Shown: positions 1 to 64,000 of the stretch, in pieces
Layout: each line of letters starts with the position of its first letter
Numbering within the stretch: position 1 is the stretch's first letter
Source of the DNA: Thermovibrio guaymasensis
GTDB taxonomy: Bacteria; Aquificota; Aquificia; Desulfurobacteriales; Desulfurobacteriaceae
Direction: 5' to 3'
Assembly: GCF_003633715.1 (NCBI RefSeq)
Contig: NZ_RBIE01000004.1
Coordinates: forward strand, 1 to 64,000
Length of the DNA: 64,000 bases
The notes under the pieces: model-generated
Told to the model about the DNA's origin: nothing
Databases searched by the model: none
What the model saw: only the letters and a program-made list of their open reading frames with translations
Program-made: the position numbers and the translations under genes

Positions 1-83
1 CCATTCCGAACTCGGAAGTTAAGCCCGCCAGCGCCGATGATACTGCCCGCGGGAGCGGGTGGGAAAGTAGGGCGGTGCCAGGC
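1..83 (+). rRNA. rrf: 5S ribosomal RNA, 3' part (truncated by window edge)
   Basis: The first bases carry the conserved 5S segment CCATTCCGAACTCGGAAGTT, followed by the helix IV/V region and a closing GGTGCCAGGC that would pair with the missing 5' end. About 35 nt of the 5' end lie outside the window. A run of seven T follows immediately (84-90), so this is probably the end of an rRNA operon transcribed on the plus strand. Confidence 0.93.
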
Positions 84-485
84 TTTTTTTATTTTCCTGA
101 CTTTTTTACTGATTTTTCCTATTTTTCTCTCCTTCCGTTTTTCCCCTTTCCATCTGCAGCGAAACGCCTTTAAAGTAAAACTCTGAAAACTCATTGTTTT
201 TCAAGAACTAAATCCCAATTCATTTAAAAATTAGAGTAACCTTAATTAAAGTTTACTGCACTTGACCTCTCTTTAACGATTTGGTAATTCTTAGAAAAGC
301 AATGAGAGTTTTTAACTATCTGAATATGGAGATTTCTTAGTAAAATGCCTGCTTTGCGAGATTGAAACCGTTCAATACGGAAGCAACCTCAACAGGTCTC
401 ATCAGTGAAATGCCCGAGGGATTGGAATTTTGAAGCAGTATTCACAGAAAAATCAGTTTTGAAAAGTCTGATTTTTTCAATTAAA
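84..485. other. AT-rich intergenic region between 5S rRNA and dxs
   Basis: There is no credible gene in these 400 bases. It holds the T-run behind the 5S gene (84-90), a degenerate repeat pair around 341-369 and 406-430 (see findings), and a hairpin with T-tracts at 447-478 that can end transcription coming out of dxs on the minus strand. Confidence 0.6.
447..478 (-). terminator. Hairpin terminator after dxs
   Basis: AAAAATCAG (448-456) pairs perfectly with CTGATTTTT (468-476) around an 11-nt loop. Because both arms are A/T tracts, the hairpin has a U-run in either direction. It sits 8 bp past the dxs stop, so its main role is probably on the minus strand. Confidence 0.6.
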
Positions 486-2339
486 TCAGAAGGTTTTCGT
501 CTTTACATTTTCTAAAATTACTCTTTTTATTCCTTCTTTGTCTATACCTACAAGGCTCCTGAGGATTTGTTGGCTTCCATGCTCAATGAATTTGTCGGGG
601 ATTCCGAGGTTTATTAATTTCCCGCAGTACCACGGGGAGAGAAATTCGTCAACAGCGGAGCCAAAACCGCCTTTAACTGTATTTTCTTCAACCGTTATTA
701 TTATCTTGTACTTCTTTGCGAGCTCTTTAAGGAGCTCCTCGTCTATCGGCTTTATAAACCTTGCATTAACCACAGTGGCGATTATTCCTTCCTTCTCAAG
801 CTCTTTAGCAGCCTCAAGGGCCTGGTAAACCGGCCAGCCCGTTGCCAAAATCAGTACGTCCTTTCCCTCTTTTAAAACTTCCCAGGTTCCGATAGGGATT
901 TCCTTTAAGGGCTCCCTTATTCTAACTCCGTAGCCCCTTCCCCTGGGGTAGCGAACGGCAAAGGGTTTATCCGATTTAATTGCGGTAAAGAGGAGGTGGC
1001 GGAGCTCCTCCTCATCTTTCGGAGCGGCAACGACCATATTGGGAATTGAGCGCAGGTATGAAAGGTCAAAAATCCCGTGATGGGTTGCTCCGTCCTCCCC
1101 TACGAGCCCTGCCCTGTCTACTGCAAAGACTACCGGGAGCTCTTGAAGGGCAACATCGTGAACTATCTGGTCGTAGGCCCTCTGAAGGAAAGTTGAGTAT
1201 ATTGCAACAACAGGTTTAAGCCCCTTTTTTGCCAACCCTGCAGCAAAAGTAACGGCGTGCTGTTCAGCTATACCAACGTCAAAGTAGCGGTTCGGGAAGA
1301 CTTCCCTAAACTTATCAAGACCCGTTCCTGAAGGCATTGCAGCAGTTATACCGATCACCCTTTTGTCTTCTTTAGCTATTTCAATTAAGGTATTTGAAAA
1401 AACTTCAGTGTAGGTAGGAGGTCTAGGCTCCAAAGAGGAACTCTTTGGGGAAACTCCGTGGAACTTATCGGGCTTTTCTTCCGCCGGCTCGTATCCCTTT
1501 CCCTTTTTAGTTAGAACGTGAACTAGAGTAGGCCCTTTTAACTTTGACACGTTTCTCAGCGTAGTCTCAAGGGTTTCTATGTCGTGGCCGTCTATAGGGC
1601 CAACGTACCTGAATCCCAGCTCCTCAAAGAGCATTCCAGGTGGAAAGAGACCTTTAACGAGCAAGTCCTCAACCCTCTTTAATCCTCTGTAGATTTTTTC
1701 ACCGAATATCCTTTTAGTTACCTCCTCTAACCTCTCCTTTGCTCTCCTTAGGTTCTCCCCCGTAGTTAGTTTCGTTAAGTAATTTGAAATTGCCCCTATG
1801 TTTTTTGAAATTGACATCTTGTTGTCATTGAGAATAACAATAAGGTCCTCACCGAGCTGGCCGGCGTTATTTAAACCTTCATAAGCTTGACCTGCAGTAA
1901 GAGCTCCATCCCCTATAACGGCAATTACCTTCCCATCCTCTCCCTTTAACCTCTTTGCAACCTTTATTCCAAGGGCGGCAGAGATTGAAGTTGAACTGTG
2001 ACCCGTTCCAAAGGCATCGTAAGGGCTCTCCTTAATTGACGGAAAACCGGAAATTCCCCCAAACTGCCTGAGAGTGTGAAACTTATCTTTCCTATCGGTA
2101 AGTATTTTGTAAGGATAAGACTGGTGTCCAACGTCCCAGACTATTTCGTCCTTTGGGGGCGAGAAGACCCTTAAAAGGGCTATTGTGAGCTCAACAACCC
2201 CTAAAGAAGAGGCAAGGTGACCTCCAGTCTTCTTTACCGTCTCTACTATGAACTCCCTTACCTCTTCGGCAAGTATCTTTAACTCTTCAAAGCTTAACTT
2301 CTTTAAATCATCCGGAGAGTTCACTCTCTCTAAAATCAC
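486..2339 (-). CDS. dxs: 1-deoxy-D-xylulose-5-phosphate synthase
   Basis: Condenses pyruvate with glyceraldehyde 3-phosphate to make DXP, the first step of the MEP isoprenoid pathway, using thiamine diphosphate. The 617-residue length is normal for Dxs. Visible marks are GHQSYPYK (about 71-78), the GDG of the ThDP/Mg site (143-145, in VIGDGALTAG), and the transketolase-type pyrimidine domain with GIAEQHAV and VFAVDRAG further on. ispH (last step of the same pathway) and a prenyl synthase are also in the window. It is 61 bp after the RecB-like gene and is probably the last gene of a proS-nuclease-dxs transcript, ending at the hairpin at 447-478. Confidence 0.96.
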   Translation of the reverse strand: MILERVNSPDDLKKLSFEELKILAEEVREFIVETVKKTGGHLASSLGVVELTIALLRVFSPPKDEIVWDVGHQSYPYKILTDRKDKFHTLRQFGGISGFPSIKESPYDAFGTGHSSTSISAALGIKVAKRLKGEDGKVIAVIGDGALTAGQAYEGLNNAGQLGEDLIVILNDNKMSISKNIGAISNYLTKLTTGENLRRAKERLEEVTKRIFGEKIYRGLKRVEDLLVKGLFPPGMLFEELGFRYVGPIDGHDIETLETTLRNVSKLKGPTLVHVLTKKGKGYEPAEEKPDKFHGVSPKSSSLEPRPPTYTEVFSNTLIEIAKEDKRVIGITAAMPSGTGLDKFREVFPNRYFDVGIAEQHAVTFAAGLAKKGLKPVVAIYSTFLQRAYDQIVHDVALQELPVVFAVDRAGLVGEDGATHHGIFDLSYLRSIPNMVVAAPKDEEELRHLLFTAIKSDKPFAVRYPRGRGYGVRIREPLKEIPIGTWEVLKEGKDVLILATGWPVYQALEAAKELEKEGIIATVVNARFIKPIDEELLKELAKKYKIIITVEENTVKGGFGSAVDEFLSPWYCGKLINLGIPDKFIEHGSQQILRSLVGIDKEGIKRVILENVKTKTF

Positions 2340-2400
2340 CTTTTAACTCCTAAAAGTTAGTTTCTAAACCGTTAATTATCCAGTTCGCCCTTCATGTTCC

Positions 2401-3207
2401 TTAATCTAAACTTCCAAGGGGACATACGTGACGGTACTCGCACCATTGGCAATTAGCTTCACAGGGGGAAGGCTGGAGCTCCCTAAACTCCTTCCCTACG
2501 TACTGACTTTCAATTTGGGAAAGTAGGGGAAAGAGCCTATCCTTAAAGCCCTGAAGGTCTTTCTTCGTAAATATTATCCTCTTAATACTTCCGTACCTAA
2601 CGTTGTGAACCTCTAAGGCAAACCTATCAAACTGGGGAAACTTTATGCTTGCAAGGAGGGCATACCACCTGAGCTGAGTCTTTACTCTGTTGTTAAAGTC
2701 CAAACTCCTACTGGTTTTGTGGTCTACTATGTAAAGGGTATCTCCTTTACTGAAAATAAAGTCCAACTTTCCCCTAAGGTAGACAGAATCTGAAAAGTAA
2801 GGAGCAAGGTTTAGCGAGTAGTCAACTGCAAGCTCAATTTCAGAAGCAACTAGAGGACTTCCCTTTGCCCTTTTCAGCTGCCCATTAACAAAGCTAAGAA
2901 TATTCGGAAAGAACTCGGAAATCTTCTTAATATCTGCAAGGGGCTCTGTCTCCTTAAACTTCTCTGCAAACTGAAAGAGGAGCTCCTTACTTAAGGGCTC
3001 TCTACCCTCAAAAGCAGTATTTAGAGCCTTTTCAAGGACAAAGTGAACGCCACTTCCAAGGACAAAGAAATCAGCTTTTTCAAGTGGCTCAAGCTTTAAA
3101 GCGTATCTAAAGAAAAACTCGTACTGACACTTCGTAGCCTTTTGAACCTTTGAAAACGACCAAGGACGAAGGTGGCTAAGCTCAACCTTAAGGCCCTCTT
3201 TAACCAT
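2401..3207 (-). CDS. PD-(D/E)XK nuclease with RecB/AddB-type Fe-S cluster
   Basis: A 268-residue single-domain nuclease of the RecB-like PD-(D/E)XK superfamily (PF12705 type). The catalytic core is GKLDF (Asp149) and VDHKT (Asp162, Lys164), followed by the QxxxY-like motif QLRWYALL. Cys27 plus a C-terminal CX3CX2CX5C cluster (Cys249, 253, 256, 262) matches the iron-sulfur staple that embraces the nuclease domain in AddB and Cas4-like enzymes. There is no helicase part, so it is probably a stand-alone DNA exonuclease. A role in repair or recombination is inference. Its ATG overlaps the proS stop by one base (TAATG), so translation is likely coupled. No cas genes are nearby, so I do not call it Cas4. 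Confidence 0.82.
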   Translation of the reverse strand: MVKEGLKVELSHLRPWSFSKVQKATKCQYEFFFRYALKLEPLEKADFFVLGSGVHFVLEKALNTAFEGREPLSKELLFQFAEKFKETEPLADIKKISEFFPNILSFVNGQLKRAKGSPLVASEIELAVDYSLNLAPYFSDSVYLRGKLDFIFSKGDTLYIVDHKTSRSLDFNNRVKTQLRWYALLASIKFPQFDRFALEVHNVRYGSIKRIIFTKKDLQGFKDRLFPLLSQIESQYVGKEFRELQPSPCEANCQWCEYRHVCPLGSLD

Positions 3208-4916
3208 TAAACCTCCGAGTTTAGAAGCTCCCTTATCTTCTCTCCAACTTTACTTGCCTCAACTTCAAACCTCTCTCCACTCTTCCTAACTTTAAGCTCA
3301 ACTATTCCCTCTGGAGCTCTCTTACCTACGATAACCTGGAAGGGAATACCGATGAGGTCTGCATCCTTAAACTTAAAACCGGGACGGGCGTTCCTGTCGT
3401 CTATGAGGACGTCAAATCCTTCCCTTTTAAGGTTCTCGTAGATATCCTCTGCCAAACTCCTAATCTCATCTTTCTTCACGTTTGTAGGAATTACTATAAC
3501 TTCAAAGGGAGCTATCTCAAAGGGCCAAACTATTCCGTTCTCATCGTGGTTCTGTTCAACAGCAGCAGCCATAACCCTAGTTATCCCTATTCCGTAGCAC
3601 CCCATAACCATAGGCTTTTCTTGGCCATCTTCATCAACGAAAGTTGCACCCATTGCCTGGCTGTACTTTGTACCAAGCTTGAAAATGTGGCCTACTTCAA
3701 TACCCCTTTTTTGGACTAGGGGAGCTCCACACTCAGGGCAAGGCTCTCCGCTTCTTACCTCTGAAACGTCTATAAAGTCCTTAACTTCAAAGTCCCTTCC
3801 CCAGTTAACGTTCTTCAGGTGGTAGTCCTCCTCTCCTGCTCCTGCAACAAAGTTAACCATAGGAATTACAGAGTAGTCTGCATAAACCGGAATACTAAGG
3901 TTCACCGGAGATAGATAACCTTTAGGCTGGCCTGTAAACTCCTCTATCTCCTCATCTGTAGCAAGGCGAACTTCCTTTGCCCTAAAGGCATTCTTTAACT
4001 TTGTCTCCTCAACTTCCCTATCTCCCCTAATAGCAACGGCAACAGGCTTTCCATCAACAACGTAAACGAGCAGTTTCAAAATATCTTCTTGGGGAACTTT
4101 TAAGAATTCAGAAACTTCCTCTATCCTCCTAATTCTAGGAGTATGAACTTTCTCAACTTCTTTAAACTTAGTCGCCCTACCCTCTGGAACTTGAGGTCTC
4201 CTCTGGGCGGCCTTTTCGGTGCTCGCAGCATAACCGCACTTTTCACAGTAAACCAGCTTACTCTCTCCAGTATCTGCTATAACAAGGAACTCATGGGAGA
4301 AATTACCTCCAATTTCACCGGTATCAGCTAAAACTGCCTTAAACTCAAGGCCCATTCTCTTAAAAATCCTGCTGTAAGTTTCATACATGTTCCAGTACTC
4401 TCTCTCTGCATCCTCGTCGCTGGTGTGGAAGGAGTAGGCATCCTTCATTATGAATTCCCTTGCCCTCATAAGACCAAAGCGGGGACGGATTTCATCCCTA
4501 AACTTCCTTCCAATCTGGTAAAGGTTCAGCGGTAAATCTTTGTAGGACTTTACTTCCTTCCTCACAAGGTCTGTTATAACCTCTTCAGCAGTAGGCCCTA
4601 GGGCGTAATCCCTCTCGTGGCGGTCTTTAAACTTAATCATCTCTTTACCGTAGACGTCCCACCTTCCGCTTTCCTGCCAAAGCTCTGAAGGGTGCATTAT
4701 CGGAAGGATAACCTCCTGAGCCCCTGCAGAGTTCATCTCTTCTCTAACGATTTTCTCTACCTTAAGAATAACTCTCGTTCCAAGGGGTAGAATATCGTAA
4801 AGGCCCGAAGCCACTTTCCTTATAAACCCTGCCCTAGTTAAAAGTTTATGACTCGGAATCTCAGCATCTGCCGGACTCTCCTTCTTGGTAGGGGCAAAGA
4901 GCCTTGAAAACCTCAT
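3207..4916 (-). CDS. proS: Prolyl-tRNA synthetase (bacterial type, with editing domain)
   Basis: Charges tRNA-Pro. The 569 residues have the bacterial ProRS plan: class II catalytic core with motif 1/2 elements (GLYDILPLG, RDEIRPRFGLMRAREF), an inserted cis-editing domain roughly at 225-385 that deacylates Ala-tRNA-Pro, motif 3 (GCYGIGITRV), and a C-terminal anticodon-binding domain. Start: ATG with MRFSRLFAPT, the usual ProRS N-terminus. It is divergent from the glycosyltransferase, with only 44 bp between start codons, so both promoters must overlap there. First gene of a likely proS-nuclease-dxs operon. Confidence 0.96.
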   Translation of the reverse strand: MRFSRLFAPTKKESPADAEIPSHKLLTRAGFIRKVASGLYDILPLGTRVILKVEKIVREEMNSAGAQEVILPIMHPSELWQESGRWDVYGKEMIKFKDRHERDYALGPTAEEVITDLVRKEVKSYKDLPLNLYQIGRKFRDEIRPRFGLMRAREFIMKDAYSFHTSDEDAEREYWNMYETYSRIFKRMGLEFKAVLADTGEIGGNFSHEFLVIADTGESKLVYCEKCGYAASTEKAAQRRPQVPEGRATKFKEVEKVHTPRIRRIEEVSEFLKVPQEDILKLLVYVVDGKPVAVAIRGDREVEETKLKNAFRAKEVRLATDEEIEEFTGQPKGYLSPVNLSIPVYADYSVIPMVNFVAGAGEEDYHLKNVNWGRDFEVKDFIDVSEVRSGEPCPECGAPLVQKRGIEVGHIFKLGTKYSQAMGATFVDEDGQEKPMVMGCYGIGITRVMAAAVEQNHDENGIVWPFEIAPFEVIVIPTNVKKDEIRSLAEDIYENLKREGFDVLIDDRNARPGFKFKDADLIGIPFQVIVGKRAPEGIVELKVRKSGERFEVEASKVGEKIRELLNSEV

Positions 4917-4960
4917 ATTCCCTCCACAAAATTTCCTAGGGTCAAATTTAAGGGTGAGAC

Positions 4961-6025
4961 ATGAAAATTCTACACGTTGACACAGAGAAGGGATGGAGAG
5001 GAGGAGAACAGCAGCTCCTCTACTTGATTAGAGGACTTAGGGAAAAGGGTATAAAGTGTGCCGTTGCATGTAGGGTAAAGGGTGAGCTTGAGGAAAGGTG
5101 TAAGGCGGAAGGCTTTAAGGTAATCCCACTAAAGGGAAATCAAACATCGGACGTACTGAGGTTAGGTATAGTAGGGAGAGAATTTGACATAGTTCACGCC
5201 CACTCTGCAAAAGCCCACACAATTTCTGCCCTCTCTAAAGGAATTCACAAAAGGCCCTTAATCTACACCCGGAGAGTTGACTATAAACCGAAGGATAACT
5301 TTATAACTTCCTTTAAGTACAGGAAAACAGATAAGGTAGTTGCCATATCCTTTGCAGTTAAAGGAATTTTAAAGGAGTGTTATCCTTGGCTTGAGCCTGA
5401 AGTTATACCCTCAGTCGTTGACTCAGAAGAGATAGAGAGGAGAGTAAATCCTGAGAGGGTTAGAGAGATAAAAGGTGAATTCAAGGGAGAGCCCTTAATT
5501 GGAACCTTAGCAGCTTTAACTCATCAGAAGGACATTCCAAACTTTATAGAGGCTGCATCTATAGTTTTAAAGGAGCTCCCAAAGGCCAAGTTCGTCGTAT
5601 TTGGAGAGGGGAAGTTAAGAAAGGAGCTCCAGAGGTTAATAGAGGTTAAAGGCCTTAAAGGAAGGTTTAAACTATTTGGATTTGTAGAGGATGTTCCAAA
5701 CTACACAAAGGCCCTTGATATATTTGTGCTACCCTCAAGGAACGAGGGGTTGGGGAGTTCCATACTGATAGCAATGGCATTAAAAGTTCCGGTTATTGCA
5801 ACTAAAGTAGGCGGAACTGTTGAGGTTGTTAAAGATGGGGAAACTGGAATTTTAGTTCCCCCCTCAAACCCTAGAGCCCTTGCAGAAGCTATTTTAGGAG
5901 TCTCTAAGAGGAAAGACTTAAGAGAAGAGCTAACCAAAAAAGCTTACGCTCTTGTGAAAGAGAGGTTTAGCGTTGAGTCAATGGTAAACTCTTACCTGAA
6001 GGTTTATGGGGAGGTCTTAAAGTAG
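4961..6025 (+). CDS. Glycosyltransferase family 4 (GT-B fold)
   Basis: Transfers a sugar from a nucleotide-sugar donor, probably for lipopolysaccharide or other surface glycan; the acceptor cannot be read from sequence. It is 354 residues with an N-terminal acceptor domain opening MKILHVD and GWRGGEQQLLY (glycine-rich loop), and a C-terminal donor domain with the EX7E region PSRNEGLGSSIL and the GG loop (KVGGTVEVV). No membrane segment, so cytosolic or peripheral. The stop codon shares its last base with the GTG of dnaA, an unusual partner, so dnaA may be transcribed partly from this gene's promoter. Confidence 0.85.
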   Translation: MKILHVDTEKGWRGGEQQLLYLIRGLREKGIKCAVACRVKGELEERCKAEGFKVIPLKGNQTSDVLRLGIVGREFDIVHAHSAKAHTISALSKGIHKRPLIYTRRVDYKPKDNFITSFKYRKTDKVVAISFAVKGILKECYPWLEPEVIPSVVDSEEIERRVNPERVREIKGEFKGEPLIGTLAALTHQKDIPNFIEAASIVLKELPKAKFVVFGEGKLRKELQRLIEVKGLKGRFKLFGFVEDVPNYTKALDIFVLPSRNEGLGSSILIAMALKVPVIATKVGGTVEVVKDGETGILVPPSNPRALAEAILGVSKRKDLREELTKKAYALVKERFSVESMVNSYLKVYGEVLK

Positions 6026-7431
6026 TGGATAAAAACTGGGAAGCTCTTGTTAAAGGCTTAAAAAAGAGGGTTAAACCGACTACCTATAAAGTAGTCTTTA
6101 AGTCCCTTAAACTGGTCTCAGTTGATGAGGAAAAAATAACCCTTCAGGTAAAGGACAGGACAGTTAAAGACCTGATCTTAAAACTCCACTTAAAGACCTT
6201 AGAGGAAATTGTAAAGGAAGTATTTGGAAAGGAACTTAAGGTAGAAATAGTCTCTAGAGAGGAAACTGAAAAACCTAAACAGCTTGAACTGGGCCTCTTT
6301 GAATCAAGAGGGAGAGAGGAAGAAATTCAGTCAAACCTTAATCCTAAGTACACCTTTGATAACTTCATAGTTGGGGCGAGCAACCAGTTTGCCCACGCTG
6401 CAGCAAGGGCGGTAGCCGAAAATCCGGGAAAGGCATACAACCCCCTGTTTATCTACGGAGGAGTAGGGCTGGGGAAAACTCACCTCATGCAGGCCATAGG
6501 AAACTACATAAAGAGTAAGGACCCTAGAAAGAGGATACTCTACACAACTACAGAGACGTTCATGAACCAGTTAATTGAGGCACTCAAAGGAGACAGGATA
6601 TCTTCATTTAGGGAAAAGTACAGGAACATAGATGTCCTCCTGATTGATGATATCCAGTTTATAGGGGGAAAGGAGAGAACCCAAATAGAGTTCTTCCACA
6701 CGTTCAACGCTCTCTACGATGCGGGAAAACAGGTCGTTCTAACGAGCGACAGGCCTCCAAAAGACATTCCTACACTTACTGAAAGGTTGAGGAGTAGGTT
6801 TGAGTGGGGTTTAATAGCAGACATTCAGCCTCCAGATTTTGAAACCAGAGTGGCAATTCTGAAGAGGAAGGCTGAGGTAGAGAACATTGAGGTCAGTGAT
6901 AAAGTAATAAAACTCCTTGCCACGATAATTAAGTCAAACATAAGGCAGCTTGAGGGAGCCCTCATAAAACTGAAGGCAAAGGCCACACTTGAGGGAAGGC
7001 CCATAACGGAAAAACTGGTTAGGGAACTCTTCTCTGAAGAGAAACCTGAAGAAAAGAGGAAAGAGAAGATCAGGGAAATATCAATAAAGATTATAAAGGA
7101 GACAGTAAGCAGCGAGCTTGGTGTAGAAGTGGAGCTCCTTGACAGTCCGACCAGGAAAAAGAGAGTAGCTTTTGCAAGACAGGTAGCCATGTACCTTGCA
7201 AAGAAGATAGGCGGTTACCCCTATACTCAAATAGCCGTCTCCTTTAATAGGGACGACCACACAACAGTCATGCACGCTGTAAGGAAAATTGAAGAAATGA
7301 TAGAGGAGGACGAAAAGGTTTCCTCCCTTCTAGAAAAACTTGAACTTAAAGTGAGGGAAGCTGTTGAGCGTTCCTCTAAAGTTATCCACACCGGTGTGGA
7401 TAACTATGTGGATAACCATGTGGATAATTAA
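6025..7431 (+). CDS. dnaA: Chromosomal replication initiator protein DnaA
   Basis: Binds DnaA boxes at oriC and opens the duplex in its ATP form. The 468 residues show domain I (1-80), a short linker, the AAA+ core with Walker A (GGVGLGKTHL) and Walker B (LLIDDIQF), and domain IV with the DNA-contact signature DHTTVMHAV. The GTG start overlaps the previous stop by one base. The unusual C-terminal tail (VDNYVDNHVDN) lies beyond the normal end of domain IV and is simply the translation of tandem DnaA boxes: four perfect boxes fall inside the last 50 bases of the gene. Autoregulation by DnaA binding is likely but not shown. Confidence 0.97.
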   Translation: MDKNWEALVKGLKKRVKPTTYKVVFKSLKLVSVDEEKITLQVKDRTVKDLILKLHLKTLEEIVKEVFGKELKVEIVSREETEKPKQLELGLFESRGREEEIQSNLNPKYTFDNFIVGASNQFAHAAARAVAENPGKAYNPLFIYGGVGLGKTHLMQAIGNYIKSKDPRKRILYTTTETFMNQLIEALKGDRISSFREKYRNIDVLLIDDIQFIGGKERTQIEFFHTFNALYDAGKQVVLTSDRPPKDIPTLTERLRSRFEWGLIADIQPPDFETRVAILKRKAEVENIEVSDKVIKLLATIIKSNIRQLEGALIKLKAKATLEGRPITEKLVRELFSEEKPEEKRKEKIREISIKIIKETVSSELGVEVELLDSPTRKKRVAFARQVAMYLAKKIGGYPYTQIAVSFNRDDHTTVMHAVRKIEEMIEEDEKVSSLLEKLELKVREAVERSSKVIHTGVDNYVDNHVDN

Positions 7432-7686
7432 AATTGTGGATAACTATGTGGATAACTTTGAAGCATTCAGGATTGAGTTATCCACACGTAAAGAGTTATC
7501 CACACACTTATCCACAATCAAAACGGCAAGTTATCCACATTATGTGGATAACTTTTGTGGAGAAAATCCTTGATAGAAAAGCTTTTTTCTCTTTAGTGCA
7601 CAAAAATTGTGCACTCTTATTATTATTACTTAAGTAGTAAGTAGATATATAAAGAATACTAGTAATAGAAATAATAGGAGGAAAGA
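7382..7686. other. oriC: Chromosomal replication origin oriC (DnaA-box cluster plus AT-rich unwinding region)
   Basis: Eleven perfect 9-mers occur. TGTGGATAA (plus) starts at 7395, 7407, 7419, 7435, 7447 and 7543. TTATCCACA (minus) starts at 7382, 7478, 7496, 7508 and 7531. A twelfth, TGTGGAGAA at 7556, has one mismatch. Many are spaced exactly 12 bp start to start (7395/7407/7419, 7435/7447, 7496/7508, 7531/7543). To the right, 7565-7680 is strongly AT-rich with TAG/TAA triplets (7631-7645) resembling the DnaA-trio of the bacterial unwinding element. The position between dnaA and dnaN is the classical one. Confidence 0.95.
7595..7615. promoter_or_regulatory. Perfect inverted repeat in the oriC unwinding region, upstream of dnaN
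   Basis: AGTGCACAA (7595-7603) and TTGTGCACT (7607-7615) form a perfect 9-bp dyad with a 3-nt spacer. It lies between the last DnaA box and the AT-rich run, 72 bp before dnaN. It could be an operator for dnaN, a hairpin extruded during origin opening, or a weak terminator for dnaA. There is no adjacent T-run, so a terminator is the least likely of these. Confidence 0.5.
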
Positions 7687-8781
7687 ATGAAAATAAGGAT
7701 TAAAAAAGATAAGATCAGGGATGCAGCGAAAATTGCCGCTTCGGCCGCCGATAAGAGGGGAGCAATTCCCATCCTTGCAAACATCCTCCTTGAGGCTGAA
7801 GACAACCTCCTCAGGTTGACCGCAACAAACCTTGAAATTGGAGTTTCCACAGTTGTGGACTGTATTGTTGAAGAAGAAGGGAAAGCAACTGTAAACGCTA
7901 GTAAAGCAGTAAGGTTGTTTTCATCGCTAACGGGAGAGGAGTTAACTTTAGAGAGGGAAGAGGGTAAAGTAGTGGTAAAATCGGTGAACTCAAGGTTTTC
8001 ATTGGCTTCACTTCCTCCTGAAGAGTTTCCAGAAGTTGAGGTTCCTGAGGACTTCTCTGTTAAACTTCCCTCTGATGAGATAGATAAAGCCCTTAAAAAA
8101 GTTTCTTATGCGGCCGGTAAAGATGAGGCCAAGTACATCCTTACCGGGGTTCTCCTTCGCTCCTTCGGAGACCGCTTTCACGCAGTAGCCACTGACGGCC
8201 ACAGATTGGCTCTCTATGAGGTTTTTGTTGAGTCTGAGGAGTGGAGTGCCATAATACCGAAAAAATCCCTCAGCGAGCTTAAGAGACTCCTCAGAGAGGG
8301 CAATGAGGTTGAGATTGTAGAAAAGCACAATAAGATCTACTTTAGAAGCGGTGATACTGTTATGTGGAGCTCCCTCATAGAGGGAGAGTATCCGGACTAC
8401 ACAAAAGTGATACCTGAGGGAAACAGTAAAGTCTTTACCGTAGATAGAGGAGAGTTCCTCTCGGCCCTTAAGGAGGTCTCTGTAATATTTGATAGGGAAG
8501 AGGTTAGGGCTGTTATCTTTGACTTAACGGAGAACTCTTTAAGGTTGACTGCAAAGAGCTTAGAGGGAGAAACCAGCGAGGAGGCCGAGGTTGTAATTCC
8601 TGTTGAGTACTCTGGAGAGCCCTTTAGGATAGGCTTTAACATAGCTCACATGATTGAATCTATAGGCTCCTTTGATGGAGATAGCATAACTGTTCATATG
8701 GAGGAACCCGTATCTCCGGTTCTAGTTACTTCTCAGGAAGAGCCACAGCTAAAGAACGTAATTATGCCTATGAAGGTGTAA
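7687..8781 (+). CDS. dnaN: DNA polymerase III beta subunit (sliding clamp)
   Basis: Forms the ring that tethers DNA polymerase III to DNA. It is 364 residues, the usual clamp length, with three repeated clamp folds and the typical ends: MKIRIKKDKIRDAAK at the N-terminus and the closing VIMPMKV (family consensus MPMR). Other family marks are RGAIPILANI and ATDGHRLALYE. The ATG has a strong AGGAGGAAAG site 6 bp upstream. First gene after oriC; its stop overlaps the pgsA ATG by one base, giving a dnaN-pgsA-plsY-prenyl-synthase run that couples replication and membrane-lipid genes. Confidence 0.97.
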   Translation: MKIRIKKDKIRDAAKIAASAADKRGAIPILANILLEAEDNLLRLTATNLEIGVSTVVDCIVEEEGKATVNASKAVRLFSSLTGEELTLEREEGKVVVKSVNSRFSLASLPPEEFPEVEVPEDFSVKLPSDEIDKALKKVSYAAGKDEAKYILTGVLLRSFGDRFHAVATDGHRLALYEVFVESEEWSAIIPKKSLSELKRLLREGNEVEIVEKHNKIYFRSGDTVMWSSLIEGEYPDYTKVIPEGNSKVFTVDRGEFLSALKEVSVIFDREEVRAVIFDLTENSLRLTAKSLEGETSEEAEVVIPVEYSGEPFRIGFNIAHMIESIGSFDGDSITVHMEEPVSPVLVTSQEEPQLKNVIMPMKV

Positions 8782-9302
8782 TGGGAAAGGTCAAAAACGT
8801 TCCAAACATTCTAACTCTCTTAAGGGTTTTTCTGCTTCCCTTTATAGTTGTTGCTATACTCTGGGGCTACTACACTGTAGCCCTTATCCTCTTCTTAATA
8901 TCCTCCCTTACGGATTTCCTTGACGGTTATATAGCCAGGAAGTACGGTTTAGTGACGAGCCTTGGAATGCTTCTTGATCCAGTGGCAGATAAACTTCTAA
9001 CCTCCTCAACTCTAATTTCACTGACCTATGTTAAGCTCTGTGACCCTTTCTCCGTTATCGCTATAGTCGGAAGAGAAGAGGCTGTAACAGGTATAAGGGC
9101 AATTGCTGCAAGCAGAGGAATTGTTATACCGGCTTCTACCGGAGGAAAAATTAAGACAGTTTTAATAATGCTTTCAATTTCACTTATACTCCTCGGGGTT
9201 AAGCCCTGGGGGGAGTTTTTCCTCGTAGCTTCAGCTTTTGTTGCCGTTTATACAGGAATCTTATACTTCTTTAAATTCTATACAGGACTGAAGGAGCAGT
9301 AG
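8781..9302 (+). CDS. pgsA: CDP-diacylglycerol--glycerol-3-phosphate 3-phosphatidyltransferase
   Basis: Makes phosphatidylglycerophosphate from CDP-diacylglycerol and glycerol 3-phosphate in the inner membrane. The 173 residues contain the CDP-alcohol phosphotransferase motif DGX2ARX8GX3DX3D, seen as DGYIARKYG followed by GMLLDPVADK (about residues 47-70). Several hydrophobic segments give the expected six-helix membrane protein. The N-terminus NVPNILTLLRVFLLP is typical of PgsA. It starts on the last base of dnaN and is followed after 1 bp by plsY, another phospholipid gene. Confidence 0.94.
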   Translation: MGKVKNVPNILTLLRVFLLPFIVVAILWGYYTVALILFLISSLTDFLDGYIARKYGLVTSLGMLLDPVADKLLTSSTLISLTYVKLCDPFSVIAIVGREEAVTGIRAIAASRGIVIPASTGGKIKTVLIMLSISLILLGVKPWGEFFLVASAFVAVYTGILYFFKFYTGLKEQ

Positions 9303-9303
9303 T

Positions 9304-9894
9304 ATGGAGCCTTTTGCCCTTTTTCTCGTCTTTATCCTTTCTTTCCTCTTCGGTTCTATTCCCTTTGGCTATCTGATAGGTAAGATAAAGGGGATTGACG
9401 TTAGAGAACATGGAAGCGGTAATATAGGAGCTACGAACGTTTCAAGGATCCTAGGAAAGAAGTACGGTTTGCTCGTCCTCTTCCTTGATTCCCTAAAGGG
9501 AGCTCTGGCCGTTTTAATAAGTAAGTTATTAGGGTTGCCGGTTGAGTATCAGGTCCTTGCCGGGATTTCAGCAATTGCAGGCCACTGCTTCTCTCCGTGG
9601 CTTGGCTTTAAGGGAGGGAAGGGAGTTGCAACTGCCCTTGGTGCCTTTTTGTTAATTTCTCCGCTAACAACTCTGGTCTCATTTTTCATATTTTTCACAG
9701 TTTTAATCTTAACCCGTTACGTCTCCCTCTCTTCAATAACTGCTGCCCTTTCTTATCCCCTTTTATATAAGTTCTTTGAAAAACCTTCTCCTCTTTCTTT
9801 TATATTTGTTACATTAGGGGCCCTTTTGATAGTCCTTAAACACCACTCAAACATCGGGAGGCTCTTAAAAGGTCAGGAGAAGAAGTTTTTCTAG
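9304..9894 (+). CDS. plsY: Acyl-phosphate:glycerol-3-phosphate acyltransferase
   Basis: Transfers an acyl group from acyl phosphate to glycerol 3-phosphate, the first acylation of phospholipid synthesis. The 196-residue integral membrane protein carries the three PlsY motifs: SIPFGYLIG with GSGNIGATNVSR (motif 1), GHCFSPWLGFKGGKG (motif 2) and the later KHHSNIGRLLKG (motif 3). It lies 1 bp after pgsA. Together with plsC at the other end of the window, it supplies both acylations of glycerol phosphate. Confidence 0.95.
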   Translation: MEPFALFLVFILSFLFGSIPFGYLIGKIKGIDVREHGSGNIGATNVSRILGKKYGLLVLFLDSLKGALAVLISKLLGLPVEYQVLAGISAIAGHCFSPWLGFKGGKGVATALGAFLLISPLTTLVSFFIFFTVLILTRYVSLSSITAALSYPLLYKFFEKPSPLSFIFVTLGALLIVLKHHSNIGRLLKGQEKKFF

Positions 9895-9903
9895 GAGGGT
9901 ACT

Positions 9904-10788
9904 TTGGAGCTTAAAAAGTATTTAAAGGAGAGGAAGGAGTTAATAGATAGGGAGATACTAAAGTACTTACCTCCTGAACCTCCTTACGGGAAAAAGCTTT
10001 ATCAGGCTGTAAAGTACTCCTTAACCGTTGGAGGAAAGAGGCTAAGGCCAATTCTTTGTTTGGCTGGATGTGAAGTTGTTGGAGGGAAGGTTGAAGATGC
10101 TATAACTCCAGCCTGTGCCATAGAGATGATTCACACCTACTCACTGGTTCACGATGACCTGCCGGAGATGGACGACGATACTCTCAGAAGGGGACATCCA
10201 ACAACTTGGGTTAAGTTCGGTCAAGCTACGGCCGTCCTTGCAGGTGATGCTCTCTTGAATAGGGCTTTTGAAGTTCTTGCAGATTGGAACTTTGACTGTG
10301 AAAGGAAGATTAAGGTTATCTCTGAATTAGGAAGGGCCTCTGGAATGCTTGGAATGGTTCTCGGTCAACAGTGTGACCTTGACGCTGAAGGTAGGGATGA
10401 CGTTTCTCTGGAGGAGCTCCTCTTTATCCACAGACATAAGACGGGAAGGTTAATAACTGCTTCTGTCGTTGTTGGCGGAATAACGGGAGGGGGGAGTGAA
10501 GAGGAGATTGGGGCACTTAGGAACTATGGGGATTCAATCGGTCTAGCCTTTCAGATAGTAGATGACGTTTTAGACGTAGTCGGCGATCAGGAAATGATTG
10601 GAAAGAACGTCGGTTCTGATGTTGAAAAGGGTAAAACAACTTTCGTTAAGTTCTTTGGAGTTGACGGGGCTAAGAAGAGGGCTAGGGAGGAGGTTGAAAG
10701 GGCAGTTGAGTTCCTGAAGGTCTTTCCGAAGGATAAAAGGGAGCCTCTAGAAGGAATAGCCCGTTTCATAGTTGAGAGGGAGTACTAG
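9904..10788 (+). CDS. ispA: Polyprenyl (farnesyl/geranylgeranyl) diphosphate synthase
   Basis: Chain-elongating trans-prenyltransferase making C15 or C20 diphosphate from IPP and DMAPP. Both aspartate motifs are present: the first as DDLPEMDDDTLRRG with the two-residue insertion of type II enzymes, the second as DDVLDVVGD. The 294-residue length fits IspA/GGPPS. Chain length cannot be settled by eye. It begins at TTG behind AGGAGGG (9893-9899). It ends tail-to-tail with dnaB, with a 4-bp overlap of stop regions. It works downstream of dxs and ispH, both in this window. Confidence 0.9.
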   Translation: MELKKYLKERKELIDREILKYLPPEPPYGKKLYQAVKYSLTVGGKRLRPILCLAGCEVVGGKVEDAITPACAIEMIHTYSLVHDDLPEMDDDTLRRGHPTTWVKFGQATAVLAGDALLNRAFEVLADWNFDCERKIKVISELGRASGMLGMVLGQQCDLDAEGRDDVSLEELLFIHRHKTGRLITASVVVGGITGGGSEEEIGALRNYGDSIGLAFQIVDDVLDVVGDQEMIGKNVGSDVEKGKTTFVKFFGVDGAKKRAREEVERAVEFLKVFPKDKREPLEGIARFIVEREY

Positions 10789-12218
10789 AAGTCAAAGTTG
10801 TAGTCCTCTTCGTCGTCAAATGTAAAAGCCTCCTCTTCCTCAGGCTGTGGGGTTGGGAGCTCCCTTTCCTCCTTTTCCGATTGAACTTCAGAACTTTCTG
10901 TCTCTTCAACGTTTTCAAACCTCGTTAGCTCCTTTATAAAGGCCAACTTAACCGTTCCGGTAGGGCCGTTTCTCTGTTTTGCTATTATGATTTCGGCTAT
11001 TCCCTCCTCTTCCGGTTCAGGGTTCTTCTTATAAACCTCAGGTCTGTGGATGAACATAACAATGTCTGCATCTTGCTCTATGCTTCCGCTTTCTCTAAGG
11101 TCTGAGAGTTGAGGCCTTTTGTCTGCCCTGTGTTCAACCTGCCTTGAAAGCTGAGAGAGGGCTATTACTGGAACGTTAAGCTCTTTTGCTAAGGCCTTTA
11201 AGGAGCGGGAAATTTCGGAGACTTCCTGCTGCCTGCTCTCAGTCCTCCTAATTCCCCTCATAAGCTGTAGGTAGTCTACTATGATTAAGTCAAGCCCCTT
11301 TTCCGACTTTAACCTCCTTGCCTTTGCCCTCATTTCAAGGATTGAGATGCCTGGGGTATCGTCAATGTAGATAGAGGCCTGCTCTATTCTGCTTGCCGCT
11401 TCAACTACCCTCTTAAGCTCATCGGGCCTTAAGTAACCGTCCCTAATTTTGTGGAGGGGAATTCCTGAGTCCTGGGCTATTAGCCTGGTTATCAGCTGCT
11501 CCTTTGACATTTCAAGGGAGAAGAAGGCAACAGTTTTTCCCTCCTTTAAGCCTACGTTGTATGCTATTGAGAGGGAGAAGGCGGTTTTACCCATTGAAGG
11601 CCTTGCTGCAAGGATTATTAAGTCTGAGGGTTGAAGGCCGGAGGTCATCCTGTCTATTTCGTAAAATCCAGACGGTAGGCCCGTTATTGCCTCTTCCCTC
11701 TTTGCAGTCTCCTCTATTTTTTTGATTATCTCTGGAATAACTTCGCCAACGTGAACGAGAGTGTTTGTTATCCTCTCCTCTGAAAGGGAAAATATCTGCT
11801 TTTCAAGGCTGTCAAGGAGGAGGTCGGGGTCTGGAGTTTCCTCTACCTTCTCGTTTATGAACTTTCCTATTTCAACAATTTGTCTCAGGAGGGCTTTGTC
11901 CTTTACGATTTTGCAGGCAGACTCAAACTTCTCGTAGTTTTCAAGGGCGTACTCAACGAGGAGCGAGACGTGTTCTTCTCCTCCCACTTTATCAATTAGG
12001 TTCCTCTTTTCAAGCTCGTCAAGGAATGAGATTTCGTTTAGCTGAGATTCTGTATACCCTTCGGCTACAAGGTCCCTTATGAAGCGAAAGAGTACTCTGT
12101 GCTCCTGTTTAAAGAACTCCTCAGGTTTAAGTAACTCAACTCCCCTAAATACGAATGAGGGTTGAACTATCATACTTCCGAGTACGGAGTATTCAGCTTC
12201 AAGGTCAAAGAGCTTCAA
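10785..12218 (-). CDS. dnaB: Replicative DNA helicase DnaB
   Basis: Hexameric 5'-3' helicase that unwinds DNA at the fork. The 477 residues have the DnaB N-terminal domain (about 1-110), a linker helix and a RecA-like core with Walker A (ARPSMGKTAF), Walker B (LIIVDYLQLM) and the QRNGPTG element near the arginine finger. The C-terminal 45 residues form an unusually acidic tail (EEEEAFTFDDEEDYNFDF). No intein is seen. Its ATG overlaps the trpE stop by 4 bp, so it is co-transcribed with a tryptophan gene, an odd pairing. It lies about 3.3 kb from oriC. Confidence 0.96.
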   Translation of the reverse strand: MKLFDLEAEYSVLGSMIVQPSFVFRGVELLKPEEFFKQEHRVLFRFIRDLVAEGYTESQLNEISFLDELEKRNLIDKVGGEEHVSLLVEYALENYEKFESACKIVKDKALLRQIVEIGKFINEKVEETPDPDLLLDSLEKQIFSLSEERITNTLVHVGEVIPEIIKKIEETAKREEAITGLPSGFYEIDRMTSGLQPSDLIILAARPSMGKTAFSLSIAYNVGLKEGKTVAFFSLEMSKEQLITRLIAQDSGIPLHKIRDGYLRPDELKRVVEAASRIEQASIYIDDTPGISILEMRAKARRLKSEKGLDLIIVDYLQLMRGIRRTESRQQEVSEISRSLKALAKELNVPVIALSQLSRQVEHRADKRPQLSDLRESGSIEQDADIVMFIHRPEVYKKNPEPEEEGIAEIIIAKQRNGPTGTVKLAFIKELTRFENVEETESSEVQSEKEERELPTPQPEEEEAFTFDDEEDYNFDF

Positions 12219-13693
12219 CTTAGCCCCCTCTCAGCCAGTTCAACTGCTTTAAATAGAGCTCTAGCCTTATTTAGCGTCTCTTTTGCCTCAAGCTCGGGAA
12301 GAGAATCTGCAACAATTCCTGCTCCAGCCTGAACGTAAACCTTGTTCCTCCTAACGATTGCCGTTCTTATGGCTATTGCCGTATCCATGTTCCCGTCAAA
12401 GGAGAAGTACCCTACAGCTCCGGCGTAAACTCCCCTTTCAGATGGCTCCATCTCGTCAATTATCTCCATCGCCCTTACCTTTGGAGCTCCGGAAACCGTT
12501 CCAGCAGGGAAGCAGGCCTTAAGTACGTCAAAGGCGTCCTTATCCTCACGGAGCTCTCCCATTACGTTTGAGACTATGTGCATTACGTGGGAGTAGCGCT
12601 CTATAACCATAAGTTCGTTTACTTTTACAGTTCCTACTTTCGCAACCCTTCCCACGTCGTTCCTTGCAAGGTCAACGAGCATTATGTGTTCCGCCCTCTC
12701 CTTTTCGTCGGCTAAGAGCTCTTTTTCAAGGGCAAGGTCTTCCTCGGGAGTCCTTCCCCTCCTCCTCGTTCCGGCTATAGGCCTCGTCTCAATCTTGCCG
12801 TTTTCAACTCTAACCAAGACTTCAGGTGAAGCTCCTACTATCTGGAAGTCTCCGTAGTCAAGGTAGTACATGTAAGGTGAGGGGTTAACATGCCTTATTG
12901 CCCTGTATAAGGTTAGGGGCTCTGCGTAGAAGGGTTTTTCAAAGCGTCTGGAGAGAACAACCTGAATAATATCTCCAGCCTTTATGTACTCCTTTGCCTT
13001 CTCAACTGCTTCCATAAACTCCTTGTCTGAGAAGTTAACTTTCCAGTGGGAGGAGCTCTTTACAGGAGGAGTTTCAACGTTTAACTTTCCTTCCCTTAGA
13101 GCCCTTTCTATTGATTGGAGCTTCTCAATGCCCCTTCTGTACTCGTTCTCAAGTTCGCCCTTTCTGGTCAGAACGAAGGTTATTACGTTAATTGTATTTT
13201 TAACGTTATCAAATACAACGAGGGCTTCAGGAAGTGAGAAGAACATATCGTACAGGTAGGAATCCTCTTTGTTTGGGTTAACGTTAACCCTTGGCTCAAA
13301 GAACTTAACTGCATCGTAGGCTAAATATCCGAAAAAACCTCCCCAAACCTTTGGAAGTTCAGGAAGGCGGTAAGGTTTAAATTCGTTAAAAACTTCCCTT
13401 AGAACCTCAAGGGGATTTTCCTTGAACTCCTTTACTTCAACCCTTCCAAGCCTATTTACTTCAACAAACCTCTCTTTAGACTTTACGCTGACGAGCCTTC
13501 CTAGTCCTATTATTGAGAACCTTCCCCACTTCTCTCCCCCTTCAACACTCTCTAAGAGCATGTTTGCCCCAAGTTCCCTCAGCTTTATAAAGGCCGAAAG
13601 GGGAGTTTCTGTGTCTGCAAAGAGGGTTTTAAATAGGGGAATTAAGTTAAAACCTTCTTTGTCAAGCTCTTTTGCCTTTTCAAGGCTTACCAT
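12215..13693 (-). CDS. trpE: Anthranilate synthase component I
   Basis: Converts chorismate to anthranilate with ammonia from the glutaminase partner TrpG, which is not in the window. Visible are the Trp-feedback N-terminal region ([20 protein letters not shown]) and the chorismate-binding domain with [33 protein letters not shown] and [18 protein letters not shown] choose the ATG at 13693 ([10 protein letters not shown]) because it aligns with the family start and has a GAGGAT site. A TTG 45 bp further upstream (13738) would run to 20 bp from the divergent queA start and is less likely. trpC is also in the window but in another operon, so trp genes are scattered here. Confidence 0.95.
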
Positions 13694-13758
13694 CTCTATC
13701 CTCGCACTCTCCGTTTTGCAGGTTAAATTTATCACCAACTCTTTGAGATGGGGTTAGG

Positions 13759-14790
13759 ATGAAAGTTAGTGAGTTTGACTACACTCTACCTAAGGAGCTC
13801 ATAGCAAAGTTCCCGGCTGAACCAAGGGATAGCTCAAGGTTGATGGTCTTAAACAGGAGGACCGGGGAAATTGAGCACAGGATCTTTAGGGATATAAAGG
13901 GGTACCTGAAGGAAGGAGACGTTCTCGTTTTGAACAACACTAAAGTTATACCAGCTAGGCTCTACGGGGAGCTCCCAACGGGCGGGAAAGTAGAGATCCT
14001 CCTCATTAGGCAAGTTGAGCCTTCAGTTTGGGAGGTTATGTCCAAGCCTGCAAGGAAGTTAAGACCCGGAAGGAAAGTAATTTTCTCCCCTGAGCTAACT
14101 GCAGAGGTTGTTGGTTACTTAGGCGAAGGGAGGAGGCTTTTAAGGTTCTCCTATCCGGAGAGTATGGACTTTATGGAAATTCTTTCCCGTATTGGTCATG
14201 TTCCCCTTCCTCCTTACGTTGAGAGGGAGGAGAGGCCTGAGGATAGGGAAAAGTACCAGACTGTATTTGCGAAGGAGGAGGGTTCAGTAGCAGCTCCAAC
14301 TGCAGGATTGCACTTTACCCCGGAACTTCTAAAAGAACTTGAGGAGAGGGGAGTTATAATAAAAACCGTTACTCTCCACGTAGGTCCTGGAACCTTTAAG
14401 CCGGTTAAAGTTGAAAGGGTAGAAGAGCATAAGATGGACTATGAGACCTATACAGTTCCTGAAGAGACGGCAGAGGAAATTAACAGGGCCAAAGAGGAGG
14501 GGAGGAGAGTTATAGCGGTTGGAACTACTGTAGTTAGAACCCTTGAGAGCGTGGCAAGTGAAGGGGGAACTGTTAAAAGCGGTGAAGGGATTACAAATTT
14601 GTTCATTTATCCCGGATATAGGTTTAAGGTTATTGACGCCCTTATAACCAACTTTCACTTGCCCCGTTCAACGTTGCTGATGCTCGTCTGTGCATTTGCC
14701 GGAAAGGAGAAGGTGCTGAATGCTTATAGGGAAGCTATTAAAGAAGGTTATCGCTTTTACAGTTTTGGTGACGCTATGTTTATCTACTAA
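13759..14790 (+). CDS. queA: tRNA preQ1(34) S-adenosylmethionine ribosyltransferase-isomerase
   Basis: Transfers and isomerises the ribosyl group of SAM onto preQ1 in tRNA to give epoxyqueuosine. The 343 residues match the QueA family from MKVSEFDYTLPKELIA through FNNTKVIPARL-like VLVLNNTKVIPARL, AAPTAGLHFTPELL and the C-terminal NFHLPRSTLLMLV. First gene of a six-gene overlapping run. Its last 71 bases are shared with the next gene in another frame, an unusually long overlap. Confidence 0.96.
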   Translation: MKVSEFDYTLPKELIAKFPAEPRDSSRLMVLNRRTGEIEHRIFRDIKGYLKEGDVLVLNNTKVIPARLYGELPTGGKVEILLIRQVEPSVWEVMSKPARKLRPGRKVIFSPELTAEVVGYLGEGRRLLRFSYPESMDFMEILSRIGHVPLPPYVEREERPEDREKYQTVFAKEEGSVAAPTAGLHFTPELLKELEERGVIIKTVTLHVGPGTFKPVKVERVEEHKMDYETYTVPEETAEEINRAKEEGRRVIAVGTTVVRTLESVASEGGTVKSGEGITNLFIYPGYRFKVIDALITNFHLPRSTLLMLVCAFAGKEKVLNAYREAIKEGYRFYSFGDAMFIY

Positions 14791-15613
14791 GGGTTACCCT
14801 GAAACTTTTGAGCCTGTTTATAGGGTTTCAAAGAAGCCCTCAAGCTATGACTTTGACGGTGAGGAGCTAAAGTTTAGGCTGTACTGGACTATTTTCCACG
14901 TTGCAGACAGCGTTTCAAAGGTTAAGAGGATTGACGGTGGAAAGTTAAAGTTTTGGGGAAGGGCTTCAACTGCAGGAGTGGCCTCGTGGTTTAGGAAGAT
15001 TTCAGATGAAGGTTACTCAGTTTGGAGTGAAGAGTTAAGTACTCCCTTAAAGACTTATCTTTACCAGCACGAAGGGGATTACCAAAGGATAAAGGTGTAC
15101 ACCTACGACCTTAAAAGGAGAATTGTTAAGTACGAAAAGATCAACCCTAAAAAGAAGAAAGTTCAGATAAAGTACGTAAAGATTCCTACGGTTCCTTTTG
15201 AGGATATAGTCAGCGCCGTTTACTACTTTAGGCGCTACGGCATTTTTAAAGTTGGTGAGGAAACTGTTTTTCCCCTCTTTGCAGGTGGAAAGTTTCAGAA
15301 CGTTAGATTTAAAGTTGTTAAGAGGGAAAAAATTGATACCCTCTTTGGAAAATTAGAAGCTTACAGGGTTATTCCTTCCAATAACCTCTCTCCTGAAGGG
15401 GCTTTTAAGAGGAAGGGAAAGGTTGTTTTCTGGTTTACTGCAGATGAGAGGCACATTCCTGTAAAGGCAGTTGCTGAGGTTGCAATTGGTAGCGTTAGTG
15501 CGGTTTTAGTTAGTGCAAAGGGAAGAGGGTTTGATTTAAGGAAAGAGTGTGAAGAGAGGAAGAAGAAGGCCTTAATTGAGAAGGTTTTAACCGGTGAGTT
15601 TGGAGGAGAGTAA
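14720..15613 (+). CDS. DUF3108-type exported protein
   Basis: The 297-residue protein begins with a signal peptide (basic MLIGKLLKK, then a hydrophobic stretch to about residue 24, with cleavage near TKG-YPE), so it is predicted to be periplasmic. The body resembles DUF3108 proteins: an early FRLYWTIFHVAD-like strand, the FEDIVSAVYYFRRYG segment near the middle and a late FWFTADERHIPVKA element. No catalytic residues are recognised. A role in the cell envelope is only an inference. The ATG at 14720 is preceded by AAGGAGAAGG, supporting a real start inside queA. It joins the NUDIX gene by a one-base overlap. Confidence 0.75.
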   Translation: MLIGKLLKKVIAFTVLVTLCLSTKGYPETFEPVYRVSKKPSSYDFDGEELKFRLYWTIFHVADSVSKVKRIDGGKLKFWGRASTAGVASWFRKISDEGYSVWSEELSTPLKTYLYQHEGDYQRIKVYTYDLKRRIVKYEKINPKKKKVQIKYVKIPTVPFEDIVSAVYYFRRYGIFKVGEETVFPLFAGGKFQNVRFKVVKREKIDTLFGKLEAYRVIPSNNLSPEGAFKRKGKVVFWFTADERHIPVKAVAEVAIGSVSAVLVSAKGRGFDLRKECEERKKKALIEKVLTGEFGGE

Positions 15614-16053
15614 TGGCCTTTGAACCTAAGACTCCTTACCTGGCCGTTGACGGAATAATTAACCTACAGGATGAATTTGGAAATTGGCTTGGAATAGTTC
15701 TCATTGAGAGGAAGTACTCTCCCGTCGGCCTTGCAATTCCTGGGGGATTTGTTGAGGTGGGGGAGAGTGTAGAGAGGGCGGTTATTAGGGAAATGAAGGA
15801 AGAGACAAGCCTTGACGTTGTTGTTTTAAGGCAGTTTAGGGTCTTTTCAAAGCCAGATAGGGACCCTAGGTTCCATACGGTTTCTGTCGTCTTTGAGTGC
15901 GTTGCAAGGGGAAATCCTAAAGGGAAAGATGATGCAAAGGTTGCTAAAGTTTTCAGCTACGAAGAAATTCCCTTTGACAGTCTCGTTTTTGACCACAGGG
16001 AGATTTTAAAGAAGTACTTGTCTGATCCACTTGCAGTCTTTAAGAGGCTATAG
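15613..16053 (+). CDS. NUDIX hydrolase
   Basis: A 146-residue NUDIX protein. The Nudix box GX5EX7REUXEEXGU is readable as GGFVEVGESVERAV followed by IREMKEETSLDVVV (about 43-70), with Thr-Ser in place of the usual Gly near its end. RHTVSVVFEC-like strands follow. The closest general type is ADP-ribose pyrophosphatase or an NTP-cleaning enzyme; the substrate cannot be told from sequence. Its ATG overlaps the previous stop by one base, and glmU follows 11 bp later. Confidence 0.88.
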   Translation: MAFEPKTPYLAVDGIINLQDEFGNWLGIVLIERKYSPVGLAIPGGFVEVGESVERAVIREMKEETSLDVVVLRQFRVFSKPDRDPRFHTVSVVFECVARGNPKGKDDAKVAKVFSYEEIPFDSLVFDHREILKKYLSDPLAVFKRL

Positions 16054-16064
16054 AGGAGGTAGCT

Positions 16065-17456
16065 TTGGGCTTTAAGGTAGTTGTCCTTGCAGCTGGAAAG
16101 GGAACTAGATTTAAGTCAGATCTTCCAAAGGTTCTCCATAGGGTTCTCGGTAAGCCTATGCTCTGGTACGTTATAAAGGCTGCTAAGGAGGCTGGAGCTG
16201 AGGACGTAATTGTTGTTGTTGGACATAAGAGGAAGCTTGTTGAGGACTTCTTAAAAGAGGAGTTTCCAGACGTTAAAGTAGTTTATCAGGAAGAGCAACT
16301 TGGAACTGGCCATGCAGTTATGTGTGCTGAAGGTCTTCTTAGAGGTTATAAAGGAAAGGTTGTTGTCCTAAATGGAGATTCTCCACTTATAAGGCCTGAG
16401 GATGTGAGGGCGATTGCTGAAACTGAAGGTGATATGGTAGTTCTAACTGCACAGGCTCAGGACCCTACAGGTTACGGTAGAGTTATAAGGGATGGAGATG
16501 AAGTCCTCTACATAGTTGAGGAGAAGGATGCAAGCGAGAAGGAAAAAGAAATAAAAGAGGTTAATTCCGGAGTTTACTCTTTTGACTGTGAAAAGTTGAT
16601 CTCTTCACTTTCGGAGCTCTCCAACGATAACGCTCAGGGTGAGTACTACCTTCCAGACCTTTTAAAAGTTTTTAAAAGGAAGGATTATAAAGTTACTGCT
16701 GTAAAGGGTAGGGATTTTGACTCTCTTAGGGGGGTCAATAACAGGTACGAACTTTTGGTAGTTGAAGGGATTTTGAGGGATAGAATTGTTAAGGAGCTCC
16801 AGCTTTCAGGAGTAACCGTTCACCAGCCTCAAACCGTTTACGTTGAGCCTGAGGTTGAAGTCGGTAGGGATTCTGAACTCTTTGGACCTCTATACTTGAG
16901 GGGGAAAACGAGGATAGGTCAGGGGTGTTATATAGGTCCTTACTGCGATATAGCCGATTCTACAATCTCTGACGGAGTTAGAGTTGAGAGCCACTGCTGG
17001 ATTAGGGGGGCGAGGTTAGAGGAAAGTTCTTCCGTTGGACCTTTTGCAAAACTGAGGCCGGGGACAGTTCTAAAGAGTGGAGCGAAAGTAGGGACTTTCG
17101 TTGAGACTAAGAACGCCCTCCTTGAAGAGGGAGCAAAGGCAAACCATCTTTCCTACTTGGGGGACTGTAGAGTTGGTAAAAACACAAATATCGGTGCTGG
17201 TACAATTACCTGTAACTACGACGGTTTCAATAAGTGGTTTACAGATATAGGGAACAACGTCTTCGTTGGGAGTAACACCCTCTTTATTGCTCCGGTCAAA
17301 GTTTGTGATAATTCAATAACTGCTGCCGGTTCGGTGATAACTTTTGACGTTCCTGAGAGTACTCTAGCAGTTGCCCGCTCAAGGCAGGTTAACTACCCTG
17401 GAAAGGCGGAAGTTATAAGGGAAAAAGCAAGGAAAAGGAAGGAGGAAAGGAGTTGA
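16065..17456 (+). CDS. glmU: Bifunctional GlmU: N-acetylglucosamine-1-phosphate uridyltransferase / glucosamine-1-phosphate acetyltransferase
   Basis: Makes UDP-GlcNAc for peptidoglycan and LPS. The N-terminal pyrophosphorylase domain opens with VVVLAAGKGTRFKSDLPKVL (residues 4-23), contains YQEEQLGTGHAV and a conserved VNSGVY site. The C-terminal half is a left-handed beta-helix with hexapeptide repeats and the acetyltransferase elements RPGTVLKSGAKVG, NHLSYLGDCRVG and GAGTITCNYDG. At 463 residues it is full length. It starts at TTG behind GAGGAGG. Its TGA overlaps the trpC TTG by 4 bp. Confidence 0.96.
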   Translation: MGFKVVVLAAGKGTRFKSDLPKVLHRVLGKPMLWYVIKAAKEAGAEDVIVVVGHKRKLVEDFLKEEFPDVKVVYQEEQLGTGHAVMCAEGLLRGYKGKVVVLNGDSPLIRPEDVRAIAETEGDMVVLTAQAQDPTGYGRVIRDGDEVLYIVEEKDASEKEKEIKEVNSGVYSFDCEKLISSLSELSNDNAQGEYYLPDLLKVFKRKDYKVTAVKGRDFDSLRGVNNRYELLVVEGILRDRIVKELQLSGVTVHQPQTVYVEPEVEVGRDSELFGPLYLRGKTRIGQGCYIGPYCDIADSTISDGVRVESHCWIRGARLEESSSVGPFAKLRPGTVLKSGAKVGTFVETKNALLEEGAKANHLSYLGDCRVGKNTNIGAGTITCNYDGFNKWFTDIGNNVFVGSNTLFIAPVKVCDNSITAAGSVITFDVPESTLAVARSRQVNYPGKAEVIREKARKRKEERS

Positions 17457-18232
17457 ACATCCTTAATAGGATAGTTGAGCATAAAAGAGCTGAGGTTGAG
17501 GAGAAGAAGAGGGAATTTAACCTTTCCCTTTTGAGGGAGGAGGCTGAAAGGTTAAAGGTTCCCCACGACTTTAAGAGGGCAATCTCTGGAGAAGGTATTA
17601 ACGTAATAGCTGAAGTTAAGAAGGCTTCTCCTTCAAAGGGCGTTATTAGGGAGGACTTTGATCCTGTAAGTATTGCAAAGGCCTATGAGAGGGGAGGGGC
17701 AAAGGCGATATCGGTTTTAACCGATAGAGAATTTTTCAAAGGTTCACCCTTTTACCTAAGACAGGTGGCTGAAGAGGTTAACCTTCCCGTTTTGAGGAAA
17801 GACTTTATCATTGATCCATTCCAGATTTACGGTGCCAAAGTTCTAGGAGCTTCCTCCTTTCTCCTAATAGTCTCAATCCTTTCAGATTCTCAGCTTAGGG
17901 ACTTTATAGAGCTCGGTAGGGAGCTTGGAATGGAGCCCCTAGTTGAAACCCACGATGAAGGGGAGGTTGAGAGAGCCCTTAAGGCAGGGGCTGAAATAGT
18001 AGGTATTAATAACCGTAACCTAAAGACTTTTGAAGTAAACCTCTCTACGACTCTCAGGCTTTTGCCAATAATTAAAGCTGAAGAGAAAGTTGCAGTTTCT
18101 GAAAGTGGAATAAAGGGAAAAGAGGATATTCAAAAGCTAAAGCAAGCTGGAGTTGATGCTTTCCTTGTTGGGGAAACTTTGATGAGATCTAAGAAACCTG
18201 AGGAGGTTTTAAGAAGTTGGCTTTCCGTCTGA
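17453..18232 (+). CDS. trpC: Indole-3-glycerol-phosphate synthase
   Basis: Closes the indole ring in tryptophan synthesis. The 259-residue TIM barrel shows the family marks INVIAEVKKASPSKGVIRED, SVLTDREFFKGS, PVLRKDFIIDPFQIY and VGINNRNLKTFEVN, plus SESGI and the final DAFLVGETLMRS. It starts at TTG overlapping the glmU stop by 4 bp, and the following gene begins 16 bp before its end. It is not fused to TrpF. Confidence 0.95.
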   Translation: MNILNRIVEHKRAEVEEKKREFNLSLLREEAERLKVPHDFKRAISGEGINVIAEVKKASPSKGVIREDFDPVSIAKAYERGGAKAISVLTDREFFKGSPFYLRQVAEEVNLPVLRKDFIIDPFQIYGAKVLGASSFLLIVSILSDSQLRDFIELGRELGMEPLVETHDEGEVERALKAGAEIVGINNRNLKTFEVNLSTTLRLLPIIKAEEKVAVSESGIKGKEDIQKLKQAGVDAFLVGETLMRSKKPEEVLRSWLSV

Positions 18233-18831
18233 TAGTTTATTTTCTAGTTTTTCTCATATCCTCTCCAGCCTTTGCCGACTGGTACATTCTCTTACCGAAA
18301 GAGAGGAAAGAGAGGAGAGTTCCTCCAAAGGAAGTTCATATCCAAGTTTTAAAGAAGAAGAAAACTCCACTAAAACCATATTCTGTTGAAGTTAGGAAAA
18401 TCCTTGCTCCCTCTTTCGTTATTCACACTTCTAATAGAAAGTTAAAGAAGGAGGAACTGCTAGGAAAGAACGTTGTTATCCTCTTTGTTGATGAACTCTT
18501 TTCACCTGGTACAGAAAAGCTTGCTAAAGAGTTTGAAGAACTTAGTAGAAAAGAAGGAAACGTTTTTATTATAGTTGACGTTAATGACTCAGACTTTGCA
18601 TATTTAAGGAAGTTTAAAAAGCTTCTTTCACTGAAGAGAGTGGTGGTAACAGCAGATAGTTACATTTTTGAACAGTTTAGGAAAAACGTTAAAGAGCTCT
18701 CCCTTCCTTCAATAGTAATTATTGATAAACACGGCTTTATCAGGTTCTTCTCTCCAAAACTTTCGGTGGATAAACCGGAGATCGTAAAGGCTGAAATAAA
18801 AGGGATTTTAAAAACTCTGAGTAAGGCCTAA
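18217..18831 (+). CDS. Exported thioredoxin-fold protein without CXXC
   Basis: A 204-residue protein that I do not recognise as a named family. The TTG start lies within trpC. A hydrophobic N-terminus (LIVYFLVFLISSPAFA) with an AFA-DWY cleavage site around residue 20 predicts export. The rest reads like a TlpA/thioredoxin fold: NVVILFVDELFSPGTEKLAKEF, a FIIVDVNDSD strand, and LPSIVIIDKHGFIRFF near the end, which is the usual cis-Pro/last-strand pattern. There is no CXXC where the active site would be, so a redox role is doubtful. Last gene of the queA run; a hairpin follows. Confidence 0.65.
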   Translation: MAFRLIVYFLVFLISSPAFADWYILLPKERKERRVPPKEVHIQVLKKKKTPLKPYSVEVRKILAPSFVIHTSNRKLKKEELLGKNVVILFVDELFSPGTEKLAKEFEELSRKEGNVFIIVDVNDSDFAYLRKFKKLLSLKRVVVTADSYIFEQFRKNVKELSLPSIVIIDKHGFIRFFSPKLSVDKPEIVKAEIKGILKTLSKA

Positions 18832-18832
18832 A

Positions 18833-18854
18833 GGCCAGCTGTTTGTAGCTGGCC
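18833..18854. terminator. Hairpin between convergent genes
   Basis: GGCCAGCT (18833-18840) pairs perfectly with AGCTGGCC (18847-18854) around a 6-nt loop, exactly in the gap between the stop of the thioredoxin-fold gene and the stop of rpmB. The T-run (CTTTTT) on the plus strand is 8 nt further on, so efficiency may be modest. Confidence 0.65.
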
Positions 18855-19043
18855 CTATATAGCTTTTTGAACCTTACCGGCCTTTAGGCACTTAGTACAT
18901 ACCCAGATTCTCTTCTTCTCACCGTTTACAATCGCCCTTACTTTCTGTAAGTTTGCCTTCTGCTTTTTGCTTGTAACCCTGTGGGAGTGGCTGACTTTGT
19001 TTACGAAAATAGTTGTCTTTCCACATATTGCACACCTTGCCAT
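18855..19043 (-). CDS. rpmB: 50S ribosomal protein L28
   Basis: Small basic ribosomal protein of 62 residues. It opens with MARCAICGK and carries a second Cys pair, VCTKCLKAG, near the end, so it is the zinc-binding (C+) form. SHSHRVTSKKQKANLQ is the family core. The true start is the ATG at 19043, preceded by AAGGAGGAG at 6 bp. A longer reading upstream has no ribosome site. Confidence 0.95.
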   Translation of the reverse strand: MARCAICGKTTIFVNKVSHSHRVTSKKQKANLQKVRAIVNGEKKRIWVCTKCLKAGKVQKAI

Positions 19044-19117
19044 AGCTCTCCTCCTTACCTTAAAGTGCAGTGGCAAATTTAACACCCTTTCTTTGAAGTT
19101 TCAAGGAGAACTTTCTA

Positions 19118-19675
19118 TTGATTTTCTTATTTTTATTCAATAAACTTAAATATGTTATGAAGAACATAGTAAAGAGGCTCTTCTCCTTCAAGTTCTACGT
19201 TGACAAGCTTTTAGAGATGAGAGACAGGCCCGACGAGACCGCTAAGGGCCTTGCCTTAGGGGTATTTATAGGCTTTCTTCCAGTTAACGGTTTTCAGGTT
19301 CTTATTGCTGTTACAATTGCAGCTATAACCAGGGTTAGTAAGGTAGCAGCTGCTATCGGTACCCACGTTACTAATCCATGGACGACAATTCCGATTCTAA
19401 TCCTTGATTACTACGTAGGTTGTCTTCTTTTGGGGAGGGATTTAAGATTTCCCCACGTTAACTTCTCCTCTTTCTCATCAATACTTGAGTCGGGAAAGGA
19501 AATAATAGTTCCCATGTTTGTTGGTGGGATTCTTCTAGGTACGGTCTTCTCTGTTCTTTCCTACTTTGGAGTTAAGAGACTCCTAAAAAGAGAGGTCGGT
19601 CTAATAAGGGGCTACGTAGGGAGGTTAAAGGAGGATTTTGGAAGGAAAGAAAGAGAAGTTAAAAGAGGTTCTTAA
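19118..19675 (+). CDS. DUF2062 membrane protein
   Basis: A 185-residue protein of the DUF2062 type, recognised by DETAKGLALGVFIGFLP followed by the THVTNPWTTIPI segment (consensus NPxT) and three or four hydrophobic helices. The molecular function is unknown; some relatives are linked to glycosyltransferases. TTG at 19118 has AAGGAG 9 bp upstream. An ATG 39 bp later (19157) lacks a ribosome site. Its last 38 bases overlap the AGOG glycosylase gene, so the two are probably co-translated. Confidence 0.75.
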   Translation: MIFLFLFNKLKYVMKNIVKRLFSFKFYVDKLLEMRDRPDETAKGLALGVFIGFLPVNGFQVLIAVTIAAITRVSKVAAAIGTHVTNPWTTIPILILDYYVGCLLLGRDLRFPHVNFSSFSSILESGKEIIVPMFVGGILLGTVFSVLSYFGVKRLLKREVGLIRGYVGRLKEDFGRKEREVKRGS

Positions 19676-20345
19676 GAAGTTTTCTTTAGAGGATGTTGAA
19701 AAGGTTGAAGAGATTGACAGGCAGTTTAGGGCTCTTAAGGAACTTTACGAGGAGGTTAAAAATCCGGAGAGGTTTTTAAAGCTTGTAATTATAAATGCTC
19801 TTCTTTCCTATCAGCTTCAAATGAAAGGTGAAGAGTACTGGGAAGCTTTCTCTGAGTTTTTCAAGAAGGGGAAAGATATAGGCGATTTTCAGGAGTTCCT
19901 TTCCGTCTACAATAGGCGGTTTCTAAGTGCAAAGCTCAAGAGGTTTCAGAAGGCTAAAAGGTGTGTAGAGGAACTCTTTAAGGAGTTTTCTGTTGATGAC
20001 TTAGGGAAGGACTTGAAACTCCTTGTTGATTATCTATCAAAGTGTATGGGGCAGAAAAAGGAGGCAAAGACTGTTGTCTTTGCGGCAAAGATGTTTATGT
20101 ACGGATATAGAATCGTTTTCGGAAAGTACCCGGAAGGCCTCTGGGAGATAGAGATACCTCTTGATTCAAGGCTTAAGAAGGTTATACCTACCGTTAGGGA
20201 GTGGAGGGAGCTTTCTAGAGAAGTTAACATTCCTCCAATTCACCTTGATGCTCTTGTTTGGGTTCCGATGGGAAACCTTACACCTTTTCCAGAGGATTTG
20301 AAGGATAAGCTGAACGAGTTAAAAGGAGTTCTAATTGAAAGTTAG
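19638..20345 (+). CDS. AGOG-type 8-oxoguanine DNA glycosylase/lyase
   Basis: Removes 8-oxoguanine from DNA. The all-helical 235-residue protein matches the archaeal GO glycosylase family (PF09171), a distinct branch of the HhH-GPD superfamily. Key segment: KTVVFAAKMFMYGYR with Lys144, then IEIPLDSRLKK with Asp176. The Lys-Asp spacing of 32 is the same as the catalytic Lys140/Asp172 reported for the Pyrobaculum enzyme (from memory). The late HLDALVWVPMG segment is also typical. The family is mainly archaeal, so its presence hints at old transfer among thermophiles. It overlaps the DUF2062 gene by 38 bp and converges on tlyA. Confidence 0.75.
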   Translation: MEGKKEKLKEVLKKFSLEDVEKVEEIDRQFRALKELYEEVKNPERFLKLVIINALLSYQLQMKGEEYWEAFSEFFKKGKDIGDFQEFLSVYNRRFLSAKLKRFQKAKRCVEELFKEFSVDDLGKDLKLLVDYLSKCMGQKKEAKTVVFAAKMFMYGYRIVFGKYPEGLWEIEIPLDSRLKKVIPTVREWRELSREVNIPPIHLDALVWVPMGNLTPFPEDLKDKLNELKGVLIES

Positions 20346-21137
20346 CTATTCGTGAGAGATAACCTCTTTAACTTTCTCTGTATCTACTTTATCGTCATCT
20401 CTGTTCTGGGAGAGTAGAACGAGGAACTCCTTGTTTCCCTTGGGACCTCTTGGCTTTGAAAGTGTTAAGTCTTCAGGGTAAAGTCCGATTCCCCTTGAAA
20501 AGGAAAGAATTTTCTCTATCGCTTTTCTGTGGAGTTCCGGGTTTCTAACAACTCCCTTTCCCCTGTCAACTTCCCTCTTTGTAAGCTCAAACTGAGGTTT
20601 AATGAGTGCAACTATTTTTGCTTGGGACTTTAGGAAATTCTTTACTACCGGTAGGATTTTCGTAAGTGATATGAAGGAAACGTCAATAACTGCCAAGTCA
20701 ACCTTCTCTGGAACTTCCTTTTCTGTTAAATACCTTGCGTTAAATCCTTCAATGGACACTACCCTTTCGTCTTTCCTTAACTTCCAGTCTAGCTGACCCC
20801 TTCCAACGTCAACTGCGTAAACCTTTTTAGCACCGTGTTTTAAGAGACAATCTGTAAACCCTCCGGTTGATGCTCCTACGTCAAGGCAGGTAAATCCATC
20901 AACTTTAAGGCCGAACTCCTTAATGGCGGTTTCAAGCTTCAAACCGCCCCTTGATACGTAAGGGATGTCCTCCCCTTTTAACTCAATCTTTGAGTCAACA
21001 GGAACGGAAGTTCCTGCTTTATCTATAACTTTACCGTCAACCAAGACCTTACCTGCCATTATTAAGGCTTTAGCCCTTTCTCTGCTCTTTACTAGTCCCT
21101 TTTCAACTAGGAGTTTGTCAAGCCTTTCCTTCTTCAC
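20346..21137 (-). CDS. tlyA: TlyA-type rRNA 2'-O-methyltransferase
   Basis: 263 residues: an N-terminal S4 RNA-binding domain (RLDKLLVEKGLVKSRERAKA, 5-24) followed by an FtsJ/RrmJ-type SAM methyltransferase with CLDVGASTGGFTDCLL (motif I) and the KIVALIKPQFE lysine strand. TlyA modifies cytidines in 16S and 23S rRNA. The older name haemolysin A is misleading. Its ATG overlaps the stop of rseP by one base, so it is translated after rseP. Confidence 0.9.
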   Translation of the reverse strand: MKKERLDKLLVEKGLVKSRERAKALIMAGKVLVDGKVIDKAGTSVPVDSKIELKGEDIPYVSRGGLKLETAIKEFGLKVDGFTCLDVGASTGGFTDCLLKHGAKKVYAVDVGRGQLDWKLRKDERVVSIEGFNARYLTEKEVPEKVDLAVIDVSFISLTKILPVVKNFLKSQAKIVALIKPQFELTKREVDRGKGVVRNPELHRKAIEKILSFSRGIGLYPEDLTLSKPRGPKGNKEFLVLLSQNRDDDKVDTEKVKEVISHE

Positions 21138-22420
21138 TACCTGATTACCCTCATAATGTCGTTGTAGAAGACTATAATCATTAAAAGGGCAAGTAGGAAG
21201 AGTCCTACCTGCTGGAACTTCTCTCTAAAGAAGGGAGAGAGTGGTCTCCTCCTCATCATTTCAACTAAGAACATTAAAATCAACCCTCCGTCAAGGACCG
21301 GTAAAGGCAGTAGGTTAAAGTAGCCAAGCTGTAAGCTTATAAAGCCCATGAAGTAGATGAAGTTTGATATCCCTGCTTTTGCCGCCTTTCCAGCTACTTC
21401 GGCTATTAAAATTGGTCCTCCGAGGCTCTTTATAGAGGCTTGACCCGTTATTAGCTTGAGAAGGAAAGTGAAGAAGAGTGCAGTTTGGTTTTTAAACTCC
21501 TCTATACCCTTTTTGAAGGCTTCCGGTAGGGGATACTTTATGTAGACCATCTCAAACTTTGGAACTATTCCTATCGTATACCTTCCAACTTCCTCGTTGA
21601 ACTTTGGTTTTATCTTTACCCTTAATTTCTTTTTACCCCTCAGTACTAAAAGTTCTACCTCTTTTCCCTTGCTGTTTCCAATTATCTCAACAACTTGTCT
21701 CCAGCTGGTTATATCCTGACCGTTGATCTTTAGTATTACATCCCCGGGCTTAAGGCCTGCTTTCTGGGCAGGAGAGCCCTCTATAACCTTTCCGATTTTC
21801 GGTTTTATCGCCGGAACTACGTCTAGGGTTCCTATTCCGTTTTCCTCATCTATTCCAGTTTTTACCGTTAACTCCTCAACTCTTTCATCCCTTTTAACTT
21901 TTACCTTAATTTCCCTGTTTGGGTTTAGGGCAACTATTTGATTGAACTCCTTCCAGTTTTTAACCTTTTCACCGTTAACGGAAATTATCGTGTCTCCCGG
22001 CTTTAAGGGTATCTGAGTTGAAGCTACTGCCCCTATTTTTACTTTCTCAACTTGGTAGGACGGAACGTAGCGTCCAAGGTTGTACGATAGGGTAAAGAAA
22101 AGGACTGCGAGTAAGAGGTTCATCATAGGTCCTGCTAAAGCTATAACTATCCTCTGCCAGGGAGGTTTTGCGTAGAACTCGTCAGGGGACTTGGGAGGTT
22201 TATCGGGGTCCTCACCTGCCATCTTTACGTAGCCACCGAGTGGAATGAGGCTTACTGCAAACTCAGTCTGGCAACAATTGAACTTAAACAGTTTTGGTCC
22301 AAATCCAATTGAGAATGTTTCAACTCTGACTCCAAATAACCTTGCTGCCAAGAAGTGACCGAGCTCGTGGACGAAAATTAGGATACCTAGAGCTATTACA
22401 AAGTAGAGGATAGTCTGCAT
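21137..22420 (-). CDS. rseP: RIP metalloprotease RseP (site-2 protease)
   Basis: Intramembrane zinc protease that clips membrane-bound regulators such as anti-sigma factors. The 427 residues show the HEXXH zinc site HELGH (18-22) in the first transmembrane helix, the conserved PLGGYVKMAGEDP segment, two PDZ domains (about 110-185 and 195-275; the second has GSPAQKAGLKPGDVIL), and a late NLLPLPVLDGG supplying the third zinc ligand. Complete and typical. It lies between holA and tlyA in a minus-strand run. Confidence 0.96.
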   Translation of the reverse strand: MQTILYFVIALGILIFVHELGHFLAARLFGVRVETFSIGFGPKLFKFNCCQTEFAVSLIPLGGYVKMAGEDPDKPPKSPDEFYAKPPWQRIVIALAGPMMNLLLAVLFFTLSYNLGRYVPSYQVEKVKIGAVASTQIPLKPGDTIISVNGEKVKNWKEFNQIVALNPNREIKVKVKRDERVEELTVKTGIDEENGIGTLDVVPAIKPKIGKVIEGSPAQKAGLKPGDVILKINGQDITSWRQVVEIIGNSKGKEVELLVLRGKKKLRVKIKPKFNEEVGRYTIGIVPKFEMVYIKYPLPEAFKKGIEEFKNQTALFFTFLLKLITGQASIKSLGGPILIAEVAGKAAKAGISNFIYFMGFISLQLGYFNLLPLPVLDGGLILMFLVEMMRRRPLSPFFREKFQQVGLFLLALLMIIVFYNDIMRVIR

Positions 22421-22428
22421 GTAACCTC

Positions 22429-23388
22429 CTAGCGGTTTTGAGAGAAATTTATTCTACTTTCTTCTCTTTTAAAGGCAAGCTCAGTTAGAGCTTCTCTTCC
22501 TCCTTTTAACCCAATCTTTATTGAGAACTCAGCTTCGTGGAGCTCCTTCAAAATCTTTAGAAGTTCTAAGAGCCCTACCTTTTTAGCGCTCTTTTTATAC
22601 GTTCCGATTACCTCTTTTGGTAGCCTAACGCTCCTTCCACATGCAACTTCAATCATGTTCCTTACTTGACTTTGAAGGAGTCCTACTATCTGTAGGGGTT
22701 CACTACCCTCCGTTAGGAGGTGATTGACGTTTTTAATGAACTCCCTACTCCTTCCCTCAACCAACGAGAAGACAACTTCAAATGGGTCTACCCTTCCACT
22801 TGAGAAAAGGAGGGACTCTACAGCCTCCTTTGTCAGTTTGCCGGGGTAGAGGAGCAGTTTGTCGGTTTCGTGTTTTAGCTCAGTTAAGTCTGTTCCTACT
22901 AATTTAACTATGTATTTAATGAGTTCTGGAGTGATTTCCTTACCTGCACTTTTAAATTTCTTGGCTATTAACCCGTAAATCTGCTTTTCACTGTAGGGCT
23001 CAGATTCAACTACTAAGTTTGATAGTTCAAGGATTCCCTTAAATATCTCGCTTTTTAAACTCTTCCAGTCAAGTTTTCCAAAGGCTGCAACTATGAAGGA
23101 GTTTAGGCTTTTTAGTTTCTTGATGAAGGCCTCTTTTTGGGATTTTTTCCTAAGCTTTGAAGGGAGCTCCTCAGCGTGAAGCAGGACGGGAACGACTTCT
23201 CCGTCAAAAAGGGTAGAGCCTGTAAATTCCATGAACTCCTCTAAAGAGTCCGGGTAGAAGAGCTGGTGTTTTACTCCATTAAGAACCCTCTTAAGGAACT
23301 GCCTCGTTAAGTACTCTTCGCTACCGTAGATGAAAACTCTTCCCGGTTTAATCTCTCTCTTGAGAGCTTCCTGAACCTTTATCTTCAT
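22429..23388 (-). CDS. holA: DNA polymerase III delta subunit
   Basis: Clamp-loader subunit that opens the DnaN ring. It is 319 residues of the HolA family: AAA-like N-terminal domain beginning with FIYGSEEYLTRQFLKRVL, a lid with YIVKLVGTDLTELKHETDKL, and a helical collar near the C-terminus (EPLQIVGLLQSQVRNMIEVA). Sequence conservation is low, as usual in this family. The ATG has AAGGAG upstream and sits inside the 3' end of the ferredoxin gene (41-bp overlap), so start coupling is likely. Confidence 0.88.
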   Translation of the reverse strand: MKIKVQEALKREIKPGRVFIYGSEEYLTRQFLKRVLNGVKHQLFYPDSLEEFMEFTGSTLFDGEVVPVLLHAEELPSKLRKKSQKEAFIKKLKSLNSFIVAAFGKLDWKSLKSEIFKGILELSNLVVESEPYSEKQIYGLIAKKFKSAGKEITPELIKYIVKLVGTDLTELKHETDKLLLYPGKLTKEAVESLLFSSGRVDPFEVVFSLVEGRSREFIKNVNHLLTEGSEPLQIVGLLQSQVRNMIEVACGRSVRLPKEVIGTYKKSAKKVGLLELLKILKELHEAEFSIKIGLKGGREALTELAFKREESRINFSQNR

Positions 23389-23929
23389 TCTTCTCCTTTA
23401 CCAATTCAATAGCTTTAGGATTGGTAGGACAGGCGTGAATACACCTTCCGCATCCTGTACACTCTTGACTGTTAAATTCAGGGTAAGCGAAGTCCTTTAG
23501 CGTTATGGCTTTATCAATTTTTGGACACGACCAGTAACAGCTCTGGCAGAAGACGTCCTGGTAGGCAACGCACCTTTGAACAATTAACTTTGCGTAAACT
23601 CTGTACTTCTCAAGGTTTTCCTTTTTGAGAGCTCCGCTTTTGCAGGCCTCTATGCAGGAGTAACACCTTTCGCAGTAGTTATTATCAAAGTTCATCACCG
23701 GAGTTTCAAAAACTACTGGGTGCATCTCCTTAACCGTTTCAAGAACTCCGGTAGGACAAGCAGAGATACAGGTTTTACACTTTGTACAAAGCTTTAAAAA
23801 CTCATCCTCTTCTCCGCTTCCAGGTGGCCTTAAGTAAACTCTGTTTGGTTTTGTTGCCTCGTAAGTAAACTCTGCTGCCGCCTGTGCTATTGATTTTCCT
23901 AGTAATTTAAAGAAACTCCTTCTGCTCAA
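23348..23929 (-). CDS. Polyferredoxin, NapG/NapF-like 4Fe-4S protein
   Basis: A 193-residue iron-sulfur protein with about four clusters: CTKCKTCISACP (about 48-59), CERCYSCIEACK (86-97), a third at CQSCYWSCPK and a fourth at CTGCGRCIHACP (158-169). It begins MSRRSFFKLLGKSIAQAAAE, which resembles a weak twin-arginine leader (SRRSFFK), so export is possible as in MauM/NapG proteins. The electron partner is unknown; no reductase gene is adjacent. Neighbours are a YqaA-like membrane protein (4-bp overlap) and holA. Confidence 0.82.
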   Translation of the reverse strand: MSRRSFFKLLGKSIAQAAAEFTYEATKPNRVYLRPPGSGEEDEFLKLCTKCKTCISACPTGVLETVKEMHPVVFETPVMNFDNNYCERCYSCIEACKSGALKKENLEKYRVYAKLIVQRCVAYQDVFCQSCYWSCPKIDKAITLKDFAYPEFNSQECTGCGRCIHACPTNPKAIELVKEKNEDKGSGSSQERD

Positions 23930-24510
23930 GGTAGGACTCCTTTCCTGTACCTTCTGTAAATTAAGAAGGCTATCGCCAAGAGAATTCCAAATGCTAAGGA
24001 TATTAGGTTTAAGTTTTTAGTAATGGAAGTGGAAATCTGTGTTCCGAAGAAGTAAAAGAGGGAAGCTTCTGCAAAGAACCTTATTCCTCTTCCAAGGAGG
24101 GAAAAGACGATGAGCTTCCACAGGGAGGCAAAGAGGACTCCGGAGGTTATTGTAAATACCTTATAGGGTAGCGGAGTAAAACCTGCAAGTAGGATAATAA
24201 GGGATTCGTAGGACTCGTAGAGCCTGTGGACCCTGTTTACTTTCTCTTTACCGAAGAACTTCTTTGCAAGTGGCTTACCTCCTAAGTACCCCAGGTAGTA
24301 CCCTACAACTCCTCCGAGGGTTGAGAAGATGGTAGTCACTAGGGCGTAAAAGAAGCTCCTTTCAGGGTTAACCGAACACAGGGTTATTAACAGGACGTCA
24401 GGGGGAATTGGGAAGAATATTGCCTCAATGAAGGCATTAAAGGCAAGGGCGTAAACTCCATATTTAAGGGTTAAGCTTTTCCAGAAAGCAACCGTTAGGA
24501 GTTCTACCAT
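23926..24510 (-). CDS. YqaA/DedA-type (VTT domain) membrane protein
   Basis: 194 residues with four or five hydrophobic helices and the VTT/SNARE-associated hallmarks: FIEAIFFPIPPDVLLI in the first re-entrant region and AGFTPLPYKVFTITSG later, where G-x-x-PLPYK is characteristic of the YqaA branch. Relatives are membrane proteins linked to lipid transport or envelope integrity. The exact job here is unknown. It overlaps the ferredoxin by 4 bp and abuts surE with no gap. Confidence 0.82.
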   Translation of the reverse strand: MVELLTVAFWKSLTLKYGVYALAFNAFIEAIFFPIPPDVLLITLCSVNPERSFFYALVTTIFSTLGGVVGYYLGYLGGKPLAKKFFGKEKVNRVHRLYESYESLIILLAGFTPLPYKVFTITSGVLFASLWKLIVFSLLGRGIRFFAEASLFYFFGTQISTSITKNLNLISLAFGILLAIAFLIYRRYRKGVLP

Positions 24511-25272
24511 TTACCACTCGTAGCTTTTGAGGATTTCAAGGGCTCTGTAGTCTGTTAGGTCAAGGTGGATAGGTGTAACTGAAACGTAGCCGTTCTTTAC
24601 TGCCCAGTAATCCGTTCCCGGCTCTGGAATCCAGTCTGGTTCCTCTCCACCTATCCAGTAGTAAACCCTTCCCCAAGGGTCTTTCCTTGCCTCAACTTTC
24701 TCGGTGTAGTTCTTCTTCCCCTGCCTTGTAACCTTTACTCCTCTAACTTCTCTGTAGGGAATGTTCGGTATGTTAACGTTTAAGCAGCACCCTTCAGGTA
24801 GGCCTTTTTCGTAAACTCTCACTGCTATTCTCTTTGCCCACGTGGCTGCGTCTTTCCAGAGGAAGTCTTTAAAAGTTGCTAAGGAGAAAGCTATACTTGG
24901 TATTCCGAGGAGGGCTCCTTCCATTGCGATTGAGACTGTTCCTGAATAGGTGATGTCCTCCCCGAGGTTAGGTCCTCTGTTTATCCCTCCAATTACCATA
25001 TCTGGTTTTTTCCCCTTCATGATTGCGTGGATTCCGATGTAGACGCAGCTGGTTGGGGTCCCGTCAACTGCAAACCAGTTCTCTGCAACTTGCTCGCACC
25101 TTAAAGGTCTGTGGAGGGTTAATGCCCTACCTACTGCGCTCCTTTCCCTGTCTGGTGCAACGACAACAACATCTGCAAACTCTGAAAGTGCCTCATAGAG
25201 GGCCTTTAGACCTTCAGAGCGAATTCCATCGTCGTTTGATAGGAGAATTTTCGGTCTTTCTCTATGCTCCAT
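24511..25272 (-). CDS. surE: 5'/3'-nucleotidase SurE
   Basis: Metal-dependent survival-protein phosphatase acting on nucleoside monophosphates. The 253 residues open with ILLSNDDGIRSEGLKAL, carrying the Asp-Asp metal site, and contain VVVAPDRERSAVGRALTLH, DGTPTSCVYIG, GINRGPNLGEDITYSGTVS and EGALLGIPSIAFS, all family marks. Full length. It overlaps the following small membrane-protein gene by 11 bp. Confidence 0.96.
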   Translation of the reverse strand: MEHRERPKILLSNDDGIRSEGLKALYEALSEFADVVVVAPDRERSAVGRALTLHRPLRCEQVAENWFAVDGTPTSCVYIGIHAIMKGKKPDMVIGGINRGPNLGEDITYSGTVSIAMEGALLGIPSIAFSLATFKDFLWKDAATWAKRIAVRVYEKGLPEGCCLNVNIPNIPYREVRGVKVTRQGKKNYTEKVEARKDPWGRVYYWIGGEEPDWIPEPGTDYWAVKNGYVSVTPIHLDLTDYRALEILKSYEW

Positions 25273-25513
25273 GGCCTTTTCCCATAAAAACCCACCTTAT
25301 TATACCTATCACTTCAACAGTTCCGTAGATTAGAGAGCTCACCATTATTCCGTACTGTTTTGTAAGGTAGCCGTAGACGGCATACAACATTGAGGCAAAC
25401 AGGGCTACAACGAAACCTACCTGGGGGAAGCCAATTGCCGTTATGAAGAGGGCCACTACTCCAACGATAGATGCAACTATCTCAAGGGCTTTCTGAAACC
25501 TTGTCCTTTCCAT
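25262..25513 (-). CDS. Small PnuC-like membrane protein (half-transporter size)
   Basis: 83 residues from the ATG at 25513, chosen because GGGGAG lies 5 bp upstream; a longer reading has no ribosome site. It has three predicted helices: IVASIVGVVALFITAIGF, GFVVALFASMLYAVYGYL, and IYGTVEVIGIIRWVF. The helix spacing and the ...GIIRW end resemble one half of the nicotinamide-mononucleotide transporter PnuC or a three-helix SemiSWEET, which would act as a dimer. That relation is an eye judgement. It is in a run with surE. Confidence 0.6.
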   Translation of the reverse strand: MERTRFQKALEIVASIVGVVALFITAIGFPQVGFVVALFASMLYAVYGYLTKQYGIMVSSLIYGTVEVIGIIRWVFMGKGHGA

Positions 25514-25569
25514 TAAACTCCCCTTTCTGTATAATCGTGCAGCCTTAAAATAGACCAAAGGGGAGGGTT

Positions 25570-26670
25570 TTGCCAAAGTATTTGGAAAAGAGGTTATATC
25601 TAGCTATTGAGGTTCTTAAGTACCTTTCAGAAAACGGGAGCTCCTTTATTTCAACCACAGAAATTCAGGATAAGTTAACCTTAAGAGGGGTTCTTTCCGG
25701 AACCAATCCTTCGGCCGATAGGAAGAAGTTGAACAGAACTCTCTCAGATCTCCTTCAGGCGGGCTACGTTGAGTCAAGGTTTGATAACGTTAAGGGAAGA
25801 AAGCCCCAGATGTGGCGGCTCAAAGTTAAGGCCGTTCCTTACTTAGTTTCTCTTTCCGAAGAAGAACTCCTCTCCCTCTTTACTTTAATCTCTTTTGTTC
25901 CAAGGAAATATAGGAATTTAGAGGTTTTAGAGCCCGGATTGCGGGCAGTTAATAGATTGGGAAAGCTGCTTGATAGGGAGAAGAAAGAAGTTGCTATGGA
26001 ATCGTTTGATTATCTACCTGTTCCAGTAGAGAGGTTTACAAACATTGCTCCAGAAACTCTAAAGATGATCTTTAGGGGAATTGTTGAAAGGAGGGAGCTC
26101 TTTATTAACTATGAAGGGAATCAGTTTACTGTTTACCCGATAAAAGTCTTTAACTACAATGGGATTTTCTACCTCTCTTCCTACCTTCCTCAGGAAAGGA
26201 AGTATAGGCACCTCCACATCGTAAAGATGAGGGTTTACGGTTTGGGGAGAGAGTATCCCCTCTACTACTGGAAGAGGTATAAGGATAAGTTCTTCTCATT
26301 CTCTGAAGAACCCTTTATTATGAAGGTGGAGCTTCCGGCCGATTACATGGCCAACCTCAAAAGAGAACACTCGGTTTTTCTCTACCCTACGCAGTTTCAT
26401 ATTGAGTGGGATAACCAGAAGGTAACAGTTTGGCTTGTAGCCTTTAGCAGCTACCGTTTCGCAAGCTGGATAATACTTGACGAGTTGAAGGCTGTTTATC
26501 CTCCTTCTTTGGAAGATATAGAGATTGCTAAAGAAAGGAAGTTAAAGGAACTTTATGAAGGTTTAACTTATAACCCTAAAGAGAACATAAGGAGGTTTAG
26601 TCACTTTAAAAAGGCATTAAAAAATTTTCTTGAAAAGAGAATGGAGTTTTACTCTTCTCTTGTTAACTAG
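25570..26670 (+). CDS. WYL-domain transcriptional regulator
   Basis: 366 residues. The N-terminal winged helix (about 1-85: FISTTEIQDKL, then LNRTLSDLLQAGYVESRF) is followed by a WYL-type sensor domain (about 165-225, with YPIKVFNYNGIFYLSSYLP and a conserved R/H-rich end) and a C-terminal WCX-like part. WYL proteins of the BrxR/CapW kind regulate stress and phage-defence genes, sensing a nucleic-acid or nucleotide ligand. TTG start behind AAGGGGAGGG. It stands alone, divergent from the small membrane gene (56 bp gap). Two paralogues, one broken, are in the island at 32-36 kb. Confidence 0.75.
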   Translation: MPKYLEKRLYLAIEVLKYLSENGSSFISTTEIQDKLTLRGVLSGTNPSADRKKLNRTLSDLLQAGYVESRFDNVKGRKPQMWRLKVKAVPYLVSLSEEELLSLFTLISFVPRKYRNLEVLEPGLRAVNRLGKLLDREKKEVAMESFDYLPVPVERFTNIAPETLKMIFRGIVERRELFINYEGNQFTVYPIKVFNYNGIFYLSSYLPQERKYRHLHIVKMRVYGLGREYPLYYWKRYKDKFFSFSEEPFIMKVELPADYMANLKREHSVFLYPTQFHIEWDNQKVTVWLVAFSSYRFASWIILDELKAVYPPSLEDIEIAKERKLKELYEGLTYNPKENIRRFSHFKKALKNFLEKRMEFYSSLVN

Positions 26671-27064
26671 TTTTCTCTTCCTTTCGTTCTTCCCTCCATA
26701 CCTTATACTTGTTTAGGTCCTTTTCAATTAACGTTAGACAAAGACCTAAGACGAAAGCATCGTCAATCTGGCCTACTACGGATATAAAGTCAGGTATAAC
26801 GTCTAAGGGATTTAATACGTATAAAAGAGCAGCAATAGTTGCTGCTATGGTATGCCAAGGGACTTCTCTGTACTTTCCACCTTTAAAGTCAGATAGGAGT
26901 TCAAATAAGAGTTTTATTTCATAGATAAACTTCCTTAACTGACCTTTTAACTTTTCCTCTATCTCCTCTCTCTTCTTTAACACTTTTTCAACGTCTTCTG
27001 ATTTTACTTTCTTTATCTGATCCTCAAATTTCCTTTGGGCTTTTCTCTTCTTTCTTTCATCCAT
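26663..27064 (-). CDS. YkvA/DUF1232 family protein
   Basis: 133 residues. A charged helical N-terminal half (1-60) precedes the DUF1232 signature: AALLYVLNPLDVIPDFISVVGQIDDAFVLG (about 80-110), where NPxDxIPD is diagnostic. Function unknown; one or two membrane-associated helices. It overlaps the convergent WYL gene by 8 bp at their 3' ends. hemW lies 41 bp downstream. Confidence 0.82.
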   Translation of the reverse strand: MDERKKRKAQRKFEDQIKKVKSEDVEKVLKKREEIEEKLKGQLRKFIYEIKLLFELLSDFKGGKYREVPWHTIAATIAALLYVLNPLDVIPDFISVVGQIDDAFVLGLCLTLIEKDLNKYKVWREERKEEKTS

Positions 27065-27104
27065 GGGAATCTCTCCGTTTTAGGTTTATACTATTCTACT
27101 TGAG

Positions 27105-28202
27105 TTAAAGAGCGGATAGGAGTTCCCCTATTACGGCGTTAGAGATGAAGAGTCCCTTCTTCCCTAACCGGACCCTTCCTTCTGACACCTCTAAATAGCC
27201 CTCTTCAATTAACCTCCTTACTCTCTCACTCTCTAAGGCTCTTTCAGGAATAAGTTTTCTCTCTATCCCTTCTGTTAAGCGTAGGCCCATCGTTATTTTA
27301 AGCTCAATCAGTTCCTTACCTTTAAACTCTTCTCTCTCTTCAATGGGTAACTTTCCCCTTTCAAGGGACTCTTTATATTTACTGTAGTTTGAGTAGTTCC
27401 TCCAGAAGAGACCGCCTTTAAAGGAAGCTGCTGAGGGTCCAAGTCCTAAGTAGTTCTCCAGTTTCCAGTAAATTAAGTTGTGCTTGCTTTCAAAGCCTTT
27501 TACGGCGAAGTTTGATATTTCGTAGTGTGTAAACCCTTTCTCTTTTAGTATCTCTACAGCTTCATAGTAAGACTTTCTAACTTCCTCTTCATGTGGAAGT
27601 TCCAACTTTTTCTCCTTAACCAGCTGAGAGAGAGGGGTTTCCTCGTAAACAGTAAGAGCGTATAGGGATAAGTGTTTTATCGGGTATTCAGTTATTTTGT
27701 CTACTTCCTCTAAGATTTCATCTGCTTTTTGACCTGGAGCCCCGTAAATAAGGTCAACAGATACGTTTGAAAATACTGAAAGTACACTTTCTAAGGCTTT
27801 GAGGTTGTCCTCTGGACTTTGAGTTCTTCCGAGCTTCCTCAGAACTTTACTTGATAAACTCTGAATTCCTAAGCTAATCCTGTTTACTCCTATCTCCTTT
27901 AGGGCCTTTAACTTTTCTGATGTAACGTCTTCAGGGTTAAACTCAACCGTAACTTCTGAGAACTGGCCAACCTTTGATAAGATGGCCTCAAAGAAGTCGG
28001 GGGTTAGTAAAGAGGGAGTTCCTCCTCCAAAGTAAACTGTTGGAAATTGGGAAAGGTTAGGATTAAGGAGGGATAGTTCAGATAATACCAGCTTCTTTAG
28101 ATCTTTTTCATTTAAGACTTTAGATTCAGAGTAAAAATCGCAGTAAAGGCACTTCCTTCTGCAGAAAGGAGTGTGGATGTACAGAGCTTTAAACCTGTTC
28201 AT
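27105..28202 (-). CDS. hemW: Radical SAM haem chaperone HemW
   Basis: 365 residues, formerly annotated as oxygen-independent coproporphyrinogen oxidase-like. The radical-SAM cluster motif is CRRKCLYC (Cys14, 18, 21). The GGGTPSLL and HLSLYALTVYEETPL elements and a winged C-terminal domain (LTEGIERKLI) are HemW-like. HemW binds haem and hands it to haem proteins. That suits an organism with a very large cytochrome in the same neighbourhood. It overlaps the TPR gene by 14 bp. Confidence 0.9.
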   Translation of the reverse strand: MNRFKALYIHTPFCRRKCLYCDFYSESKVLNEKDLKKLVLSELSLLNPNLSQFPTVYFGGGTPSLLTPDFFEAILSKVGQFSEVTVEFNPEDVTSEKLKALKEIGVNRISLGIQSLSSKVLRKLGRTQSPEDNLKALESVLSVFSNVSVDLIYGAPGQKADEILEEVDKITEYPIKHLSLYALTVYEETPLSQLVKEKKLELPHEEEVRKSYYEAVEILKEKGFTHYEISNFAVKGFESKHNLIYWKLENYLGLGPSAASFKGGLFWRNYSNYSKYKESLERGKLPIEEREEFKGKELIELKITMGLRLTEGIERKLIPERALESERVRRLIEEGYLEVSEGRVRLGKKGLFISNAVIGELLSAL

Positions 28203-29688
28203 TACTTTGAAGTTTCTCTATTTTCTCCTCTAAATCTTTATCACTCAGGATTTTATTTGCTTCTCTGTACCATACTAGCGCCCTCTCTCTATCTCCCAGT
28301 TTTTCATGGATTTTCCCTATTAGGGCTTTAAGTTTTGCCTTTTCTTCTTCTGATAGTTTGGGATTTTTAATTTGGTCAAAGAGGAAAGATAGTGCTTTTT
28401 TCTCTTCACCTTTCTTTCTGTAAGATTCTGCTATTATTGTTGCGGCTTTAAAGGCCTCCTCAGTGTTAAGTGCTTTTTCTGCTATTTTTATGGCCTCATC
28501 GTAATTTCCTAATCCAAAGAGAGCTTCAGCAGAGGAGATAGACCGCTTTCCATCCTTTTCTAGTTCTTTTAGAGCATTAACTTCTTTTGCTATTTTTTCT
28601 GACTTCTCTTCAGTATCAACTTTATTAATGTATTCAGTTACTACCTTATTAAGGTCAAGGACCTGGTCAAGTACTTCAAGGATTTCCTCAGCTTCAGGTA
28701 TTTCCTCTTCTTTGGAAGTTAATGGAAGTTCTGGTATAGAAGTTTCGTGTTTCGTTTTTATAAGTATTAATGCTTGTTCGTACATATTTCTATCAATCAA
28801 ACGCAGTTTGTTGAGGTAATCTTGAGCTTCTTCAATTTCCCCAAGTTCAAAGTTTATGAGCGCAAGTAAGGCATATTTTAACTTAGGTACTTTAATGTTT
28901 TCAGCTATACTCTTTAAGATCTCAAGTTTTCCAACTTCTCTGAATGTATCAATTACATATTTAATGAAATTAACATTTTCCTTGTAGTTAGTTAGGAGAG
29001 TAATCAAAAGGTCTGTTATTTGAGGTTCAGTACCGATAAGGTGAGCTAAAACTTCAATAAGTTGTTTATCAAGATTTTCATTTCTTTTAATTTTTTGTGC
29101 TTTTAAAAGGGATCGGAGTGCAGACTTATAATTTTTAAGGTTTATATACATGTTAGCTGCAAGAACGTAGTTTACTAATGCTTTTTCTTTGTTTCCTTCT
29201 TCTAAAAGGAGGTCTGCATACTTTTCGTAAAATAGAGGATGAAATTGTTCCTGTATAAATTCTTCTAAATACTCCTTTATTATTTCAGTGCTTAAGTTTG
29301 CTTCTTTATATTTTTTTAAGCTTTCTATAAAGGTCTTAAATGCATCGTAATAAAGTTCTTTCTTTTTATATGCGGTTGCCAGTAATTTTATAACCTTTAA
29401 GTTTAGGGGATCAATTTTCAAGGCCTTTTTAAGGACTGGAATTGCTATGTCGTAATACTCCTCTCTTATTTTTTTTTCACCAAAGTCAGCTAAAATTTGA
29501 ACGGCTTTTTCCTTTTTTCCTAATTTAACTAAAGCATCTACGTAAGGATTGAGAATGGATAGGTTATCCGGATACTTTTGTAGTAGCTTTTCTCCTAGTT
29601 TGGCTATCTCCATGTAATCTTGGTTAGAAACAGCTTCCTGAAATAGCTCTTCTTCGGACTTTTTCTTGAAGAGGTCAAAAAGTCCCAA
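28189..29688 (-). CDS. Tetratricopeptide-repeat protein
   Basis: About 499 residues, almost all alpha-helical TPR-like repeats (for example YDIAIPVLKKALKIDPLNLKVIKLLA and YDEAIKIAEKALN). No enzymatic motif, signal peptide or membrane segment; probably a cytosolic scaffold. I prefer the TTG at 29688 (LGLFDLFKKKS) because GGAGG lies 4 bp before it; an ATG 51 bp upstream has no ribosome site. The opening LFDLFKKK is a common start of TPR proteins in this lineage. It overlaps hemW, and is divergent from the glycosylase-like gene with a TATAAT-rich 80-bp gap. Confidence 0.75.
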   Translation of the reverse strand: MGLFDLFKKKSEEELFQEAVSNQDYMEIAKLGEKLLQKYPDNLSILNPYVDALVKLGKKEKAVQILADFGEKKIREEYYDIAIPVLKKALKIDPLNLKVIKLLATAYKKKELYYDAFKTFIESLKKYKEANLSTEIIKEYLEEFIQEQFHPLFYEKYADLLLEEGNKEKALVNYVLAANMYINLKNYKSALRSLLKAQKIKRNENLDKQLIEVLAHLIGTEPQITDLLITLLTNYKENVNFIKYVIDTFREVGKLEILKSIAENIKVPKLKYALLALINFELGEIEEAQDYLNKLRLIDRNMYEQALILIKTKHETSIPELPLTSKEEEIPEAEEILEVLDQVLDLNKVVTEYINKVDTEEKSEKIAKEVNALKELEKDGKRSISSAEALFGLGNYDEAIKIAEKALNTEEAFKAATIIAESYRKKGEEKKALSFLFDQIKNPKLSEEEKAKLKALIGKIHEKLGDRERALVWYREANKILSDKDLEEKIEKLQSNEQV

Positions 29689-29766
29689 CTTTCCTCCGTT
29701 TGTAAGGAAGTAAGAAAATTTAAAGGTATTATAATACACCAGAACGTAATTATAATGGAGTTTTTA

Positions 29767-30645
29767 ATGAAGGTTAAGCTTAAACTTCATCCCGATAGGG
29801 GAAGGACTCTTGCTTACCATTTAAGAGAGATCTATAAAAAAGAAGGAATTTTTGGTCATAGGGAACTTCCCGATGATGCAGTGAGGGAAATTATAGATGG
29901 GCTGAAAGATGAGGAAATTTTATTACTTGTAACTCTCACAACAGCTTTAGACTATATGAGAAATGCTGATGAGTTGTGGAAGAGTTCCATTGCCACTTTC
30001 AGGGATGAAGAGATAAAGTGGGTTTTTAACCCGAACGAGGTTGTTCGTAAGGGAAAAGAGGAACTATCAAAGGCCCTTCAAAAGTACAGATTAGCTAAGA
30101 AGAAAGTTAGAGACGTTGAAATCTGGCACTCAATATCTAAGACTCTTTCGGAGAAGTACAGAGGGAATTTGAAAGAGCTCTTTGCCGAGTACGATTACGA
30201 TGTTGATAAGATGTTTAAGGATTTCCAGACCAATAGAAAGGAAGAGTTTCCGAGTATTTCGGGAATAAAATTGTTTCCCCACTGGATAAGGAGTTTAAGA
30301 GATAAATTGAATATTCCCTTTAAAAACGTTGAAAAGTTACCAATCCCTGTTGATGTTCACGTTGCTAGAGCCACGTTTACGACGGGTTGTATAACTGGGA
30401 AGTATACTTCAAAGGGAATTAATGAAACTGTAAGGAAGAGAGTTATAGAGCTCTGGGAACAAGCCCTTAGGGGGACAGGAATTGCTCCTATAGAGATGTT
30501 TAGGCCCCTTTGGCTTTTGAGTAAGTACGGTTGCCATTACAGGAAAAACGATGAAAGGCCGAAGCTAAATCAGTGCCCGGCTAAGGAGTTCTGCATAGAG
30601 GGTAAAGTTGTAGTTACCTCAAGTAGGGTGGAGATTGATACCTGA
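29767..30645 (+). CDS. HhH-glycosylase-like protein with C-terminal Cys cluster
   Basis: 292 residues from the ATG at 29767 (GGAG 6 bp upstream; an ATG 12 bp earlier is less well placed). I do not recognise a named family, but ISGIKLFPHWIRSLR followed after 27 residues by PIPVDVHVARATFTTG imitates the Lys...Asp layout of HhH-GPD glycosylases, especially AGOG. The C-terminus has CX13CX5C (CHYRKN..., CPAKEFC) plus an earlier Cys in TTGCITGKY, which could hold a 4Fe-4S cluster as in endonuclease III. A DNA or RNA base-repair role is inference. Its stop overlaps the pseudopilin ATG. Confidence 0.55.
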   Translation: MKVKLKLHPDRGRTLAYHLREIYKKEGIFGHRELPDDAVREIIDGLKDEEILLLVTLTTALDYMRNADELWKSSIATFRDEEIKWVFNPNEVVRKGKEELSKALQKYRLAKKKVRDVEIWHSISKTLSEKYRGNLKELFAEYDYDVDKMFKDFQTNRKEEFPSISGIKLFPHWIRSLRDKLNIPFKNVEKLPIPVDVHVARATFTTGCITGKYTSKGINETVRKRVIELWEQALRGTGIAPIEMFRPLWLLSKYGCHYRKNDERPKLNQCPAKEFCIEGKVVVTSSRVEIDT

Positions 30646-31130
30646 TGAGGGCTTTTACTTTACTTGAGCTGGTTATAGTTTTGGCGATAGTTAGTGTCGT
30701 CCTTACTTTAGTATTCCCAGTTTTCTACTCAAAGAACCTATCTTCTCCTGATTTGTTTGAGAATAGAGTTAAAAGCCTTCTACAGAGTTCTTTTTCCTTT
30801 GGTAAGGGGAAGGAAATCTGTGTGGACTTTAGAAAAAACAAAGTATCGGTTGACAAAGAAACTTTAGACCTTCCTTTCCCTCCAGAAACTTTAGTCCTTC
30901 CAGGGAAAGTTGTTAGCAAGGAACTTTTCAGTCGCTACTGTTTTACTCCTTCAGGATTTACCTATTTTGTCTTGAATCTAAAGAGAAAAGAGGGATATCT
31001 TATCCTATTTACAATTTTTCCATCGGGTCAAACTCAAGTTCTGAACCTTAAGGAATCTGAAGAAGAAACCCTCAAGGATAAGGTGGAAAAGGGGAGGGTA
31101 ACAGAATGGTTCAGCTATTACTCGTACTGA
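30645..31130 (+). CDS. Type IV pilin-like pseudopilin (GspH/FimT-like)
   Basis: 161 residues. The N-terminus MRAFTLLELVIVLAIVSVV is a classical prepilin signal: short three-residue leader, cleavage before Phe4, Glu at position +5 of the mature chain and a long hydrophobic helix. The remainder is beta-rich with two Cys (CVDF, RYCFTPSG), as in minor pseudopilins. It would be processed by a prepilin peptidase and join a type II secretion or type IV pilus machine; PilT is encoded 16 kb away. It overlaps the next small gene by 25 bp. Confidence 0.82.
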   Translation: MRAFTLLELVIVLAIVSVVLTLVFPVFYSKNLSSPDLFENRVKSLLQSSFSFGKGKEICVDFRKNKVSVDKETLDLPFPPETLVLPGKVVSKELFSRYCFTPSGFTYFVLNLKRKEGYLILFTIFPSGQTQVLNLKESEEETLKDKVEKGRVTEWFSYYSY

Positions 31131-31339
31131 ACCTTATTGCTATTTTGATTCTATTTCTCTTTTTAGTAAATTTATACTCTCTAGTTAAGGACCTTGACGA
31201 GAGAAATGAGGAGCTGGAAAGAGAGATAGTTAAGGAGATGAGCACCGTTTCGGACCTCAAGACTAAAGTAGAACAGCTTGAGGTTAAGGTTTCCCTCCTT
31301 CATAAGGATTTGACTAAATATCGGGAGGATTTGGAATGA
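31106..31339 (+). CDS. Small membrane-anchored coiled-coil protein
   Basis: 77 residues: one N-terminal transmembrane helix (LLLVLNLIAILILFLFLVNL) followed by a heptad-patterned coiled coil (about 30-77, LKTKVEQLEVKVSLLHKDL). No known family by eye. The ATG is preceded by GGGGAGGG. Overlaps on both sides (25 bp with the pseudopilin, 4 bp with argF) support a real, co-translated gene; it may help pilus assembly, which is a guess from position. Confidence 0.7.
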   Translation: MVQLLLVLNLIAILILFLFLVNLYSLVKDLDERNEELEREIVKEMSTVSDLKTKVEQLEVKVSLLHKDLTKYREDLE

Positions 31340-32265
31340 AAGATTTTATTTCTATGCTTGATGCAGATAGACTCTTTATAGAAAACATAATTTCTCTATC
31401 GGCCTTTTTGAAGGAGAAGAATAAAAGAGGAGAACTCTACAGGCCCCTTGAAGGGTTTAAAGCTGCTCTCATTTTTGAAAAACCCTCAACGAGAACCAGG
31501 GTTTCTTTTGAAGTGGGAGTTTTCGAGCTTGGTGGACATGGGGTTTATATGGATAACAGGAGCTCGCAACTTGGTAGAGGTGAGCCTATTAAGGATACAG
31601 CAAGGGTTCTTTCCCGCTACGTTGACCTGATAGTGATTAGGACTTTCGGCCAAGAAAGGGTTAATGAGCTTGCGCGTTACTCAACAGTTCCGGTTATAAA
31701 CGCTTTAACCGATGAGGAACATCCCTGCCAGGTCCTTGCTGACCTTTTTACGATTTGGGAGTACAAAGGGAAACTGGAAGGCCTTAAAGTTGCCTACCTT
31801 GGGGATGGGAACAATATGTGTAACTCTTGGCTTATCGGTGCTGCCTATATGGGTATGAAGTTCTACACTGCAACTCCTAAAGGCTACGAGCCCCTACCGT
31901 TCTACGTAGAAAGGGCAAAGGAAATAGCTAAGGAAACGGGTGCTGAAATAGTTGTAACTCATGATCCTGTTGAGGCTGTTAAAGACGCAGACGTTGTCTA
32001 TACCGATGTCTGGGCAAGTATGGGGCAGGAAGAAGAAGCTGAGGAGAGGAGAAAAGTCTTTATGCCCTATCAAGTTAACTCTGAACTTGTAAAGCACGCA
32101 AAGCCCGATTATCTCTTTATGCACTGCCTGCCTGCCCACAGGGGAGAGGAAGTAAGTGAGGAAGTTTTAGAAGGTGAGCGTTCGGTTGTCTGGGACCAGG
32201 CTGAAAACCGCCTCCACACCCAGAAAGCCTTAATTCTGAAGCTGGTAAGGAAGCCTAAGCCGTAG
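31336..32265 (+). CDS. argF: Ornithine carbamoyltransferase
   Basis: Makes citrulline from ornithine and carbamoyl phosphate. The 309 residues carry the carbamoyl-phosphate site EKPSTRTRVSFE, the HPCQVLADL element, GDGNNMCNSWL and the ornithine-loop MHCLPAHRGEEV. Complete and typical. ATG overlaps the previous TGA by 4 bp. It is the last core gene before the accessory island; the disrupted WYL gene ends tail-to-tail with it one base away. Confidence 0.96.
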   Translation: MKDFISMLDADRLFIENIISLSAFLKEKNKRGELYRPLEGFKAALIFEKPSTRTRVSFEVGVFELGGHGVYMDNRSSQLGRGEPIKDTARVLSRYVDLIVIRTFGQERVNELARYSTVPVINALTDEEHPCQVLADLFTIWEYKGKLEGLKVAYLGDGNNMCNSWLIGAAYMGMKFYTATPKGYEPLPFYVERAKEIAKETGAEIVVTHDPVEAVKDADVVYTDVWASMGQEEEAEERRKVFMPYQVNSELVKHAKPDYLFMHCLPAHRGEEVSEEVLEGERSVVWDQAENRLHTQKALILKLVRKPKP

Positions 32266-32266
32266 G

Positions 32267-33440
32267 TTACAGAGATTCAAGGGCCCTATTAAGGGCCTTT
32301 TCCTGTATTTTTATCCTCTTTTCCATGCATTTCAGGAAGAACTTTAGGTTATTCTGGTTCTTTGTATAGTCTGAATTTGGTAAGGGTAGGGGAATCTTTT
32401 CCCCTTCAAAAAGCTTTTTTAAACTCTTTGGCGGTTAACGGAGTGATTTCTACAAAGTCTTTCTGTATAAACTCTGTGCAAAACCTCGGTTCTGCGTAGC
32501 CAACGAGGGTAATTTCGTGGTTTTCGTCCTCCCTCTTCTGACTCTCAATCTGGGTCAGGAAAACTCTAGCCTTTGAGCTACATTCCAAAATCCTTCCACT
32601 GCTTTTAGTTAGAACTACTTTGAAAATAAAGGGTTTAGGGTCTGGGTGATCTATTCCGCTTCTCAGTTTCTCTTCTGCAAGTTCTTTAAATTCTTTGTCT
32701 TGGGGTTGAGGGAGCTCCTCTTCTGAGGGGTAGAGGTCAAGGCTACCTAACAAGTAACTTCTGTAGGTCCAACTCCCTTAGTGTTTTCTCAGAGCTCCCA
32801 CGTAGAGGTTACCCTCATAAGAAAAGAGACTTATCGGAAAAACCTCTCTCCAGCCGTGAATTTTTGGACTCTCTTTGTAGTCCTCTTCTATGTAGAGCTC
32901 CTTCCTTCTTACTCTAAGTCCTTTCTTAGTTATTATCGCTTTTATTATTTTTTCTAAAATTCGCTCTTCTATGGGACAGTAAACGGCAGTGTAGGGTTTC
33001 TGATAGTAAAAATTGTTTGTAATCTCTTTTTCAGAAATAGGGGTATTTGGAATGGCAATTTTTATAAAATTACTAATCCACCTTATAAATTTGTTTAATT
33101 TCTTCAAAATCCTAAACTCGTCAGGAATAAAAGAGAAAATAGATAGTGCTAAAGTTAGTTCTTCACTGAAGTGATAAAACTTTGAAAGTCCCAGTTTGCT
33201 TATTCTCCACCTTTTACCACTTCTTCCTACTCCTCCTTTTGAGTTAACTAACTCTTCATCTTCAAGCCAACTCAGGGCTCTTGTAGTGGCTTTTTGATTC
33301 TTTTGCGAATTTGGAGAGTCTATGATTCCTCTCTTGTAAAGCTCCTTTAACAGTTGATAAGTTTTCATCTCTTTTAAATCTTTTAAACTTCTTGCCAGGA
33401 TAGTAAGGAGTTCTATTTTCAGTCTACTCTGTTTACTCAT
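32267..33440 (-). pseudogene. WYL-domain regulator broken by an in-frame TAA and a frameshift
   Basis: A paralogue of the intact WYL gene at 34510-35694. Residues 1-220 run from the ATG (GGGAGG upstream) through the winged helix (GVGRSGKRWRIS) to YVGALRKH, then TAA at 32778-32780. The same frame continues with GSWTYRSYLLGSLDLY, matching GNGWRYRTYLLGSLSLY of the intact copy residue for residue, so a single codon became a stop. At about 32406-32416 the frame is lost in an A-run; the next frame resumes with LFEGEKIPLPLP and ends at 32267, matching the C-terminus (NLPLPP) of the paralogue. Two independent lesions point to a decayed gene rather than recoding. Confidence 0.85.
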
Positions 33441-33457
33441 ATCCCTCCCTAAAAGGT

Positions 33458-33475
33458 AGGGGCGGAAGCGCCTCT
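33458..33475 (-). terminator. Hairpin after the 276-aa island gene
   Basis: AGGGGCG (33458-33464) and CGCCTCT (33469-33475) pair with one G-T wobble around GAAG. It lies 5 bp beyond the stop of the 276-aa gene. On the minus strand ACCTTTT follows, so it is a modest terminator that separates this gene from the broken WYL gene. Confidence 0.5.
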
Positions 33476-33479
33476 AAAC

Positions 33480-34310
33480 TTAAACTATTACTATTCCTCT
33501 TAATACTTTTATTGAGTTGTTTCTGTTTATTCCGAGTCTACCTGCTATCAAAGGGTTCAATTCTTTTGAGCCGTTGGGATTCCGGATTAAAAAATCAAGT
33601 TCGAGGGGAGTAATAGGGGTAAATTTGCCATTGGGAGCCGAGTTTATTACTCTCTCTATTTCGTCTTTCAAACTGAGGTAAGAGCTTCTATCCATCTTTG
33701 ACCAGGTTTTTCCGCTATAGGTATAAGCGCCATTTACTCTTCTTATTCCCCTGAAGTGATGGGTTCCACTGTAAATAAAGGATAGGTTTTTAAGAACTAT
33801 CCCGTCTATAGGACAGTGAAACCAGTCGTAAGCGCTGTTTGGAATGGTAACTATCCCATTGTTGTGTTCAACAAACAGGTATTTTAGAGCCATGTTCAGC
33901 AGTTTTTGTGCAATTCCGTAGGTAACTTGACCTTTGCCTCTCTTTCCGCTCTTGGTATATTGGTAATTTCCAACGAGGCTAGTGCATAGGGCATTGTGGC
34001 GGTTATCAAAATCTCTCTTGGATTTAATTGAACCGTTGCACACGTCAATTAAAAACCTCGCTACTTCGTTAAACATTATCTGCTTTACAGACTGTTCTCT
34101 AAAGTTTCCGCTTGTGTAAACTGCGTTATTTCCTATCCCCCTGCAGACTCTAGCCACAGAGCTCCCAGAATAAGCTCTGTTTATGCATATTCCTATTACT
34201 CCGAGGCCGGTCGGTAATCTAACTGGCACCGGCTTTTTAATTCTGCAGGCCCTATCCACGTTTTGGAAGTAGTTTACGATCGGATCGTTAGGTGGAGTAA
34301 TTACTTTCAT
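33480..34310 (-). CDS. Island protein of unknown function (276 aa)
   Basis: Not recognised as a named family. Its most conserved-looking part is VTYGIAQKLLNMALKYLFV followed by AYDWFHCPIDGIVL (about 150-185). The pattern AQKxxNxxLKYL...HCPxD is one I have seen in uncharacterised proteins of bacterial defence loci (memory, unverified). Gly/Ser-rich N-terminal third, no signal peptide, no membrane segment. The ATG has GAGGAGGAG upstream. It is a separate transcription unit: operator 57 bp upstream at 34355-34379, hairpin after its stop. Confidence 0.6.
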   Translation of the reverse strand: MKVITPPNDPIVNYFQNVDRACRIKKPVPVRLPTGLGVIGICINRAYSGSSVARVCRGIGNNAVYTSGNFREQSVKQIMFNEVARFLIDVCNGSIKSKRDFDNRHNALCTSLVGNYQYTKSGKRGKGQVTYGIAQKLLNMALKYLFVEHNNGIVTIPNSAYDWFHCPIDGIVLKNLSFIYSGTHHFRGIRRVNGAYTYSGKTWSKMDRSSYLSLKDEIERVINSAPNGKFTPITPLELDFLIRNPNGSKELNPLIAGRLGINRNNSIKVLRGIVIV

Positions 34311-34509
34311 TTTCTCCTCCTCTAATTTTTCGTTGTTCTTTTATGTTAATCCCTAAATGGGACATATTTTGTCCAATTTGATAAAAAGGAATTTCAAAGT
34401 TCGAAGAGTATCTTCAAAACCTATACTGCTTAGTCTCTTGCTGTTAAGTGAAAGGGTGGGAGGTTTTTCTCTTGCCTCAAGAGTAAGAGTATTTCAACTG
34501 TTAAATGCC
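34311..34509. other. Intergenic region with island operator
   Basis: 200 bp between the WYL regulator stop and the 276-aa gene. It holds the ribosome site and presumed promoter of the 276-aa gene and the palindrome at 34355-34379. The rest (34390-34509) shows nothing I can name. Confidence 0.5.
34355..34379. promoter_or_regulatory. Operator-like palindrome, copy 1 (upstream of the 276-aa gene)
   Basis: AAATGGGACA (34355-34364) and TGTCCAATTT (34370-34379) are inverted repeats matching at 9 of 10 positions, with a TATTT spacer. The core GGACA-N5-TGTCC is centred 57 bp before the ATG. Three further copies or half-copies sit at the same distance before the other island units. The binding protein is unknown; the WYL regulator next door is the natural candidate. 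Confidence 0.65.
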
Positions 34510-35694
34510 TTAGTTTAAGTTTTTGAGTGCTAATTTTACTGCGTTGTCTTTTTTACTTGTTAGAGCCCTTAGATACTTCAAGAATTTCCTAAAATTTTTA
34601 GTATTTTGCTTAAAACTTCTCGGCGGTAGGGGAAGGTTTACTCCCCTTCTCTTAAACATTTCTTTAATGAGCTCATGGTCTATCCTCTCAAACTCCTCCT
34701 CAGTTAGAGATATTATTTCTATAAAGTCTTTCTGGAGGAACTCGTTACAGAAGCGGGGCTCTGCGTAGCCAACCAGTAAGGCCTCAAAGGTTCCGTCGCT
34801 TCTTTTCTTTGCTTCTATCTGGGTTGTAAATGCTAAAGCTCCCTCTATCTTCAGCTCCCTTCCCCCTATTTCTGAAAGGACCACCTTAAAGAGGAAGGGT
34901 TTGGGCTCGGGGAAGTCCATTCCCGTCTTTCTCTTCTTCTCAACCAGTTTTACGAACTCTCTATCACGAGGGAAGCTTTCGTAGAGTACTCCGTAGAGAC
35001 TTAAACTTCCCAGTAGGTACGTTCTGTACCTCCACCCGTTTCCGTGTCTTCTGATGGCCCCTACGTAGAAGTTTCCATCGTAGTAGAAGAGGCTTATCGG
35101 GTAGATTTTTCTCAGGTTGCTCATTCCTGGAAGGTTCTCCCTAAAGGGCCGGTCTATTGGGAGGTCTTTTCTTATTACCTCTACAGGACGTTCCTCAATT
35201 ATTGCCTTGACTATTTCTGCAATCTTGCTATCTAAAATGGGAGCGAACCTCATTGTGTAGGGCTTTTGGTAGAAAAACCTTTCCTTTAGGTCTTTTACTC
35301 TCTTCTCTCCCAGCCTTTTTGAGATGCTCAGAGCAATTCTCTCCACGGAACTAAAAATCGGGAGCCCCCTGTACTCGTCCGGAAGGAGGGCCAGGAGAAC
35401 GAGTAGCCCTATTCCGTCCTCGTCGTTAATCTGGCTGAACATCTCCTCGGTTTCGGGGGTGAGCTCCCACCTTTTACCGCTCCTTCCCCTTCCCCCTTCC
35501 GAGATAATCAGGCCCAGCTCTTCAAGCCTGTTAAGGGCTCTGATTAAGCTCTTCTTATCTCCCTCGCTCCTATTGAGTATCCCCTCCCTTGCAAGGGCTT
35601 CTAAAATCTTCTTTGTTGAAAGTGGCTCGGGCTTCTCTAATAAAAGTTGAATTACTTTTATATAGATTCTGTCTATCCGCTTACCCCTATTCAT
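34510..35694 (-). CDS. WYL-domain transcriptional regulator (BrxR/CapW-like), island regulator
   Basis: 394 residues. Winged helix at about 1-75 (LSTKKILEALAREG, LIRALNRLEELGLI, wing GRGRSGKRWELT). WYL sensor domain about 140-235 (RKIYPISLFYYDGNFYVGAIRR, RYRTYLLGSL). C-terminal WCX-like part followed by a basic tail. BrxR/CapW family members repress phage-defence operons through palindromic operators. Its ATG overlaps the stop of the cyclotransferase-like gene by 4 bp, so it is the last gene of the NADAR operon and would regulate its own transcription through the palindrome at 37222-37236. Function as the island's regulator is inference. Confidence 0.78.
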   Translation of the reverse strand: MNRGKRIDRIYIKVIQLLLEKPEPLSTKKILEALAREGILNRSEGDKKSLIRALNRLEELGLIISEGGRGRSGKRWELTPETEEMFSQINDEDGIGLLVLLALLPDEYRGLPIFSSVERIALSISKRLGEKRVKDLKERFFYQKPYTMRFAPILDSKIAEIVKAIIEERPVEVIRKDLPIDRPFRENLPGMSNLRKIYPISLFYYDGNFYVGAIRRHGNGWRYRTYLLGSLSLYGVLYESFPRDREFVKLVEKKRKTGMDFPEPKPFLFKVVLSEIGGRELKIEGALAFTTQIEAKKRSDGTFEALLVGYAEPRFCNEFLQKDFIEIISLTEEEFERIDHELIKEMFKRRGVNLPLPPRSFKQNTKNFRKFLKYLRALTSKKDNAVKLALKNLN

Positions 35695-36059
35695 TCCCCT
35701 TCCCAGACGAAGAATTTGCCCTTAGGTGGAACGGGAGTTCCCTTGGGCTCCTTCCTATAATACATGAGGGCTTCAACTTCCTTTCTCGTATTTAATTTAA
35801 CCTTTACTCTCTTTCTTTTGTAGTGAATCGGGTAGCCCTCAAGGTTGTCAAGCTCAAGGAGTGTTTTCTCGTCAACCTCATAGACCTCACCCTTTAAGGG
35901 AAGTCCCTCTTCGTCAGGTACCGCGTAAGGGAAGCCCACAGTATAGAGCTTAAACTTCTCAAGAGTAATACCCTTACCGATAAACCTCGCCCTCTTTAAA
36001 AGTGCGTTGTTCCAGAAGCCTCTCTTTAAGGTTCCGTAAACAAAGACAAGCTCTCTCAT
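35691..36059 (-). CDS. Gamma-glutamylcyclotransferase-like (AIG2/GGCT) protein
   Basis: 122 residues with the GGCT-fold signature VYGTLKRGFWNN (about 6-17; YGTL(K/R) loop binding the gamma-glutamyl group) and VYEVDEKTLLELDNLEGYP, which supplies the acidic catalytic residue (Glu in EVDE or DNLE). Such enzymes cleave gamma-glutamyl amides to 5-oxoproline; the substrate here is unknown. Linked by 4-bp overlaps to the amidohydrolase-like gene before it and the WYL regulator after it, so all are translated as one unit. Confidence 0.82.
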   Translation of the reverse strand: MRELVFVYGTLKRGFWNNALLKRARFIGKGITLEKFKLYTVGFPYAVPDEEGLPLKGEVYEVDEKTLLELDNLEGYPIHYKRKRVKVKLNTRKEVEALMYYRKEPKGTPVPPKGKFFVWEGE

Positions 36060-36715
36060 CTTAGCTCCCTTAAAGTTCCTTTTACTGCAAGGAATAAAGA
36101 TGAGATAATCTCGTCAGTAAACCTTTCTCTGAGCTCTTTTGAGAGCTCAAGTTGAATCAAGTAAAACTTCTCACCGAAGAGTCTCTTTATTTCTATTAAC
36201 GAAGGGTCTCCCGAATATCTGACCTCTTTCACTCCTCTGTGGGGAGCTCCGCAGGTTTTAAGGGCTTGGCTGAGCCTTTGAGTGAACCCGTCTCTGAACT
36301 CTGGCGGGCACAGCTGTCCGTTGATTGTTCCTACGATGAAATCTCCGCCGCAACTGTTTGCGTTTTCATCGCTTACGCCGTGAAGCGTAAGATAGAGGAG
36401 GGGCGAGCTTCCCTCCCGATTAAGCCTGTTAACAAGCTTTTTAAGAGCTCCGTTCCTGGCTTCTATTCCCTCTCTCTGATAGCTCCCGAACTTTGCTCTA
36501 AACTCTTCATCTCTGTTAAAGTCAACAATTAATCTTGAAGTTCTTGAGATAATTCCTCCCCAGCCGTACCTACCGCAGAGCTCCACGGCTATGTAGCCGG
36601 TGTAGTACTCCCTTTTTGGGCCCCCAGCGTGGGGAGCCTCAATGATTACTCTATCTTCTGAAACGGGGTAGATTACGTCAAAGAATCTCTTTTCCTCAAG
36701 CCGGCCTCTTATCAT
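36056..36715 (-). CDS. N-formylglutamate amidohydrolase-like protein
   Basis: 219 residues with elements of the FGase fold (PF05013-like): VIIEAPHAGG (metal His), SRLIVDFNRDEEF (the D-x-NR motif), YLTLHGVSDENAN (second metal His region) and a late IQLELSKELRERF (acidic ligand, as in IELRxxL of amidohydrolases). Together these suggest a zinc amidohydrolase acting on an amide next to a carboxylate. The pairing with a gamma-glutamyl cyclotransferase-like gene suggests both act on glutamyl-type amides; that is inference. 4-bp overlaps on both sides. Confidence 0.65.
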   Translation of the reverse strand: MIRGRLEEKRFFDVIYPVSEDRVIIEAPHAGGPKREYYTGYIAVELCGRYGWGGIISRTSRLIVDFNRDEEFRAKFGSYQREGIEARNGALKKLVNRLNREGSSPLLYLTLHGVSDENANSCGGDFIVGTINGQLCPPEFRDGFTQRLSQALKTCGAPHRGVKEVRYSGDPSLIEIKRLFGEKFYLIQLELSKELRERFTDEIISSLFLAVKGTLRELR

Positions 36716-37176
36716 ATTTCCTCCCTTAACTCTTGTCTGATTTTCATGAGAATCTGTCCCAGCATGTTCTTTCCCTTATAACCCCACGGAGAGTCAGGGT
36801 CGGGCTTTCTGAGGTTTACCCCCCAGAACTCATCTCCCCACCTGTTTCCCTCAATTAAGAGGGCATCTTCCGTCTCAAGGAGCTTCTCCTTTAAATCGAG
36901 GTTCTGATTAAACTTCCTCCTTACGAGCTCCTCCATTACCTTTACCTTCCTGCTCTCCCAGTGGCCGACCCCTCCCAAGAGGAGAACCTTCCTTCCCATC
37001 TTCTTTGCCTCTTTCGGGAAGACCCTCGTAAAGGGCATTCTCCTGTGGGGAGCCGTCTTTGCAGCCTGAAAGGCATTCTCAACACTGGGGTAAACGAGAC
37101 CTTCATACTCAACCTTGCAGGGGTAGAAGTTTGAAAGGAAAAAGTACTTACCCCTGAAGTTCAAAATCTTTTCCAA
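36712..37176 (-). CDS. NADAR-domain protein (YbiA-like)
   Basis: 154 residues spanning one NADAR domain: YFFLSNFYPCKVEYEGLVYP, VENAFQAAKT, LLIEGNRWGDEFWGVN and GKNMLGQILMKIR. NADAR proteins are N-glycosidases acting on ADP-ribosylated compounds; some reverse guanine ADP-ribosylation of DNA as antitoxins of DarT1-type toxins. No DarT-like gene is visible nearby. TTG start with AGGAGGGG. It leads the operon NADAR - amidohydrolase-like - cyclotransferase-like - WYL, with the operator palindrome 53 bp before its start. Confidence 0.85.
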   Translation of the reverse strand: MEKILNFRGKYFFLSNFYPCKVEYEGLVYPSVENAFQAAKTAPHRRMPFTRVFPKEAKKMGRKVLLLGGVGHWESRKVKVMEELVRRKFNQNLDLKEKLLETEDALLIEGNRWGDEFWGVNLRKPDPDSPWGYKGKNMLGQILMKIRQELREEI

Positions 37177-37216
37177 AATCCCCTCCTAATCGGGTTCAAA
37201 TCTGAAGATATCAGAT

Positions 37217-37241
37217 TAAATGGACAAAATTTGTCCTTTAA
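37217..37241. promoter_or_regulatory. Operator-like palindrome, copy 2 (upstream of the NADAR operon)
   Basis: A perfect core GGACA (37222-37226) AAATT TGTCC (37232-37236), i.e. a 15-bp palindrome apart from its central base, flanked by TTAAA-type A/T on both sides. It is centred 53 bp before the TTG of the NADAR gene and 20 bp after the stop of the 283-aa gene. Best-preserved copy of the island motif. Confidence 0.7.
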
Positions 37242-37248
37242 AACTCCT

Positions 37249-38100
37249 CTAAGTGGAATCGGGGCTCTTTGAAAAAAGGGGGTAGAATCCGGCTTTTCTC
37301 CACTGCTCTTCAAGGTCTTTAACTCTGAGCTCCCACTCCTTGATTCTCTCTCTCTTTGATTCAGGGTAGAACTTGTCAATCAGTTTCTCTTCGTTGTAGA
37401 TGTTTTTTGAGAGCTCCTTGTGGAGCCTTTTGAGGAACTCCTCAAGCTCCAAATCCCGGTCTAAGTGGGGAAAGTCTCTCGGAACTCCTCCCTCCAAGAG
37501 GAAGTGGTAAAAGGCCAGCTCCCTCTTTGCCTCCCTATAAATCTTTACCAAGGCAGCTAAAACAGGAAGAGCCCTTCTGTCATTCCTGTGTAGGGCTGCA
37601 AACTGAGCAACCAGCCCGGGGAAGAGGTTATCTATCATCTCCATAAGCCTGTTTCCCCAAAAGAGGGGATCTTCTCCTAAGTCTCCCTGATAGCTAACGT
37701 AGAGGACTCCCTCAAAGGCAAGGCCTTTTAAGGTGGCTTCTCTTAACTTCCTTTTCCTTGAGAGCCCCGGAACCCTTAAGAAGGCAGTGGTTAGGAAGGA
37801 GAGAACTTGAGCGGTAGGAACCCTTACAATTCCCAAGAACTCGTTTAAGAAACCTCCCCAGAATTTCTCAATCTGCCAAAAGCCTCCGTGTTTAACGAAT
37901 CTGTTTTTCTTCTGCTGTTTTCTCATTAGGAATTTTGTTAACTTCTTAAGCTCTTCAACTACTTCGTCTGTGAGGGGGAGCTCCCTGCGTTTTAAGAGAG
38001 AGGTTAATCGGTTTAGGGAATAAAGCCCTGACTCGTTTATGCACCCCCTCCTATTTCCTAATTCTTCCCTCGTTTTACTTACGAGCTCTACGGCCTCCAC
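37249..38100 (-). CDS. Island protein of unknown function (283 aa)
   Basis: I do not recognise it. 283 residues, predicted almost wholly helical, basic and amphipathic, without signal peptide or clear transmembrane helix. Visible landmarks: aromatic-rich KHGGFWQIEKFWGGFLNEFLG (split as KHGGFWQIEK and FWGGFLNEFL, about 95-115), and a Leu/Arg-rich C-terminal third ending SKSPDST. The start is GTG behind AGGAGGAGC. It is its own unit with an operator half-site 52 bp upstream, sitting between the McrBC-type operon and the NADAR operon, so it may be an effector or accessory of either. Confidence 0.6.
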   Translation of the reverse strand: MEAVELVSKTREELGNRRGCINESGLYSLNRLTSLLKRRELPLTDEVVEELKKLTKFLMRKQQKKNRFVKHGGFWQIEKFWGGFLNEFLGIVRVPTAQVLSFLTTAFLRVPGLSRKRKLREATLKGLAFEGVLYVSYQGDLGEDPLFWGNRLMEMIDNLFPGLVAQFAALHRNDRRALPVLAALVKIYREAKRELAFYHFLLEGGVPRDFPHLDRDLELEEFLKRLHKELSKNIYNEEKLIDKFYPESKRERIKEWELRVKDLEEQWRKAGFYPLFSKSPDST

Positions 38101-38142
38101 CTGCTCCTCCTGAAGTGGTTTAACCTTAATGTGGCCACTTAA

Positions 38143-38160
38143 AAGGACAAAAAAAGTCTT
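38143..38160. promoter_or_regulatory. Operator-like half-site, copy 3 (upstream of the 283-aa gene)
   Basis: GGACA (38145-38149), N5, then AGTCT (38155-38159), which keeps only three of five bases of the second arm. On the minus strand it reads TTTTGTCCTTTTAA, the same block as in copies 2 and 4. Centred 52 bp before the GTG. An additional dyad, AAGTGG (38113-38118) with CCACTT (38135-38140), lies between it and the gene. Confidence 0.5.
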
Positions 38161-38263
38161 ATTGGAGGAGCCGTAGGAGTTTCTCCCTTACCTTCTGTCT
38201 CAGGCTCTCCAGTTGCTCGTCTAAGGGGAGTTCCCTACTTATACTCTCCATAATTTCCCTCAT
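38159..38263 (-). CDS. 34-aa helical micro-protein after mcrC
   Basis: A 34-codon frame beginning MREIMESISRELPLDEQ and ending REKLLRLLQ. Its ATG overlaps the mcrC TGA in an ATGA junction, the same coupling used throughout the island. The predicted product is one amphipathic, Leu/Glu/Arg-rich helix. It stops right at the operator half-site of the next gene, so it exactly fills the gap. It could be a small McrC accessory, an antitoxin-like peptide or an eroded gene end; I cannot decide. Confidence 0.45.
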   Translation of the reverse strand: MREIMESISRELPLDEQLESLRQKVREKLLRLLQ

Positions 38264-39342
38264 GTTGAGGTTTCCCTTATGTCCCAGGTTAACTGCTCCC
38301 TGCTCTCTATTTCCGGGTAGACGAGAAGGGGCTTTCTTATCGGCCTTCTGAACCTCTTTTCAAGGAGGTAGGCGTAGGAGATAACTTGAAAGCAGTCGTT
38401 ATTGGGTATTTCGTCTACTCTTTTCCACTTTGCGTCTATTACTGCGTCTTTAAAGAGTATGTCCGGCCTTATTTTGAAACCCTCTCCGACGGAAAACTCC
38501 TTCTGGTACTCGGATTCGGGAAGAGCAGTGCTTATTAACCTTTCAAAGAGGAAGTCCATATTGTAAAGCCAAGTTATGGCCCCTCCCCTTCTGCCCCTTC
38601 CTCTTCCCTCTTTCAGCAGTTTTGCCAACTCAACTATAGGCTCGTAGTGGGCGTTCATTCTGTTTAGCTTTATCCGGCCGGGGCTCTCTCCTGTCGGCCA
38701 GTTTTCAACTTCAAGGTCTTTCAGATAGAGGATTATCCTTCCCGCGAGGCTTTTGAGCTTCTTAAAGGTAGCTCTCTTCCCCACAAGCTCGGCTACTTTT
38801 AAAAGAAGCCTGTTTACCGGGACGTCTGCAGTTAAGAGCTCCCTCTCAATAAAAAGCTTTTCTCTGTTAAAAGGATTTCTCGTTAGGTTCTTTGAAACTA
38901 GAACCCTTCCCGACAGGTTCCTTGACAGGAGCTCTTGTCTTTCGTAGCTTCTGTAAATTCCGGGGATGACGATTTTCCTCTCTGCGTAGAGAAGAGTTGC
39001 GTACATAACAAGCTCAAGGAAAGGAACTTTAAGGTCGAGAGCTCCCGCAACTCCCTTTAGTTGGCGGAGGTTTCTCTCAATCAGGTTAACCATTAGTAGA
39101 GTAGCAAGGCGCCTGCCCTCTTCTTTACTCTCGCTGTAGTAGATTTTCGGGAGAATTTCAATAACCGTTCCGTCTGATAGGCTTATAAGGCCTATGTGGC
39201 TTGAGAGTTTTACTCCTTTCTTTCTCAGCTTGAACTGGAACTTCTCCCTTTTAACTACTTCCTGAAGCTCCTCCCACCCTTCCCGGCTCAGCTCATCCTT
39301 TTCAATCAACTGGTGCTCAAACTTGGTTAGTACTTTGCTCAT
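38260..39342 (-). CDS. mcrC: McrC-type restriction endonuclease subunit
   Basis: 360 residues of the McrC family (PF10117). The N-terminal part (about 1-130) holds IGLISLSDGTVIEILPKI, the beta-domain that contacts McrB. The C-terminal part is a PD-(D/E)XK nuclease with KIRPDILFKDAVIDAKWK (split as KIRPDILFKD and AVIDAKWK, Asp and Asp-x-Lys ligands) and a late QVISYAYLL. In McrBC the McrB ring translocates DNA and McrC cuts, usually at modified cytosines. All catalytic residues appear intact. It overlaps the gene of the separate McrB lid by 26 bp. Confidence 0.88.
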   Translation of the reverse strand: MSKVLTKFEHQLIEKDELSREGWEELQEVVKREKFQFKLRKKGVKLSSHIGLISLSDGTVIEILPKIYYSESKEEGRRLATLLMVNLIERNLRQLKGVAGALDLKVPFLELVMYATLLYAERKIVIPGIYRSYERQELLSRNLSGRVLVSKNLTRNPFNREKLFIERELLTADVPVNRLLLKVAELVGKRATFKKLKSLAGRIILYLKDLEVENWPTGESPGRIKLNRMNAHYEPIVELAKLLKEGRGRGRRGGAITWLYNMDFLFERLISTALPESEYQKEFSVGEGFKIRPDILFKDAVIDAKWKRVDEIPNNDCFQVISYAYLLEKRFRRPIRKPLLVYPEIESREQLTWDIRETST

Positions 39343-39685
39343 TGTTATTCCTTTCCGTGAAGTTGATTAATATCTCAACTATCTCGTAGGTTTTATCCTT
39401 AGGGAGCTTTATCTCGCCGTACTTGTCAATTATTAACTTGCTTATCTTATCCCTTTGAGAACTTCCTCCGGTAAGTATGGAGATTAGAGTTTCCCAGTCG
39501 TCGTAGAAGTACTCCTGAAGCAGGGGAAATACCGATTTTCTCAAGATTTCTACAAACCTCTCCGGCGTCATGTCTTCTTTTAAGGGCAGAAAGTAAGCGT
39601 GGCCGATTGTGAAGTCTTTACCCTTTTTTTCTTTTATTTCGTTGTTTAGCTTTTCAAAGAATTTCCACACCTTTAACTCGCTCAT
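39317..39685 (-). CDS. Detached McrB C-terminal AAA lid
   Basis: 122 residues. WKFFEKLNNEIKEKKGKDF, TIGHAYFLPLKEDMTPE and LLQEYFYDDWETLISIL are the unmistakable final segment of McrB GTPases, normally continuous with the AAA core. Here it is its own gene with its own AAGGAGGAG site and ATG, one base after the stop of the 334-aa gene. It would have to associate with the core in trans. See the finding on fragmented McrB. Confidence 0.8.
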   Translation of the reverse strand: MSELKVWKFFEKLNNEIKEKKGKDFTIGHAYFLPLKEDMTPERFVEILRKSVFPLLQEYFYDDWETLISILTGGSSQRDKISKLIIDKYGEIKLPKDKTYEIVEILINFTERNNNEQSTNQV

Positions 39686-39686
39686 A

Positions 39687-40691
39687 CTACTCCTCCTTTT
39701 CCGGTAGGTATGTCAGCTGCTCTTTAAAGGAGGTTCTCGTCTCCTTTAACTCCTCCTTAGAAACTCCGTACCTCTTAAAGAAGAAGCTCAGCTCTTTAAA
39801 GGCTTTGTCGTAATCCCCTCCAGAATCGGCTATAAACTCAACGAGGGCTTTTACTACAAAAAGGAGCTGAGGTCTTGCTGCGTCGGACGGGAGCTCCCTG
39901 TCTAAAACGCTCTCAAAGAACTCTGTAAACTCCTCGGAAAACTTGAGGAGAAAATCCTTTAAGAGAATTCCTACTTGAAGGAGTTCCTTTGAGGGTTTAA
40001 AAATCATGGGAATTTCTATTAAAGGGTAGGTAAGTTTCGTTAGAAAGAGCTTTCCCTTCGGCCTCTCTTTTGAGGATATTGCCTCGGTTAAGAGCTCTTT
40101 GAGGAAGAGGATTTCTCCTTCCAAGTATGGAGCCTCCACCCTTTCTAAGGCCTTGAACCACTTCGTAAGGCCGAAGAGGGCTTCTGCTGTTAACCGAAGG
40201 CTTTTGTCGGCCGTAGAGTAGAGCTTTCTTGCAGATAGATAGTTTCCCCACTCAACGGAAGTTCTTGTAAATGCCTCAATTACCTCCTTCTCTTCTTCCT
40301 CTACCCAGTAGTGAAAGAGCTCCTTTTCCTGGTCGTGGTAGTTTATTAAAATTCCGGCCATTGCAGTAATTTCAACGAAGTTGGCCTCTGCGTAGGCTAT
40401 GGCGTCGGCAATCCTTTCAAGGAATTTTTCGTTAAAGCCTATCCCTTCGTCCGTGAGCTCCGCTGCCTTCTCCTTTTCCAGCAGAAGGTGGTAGAGAGTG
40501 AGGAGTTCCTCAAGAAGACTTAAAACCGCTTCCCAGTTCTCCTGGTTAAGTCCCTCCTCTAAGTTTTTAAGAAGGAGCCCCTTTGTCTGCTCAAAGGCTC
40601 TCTTTAGCCCCTCCTCTGCCCCTTCTTTGTTTCCCTTTATACCCTCCCTTACTATCGAAGGATAGACGAAAAACTCCTTGGGATTACTCAT
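39687..40691 (-). CDS. Helical protein inserted between McrB core and lid (334 aa)
   Basis: I do not recognise this family. 334 residues, strongly acidic and helical throughout (for example [20 protein letters not shown] and [20 protein letters not shown]), without signal peptide or membrane segment; it resembles helical-repeat scaffold proteins. The ATG overlaps the TAA of the AAA-core gene by 8 bp and has GGAGGAAG upstream, so it is deliberately placed. Its location at the exact point where the AAA lid should continue suggests it physically bridges or replaces the joint. That is inference. Confidence 0.65.
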
Positions 40692-41436
40692 TTTCTTCCT
40701 CCTGGGAACTCTGTGAAGAAGGAAGAACGACTTTTATGTTTTCCTTTCTAAGAAGTTCGGTATCGGGAAGGAGTTCTTCAAACTCAAACCTCCTTCTTAA
40801 GGCTGCGTCAAGGAGGACAATGCTTCTGTCTGTCGTGTTCATCGTTCCGATTATGTGAAGGTTTAGGGGAACTGCAAAGGTTTCCCTTGAGTAGGGAAGG
40901 ACTGCGTGGAGCTCCTCTTTCTTATTTCCTGACTTACTACCTAATCGTTTGTTATTTTCAATTAGACTTATAAGCTCCCCGAAAATAGAAGGGATATTCC
41001 TCCTGTTAATCTCGTCAATAATAACTACCACCCTGTCTGCATCGTCAAAGTTGAAGAGCTCCTTCTCTCCGTTCAGGTACTTTTTGATAGCCTCTTTTAG
41101 CTCCTCCTTTCTTCCTTCGTAGTCCGGCGTTTTCTCGGGCTTTTGGGTGTAGGCCAGCCAGAGGGCCTGATAGACTGCAACTTTGAAGAGGCCGTCTCTG
41201 ACTTTGTAGGTTAACTGACCGTTTTCAACTTCAGCCCAGATGCCCTCAATAAACGTTTCGTAGGAGGTTGAGGGATGAAATGTCGTGAAGATTACCCTCC
41301 AGTCGGTCTTGTCGGGATTTGTAAACAGGTACTTGGAAAGGTCCTTCTCCTCCACTCCAACTATTTTTGCGGCAATCTGTTTTGCCTTAAACGTTTTTCC
41401 GGTTCCCGGCGGTCCGTAGAAGATGAGATTTAAAGA
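40684..41436 (-). CDS. mcrB: McrB AAA+ GTPase core (no start codon before Walker A)
   Basis: The frame encodes [18 protein letters not shown] (Walker A, about 41377-41430), [16 protein letters not shown] (McrB signature), [20 protein letters not shown] (Walker B plus the McrB NRxxxxxxFGEL) and [20 protein letters not shown] (sensor 1), ending [12 protein letters not shown]...EEENE. It lies in the same frame as the upstream N-terminal part, separated only by TAA (41437-41439). The first usable start is GTG at 41355, which would drop Walker A, so the core can be complete only by readthrough or if the stop is a recent mutation. The lid is missing here and encoded downstream. Confidence 0.8.
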
Positions 41437-42498
41437 TTAGTTTTCTTTATTGCGGTTCACGTTACACGTAAACGAGAGACAGTCTTCAGGATGGGGACTG
41501 TTGTAATGTCTTATTTTAGGTTCGTGGCTGCGGAGTTTGCTAAGTCCCCACGCTACTTCGGTCAGTTTGAGATCTCCTTCTAATCTTATTCTATTTAGTT
41601 CGCTCAGGAATTTTTTAAGACAGTCGGTATTTCGTGAGTCACTTCCTATGCACCTCTCTTTTTGTCCCTTGTAGTTTGGATTAAGTTCGTTTGTTATTTC
41701 CCACCACCTTTTCATAACAGTCGTAGATATCGCTTCAGATATCGGTATAAAAAAGTCGAGGTTGATTACGTGAGCGAAGGTTGTAAGAAAGGTATTTAGT
41801 TTTGCTTTATTTGTTTCACTTCCCAGCTCTTTATTTATTTCGTCTACTTTTGTAGCGTATCTTTCTATTACTTCTTTATAGTTGTTCTCGTTACAGGTGT
41901 TTATTATCTCTAAAAGCTCTTCAATTTTTTCTGTCTGTGAGGTGATAAGATTCTTTACTCTTTCTCTTCCCCGTCCCTGCCCCAACCAATATTTTACGTA
42001 CGGAATGGGCTCTGATAGTTCTCTGAGGCGTTCTCCGTCAAAGCTTCTGGCGTTAATCTGGTTTAGGAGTTCTCTCCTGATCTCCTCCAAACTCTGCTTG
42101 ATTTCCTCGTCGCTCTTTCCTGATAGTTGGGCTACCCACTTTAGGTACTTCTTAAGTTCTGGAAGTTTCTTTAGGCATGGTCGCTTTCTTTCATTGTTTA
42201 ACTCCCATCTTCCATGTTTTTCCGGATTGTAGGGCTCAAGTTTGGCTTGATCTGGGAGCTCCTCATCTATTCTGTTCTCCGTTACTACAAAAATACAACC
42301 TTGAGACTTTGTTCCGAGATTACTTCTACCGCAGTAATTTACAGTTTCCTTGTGGATGCATTCCCTTAGTACTTCGCGATTTTCCTCTCCGAGCTCTTGA
42401 GACAGTAGGCTCAAAAGTTCTCCCAGTGTAATTCCTTGGGGGTAATTCTCAATAATGCGGCATAGAGTTTCTCTACATTCCTCCATTAATCCTTCCAT
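41437..42498 (-). CDS. mcrB: McrB N-terminal (target-recognition) part, ended by in-frame TAA
   Basis: 353 residues. The first 75 look like a winged-helix domain (QGITLGELLSLLSQEL, CIFVVTENRIDEEL). The middle is charged and helical. The C-terminal half (about 215-340) has DFFIPISEAISTTVMKRWWEI and a late CLKKFLSELNRIRL typical of regions before McrB AAA cores. It ends NVNRNKEN-stop; one codon later the same frame enters the Walker A strand. ATG with AAGGAGAAAG. It is the first gene of the McrBC-type operon, 55 bp after an operator half-site. Confidence 0.7.
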   Translation of the reverse strand: MEGLMEECRETLCRIIENYPQGITLGELLSLLSQELGEENREVLRECIHKETVNYCGRSNLGTKSQGCIFVVTENRIDEELPDQAKLEPYNPEKHGRWELNNERKRPCLKKLPELKKYLKWVAQLSGKSDEEIKQSLEEIRRELLNQINARSFDGERLRELSEPIPYVKYWLGQGRGRERVKNLITSQTEKIEELLEIINTCNENNYKEVIERYATKVDEINKELGSETNKAKLNTFLTTFAHVINLDFFIPISEAISTTVMKRWWEITNELNPNYKGQKERCIGSDSRNTDCLKKFLSELNRIRLEGDLKLTEVAWGLSKLRSHEPKIRHYNSPHPEDCLSFTCNVNRNKEN

Positions 42499-42540
42499 TT
42501 CTTTCTCCTTGCTGAAATTTTTTTCTTAATTATCTCCTTT

Positions 42541-42556
42541 AAATAGGACAAAATCC
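42541..42556. promoter_or_regulatory. Operator-like half-site, copy 4 (upstream of mcrB)
   Basis: AAATAGGACAAAATCC: the left arm and spacer match copy 2 (TTAAAT, GGACAAAAT), but the right TGTCC arm is not kept. On the minus strand it reads TTTTGTCCTATTTAA. Centred about 55 bp before the mcrB ATG, like the other copies. Confidence 0.5.
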
Positions 42557-42584
42557 GGTAGATAAAGCGGAATTTTTGAAGGAC

Positions 42585-42603
42585 GGAGCCCACGGAGGGC
42601 TCC
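42585..42603 (-). terminator. valS terminator hairpin
   Basis: GGAGCCC (42585-42591) pairs perfectly with GGGCTCC (42597-42603) around ACGGA, 6 bp after the valS stop on the minus strand. The U-run after it is weak. It marks the border between the core genome and the island. Confidence 0.65.
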
Positions 42604-42608
42604 GAGCT

Positions 42609-45236
42609 TTATTCCATGTTCTTAAGCTGCTCTAAGGTAGAGGAGAGTTTGGCGTGGAGTTCCTTGAGCTCCTTTAGCTCCTCTCTGTTCTTCTCAACAA
42701 CTTCTTTTGGAGCTCTCTTTAAGAAGTTCTCATTTGAGAGCTTCTTTCCCAGCTTCTCAATTTCCTTTGCCATCTTCTCAAGCTTCTTCTTAATCCTCTC
42801 AATCTCTTTTGCTACGTCTATCAGCTGGCCGACCTTTACGTAAACTTCAACTCCTGGAAGGAAGAAGGAGACTGAACCTGAAGGAGCTTTATCTGTTTTG
42901 TGAATTTGTGAAACCCTTGCCATCTGCTTAATTGCAGGTGCCATCTTCGCAACGGTCTCAAGGAGTTTTTCGTCCTCTGTTTTAACGAATACTTCAACTT
43001 CAGTTGACGGAGGAATTGAGAGTTCTGCCTTAACGTTCCTAATTCCCCTTATTAGCTCTTTAACAGATTCAACGAGTCTTGCAATTTCTGGGAAGGCGCA
43101 GCACTCCTTGTCCGGCCAGGGAGAAATAACTATTGACTCAGAATCCTTGTTTGGGAGTTTCTGATAGATTTCCTCACTTATGAATGGCATTATTGGGTGC
43201 AGGAGTTTTAAAGAGTCCCTTAGAACCTTTAGTAGAGTGTGGGCTGCGGTCCTCTTTTCCTCTTCTGTTCCTTTGTAGATCCTGTGCTTTGTGAACTCTA
43301 AGTACCAGTCGGCAAGTTCGTTCCATATGAACTGATAGACAGCCTTTGCGGCATCGTTAAACCTGTAGCTTTCTAGGGCCCTATCGTACTCTTCAACGGC
43401 TTCGGAGAGTTTGGTTAGGATCCACATATCCTCTGGAGCGTACGCTACAGAACCTTCTGTTTTTATATTCTTTGTAGCGTTTAAGACGAACCTTCCAACG
43501 TTCCAAACTTTGTTTGCAAAGTGGCGGTAACCCTCAATAATTTTCTCTGAGAGCCTTATATCCCTACCCTGTGCGGCCAAGGCAGTTAAGGTAAACCTTA
43601 AGGTATCTGCCCCGTACTTCTCCACCATTTCAAGGGGGTCTATGACGTTCCCCTTGGTCTTACTCATCTTCTGGCCCTTTTCATCCCTTACGAGGGCGTG
43701 AACGTAAACGTCTGCAAAGGGCCTCTTACCTGTAAAGTGGTAGCCCATCATCATCATCCTGGCTACCCAGAAGAAGATAATGTCAAAGCCGGTGACCAGA
43801 AGGTCTGTAGGGTAAAAGGCCTTAAGGTCATCAGTTTCCACAGGCCAGCCGAATACTCCGAAAGGCCAAAGTGAGGAACTAAACCAAGTGTCAAGGACGT
43901 CCTCGTCCTGCTTTAGGTTGGAGCTCCCGCAGTTTTCACACTTTTCTGGTGCCTCTTCTGCAACGTTAACGTGGCCACACTCAAGGCAGTACCATGCAGG
44001 AATTCTGTGTCCCCACCAGATTTGCCTTGATATGCACCAGTCCCTTATGTTGTACATCCAGTCAAAGAATGTGTTTTCCCACTGTTTCGGTATAAACTTT
44101 ACTTCGTTTGTCTTAACTGCCTCTATTGCTTTTTCTGCTAGTGGCTTTGTCTTTACGAACCACTGTTCTGTTAGGTAAGGCTCTATTACTGTTTTACACC
44201 TGTAGCAGTGGCCTACAGAGTGGATGTGAGGTTCAACTTTCTCTAGGAGTTCCTCATCCTTTAACATCGTCACTATGGCTTCCCTTGCCTCAAACCTGTC
44301 CATTCCTTTAAAAGGAGGGACCGTAATCCTTCCCCAGTCGTCCATTATCTGGATTTCAGGCAGGCCGTGTCTCTGAGCAACTTCATAGTCGTTAAAATCA
44401 TGGGCTGGAGTAATCTTTACTGCTCCAGTTCCAAACTCAGGGTCAACGTACTCATCGGCGATTATAGGAATCTCCCTTCCTACGATAGGTAGGCGAACTC
44501 TCTTTCCTACAAGGTGTGAATATCTTTCATCCTTTGGATTTACCGCTACTGCAACGTCTCCGAGGAGAGTTTCAGGTCTAGTCGTGGCAACGACTATGTA
44601 GCCGTCCTCTCCAACTATAGGGTATCGGATGTACCAGAGGTTGCCCTGTTCCTCTTCGTGTTCTACCTCTAGGTCGGAAAGAGCCGTATGGCACCTCGGA
44701 CACCAGTTTATTAACCTCTTTCCCTTGTAGATGAGTCCCTCTTTGTAAAGTCTGACGAAGGCCCTTCTAACCGCCTTTGAGAAGCCTTCGTCCATAGTAA
44801 ACCTTTCCCTCTCCCAGTCACAGGAAGTTCCCAGCTTTTTAAGCTGGTTTATTATCCTGCTTCCGTACTTTTCCTTCCACTCCCACACTCTCTTTAAGAA
44901 CTCCTCCCTTCCAACATCGTGTCTTGTAAGGCCCTCTTTTGCAAGCTCCCTCTCTACTACCCACTGGGTTGCAATCCCCGCATGGTCAGTTCCTGGAACC
45001 CAGCAGACCTCGTACCCTTTCATTCTCTTCCAGCGACATATAACGTCCTGAAGGGTTGAGTTAAGGGCGTGGCCAACGTGTAGAACTCCTGTAACGTTTG
45101 GTGGAGGGAGAACTACGCTGAATTTCTCCTTTTCTCCCCTTAAGACTTTCTTTTCGTCTGCGTGGAAGTATCCCTTTTCAAGCCACTTCCTATACCACTT
45201 ATCCTCAAAGAGAGATGGATTGTACGTTGGTTCCAT
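42609..45236 (-). CDS. valS: Valyl-tRNA synthetase
   Basis: 875 residues, full-length class I enzyme. HIGH-type motif PPNVTGVLHVGHAL (about 39-52), editing (CP1) domain with TTRPETLLGDVAV and DYEVAQRHGL, the zinc-binding CLECGHVN...CENCGSSNL, KMSKTKGNVIDP (KMSKS), an anticodon domain and a C-terminal coiled coil (about 800-875, KEIERIKKKLEKMAKEIEK). Charges tRNA-Val. The strong GAGGAGGAA site precedes the ATG. The gene flanks the accessory island. Confidence 0.97.
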   Translation of the reverse strand: MEPTYNPSLFEDKWYRKWLEKGYFHADEKKVLRGEKEKFSVVLPPPNVTGVLHVGHALNSTLQDVICRWKRMKGYEVCWVPGTDHAGIATQWVVERELAKEGLTRHDVGREEFLKRVWEWKEKYGSRIINQLKKLGTSCDWERERFTMDEGFSKAVRRAFVRLYKEGLIYKGKRLINWCPRCHTALSDLEVEHEEEQGNLWYIRYPIVGEDGYIVVATTRPETLLGDVAVAVNPKDERYSHLVGKRVRLPIVGREIPIIADEYVDPEFGTGAVKITPAHDFNDYEVAQRHGLPEIQIMDDWGRITVPPFKGMDRFEAREAIVTMLKDEELLEKVEPHIHSVGHCYRCKTVIEPYLTEQWFVKTKPLAEKAIEAVKTNEVKFIPKQWENTFFDWMYNIRDWCISRQIWWGHRIPAWYCLECGHVNVAEEAPEKCENCGSSNLKQDEDVLDTWFSSSLWPFGVFGWPVETDDLKAFYPTDLLVTGFDIIFFWVARMMMMGYHFTGKRPFADVYVHALVRDEKGQKMSKTKGNVIDPLEMVEKYGADTLRFTLTALAAQGRDIRLSEKIIEGYRHFANKVWNVGRFVLNATKNIKTEGSVAYAPEDMWILTKLSEAVEEYDRALESYRFNDAAKAVYQFIWNELADWYLEFTKHRIYKGTEEEKRTAAHTLLKVLRDSLKLLHPIMPFISEEIYQKLPNKDSESIVISPWPDKECCAFPEIARLVESVKELIRGIRNVKAELSIPPSTEVEVFVKTEDEKLLETVAKMAPAIKQMARVSQIHKTDKAPSGSVSFFLPGVEVYVKVGQLIDVAKEIERIKKKLEKMAKEIEKLGKKLSNENFLKRAPKEVVEKNREELKELKELHAKLSSTLEQLKNME

Positions 45237-45330
45237 TTCCTCCTCCTATTATCCTTTAAAGCTTTGCAAATTTTAGCCCTTTTTGAGGTTGAAAACTTAT
45301 ACTGCGGGGATAAATTTATTCCCGAAATCC

Positions 45331-45407
45331 GCGCCCGTAGCTCAACTGGATAGAGCGTGGGACTACGGATCCCAAGGTTGCAGGTTCGACTCCTGCCGGG
45401 CGCGCCA
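45331..45407 (+). tRNA. tRNA-Arg (anticodon ACG)
   Basis: Complete cloverleaf: acceptor GCGCCCG/CGGGCGC, D arm GCTC/GAGC, anticodon stem TGGGA/TCCCA with loop CTACGGA (anticodon ACG), T arm GCAGG/CCTGC with TTCGACT loop, discriminator G and encoded CCA. The adenosine at position 34 is the substrate of TadA, whose gene begins 20 bp downstream on the same strand. Confidence 0.97.
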
Positions 45408-45427
45408 TTCTTGATCAGAGTTAGCTA

Positions 45428-45871
45428 ATGGAAGACCTTCTCTTCCTCAGGGAAGCTCTCAAAGAGGCTGAAAAGGCCTTTTCTTACGGCGAAGTTCCTA
45501 TTGGAGCTGTTGTTGTTAAGGACGGGCAGGTAATTTCCAGAGCTTTCAACAGAAAGGAGTTCCTTCAGGATCCTACCGCCCACGCTGAAATCCTTGCAAT
45601 CAGAGAAGCCTCAAGGAAATTAAACTCCTGGAGGTTAGAGGGCTGTACCCTCTACTCCACCGTTGAGCCGTGCGTTATGTGTGCTGGTGCTATAATCCAA
45701 TCAAGGGTTGATAGGGTCGTTTACTCCGTTCCCGACCCAAAGTTTGGAGGGGTAGAGAGTATATTTAAAATCCTTTCGGATAAGAGGGTAAACCACAGGC
45801 CTGAAGTTTTAAAGTTGGAGTTACCAGAGGCCCTTAAGCTTTTAAAGGAATTTTTTAAGCTTTTACGCTAA
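45428..45871 (+). CDS. tadA: tRNA-specific adenosine deaminase TadA
   Basis: Deaminates A34 of tRNA-Arg(ACG) to inosine so that it can read CGU, CGC and CGA. The 147 residues hold the zinc deaminase site: HAE (52-54) and PCVMC (Cys82, Cys85), with the proton-shuttling Glu54. Also GEVPIGAVVV near the start and the C-terminal LLKEFFKLLR. It lies between its own substrate tRNA-Arg(ACG) and tRNA-Ser, probably in one transcript. No obvious ribosome site (only AGAGTTAG upstream), so it may be weakly translated. Confidence 0.95.
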   Translation: MEDLLFLREALKEAEKAFSYGEVPIGAVVVKDGQVISRAFNRKEFLQDPTAHAEILAIREASRKLNSWRLEGCTLYSTVEPCVMCAGAIIQSRVDRVVYSVPDPKFGGVESIFKILSDKRVNHRPEVLKLELPEALKLLKEFFKLLR

Positions 45872-45875
45872 TTAA

Positions 45876-45971
45876 GGAGAGGTGGCCGAGCCCGGCTTAA
45901 GGCGCCCGACTCGAAATCGGGTGTGGAGGCAAAAACCTCCACCGCGGGTTCAAATCCCGCCCTCTCCGCCA
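45876..45971 (+). tRNA. tRNA-Ser (anticodon CGA)
   Basis: Type II tRNA: acceptor GGAGAGG/CCTCTCC, anticodon stem CCCGA/TCGGG with loop CTCGAAA (anticodon CGA), long variable arm GTGGAGGCAAAAACCTCCAC, T arm GCGGG/CCCGC with TTCAAAT, discriminator G and encoded CCA. It starts 4 bp after the tadA stop. Confidence 0.96.
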
Positions 45972-46003
45972 CATTCTTAAAACCCCTTTTCTGAGGAGTA
46001 CCT

Positions 46004-46999
46004 ATGCAAGAAGAGAGGAAAAGAGTACTAGAGGACGCGTTAAAGAGAATTAAGAAGGAGTACGGCGAAGGATCTGTAATGTTCCTCGGCGAGAGGCCCG
46101 TAGAGAAGGTTCCGGCAATATCTACCGGTTCAATTGCGATTGACAGGATAACGGGAATCGGAGGAATTCCCAGGGGAAGGATTACCGAAATATACGGTCC
46201 AGAGTCCTCAGGTAAAACAACTCTAGCCCTTCACGTTATCTCCAACGCTCAGAAGGAAGGAGGAATTGCAGCTTTTATAGACGCAGAACACGCCCTTGAC
46301 CCTACTTACGCTAAGAAGTTGGGGATAAACCTTGAGGAGCTCCTCGTTTCTCAGCCAGACAGTGGAGAGCAGGCCCTTGAGATCGCTGAAACTTTAGTGA
46401 GGAGCGGAGCTATTGACGTTATAGTTGTTGATTCTGTTGCTGCTTTAGTCCCCGAAGCTGAGATAAAGGGGGATATGGGAGATTCACACGTTGGTCTTCA
46501 GGCTAGGTTGATGTCCCAAGCTTTAAGGAAGTTGACTGCTGCAGTCAGTAAGAGTAACTGTGCTTTGATCTTCATTAACCAGGTAAGAGAAAAGATTGGA
46601 ATGATGGGATACGGGGGGCCTCAGGAGACAACTACAGGTGGAAGGGCTCTGAAGTTCTACTCTTCAATGAGGATGGAGATAAGGAATGTAGGTCAGATTA
46701 AGGGTAAAGGTGATGAGAGGATCGGTCATAAGGCAAAAGTTAAAATAGTTAAGAACAAGCTGGCTCCTCCTTTTAGAGAAGCTGTAGTAGAGATCTACTA
46801 CGGTGAAGGAATTTCCAGTGAGGCTGACCTCCTTAACCTTGGGGAAGAACTGGGCCTTGTTAAGAAAAGTGGTTCTTGGTACTCGTTTGGGGATATGAGG
46901 TTGGGACAGGGAAAAGAGAATGCAAGGCAGTTCCTTAAGGAGAATCCAGAAGTGGCCAAGGAGATAGAAGAGAAGATACTGGAGGCTTTAGGTGGCTAA
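46004..46999 (+). CDS. recA: Recombinase RecA
   Basis: 331 residues. Walker [14 protein letters not shown]/Walker B region ([16 protein letters not shown]), the L2/ [19 protein letters not shown] segment and [13 protein letters not shown] are all standard, followed by a short C-terminal domain. Strand exchange in recombination and SOS control. GAGGAG precedes the ATG. Its stop overlaps the pilT GTG by 8 bp; recX follows pilT, so recA and recX bracket pilT in one operon. No LexA box was recognised upstream. Confidence 0.97.
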
Positions 47000-48089
47000 G
47001 GTTGACCTTGATCAGCTTTTAACTAGGGCCTATGAACTTGGGGCTTCCGACCTTCACCTTAGGGTTAAGGCCCCACCTATACTAAGGATTAATGGAAAAC
47101 TGGTAAAGTTAGACCTTCCTCCTTTAGAGGTTAGTGATATTGATGCATTCGTTAAGAAGATCCTTCCGATAGAGAAGAGAAAGGAGCTCCCGTACATAAA
47201 GAACCTTGACTTTGCCTACTCTCTCCCGGGAGTTTGTAGGTTTAGAGTTAACCTTTTCAGACAGAGGGGAACACTTGCAATTGTCATGAGGGCAATTCCG
47301 GTTGAGGTTCCAAAGATAGAGGACCTTAACCTTCCGGAAGTTGTTAAGGAGATAGCCCTTTACCAAAGGGGCCTCGTACTCGTTACAGGTACTACAGGTT
47401 CTGGTAAGTCAACAACTCTTGCTGCAATGCTGGAGGAATTAAACGAAAAGGATTCAAGGGTCGTTATAACTATTGAAGACCCCATAGAGTACCTACATAA
47501 GGATAAGAGGTGTCTCTTCTACCAGAGGGAAATAGGGAACGACGCGGATGACTTCTTTACCGCTCTAAGGGCAGCCCTTCGTGAGGACCCAGACGTTATT
47601 CTCGTTGGTGAGATGAGAGATCCTGAAACGGTTAGGACTGCCCTTGACGCTGCAGAAACTGGTCATATGGTCTTCTCAACTCTTCACACCCTTGACGCTA
47701 AGGAAACTATAAACAGGATAGTTTCCTTCTTCCCCCTTGACCAGCAGCAGGCTATAAGGTTTCAGTTGGCCTCTGTCCTTAAAGCTACCATATCCCAGAG
47801 GTTGCTACCTAGGGCAGACGGGAAGGGAAGGGTTCCTGCAGTTGAAATTATGATTGTTACTGAGGCAATAAGGGAAAGGATAATGAATCCTGAGCTTACC
47901 GATGAAATTCCTGAGTTTATTGAGAAAGGGCACGAGGTTTACGGTTCCCAGACCTTTGACCAGTCCCTCTATGAACTCTGGAAGAAGGGTCTAATTACTA
48001 AGGAAGATGCCCTTAAGTATGCAACAAGACCTGATGACTTGAGGCTTAAGATGGAAGGTATCTTTTCAGGCGGAGCTGATGAGTTTTAA
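46992..48089 (+). CDS. pilT: Type IV pilus retraction ATPase PilT
   Basis: 365 residues. N-terminal PAS-like domain with [20 protein letters not shown], then the secretion ATPase core: Walker [15 protein letters not shown], Asp box [10 protein letters not shown], Walker [13 protein letters not shown] and the His box FSTLHTLDA. The PilT-specific AIRxxI motif appears as EAIRERIMN. Drives pilus disassembly and twitching motility at the inner membrane. GTG start inside recA. PilT needs other pil genes that are not in this window, but a pseudopilin gene lies at 30.6 kb. Confidence 0.93.
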
Positions 48090-48519
48090 AGACCTCACTT
48101 CCTATGCCTTTAAGTTACTCCTTAGGAAGGATTACTCAGAAAGAGCTCTAGCTGAAAAGCTAAAGGAGAAGTTCCCTGAAGTTCCAGACAAGGAAATTTC
48201 AAAGGTTGTAGGGGAAATATCGTCTCAAGGTTTCATTAACGAGTATAGGAGCGTTTGGAACTACTTTGAGTCAAAGGTTAAAAAGGGATGGGGAAGGAGG
48301 AAAATAGTTTACAGTCTAAGACAGAAGGGTTTTAAGTCTGAAGTTATAAGGGAAGTGGAACTCTCCTTTCCCTACGACTACTCGTTCATCATTAAAGAGG
48401 TTAAGAAAAAGTACCCAGGGGATAAGTTTAAGGCCAAGAGGTTTTTACTTCAGAGGGGTTTTTCCTTCCTTGAGGTTGAAAAGATCCTGAGTTTGGCACA
48501 GGGTAATCAACTATCTTAA
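48079..48519 (+). CDS. recX: RecX family regulator of RecA
   Basis: 146 residues of three-helix RecX repeats: LLLRKDYSERALAEKLKEKF, ISSQGFINEYRSVWNYFESK, GWGRRKIVYSLRQKGFKSEVI. RecX blocks RecA filament growth. It overlaps pilT by 11 bp and is two genes from recA, consistent with the usual recA-recX linkage with pilT inserted. The end is followed by 63 bp before alaS. Confidence 0.88.
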   Translation: MSFKDLTSYAFKLLLRKDYSERALAEKLKEKFPEVPDKEISKVVGEISSQGFINEYRSVWNYFESKVKKGWGRRKIVYSLRQKGFKSEVIREVELSFPYDYSFIIKEVKKKYPGDKFKAKRFLLQRGFSFLEVEKILSLAQGNQLS

Positions 48520-51238
<2,719 letters not shown>

Positions 51239-51291
51239 TTTGGAAGTTGAATAAAAAATTCCGAATATATGCCTCCTCCACTTAACTAAAT

Positions 51292-51321
51292 TTGCTAAAA
51301 TACTGAATCCTGCATTATAAA
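51292..51321 (+). promoter_or_regulatory. Possible promoter of the multiheme cytochrome gene
   Basis: TTGCTA (51292-51297), an 18-bp spacer and TATAAA (51316-51321) lie 28 bp before the cytochrome ATG, after the alaS terminator. They are the best sigma-70-like boxes in the 110-bp gap; AGGAGG (51337-51342) is the ribosome site. Positions are by eye. Confidence 0.35.
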
Positions 51322-51348
51322 TTAATTGGGATTCTTAGGAGGTAGTCT

Positions 51349-54300
51349 ATGGGAAGAAAGTGGAGGAGGCAGAAATTAACTCTCTCAACTGGTTTTATAC
51401 TATCTGCCATTTTAACTTCTCAGGCCCTTGCTCAGCACCCTGCCGTTAAGCTTATTGACGTTGACGGAAATCCTGTTTCTGAAAACCTAGACACTTCAAA
51501 GACCGTAACTGTTCAAAGTAGAAGCGGTAGTTCGGTAACCCTTCCTAGGGGAACTCCCGTTAGTTTTGAGAAGACCTGTAGCCAGTGTCACGAAGGTATA
51601 GTAGATGATGTAAGGGCTTCTCACCACGGTGCAGTTGGCCTACACGATATGGGCTGGATGGATAACCACGAAACGAAGGGAGACGATACAGGAACTAAGG
51701 ATTTCGTTACAAACGCTGTTCTTAAAATGCGCTACTTCAGGAGTAAGTCCCACTACGGAGGTTGGTGACCGCCCTCTTACCGCCAGTTGGCGGCAAAGAA
51801 ACCTCTAAAGGACCCTGCAGTTCCAGATGGCTCTGTTGACGGCGTAAATCCTGCAAATATGTCTTCCTACAAAGGTTTTAACTTTGACATGGGAACTATG
51901 AATCACAACATAACCTGTAACTCGTGTCACGCTGGAGGGGGAGCAGCCCAGTTTGGAAGGGAGGAAGAGGACCTTGATAAGGTTCTTGAAGAGAAATTAG
52001 GAGCGGACCTTTGGGAAGACCTTAAGGATAAAGATTGGTTTATTCACGATGAAGAGTACTTGTCTAAGACGGGTATAGATGGAGATCTACTGGGATATTC
52101 GGAGTATGAAGTAGGAGCAGGTTACATTGGAAAGCCGGGCGTTTTCAACTACAAAAGGTCAGGAGTTAACGATACAGACTGCTTTATGTGCCATGCAGAT
52201 GCCTCATCAGATAAGAGGATTTACTCTGAAGTTAACGGTACGAAAGTTTACCCAATAATGCCTGCTAACCCGAGAGTTATGGTTTTCAAGGGGATGACCT
52301 CCGATGGTGAAACAATCGTTATATCCCTTGGTTTTCCACCGAAGATTGGGGAGGTTATAAACGGAAAGAAAGTTGAGAAAGTTGACTCAGCTTATTACAA
52401 CTCAGTTCCCCTTTCGGTTCTAAATAGCGTCTATAACGATTCTAACCTTAAGAGTAGGATAACGGATAAGGACAATCAAGAGCTTAAGTTCTACCTCTAT
52501 CCGAACAATCCTAACGGTGCAACTAGGGAAGTTGCAAGGGTTACCTACTTTGAACACCCCGAAACTACTAAGGATAAGGATGGTGGAGAGGTCTACGTAA
52601 ACGGAGGTTCTGTAACCTTTAAGGACGATAACGGGAGTGTTGTCTATAGAACCTTTGCTGGATTCTTCTTTAAGTACATCTCTACAGCCTCCCTCATGGG
52701 AGTTGATACTGATGGAGATGGCGTTCCACTTGCCTACGTAAGGTTTGTTAAAGATGAAAAGGGTTTCTGGAGACCGGAAGTTTACTACGATTCTGATGAG
52801 TTTAACTCTAAAGGAGAGGTTGATCTACCAATCCTTGAAAATAGGGTAGGGGATAAGAACGTTCCATCTACAGAAGTTCATCCTCAGGACTACACCTATT
52901 CTGTTCCAACGAAACTGGGAGACGCTAATAATCCTTACCCCAGTATGACTAACGGTAATAAGGATAGGGAATGGGGATACGTCTGTTCCTACTGTCATAT
53001 GGCGATTCCTTATAAGAGTGGGGAGACCTCTAACGGTGACATCTATACGTGGGTTACGAGGAAGGGAACTTTAGGGGTTGCTGCTGAGGTAGTTAAGAGG
53101 GGAGACGTCTTCTCCTACGATCTTCACAGGGGTGGAGAGAATAAAGGGAACCTACCCCACGATGCTTTCGTTAATACAGACTTTAGTGATCAAAATCAGA
53201 AACAACAGGCCTTTGGAAGGATGTTGACAGCCAAGTCGGTAGTTTCCTTTGATGACATTCCTATCGGTTACGATGTTCACTTTGACAGTGAAAAGGGAAG
53301 TATGACTTGTCTGTCTTGCCACGGTGAAGGTTCACTGTCTACCGAGGAGAAGGAATATCACCCAATCCACCATGACTTCCTTAAGGGGAACGACTGGGGT
53401 GGTCACTGGGATCAGTCCCTTGACTATAACCCATCACTTAAGACCTGTTTAGACTGTCACTTTGGCGGTTCAAGGCAGCTTGCGGCTGAAGTTCACTTAA
53501 ACGCTTTCGGGCCAAACGGAGTTTCTGCTGTCCATATGGAGAAAGTTGCTTGTGAGGTCTGCCACATTCCGTTTAAGACCCACTGGACTTTTAGGACTTT
53601 CTACGACGTTCTCGGGTACTCCTATAACTTTGATAACAGAATGCTCGGCTATGATTTAGAAAATGGAACTGTTAGAAAGCTACCAGAGAGTATGTTTACT
53701 CCTGGGTTTGGTCCGTTTATGCCAATTGGTGGTTATGGAGCTCCCCAACCCTTCTGCATAGTTAGAACGGAAAATGGAAAGGATACTGTAGTTCCGATTT
53801 ACCAGGTTGACTTTGATCCAAGGCAGGCTGCACTCAGGTATAAGCAGAGCGTGTTTGGTATATGGAAGATTCCTGAAAACGCCTTCCCGTGGGCTTGGGC
53901 TCCTGTAATTATCAACAACGGCTTCAGGCCCGATTCTCCTGGAGGCCAGAAGTTTATGTACAGGATTGCCGATCCACTTACACTTGTAACTTGGTACGAC
54001 AAGTCAACAGGAAAGGTCTTGTACACTAGGGAGATGGCAGCTGCACTTGACGGTGCCGTTAAGTCGGATTCAGCTTCAAAGGGAGTTCTTCCAGCCGGCC
54101 AGAGTGAAAAGAGAGTCCCAGCCTACTTCATCCACGACGGTAAGGTCTGTGTAAAGACTATCCTCGGTAAGTACATCTGTGATGACAATGGAGACTACCT
54201 ACCTGAAATTGATACCGATTCCGAGTATCAGGATATGAAGGCAGCTATAACTGAAGTTCTTAAAGCTGAAGGAGTTAAGAATCCAGACCCAGTCTTCTAC

Positions 54301-55881
54301 CTGTGGATTGCTCCCTTTAGCATTGATCACGGAGTTCTCCCTAAGGAGTATGCTCTCGGTTCAGGAAAAGTTGTGAACGGTGAAGAGCTTAACTGTTCGT
54401 CCTGTCACGATGCAAAGGAGGGAAGACTTCCTCAGGCTAACATGGCTGATATTAACTCAAGTAGCCTAAAGGAGCTCATTGAAAGGGATGAGAAAGGAAA
54501 CGTTAAGTACTTTGGACTCGGTAGGGAAATCGTAACAGTTCCGGTTAAGATTCCTCCTTCTGCTTACAAGGAGGCTGTTAAGGTCTTCTTTAACTCTCCG
54601 GAGAACCCCGACGGTTCACCTAAGTATGGAAGTATGAACGGTAGAGAGGTTATGGTTACAACTGCTGGAGACATTCTCGTTAACGCCCTTACAAATGGAG
54701 TTGATGTTGATAGACATTTAGTTCCTATTCCCGTTGAAAGTTCAGGAATAGATGGAGTTGCTTTTGCCCTTCCTGGTAAGAAGGCCCAGTGGAAGATGAG
54801 GTTTGACGGAATTGAGGCAGAGGTTGAAACGGAAGCTCTCCACGGTGATGAAGTTCCAAGGAGAGCTATTGTCTTAAGACTTAAGAATGAACTTCCAGAA
54901 CTTCTCGGCTTTGAACATCACGCTGAGGAAATCCTTGATGCTGGGGGTGAAACCCTCGTTCCAGTATTTACTCCGATAATTCCCTCTGAGTTTATAGAGA
55001 AGATCAAGTTTAACCTTGCTAAACTTCAAGTTGTAGGTCCTGAGGGTCTCTATATCAACTGTGCAAAAATCCACAAGGTAAGGAAATCTGAAGGTGAGAA
55101 TGTCTACTACGAACTTGACAAGGATAACTTTAAGCCAACGTCAATTTCTGTGAGTGAAGCTATAAGTAGAGGTTGGGCTTCGTACGACTCCTACACAAAG
55201 GAACTTACAGTTAACGTTGCAGCTTTAAGGGAAGGTGTTTCAGGAGAGGGAGAGCTCGTCTTTGCCCTCATGAGAGCTCCGGAATCTACAGTAGTTATTC
55301 CGGAAAGGATTACTCTAGTTTCCCAACCTTCTGCTTTAGAGGTGAAGGTTAAGGTAACTGTTAGTGGCAAAGAGCATACAGTTGATATAGCAGTTGAGGA
55401 TGATGGAACTTCAATTTCTGAAGTTCTCGGAAAAGAGCCCCAAACCTACAGGGAGCTCCTTGACCTTGCCAAGGAGTTTGAACTCAGTAAAGTTATTCTC
55501 GGAGTTAAGTTAACTTCAACTTCAGAGAAGTTTAAGTTGACGTTCAAGGGTGCAGCTTCCTTGGTTGACCCTGATAAGGCTGTTGTTGCTGTTAAGAAGG
55601 GAGAGGGAACGGAGGTTGAAGTTAAACCTTCTGTTTCCGGAAATGACCTTGTAGCTGAGGTTGATTTAACAACCAGGTCTGAAGAGAACGGAGAGGCGGT
55701 AGTTGCAGTTCTTGGTGAGAAATCCTCTACTCCGACTGCTGAAGTTTCCTCTTCCGGTGGAGGCGGTGGAGGAGGATGTTCAATGGGAGCTCCTCAAAGT
55801 GCTGCAAACGGTCTAGTTAACCTTGGAGCTCTCTTAACCGGCCTACTTGGCCTCTTCAGATTTAGAAGGAAGAAGCATTAA
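51349..55881 (+). CDS. Octaheme c-type cytochrome, candidate selenoprotein (in-frame TGA at codon 140)
   Basis: About 1510 residues when TGA (51766-51768) is read through. Signal peptide: basic GRKWRR, hydrophobic core, cleavage near ALA-QHP (after residue 28). Eight CXXCH sites: CSQCH (51577), CNSCH (51916), CFMCH (52180), CSYCH (52984), CLSCH (53308), CLDCH (53446), CEVCH (53551), CSSCH (54394). The C-terminal 350 residues are beta-rich, ending in a Gly-rich tract, Cys1477, a hydrophobic helix and RFRRKKH, a sorting tail of the GG-C-TM-Arg kind. The part after TGA has no ribosome site and no signal peptide, so it is unlikely to be a separate gene. Probably an extracellular or periplasmic electron-transfer enzyme; the substrate is unknown. 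AGGAGG precedes the ATG. Confidence 0.85.
51758..51805 (+). promoter_or_regulatory. Candidate bacterial SECIS element spanning the in-frame TGA
   Basis: Inner hairpin CCGCC (51780-51784), loop AGTT, GGCGG (51789-51793), starting 11 nt after the TGA with the loop 16 nt after it. An outer stem GAGGTT (51758-51763) pairs perfectly with AACCTC (51800-51805) and encloses the TGA. A short apical loop with G in its first two positions, at this distance, fits the published bacterial SECIS consensus as I remember it. The element is within the coding sequence, as in bacterial selenoprotein genes. Confidence 0.6.
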
Positions 55882-55905
55882 GTACTAAAATTGATTCCTG
55901 TGGGA

Positions 55906-55926
55906 GGGGGCCTTGCGCCCCCTTTT
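55906..55926 (+). terminator. Terminator after the cytochrome gene
   Basis: GGGGGC (55906-55911) pairs with GCCCCC (55917-55922), loop CTTGC, then TTTT. It lies 25 bp past the cytochrome stop and 33 bp before the lipoprotein ATG, so the downstream gene depends on readthrough or on a promoter overlapping the hairpin. Confidence 0.85.
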
Positions 55927-55958
55927 ATAATTTTGGCTCACCTAAATTTGGAGGAAAT

Positions 55959-57242
55959 ATGAGAGGTAAACTTGGAATTCTCCTGACGGCTACGCTCTTC
56001 CTTCTTTCCTGTTCTAACGGTGAAAAAGTTTCAAAAGCTGAAAAAGTTAAAAAGGAAAAGGGCCTTCAAAGTAGAGTGTGTTCAGATGATACGGTTTTGG
56101 CTAAAGGGAAGAACATTAAGGTGACCCTTGCCGATTACAGGAGCACGTGGAAACTCCTAAACCCTAAAGCTAAGGAGTTCTTTAAAAACCATCCTGAAGA
56201 GCTCTTAAGGAGGATGGTTAACCGCCGCCTCGTTCTGGCTTACGTTAAGGATAGCGGTCTTGCCAAAGAGTACGGTCTTGATAGGGAGATGGAGGAGTTT
56301 AAGAAGGAATACCTCTCCAGGAAGTTTGTTTCAGACCTTGCCAGGAAGAGAGTTAAACCGATAAGCGAGGAGGAGATAGAGAAGAGGTTTAGAGAGCTCT
56401 TTCCCAACAAAGACCCTAAGGAGATTAGTCAGGGAGATAGGGAGTTTATAAAAAACGAACTTCAAGTTAAAGCTTATGATAGGGCCGTCTCTTCGGTGTA
56501 TTCGGAGATTGAGAAGAAGTTAAAGGTAGTTAAGAAGGACGGTAAATTAACAATTGAGTGTTGCGGTATAAAGGTCTCTGAGAAGTTGGGGAAAGACCCT
56601 AAGAAGCAGGAGGAGAAGTTAAAGGAGAGGTTCTTAACTGAATACTTCTACAGTCAGGCTTTAAAGGCAGGTTACGATAAAGACCCTGAATTTAAGAGGA
56701 TGTTTACAGAGTACTTTGCCGGTAAGGCAATAGAAGTTTTCAAGAGGGAGCTCTCAAAGAAAATAGAGGTAAAGCCTGAAGAGGTTGAGGATTACTACCG
56801 GAGAAATAAGGAAAAGTTTAAGATGCCTGAGAGGGTCAAGGCAGTCGTTTTCTACTTCTCAGACGAAAGGAGAGCAAAAGAGGCTAAAGAACTCTTAGAT
56901 AAGGGAAAGTCTTGGCAGGAAGTTGCTAAGAGGTTTGGGCAGTTTAACGCTAGAGAGAGGGTTTACTATAAGGACGCTAAAGACCCTATAGGGGTAGCTA
57001 TCTTCTCAATAGGTAATCCAAAGGGCAAGGAAGCTATAATTATTTCACTTTCAGAAAACAGGTACGCTTTGGCTTATCCGGTTCAGTATATTCTCGGTGG
57101 ACCAATTCCTTTTGAGAAGGCAAAGAAGTTTATTGAGTTAAAGCTGAAAGAGAGAAAGCTTAGAGAGGCTGAAGAGAAAGAACTTTCTAAGCTCTGGAAG
57201 GAGTACAAAGTCAAGCTTGAGAACCTGTCCTGCTTAAGATAG
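55959..57242 (+). CDS. Parvulin/SurA-like peptidyl-prolyl isomerase lipoprotein
   Basis: 427 residues. Lipobox LLSC at about 15-18 (TLFLLSCSN) predicts a lipoprotein with Ser at +2, so likely outer membrane. An N-terminal SurA-type chaperone helix region (LLRRMVNRRLVLAYVKDSG) and a C-terminal parvulin-like stretch (EVEDYYRRNKEKFKMPERVKAV, KSWQEVAKRFG) follow. The isomerase domain is diverged and may be inactive. Adjacent to the giant cytochrome on the same strand, so it may help fold or export it; that is inference. Its 3' end overlaps the convergent kinase gene by 9 bp. Confidence 0.72.
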   Translation: MRGKLGILLTATLFLLSCSNGEKVSKAEKVKKEKGLQSRVCSDDTVLAKGKNIKVTLADYRSTWKLLNPKAKEFFKNHPEELLRRMVNRRLVLAYVKDSGLAKEYGLDREMEEFKKEYLSRKFVSDLARKRVKPISEEEIEKRFRELFPNKDPKEISQGDREFIKNELQVKAYDRAVSSVYSEIEKKLKVVKKDGKLTIECCGIKVSEKLGKDPKKQEEKLKERFLTEYFYSQALKAGYDKDPEFKRMFTEYFAGKAIEVFKRELSKKIEVKPEEVEDYYRRNKEKFKMPERVKAVVFYFSDERRAKEAKELLDKGKSWQEVAKRFGQFNARERVYYKDAKDPIGVAIFSIGNPKGKEAIIISLSENRYALAYPVQYILGGPIPFEKAKKFIELKLKERKLREAEEKELSKLWKEYKVKLENLSCLR

Positions 57243-58220
57243 GAGTTCCTCTTTTATCTCTTCCCAGCTCTTTTGGGGCTGGGGGAAGGGCTCTTTAAAG
57301 AAGTTCTCGTACCTCTTGACTACTTGTTCCCATCTGGGAAGGCTCTTTTGGGCTCCTTCTGCCTCTATGGTGAAAGAGGCAACAGTTGAGGCGATCTTTG
57401 CAGCTGTCTCAATCGTGTAACCCTTAAGGAGGGCTGAGATAAATCCTGCCCTGTGGGAGTCTCCTGCTCCAGTTGGGTCTACCACCTTTTCCGGTTTAAC
57501 TGCCGGAACTCTGAAGCTCTTACACTTAAATAAAACTACAGAGCCTTGGGCTCCTAAGGAGATGCAGATTAGGTTTGGTCCCTTTTCTTCCTTAATTAGC
57601 TCTTTGATACTCCGTATCTTTAAAATCTCCTTTATCCTCTTCGCCTCGTGGTTGTTCATAAAGAGCATGTGGCACTTCGGGATTAATCTTTTTACTCTGT
57701 ACGGGTAACTAAAGGTTTCTTGACCGGGGTCAAAGCTTACAACGCTTTTAATGGAGCTCTTTTTAAGTATGTGGTAGTAAAACTCAAAGTGTCCGGTTGA
57801 GAAGTGGCAGACTTCGTGGTTGTTTGCAAGTTTAATAGCCTTTTTCCAGTTTTCAAAAAGGATTTTTGAAGTTCCCCTCTTGTTCTCGTAGTAGTAGAGG
57901 ACCTGATCGTCGCTTCCCTCCTTGCTTATTATGAAGCTCCTTGGCATTAGGAAAGGAGCCGGCAAGAGGCCGCTAATGTCAACGCCTTCTCTCTTTAAGT
58001 GTTTTTCGTAGTTCATTCTCTTAAAGTCGCTTCCTGCCACTGCAAAGAGGGAGCTCTTAACCCCTAACCTTGCAGCTGCAACTGCAACGTTTGCCCCCGC
58101 CCCTCCGTAGGTGTAACGGTACTTTTCGGCCTGAACTGTCTCGTTTACGGCGGCAAACTTCTTAACTACTAACACGTTATCTATGACGATACTTCCGAAG
58201 GCTAAAATCTCCCTCCTCAC
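57234..58220 (-). CDS. PfkB/ribokinase-family carbohydrate kinase
   Basis: 328 residues. N-terminal GSIVIDNVLVVKKF and YRYTYGGAGANVAVAAARLG (substrate-binding GG region), and the ATP/anion-hole signature VVDPTGAGDSHRAGFISALL (catalytic Asp in GAGD). Close relatives annotated as sugar, adenosine or fructose kinases exist; the substrate cannot be told. It sits just downstream of the ylxR-nusA-rimP operon with a 35-bp gap and could be co-transcribed. Confidence 0.85.
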   Translation of the reverse strand: MRREILAFGSIVIDNVLVVKKFAAVNETVQAEKYRYTYGGAGANVAVAAARLGVKSSLFAVAGSDFKRMNYEKHLKREGVDISGLLPAPFLMPRSFIISKEGSDDQVLYYYENKRGTSKILFENWKKAIKLANNHEVCHFSTGHFEFYYHILKKSSIKSVVSFDPGQETFSYPYRVKRLIPKCHMLFMNNHEAKRIKEILKIRSIKELIKEEKGPNLICISLGAQGSVVLFKCKSFRVPAVKPEKVVDPTGAGDSHRAGFISALLKGYTIETAAKIASTVASFTIEAEGAQKSLPRWEQVVKRYENFFKEPFPQPQKSWEEIKEELLS

Positions 58221-58255
58221 TTAAACTCCCTTTAATGTAGCTTGGTGTCATATTA

Positions 58256-58783
58256 TCATTTTGATAGTAAAGATTTAAGTTTTCTAACGTTCTCGTAGAC
58301 TTTTCTTCCAAGGCCTACTCTTTCTACAAAGAGAGCTCCTACCCTCCTCTCTCTCCTTAAGGCGTTCCCAATCTCTTCGCTGTTGAAAACGTCTTCAAGG
58401 GTGAGCCACTCTTCTCTTTTAAGCCTTTCCTTAGTCTTAGGGCTTAGGTCCTCTGCAAGGATTAAAGTTCCTTCACAGCTTCTAAGTTTTTTTATCTCAT
58501 CCTGGCCAATTACCGTTATGCCGGTTTTGTGGGAGAGGGAAATCAGGTGAAGGATGTAGTCCTTTAAGGCCTTAACTGTTCTTTCGTATATTTCGTCAGG
58601 GTTCTTCCTTCCTCTAAACTTCCTCTTTATGAAGTCTTTAATACACTTGTAAGTCGGGCAGACGTTGTAGCCCCTTCCCGGTAGTTTCCTCGTTAGGTCG
58701 GGAAGGAGCTCCCCCTCAAACTCAACGAACCTGATGAATTCCTCAGTTTCATCCCTTCTCTTACACCCGGCGCAGGCCCTCAT
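58256..58783 (-). CDS. YlxR domain fused to L7Ae-like domain
   Basis: 175 residues. The YlxR (DUF448) domain occupies about 1-75: MRACAGCKRRDETEEFIRF, LPGRGYNVCPTYKCIKDFIKR. The remainder (about 85-170) resembles an L7Ae/YlxQ K-turn-binding fold (TLILAEDLSPKTKERLKR, GALFVERVGLG). In many bacteria ylxR and ylxQ are separate consecutive genes after nusA; here they are one. The product is probably RNA-binding. ATG overlaps the nusA stop by one base. Confidence 0.8.
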   Translation of the reverse strand: MRACAGCKRRDETEEFIRFVEFEGELLPDLTRKLPGRGYNVCPTYKCIKDFIKRKFRGRKNPDEIYERTVKALKDYILHLISLSHKTGITVIGQDEIKKLRSCEGTLILAEDLSPKTKERLKREEWLTLEDVFNSEEIGNALRRERRVGALFVERVGLGRKVYENVRKLKSLLSK

Positions 58784-59922
58784 TACTCCTCATCCTCAAA
58801 TCCTTCTTCCAGCTCTTCCAACTTCCTGTAGTCGCTCTCTTTTATTATGTCTATACCTACTACCTGGCCTGCCTGGGCTGCTAGTTTTGAGGCAAGCCTT
58901 GCATTTACTCCCCTCTTTCCTATTGCAAGGGACAGCTGGTCGTCGGGAACAACTACCTCTACCCTGAGGTCTCCGTTTTCGTCCTCGTAGCTCTCAGCGT
59001 GGACTACTTTTGCAGGAGAGAGGGCTTCTGCTACGAGCTTTGCAACGTCGTCGTGCCACCTTATTATCTCTATTTTCTCCCCTGATAGTTCTTTTGAGAT
59101 GGGAAGGATCCTACTTCCCTTTACTCCAATGCACGCTCCTACAGGGTCTATGTAGTCCTCTTTAGCATCAACTGCTACTTTAGCTCTCACTCCCGGTTCC
59201 CTTGCAACAGCCTTTATCTCAACTAATCCCTCTGCAACCTCAGGAATTTCAATCTCCATTAACCTCTTAAGGAGTTTAGGGTGGGTCCTTGAAAGAATTA
59301 CGTAGGGAGGTGGGTAATCATCTACTCTTGAGGGCTTTTTCCTGTTGTACCTTCTGTAGTCAAAAACGACGTCGTAGATGTAGGCCCTTACCCTATCACC
59401 GATTTTATACTTTTCCTTTGGTATCTGTTCCTCTTTAGGGAGGATTCCAACAACCCTTCCAAGGTCTACTACTATATCTCCGTTCCTCTTTATCTCCTTA
59501 ACTGTTCCGGAGATTACGTCTCCTATCTTCTCTTTAAAGTAGTCGTAGAGGGCTTTCCTCTCGGCCTCTGTTATCTTTTCATGGATTACCTGGGCTGCAG
59601 CCTTTGCTGCAATCCTACCAAGCTCCTCCGTCTTTATTTCAACCAATACCTTATCTCCGGGCTTTACATCCTGGCCAAAGAGCTCCCTTGCTTCCTCTAT
59701 AGAGATTTCCGTATCTGGGTCTTTTACCTCTTCTACTACCGTTTTTTCTTGGAATATTCCAAAGTCCTTTCCGTCCTCATCTATCTTAACTACTAAGTTC
59801 CCTCTATATCCTGCTTTTTTAGCAGCGTTAATTATTCCAACCTTTACTGCCTCAATTACGTCCTCTTTTGATATGCCCTTTTCTCTGCAAAGGAGCTCTA
59901 TAGTTTTACCTAAACTTTCCAT
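58783..59922 (-). CDS. nusA: Transcription elongation/termination factor NusA
   Basis: 379 residues: N-terminal RNA-polymerase-binding domain (1-125), S1 domain (GDVISGTVKEIKRNGDIVVDLG), and two KH domains with DPVGACIGVKGSRI and DDQLSLAIGKRGVNARLASKLA. The C-terminus ends in an acidic tail without the E. coli AR repeats, as in many bacteria. Middle gene of rimP-nusA-ylxR, the standard order. Confidence 0.96.
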   Translation of the reverse strand: MESLGKTIELLCREKGISKEDVIEAVKVGIINAAKKAGYRGNLVVKIDEDGKDFGIFQEKTVVEEVKDPDTEISIEEARELFGQDVKPGDKVLVEIKTEELGRIAAKAAAQVIHEKITEAERKALYDYFKEKIGDVISGTVKEIKRNGDIVVDLGRVVGILPKEEQIPKEKYKIGDRVRAYIYDVVFDYRRYNRKKPSRVDDYPPPYVILSRTHPKLLKRLMEIEIPEVAEGLVEIKAVAREPGVRAKVAVDAKEDYIDPVGACIGVKGSRILPISKELSGEKIEIIRWHDDVAKLVAEALSPAKVVHAESYEDENGDLRVEVVVPDDQLSLAIGKRGVNARLASKLAAQAGQVVGIDIIKESDYRKLEELEEGFEDEE

Positions 59923-59942
59923 CTAATTGGCCTCCTTATTTA

Positions 59943-60434
59943 CTAGTCAAAGAGGGAGTCAAGGTCAACCCTAGCGCTCTTTATCTTCTCGTAAGGGATT
60001 TCAACCTCTGCATTCCTTGATACATCGTGGAGGGTTACTCCCCTTTCTGAGGTTGAGACTACCTCACCTTTAAAGTTCCTCTGGTTATCAAGGGGTTCTG
60101 TAGTCTTAATCTTTACTACAATTCCTCTGTGCTTCTCAAAGTCTTTCTGGTTCTTTAAAGGTCTGTCTAGACCTGGAGAGGAAACCTCAAGGTTGTAGGA
60201 GTAAGGAATAATATCCTCAACGTCTAAAACCGTTCCAATCCTCTCGCTGATCCATTGGCAGTCTGAGATTGTAATCCCTCCTTTAGGCCTGTCTGCATAT
60301 ATCCTCAAAACCCAGCCTGCAGGTTCCCTAACAAACTCTATATCAACCAGATCAAAGCCACCTTCTTCAAGGATTGGCTGTAGGAGCTCCTTTACTTTCT
60401 CTACTATCTCCTTAGCTCTCTCTTCCATGACCAC
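59943..60434 (-). CDS. rimP: Ribosome maturation factor RimP
   Basis: 163 residues. GFDLVDIEFVREPAGWVLRIYADRPKGGITISDCQ and NLEVSSPGLDRPL are family hallmarks; the C-terminal SH3-like domain follows. Needed for 30S assembly. It is first in the rimP-nusA-ylxR operon. ATG at 60434 or at the third codon (60428); AGGTGG is near both. A terminator hairpin upstream isolates it from smpB. Confidence 0.93.
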   Translation of the reverse strand: MVMEERAKEIVEKVKELLQPILEEGGFDLVDIEFVREPAGWVLRIYADRPKGGITISDCQWISERIGTVLDVEDIIPYSYNLEVSSPGLDRPLKNQKDFEKHRGIVVKIKTTEPLDNQRNFKGEVVSTSERGVTLHDVSRNAEVEIPYEKIKSARVDLDSLFD

Positions 60435-60459
60435 CTCAAAAGTGGGGTTAAATAAAAAG

Positions 60460-60481
60460 GAGCGGTTCCGAAGAACCGCTC
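60460..60481 (-). terminator. Strong hairpin terminator between smpB and rimP
   Basis: AGCGGTTC (60461-60468) pairs perfectly with GAACCGCT (60473-60480), one more G-C at 60460/60481. On the minus strand the loop is TTCG and the hairpin is followed by CCTTTTTA, a textbook terminator of the rpsA-smpB transcript. Confidence 0.9.
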
Positions 60482-60573
60482 TAAAGGTAAAGTATGAGTG
60501 CGATGAACACAGACAGCTTCTAACCGCCGATTCTAAATTTAAGGCACCTTTGGGAATTTAGCAAACGGAGGGG

Positions 60574-61035
60574 TTAACGGTAGTACTTCATAGCTTTCTG
60601 AGCTTCCCTCTCAAGCTCCCGTCTCTTTATTGCTTCTCTCTTATCGTACTTCTTCTTACCCTTAACTAAGGCTATCTCAACTTTAGCCTTTCCCCTCTTG
60701 TTAAAGTATATCCTTAAGGGGACTATTGTTAATCCTTTCTCTGCGACTTTCCCCGCAAGCCTTTTTATTTCCCTCTTGTGAAGGAGGAGCTTTCTCCTCC
60801 TTGTAGGTTCGTGGTTAAAGAGGTTCCCATGGGTGTAGGGAGCTATGTATGCGTTAAAGAGGTATGCCTCTCCGTTTTCAATTCTAACGAAGGCATCCCT
60901 TATGTTGGCCTTACCTTCCCTTAAAGACTTGACTTCCGTTCCTTTCAGCTCTATTCCAGCCTCATACTTTTCTAGGATCTCGTAGTCAAAGTAAGCCTTC
61001 TTGTTCTTTATTTCTGGAGCGTTTCCTCCGGCCAT
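60574..61035 (-). CDS. smpB: SsrA (tmRNA)-binding protein SmpB
   Basis: 153 residues: KKAYFDYEILEKYEAGIELKGTEVKSLREG, FVRIENGEAYLFNAYIAPY and KLLLHKREIKRL are diagnostic, with the basic C-terminal tail KKKYDKREAIKRRE that mimics the mRNA path. Works with tmRNA in trans-translation; no tmRNA gene is seen in the window. ATG with AAGGAGAG; overlaps rpsA by 28 bp. Confidence 0.95.
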   Translation of the reverse strand: MAGGNAPEIKNKKAYFDYEILEKYEAGIELKGTEVKSLREGKANIRDAFVRIENGEAYLFNAYIAPYTHGNLFNHEPTRRRKLLLHKREIKRLAGKVAEKGLTIVPLRIYFNKRGKAKVEIALVKGKKKYDKREAIKRRELEREAQKAMKYYR

Positions 61036-62027
61036 TTCAGAACTACTCTCCTTTTCTCCTTGTCTATTGAGTCAACGATAAATTTATACCTGTAGTTGTA
61101 CTTTAGCTTTACTCCCTTTGGAAGGCTTTTAGCCGGAAGGTAGCCTGCAACGTCTTGAGGTAGGTATATCCAGTAGCCCTTTTTATCTTCCTTTACTACC
61201 TCCCCTTCAACCTCCATCCCCGGCTTTATCAGTTCGTCTATCTTCTCCCATGGGTCGGGTCTAACGTCTTTAAGGGAGAGAACGAGTCTCTCTTTATCCC
61301 TCTCTATTTTCTTAATTTTTACTTTTATCCTATCCCCTATCTTTGCAACGTCAAATGGGGTTTTTAGGCCGCTCCATGAGATGTCGCTCTTGTGAACAAG
61401 GCCATCAACTCCGTCAACGTCAACGAATATCCCAAAATCAACGATGTTTTTAACCGTTCCTTCTACAATATCCCCTTCCTTTAACCTTTTGAGTGTCTCT
61501 TCCCTCTTTTTGGCCCTCTCTTCCTCTAAGAGCTTCCTCCTTGAGATAACTATACTCCTTCTCTTTCTGTCAACTGAGAGGACTTTTGCTTCAATTTCTT
61601 TATCAAGCCACTGGTCCGGCTGAGTTACCGGCATTATGTCAACTTGAGACATTGGAAGGAAGACCGTTAAACCCTCTTCAAGTTTGACTTTGTATCCCCC
61701 TCTGACTCTCTGTTTTATCCTTCCCCTTACTATTCCCTTCTTCTCTATCTCGTCTGCTAGCCTTTCCCACTCCTTTATGGAACGGGCACAGTTGACAGAA
61801 AGGAGGGCGTAACCCTCTTCAGTTTCAGGTTCAACTACGCAGACCTCTATCTTGTCCCCAACTTTTGGTTTATAACCGAGCTCCTTAAGGGGAACTACCC
61901 CTTCAGATTTCCAGCCAAAGTCAACGAAAGCTTCCCTGTCTGTAACCTTAACAACGGTTCCAGTTATTACTTCCTGATTAAGCTTTTTAAAGCTTTCCTC
62001 CAGTAGTTTGGCAAACTCCCCTTCCAC
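61008..62027 (-). CDS. rpsA: Ribosomal protein S1-like (four S1 domains)
   Basis: 339 residues with four S1 RNA-binding repeats: ITGTVVKVTDREAFVDFGWKSEGVVPL, RGRIKQRVRGGYKVKLEEGLTVFLPMSQV, EGTVKNIVDFGIFVDVDGVDGLVHKSDISW, and a diverged fourth at VEGEVVKEDKKGYWIYL. Shorter than the six-domain E. coli S1. GTG start behind GGGGGAGAG, inside the last 41 bp of ispH. In several bacteria ispH and S1 are one fused protein; here they are overlapping separate genes. Confidence 0.9.
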   Translation of the reverse strand: MEGEFAKLLEESFKKLNQEVITGTVVKVTDREAFVDFGWKSEGVVPLKELGYKPKVGDKIEVCVVEPETEEGYALLSVNCARSIKEWERLADEIEKKGIVRGRIKQRVRGGYKVKLEEGLTVFLPMSQVDIMPVTQPDQWLDKEIEAKVLSVDRKRRSIVISRRKLLEEERAKKREETLKRLKEGDIVEGTVKNIVDFGIFVDVDGVDGLVHKSDISWSGLKTPFDVAKIGDRIKVKIKKIERDKERLVLSLKDVRPDPWEKIDELIKPGMEVEGEVVKEDKKGYWIYLPQDVAGYLPAKSLPKGVKLKYNYRYKFIVDSIDKEKRRVVLKWPEETLQK

Positions 62028-62874
62028 TTAACTCTCCCCCTTTGTAAAGAGTAGATAGGTAATTGACAACTTCATCTATAACCCACTTAGGGGTGGAGGC
62101 TCCTGCCGTAATGCCTATTGACTCAGCCTCCCTAAACCACTCTTCTTTTATGTCTTCCTTTGACTCTATGTGGTAACTCCTTGGGTTAACGCTCTTTGAT
62201 ATCTGGTAAAGCTTTGTAGTGTTTGAGCTGTTTTTACCTCCTATTATTAACATAACGTCAACCTTACTTGCCAGCTTCCTGGCCTCTTTCTGCCTTATTG
62301 ATGTTGCACTACAGATAGTATTATAAACTTTAAGTTCCTTAACCTTTGATGCCAAGGTGGATATTGCTTCTCTAAAGAAGTTTAAGTTAAGGGTCGTTTG
62401 GCAAACTACTCCTAGTTTCGCCATTTTTGGAATAGCCTCAACTTCCTCCAGCGTACTGGCTATTAGAGGAGACTTTAAGTGGCCCGCTATTCCTATAACT
62501 TCTGGATGGTTAGGGTTTCCCAAGATTAGAACGGGATATCCTTCCTTTTCAAGCTTCATAGCCTTTTCATGAACGTCTTTAACGAAGGGACATGTAGCAT
62601 CAACTATAGAGGTTCCCTTATTTTTGAGCTCTTTTATTATCCTCGGAGATACCCCATGGGAGCGTATGATTACCGTATCCCCCCTTTTTAAGTTTTCCAT
62701 GTTATCTATAAACTTCATTCCCAGTCTCTTTAGTCTCTCTATTTCTCTCCTGTTGTGGATGAGTTCCCCTAAACAGTAGGTATTTTTCCCCTTTCTAAGA
62801 GTATCTATGGCCATATTAACGGCTCTCTTTACTCCCCAGCAAAAACCTGCACTCTTTGCAACTTTAATTTCCAC
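61987..62874 (-). CDS. ispH: 4-hydroxy-3-methylbut-2-enyl diphosphate reductase
   Basis: Last enzyme of the MEP pathway, making IPP and DMAPP with a 4Fe-4S cluster. The 295 residues show the three cluster Cys in AGFCWGVKRAV (Cys12), VDATCPFVKDVH (about 96) and YNTICSATSIRQ (about 193), plus GELIHNRREI and IIRSHGV. Complete. Works with Dxs and the prenyl synthase of this window. Overlaps plsC by 11 bp and rpsA by 41 bp. Confidence 0.96.
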   Translation of the reverse strand: MEIKVAKSAGFCWGVKRAVNMAIDTLRKGKNTYCLGELIHNRREIERLKRLGMKFIDNMENLKRGDTVIIRSHGVSPRIIKELKNKGTSIVDATCPFVKDVHEKAMKLEKEGYPVLILGNPNHPEVIGIAGHLKSPLIASTLEEVEAIPKMAKLGVVCQTTLNLNFFREAISTLASKVKELKVYNTICSATSIRQKEARKLASKVDVMLIIGGKNSSNTTKLYQISKSVNPRSYHIESKEDIKEEWFREAESIGITAGASTPKWVIDEVVNYLSTLYKGGELSGRGVCQTTGGKL

Positions 62875-63511
62875 TTTTGAGCTCCTTTATCCTCTCCATC
62901 ATAATGTCTACTGCTCTCTGGTAGTTTTCCTTTTTATCATCTAAATCTATGGTGAAGGGTTTGCCAAATGTAACGTTTACCTTAGGGATTCCGCTTATGA
63001 GTCTCTCTTTTCCTATTATGGCTTCACTTCCCTCTATCAGACACGGGACTATGGGAGCTCCTGCCTTTATAGCTACCATTCCTGCTCCCCACTTCCCCCT
63101 GAGGAACTTTCCTTTTGGAGCTCTCTGTCCCTCTGGGAATATACAGACGAGTTCACCTTTGTTTAAGATTTCCAGTGCAGTTTTAAGGGCCGTTAAGTCC
63201 AGCTTTCCCCTCTTTACGGGGAAGGCGTTTCCCCAGTGCTTTATGAGGGAACCGAGAATAGGCGTGTCAAAGAGCTCCGACTTTGCCATGAAGAAAACGG
63301 GTCTTTTCTTTACTGCGTAGGCTACGAGGGGAGGATCTAGGTAACTTCTGTGGTTTGCTACAAGTAGGACTTTCCCCTCCTTTGGAATATTTTCCCTTCC
63401 CCTTACTTTTAGCCTACAGATGGTTCCAATTAAGCGAGCAACTGTATTTAACCAGACCCAGTAAGCTCTTTTTCTTTTAACCCACGGATATTTTGTAGTA
63501 AGGGCATTCAT
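62864..63511 (-). CDS. plsC: 1-acyl-sn-glycerol-3-phosphate acyltransferase
   Basis: 215 residues. Catalytic NHRSYLDPPLVAYAV (HX4D), then FPVKRGKLDLTALKTAL and the FPEGQRAPKGKFLRGKWGAG block binding glycerol phosphate, and PIVPCLIEGSEAI. Makes phosphatidic acid after PlsY. A hydrophobic N-terminal segment (YWVWLNTVARLIGTI) anchors it to the membrane. First gene of plsC-ispH-rpsA-smpB. No good ribosome site before ATG 63511. Divergent from rsmH (43 bp). Confidence 0.92.
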   Translation of the reverse strand: MNALTTKYPWVKRKRAYWVWLNTVARLIGTICRLKVRGRENIPKEGKVLLVANHRSYLDPPLVAYAVKKRPVFFMAKSELFDTPILGSLIKHWGNAFPVKRGKLDLTALKTALEILNKGELVCIFPEGQRAPKGKFLRGKWGAGMVAIKAGAPIVPCLIEGSEAIIGKERLISGIPKVNVTFGKPFTIDLDDKKENYQRAVDIMMERIKELKSGN

Positions 63512-63554
63512 GAACTAATTTTATCAAAAGATATTAACCTATTGGGAGTTAGGT

Positions 63555-64000
63555 ATGAGTGAAATTTACCATCCTCCTGTTCTCCTTGATGAGAGTATCA
63601 GTATGTTAAAGGCTAGAGAGGGAGGAATTTTCGTTGATGCTACCTTAGGTGGCGGAGGCCATACGGAGGCGATTTTAAAGGCTAACCCTAAAAATAGGGT
63701 AATTGGTATAGATAGGGATGAAGAGGCCATAGAAAGGGCAATTAAAAGGTTAGAGCCTTACGGCGATAGGGTTTCAATCTACCACGCAAACTTCTCTCAG
63801 ATAGGGGAAGTTCTTGAAGCTGAAGGAATAGGTGAAGTTAACGGAGTGCTTTTTGACCTTGGAGTTTCCCACTTCCACTTAAGGGGAGAGAGGGGCTTTA
63901 CAGTTTGGAAGGAGCAGCCCCTTGATATGAGGATGGATAGGCGTCAGAAGTTGACTGCAAGGGATGTTGTAAATGAACTTTCTGAGAGGGAGCTTGCAGA
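63555..64000 (+). CDS. rsmH: 16S rRNA (cytosine(1402)-N4)-methyltransferase, 5' part
   Basis: Frame open from ATG 63555 (GGGAG at 63544) to the window edge, about 148 codons. Begins MSEIYHPPVLLDESISML, then VDATLGGGGHTEAIL (SAM motif I), IGIDRDEEAIERA and VLFDLGVSHFHL, RGFTVWKEQPLDMRMD: all RsmH (MraW) hallmarks. In most bacteria this opens the division and cell-wall cluster, presumably continuing to the right. Confidence 0.95.
   Translation, partial: MSEIYHPPVLLDESISMLKAREGGIFVDATLGGGGHTEAILKANPKNRVIGIDRDEEAIERAIKRLEPYGDRVSIYHANFSQIGEVLEAEGIGEVNGVLFDLGVSHFHLRGERGFTVWKEQPLDMRMDRRQKLTARDVVNELSERELA

Follow-up and report, generated by a model that had tools for sequence, protein, structure and literature searches.

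A probable selenocysteine at the predicted catalytic haem of a large octahaem cytochrome related to octahaem tetrathionate reductase

Introduction

How is a stop codon read when it lies inside an otherwise intact cytochrome gene, and what would the residue placed there do? The question is raised by a 64,000-nt stretch of the Thermovibrio guaymasensis genome (hereafter the window; its left edge is a contig start and bears a partial 5S rRNA at 1-83), in which nothing but a TGA at codon 140 interrupts a single forward-strand open reading frame (51349-55881) that encodes eight CXXCH motifs. Selenocytochromes are already known: ExtKL of Geobacter (NF040886) is one, and a 2026 selenoproteome review lists one selenocysteine (Sec)-bearing protein of the octahaem tetrathionate reductase (OTR) model TIGR04315, WP_331457571.1, taken from GenBank annotation (PMC13188914), so that a seleno-OTR has precedent on paper. 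We found no mechanism for a seleno-OTR in the literature that we searched. For OTR, the reduction of tetrathionate, nitrite, and hydroxylamine is on record (PMC4484225); catalysis takes place at its second haem, which has a conserved Lys as ligand (PMC11024163).

Results

The reading frame is under selection beyond the TGA

Haem 1 precedes the TGA, and 1370 open codons with seven further CXXCH motifs follow it, up to a stop that ends at 55881 (Table 1). An earlier note on this locus, made without database searches, had claimed an octahaem frame broken only by this TGA, with a downstream part lacking a start or export signal. The sequence confirmed the frame, and the earliest start codon 3' of the TGA proved to be a TTG at 51787, without an export signal. 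In the family alignment, His30, just past the signal peptide, is invariant, and exactly six His outside the CXXCH motifs are invariant as compared to eight haems. Comparison of the window gene with its orthologue L015 revealed 174, 86, and 678 differences past the TGA at codon positions 1, 2, and 3, respectively; since most of them fall at the third position, the region past the TGA is selected as protein.

Table 1. Features of the cytochrome locus (positions are those of the window)
Feature	Position	Strand	Remarks and basis
Ribosome-binding site AGGAGGT	51337..51343	+	upstream of ATG 51349; sequence
Octahaem c-type cytochrome, predicted to contain Sec	51349..55881	+	1510 residues with TGA read through; eight CXXCH, all conserved in family alignment
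Signal peptide, residues 1-28, ...SQALA/QHP	51349..51432	+	sequence
Haem 1 CSQCH (77-81)	51577..51591	+	sequence, family alignment
TGA, predicted selenocysteine 140, GGW-U-PPSYRQLAAK	51766..51768	+	same column TGA in families A, B, C; Cys in many outside relatives
SECIS-type hairpin CCGCC-AGTT-GGCGG	51780..51793	+	loop G 51786, 18th nt after TGA; comparative evidence
Haem 2 CNSCH (190-194)	51916..51930	+	predicted catalytic haem; sequence, family alignment, OTR haem 2 catalytic (PMC11024163)
Haem 3 CFMCH (278-282)	52180..52194	+	sequence, family alignment
Haem 4 CSYCH (546-550)	52984..52998	+	sequence, family alignment
Lys583	53095..53097	+	invariant; proposed counterpart of OTR haem 2 Lys ligand
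Haem 5 CLSCH (654-658)	53308..53322	+	sequence, family alignment
Haem 6 CLDCH (700-704)	53446..53460	+	sequence, family alignment
Haem 7 CEVCH (735-739)	53551..53565	+	sequence, family alignment
Haem 8 CSSCH (1016-1020)	54394..54408	+	sequence, family alignment
C-terminal sorting-type tail	55756..55878	+	Gly run, GGGCS, hydrophobic segment, RRKKH; MYXO-CTERM-like, below cut-off
SurA/PpiC-type peptidyl-prolyl isomerase lipoprotein	55959..57242	+	adjoins cytochrome gene; Rotamase_2 match

The TGA is conserved and exchanges with Cys

Orthologues with a TGA at the matching position (HYGGW-U-PPSYRQLAAK) are present in 13 further genomes of the bacterial family. A paralogue family at ~40% identity likewise carries the TGA (GDDGAW-U-PPSYRQLAAK), as does a third, shorter family of ~820 aa (KL-U-PPAYRQLAP), and the TGA is fixed in the Sec column in all members of families A, B, and C. 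Because every orthologue and two paralogue families share it, the TGA is not a chance event. Outside Aquificota, the Sec column is Cys in Acidobacteria, Bacteroidota, Pirellulaceae (Planctomycetes), Ignavibacteria, Sumerlaeota, and others, and is TGA in Desulfobulbaceae. The phylum of locus L104 has homologues in 63 of 395 genomes, many of them with a TGA; in those that we read, the TGA falls in the Sec column, and others encode Cys, Ser, or Gln there. A further, fourth paralogue with eight haems lacks the TGA and carries Ser in the Sec column, yet retains haem 2 and the Lys (L053:4695-7598; L058:899-4309). No homologue of the window cytochrome was found in the plasmid collection that we searched.

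A constrained hairpin follows the TGA

A hairpin begins 11 nt past the TGA. Folded singly, it is only mildly better than shuffled sequences (z -1.92), and the case for a SECIS element therefore rests on comparison. The codons CGC-CAG-TTG-GCG are invariant in 37 of 37 unique family sequences, with CGC, TTG, and GCG being rare (7.8, 6.4, and 7.1% of synonymous sets in these genes, respectively), and the CCN-CCN-TCN codons (Pro, Pro, Ser) ahead of them vary freely. Pair 5, beside the constant hairpin core, is C-G in 26 sequences and U-A in 11, which is a compensatory change. The pattern TGA-N12-CGCCAGTTGGCG returned 36 matches in 22 genomes and none in a reversed control; in the window's genome there are exactly three matches, which are its three TGA cytochrome genes. 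Across relatives, the G of the loop falls 18 or 24 nt after the TGA, some Desulfobacterota hairpins have a shifted register and a 5-nt loop, and the third family has a stem of just 4 bp at this site. Thus, a SECIS element is supported at the codon level: the constraint is shown, and recoding activity is inferred from sequence. The hairpin that the earlier note had placed 11 nt after the TGA held up; the outer 6-bp stem that it had drawn around it (51758-51763 with 51800-51805) did not, as just one of 30 sequences from families A and B can pair it in full.

One relative, L106, nests among TGA-bearing members in the tree, has a TGT, and retains the hairpin TTTCGCC-AGTT-GGCGAAA; a search of its genome for tRNA-Sec found none. 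L106 thus represents a recent Sec-to-Cys replacement with a fossil SECIS. In this gene (L106:38-1855) the Cys codon lies within GGCAGGTACTGTACAGTT and the SECIS-type hairpin is intact.

The genome encodes the selenocysteine machinery

The same genome encodes SelB (431 bits), SelA (609 bits), and SelD (372 bits), with the SelD gene itself carrying an in-frame TGA, as well as a tRNA-Sec (80.8 bits; the ARAGORN call agrees, anticodon TCA). A tRNA-Sec was previously known in T. ammonificans and D. thermolithotrophum (PMC4227106). For the Sec-type member L117, whose genome is a MAG, no tRNA-Sec was present among the 150 of 382 candidates scored.

The features of a bacterial selenoprotein are thus met, namely a conserved in-frame TGA with Cys homologues, a SECIS hairpin, and sel genes. 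We consider it very likely that the UGA at codon 140 is decoded as selenocysteine; the presence of selenium in the protein is inferred, as there are no 75Se or mass-spectrometry data. The earlier note had called selenocysteine probable and had named findings that would refute it: no sel genes, homologues without Cys or Sec in this column, or a sequencing error at 51766. Each of these attempts at refutation failed: selA, selB, selD, and tRNA-Sec are all present, homologues have Sec or Cys, and a sequencing error is ruled out, since dozens of independent genomes carry the same TGA.

The cytochrome belongs to a distant sister family of OTR

Scanning the window protein against NCBIfam returned no family over cut-off; the best match was OTR, at 31.5 bits as compared to a TIGR04315 cut-off of 375, and in failing this whole-protein threshold the protein is not an OTR proper. 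When profiles of the family and of OTRs from the same loci were aligned (hhalign), the probability was 99.9%, the alignment covering haems 4-8 together with the DVH motif and the array end. The window family is therefore a distant sister family of OTR within the OTR superfamily, a relationship that the earlier note had missed. The family profile retrieved nothing relevant from PDB sequences, and OTR structure 1SP3 was reached only via a neighbouring TIGR04315 gene, from which match the 1SP3 numbering was derived. In that numbering, Cys64, which reportedly lies in the OTR active site (Mowat et al. 2004), is ten residues ahead of haem 2, and Lys153 is past haem 4; the window family has Sec140 between haems 1 and 2, and Lys583 past haem 4. 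In the N-terminal part of the profile alignment the Sec segment is out of register with Cys64. Since the alignment misses this segment, the grounds for equating the two residues are the order of the haems and the parallel use of Sec and Cys. Sec140 thus appears to occupy the place of Cys64, with the residue-level equivalence being inferred.

Parallel use is seen in genuine OTRs. Among TIGR04315 matches over cut-off in the 395 genomes of the L104 phylum, 30 of 77 have one in-frame TGA. In the Desulfobacterota OTRs that we examined, the TGA replaces the Cys64 codon in 13 of 13 (L181, L185, L186, L191, L192, L195, L197, L199, L202, L204, L205, L206, and L208), giving NN/SF/Y-U for NNF-C. The expectation in the earlier note that selenocytochromes are very rare therefore failed, given the many TGA homologues and seleno-OTRs found.

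The window protein shares with OTR (SO4144, PDB 1SP3, TIGR04315) eight CXXCH haems in the same order, a long gap before haem 8, a conserved Lys after haem 4, and a thiol or selenol residue between haems 1 and 2, at which Desulfobacterota OTRs likewise have a TGA. It differs in being three times longer, in its haem 1-haem 2 segment, and in its C-terminal sorting-type tail. With MmcA, a heptahaem protein of Methanosarcina (TIGR04314), it shares the superfamily and haem order; MmcA lacks the haem 2 motif and the Lys (PMC11024163), whereas the window protein has eight haems and keeps both. ExtKL is also an exported multihaem cytochrome with one predicted Sec, but is described as a 5-haem, 49.5-kDa protein in the ext cluster (PMC5877670), and its model NF040886 gave no match to the window protein at E<=1. 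WP_331457571.1 shares a Sec in an OTR-type octahaem cytochrome; the window family, in contrast, is outside TIGR04315, and the review table gives no Sec motif or mechanism (PMC13188914).

Sec/Cys, haem 2, and Lys are retained together

Among 106 aligned sequences, the 80 with haem 2 have Sec (53), Cys (21), Ser (5), or Gln (1) in the Sec column, and 79 of the 80 have the Lys. The other 26, nearly all from Chloroflexota, are without haem 2; this column holds Asp, Asn, or Ser in them, and none has the Lys. Sec/Cys, haem 2, and Lys are thus largely retained or lost together; the exceptions are family D and a few Desulfobacterota members, which have haem 2 and the Lys but Ser or Gln. In a quick tree with weak deep nodes, haem 2 loss maps mainly to one Chloroflexota-type clade, and for that reason we count the co-loss as one strong event and not as many.

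In L072-L114 (Chloroflexota and others), an OTR gene has as its direct neighbour the gene of a 7-haem relative that lacks haem 2; in L072 this relative ends in a cytochrome b domain (thiosulfate reductase cytochrome b-like). The pairing may point to a two-cytochrome respiratory module.

C-terminal tail and neighbouring gene

The GGGC of the C-terminal tail is invariant in the family alignment. The tail pattern has only four matches in the window's genome, of which three fall within octahaem genes and the remaining one adjoins the third selenocytochrome locus (the window tail, and G000 C2:178362, C1:214703, and C1:152580). Surface anchoring is a possibility inferred from this tail. The PpiC-type neighbour is conserved in synteny with the cytochrome gene and alaS, and it is conceivable, again by inference, that it aids cytochrome folding.

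Discussion

We propose that the product of the gene is an octahaem c-type cytochrome that is exported and belongs to the OTR superfamily, and that the UGA at codon 140 is recoded by SelA, SelB, SelD, and tRNA-Sec, with the small SECIS hairpin 11 nt downstream directing Sec insertion. Sec140 would sit, at the place of OTR Cys64, in an active site built around haem 2, the Lys-ligated catalytic haem, where it would act as a nucleophile or redox residue attacking the substrate while the haem chain feeds electrons. The suggestion in the earlier note of a Sec beside an octahaem centre is thereby sharpened to the predicted catalytic haem 2. The substrate may contain an S-S or S-O bond, as do tetrathionate and polysulfide, and is less likely nitrite or hydroxylamine; sulfur substrates are favoured because of the known OTR substrates (PMC4484225) and because T. 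ammonificans, of the same bacterial family, reduces sulfur and nitrate (PMC5441870). What is shown is the TGA conservation, the SECIS constraint, the Sec machinery, the Sec/Cys exchange, and the co-retention with haem 2 and Lys. That Sec140 is the catalytic residue at haem 2 is likely, with catalysis, Cys64 equivalence, and substrate all inferred, as there are no biochemical data and no usable structure. AlphaFold2 models were rejected as unusable (mean pLDDT of 43.5 for a Desulfobacterota homologue and 38.2 for window residues 28-1047).

One could argue instead that Sec140 binds haem iron, as an axial or a substrate-exchangeable ligand, or binds a second metal, and that it tunes potential and is not a nucleophile. 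The tracking of haem 2 by Sec/Cys, and the presence of just six invariant non-CXXCH His for eight haems, would fit this. However, OTR haem 2 has a Lys ligand (PMC11024163) and the Lys is conserved here, such that selenium on the same iron is not needed, and we regard this reading as unlikely. Similarly unlikely is that the protein is a non-catalytic conduit of electrons to extracellular acceptors, as proposed for MmcA, with Sec serving assembly, docking, or protection. The sorting-type C-terminus, the great size, and the distant MmcA similarity of relatives speak for a conduit, but haem 2 and the Lys, lost in MmcA, are retained here, and Sec/Cys along with them. In addition, Sec is costly and is rarely retained for a structural role.

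That the UGA is read as another amino acid, or that the gene is a pseudogene or a sequencing error, is allowed only when a single genome is viewed, and is all but excluded. Against it stand the same TGA in dozens of genomes, purifying selection past it, the full Sec machinery, the SECIS constraint, and orthologue L015, which ends with TGA as its own normal stop. A change of genetic code was likewise rejected.

With Sec140 as a catalytic residue remaining our preferred reading, an odd stop codon becomes a testable rule, in that Sec/Cys, haem 2, and Lys are largely kept or lost together. This points to a catalytic pairing of Se or S with haem, in enzymes about whose natural substrates little is known. 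The Cys convert L106, with its intact SECIS fossil, offers a natural Sec/Cys pair for comparison. In bacteria that use Sec, annotation has probably split many multihaem cytochromes into two broken ORFs, and in doing so hides their first haem, signal peptide, and active-site residue. Related proteins show that the pairing of selenium with haem occurs far more widely than has been recognised. A bolder reading, which we would neither favour nor discount, is that a selenol or thiol at a Lys-ligated haem c is the catalytic residue across the OTR superfamily. If true, selenium plus haem would constitute an unrecognised class of respiratory reductase in vent Aquificota and many Desulfobacterota, spanning at least two sister families.
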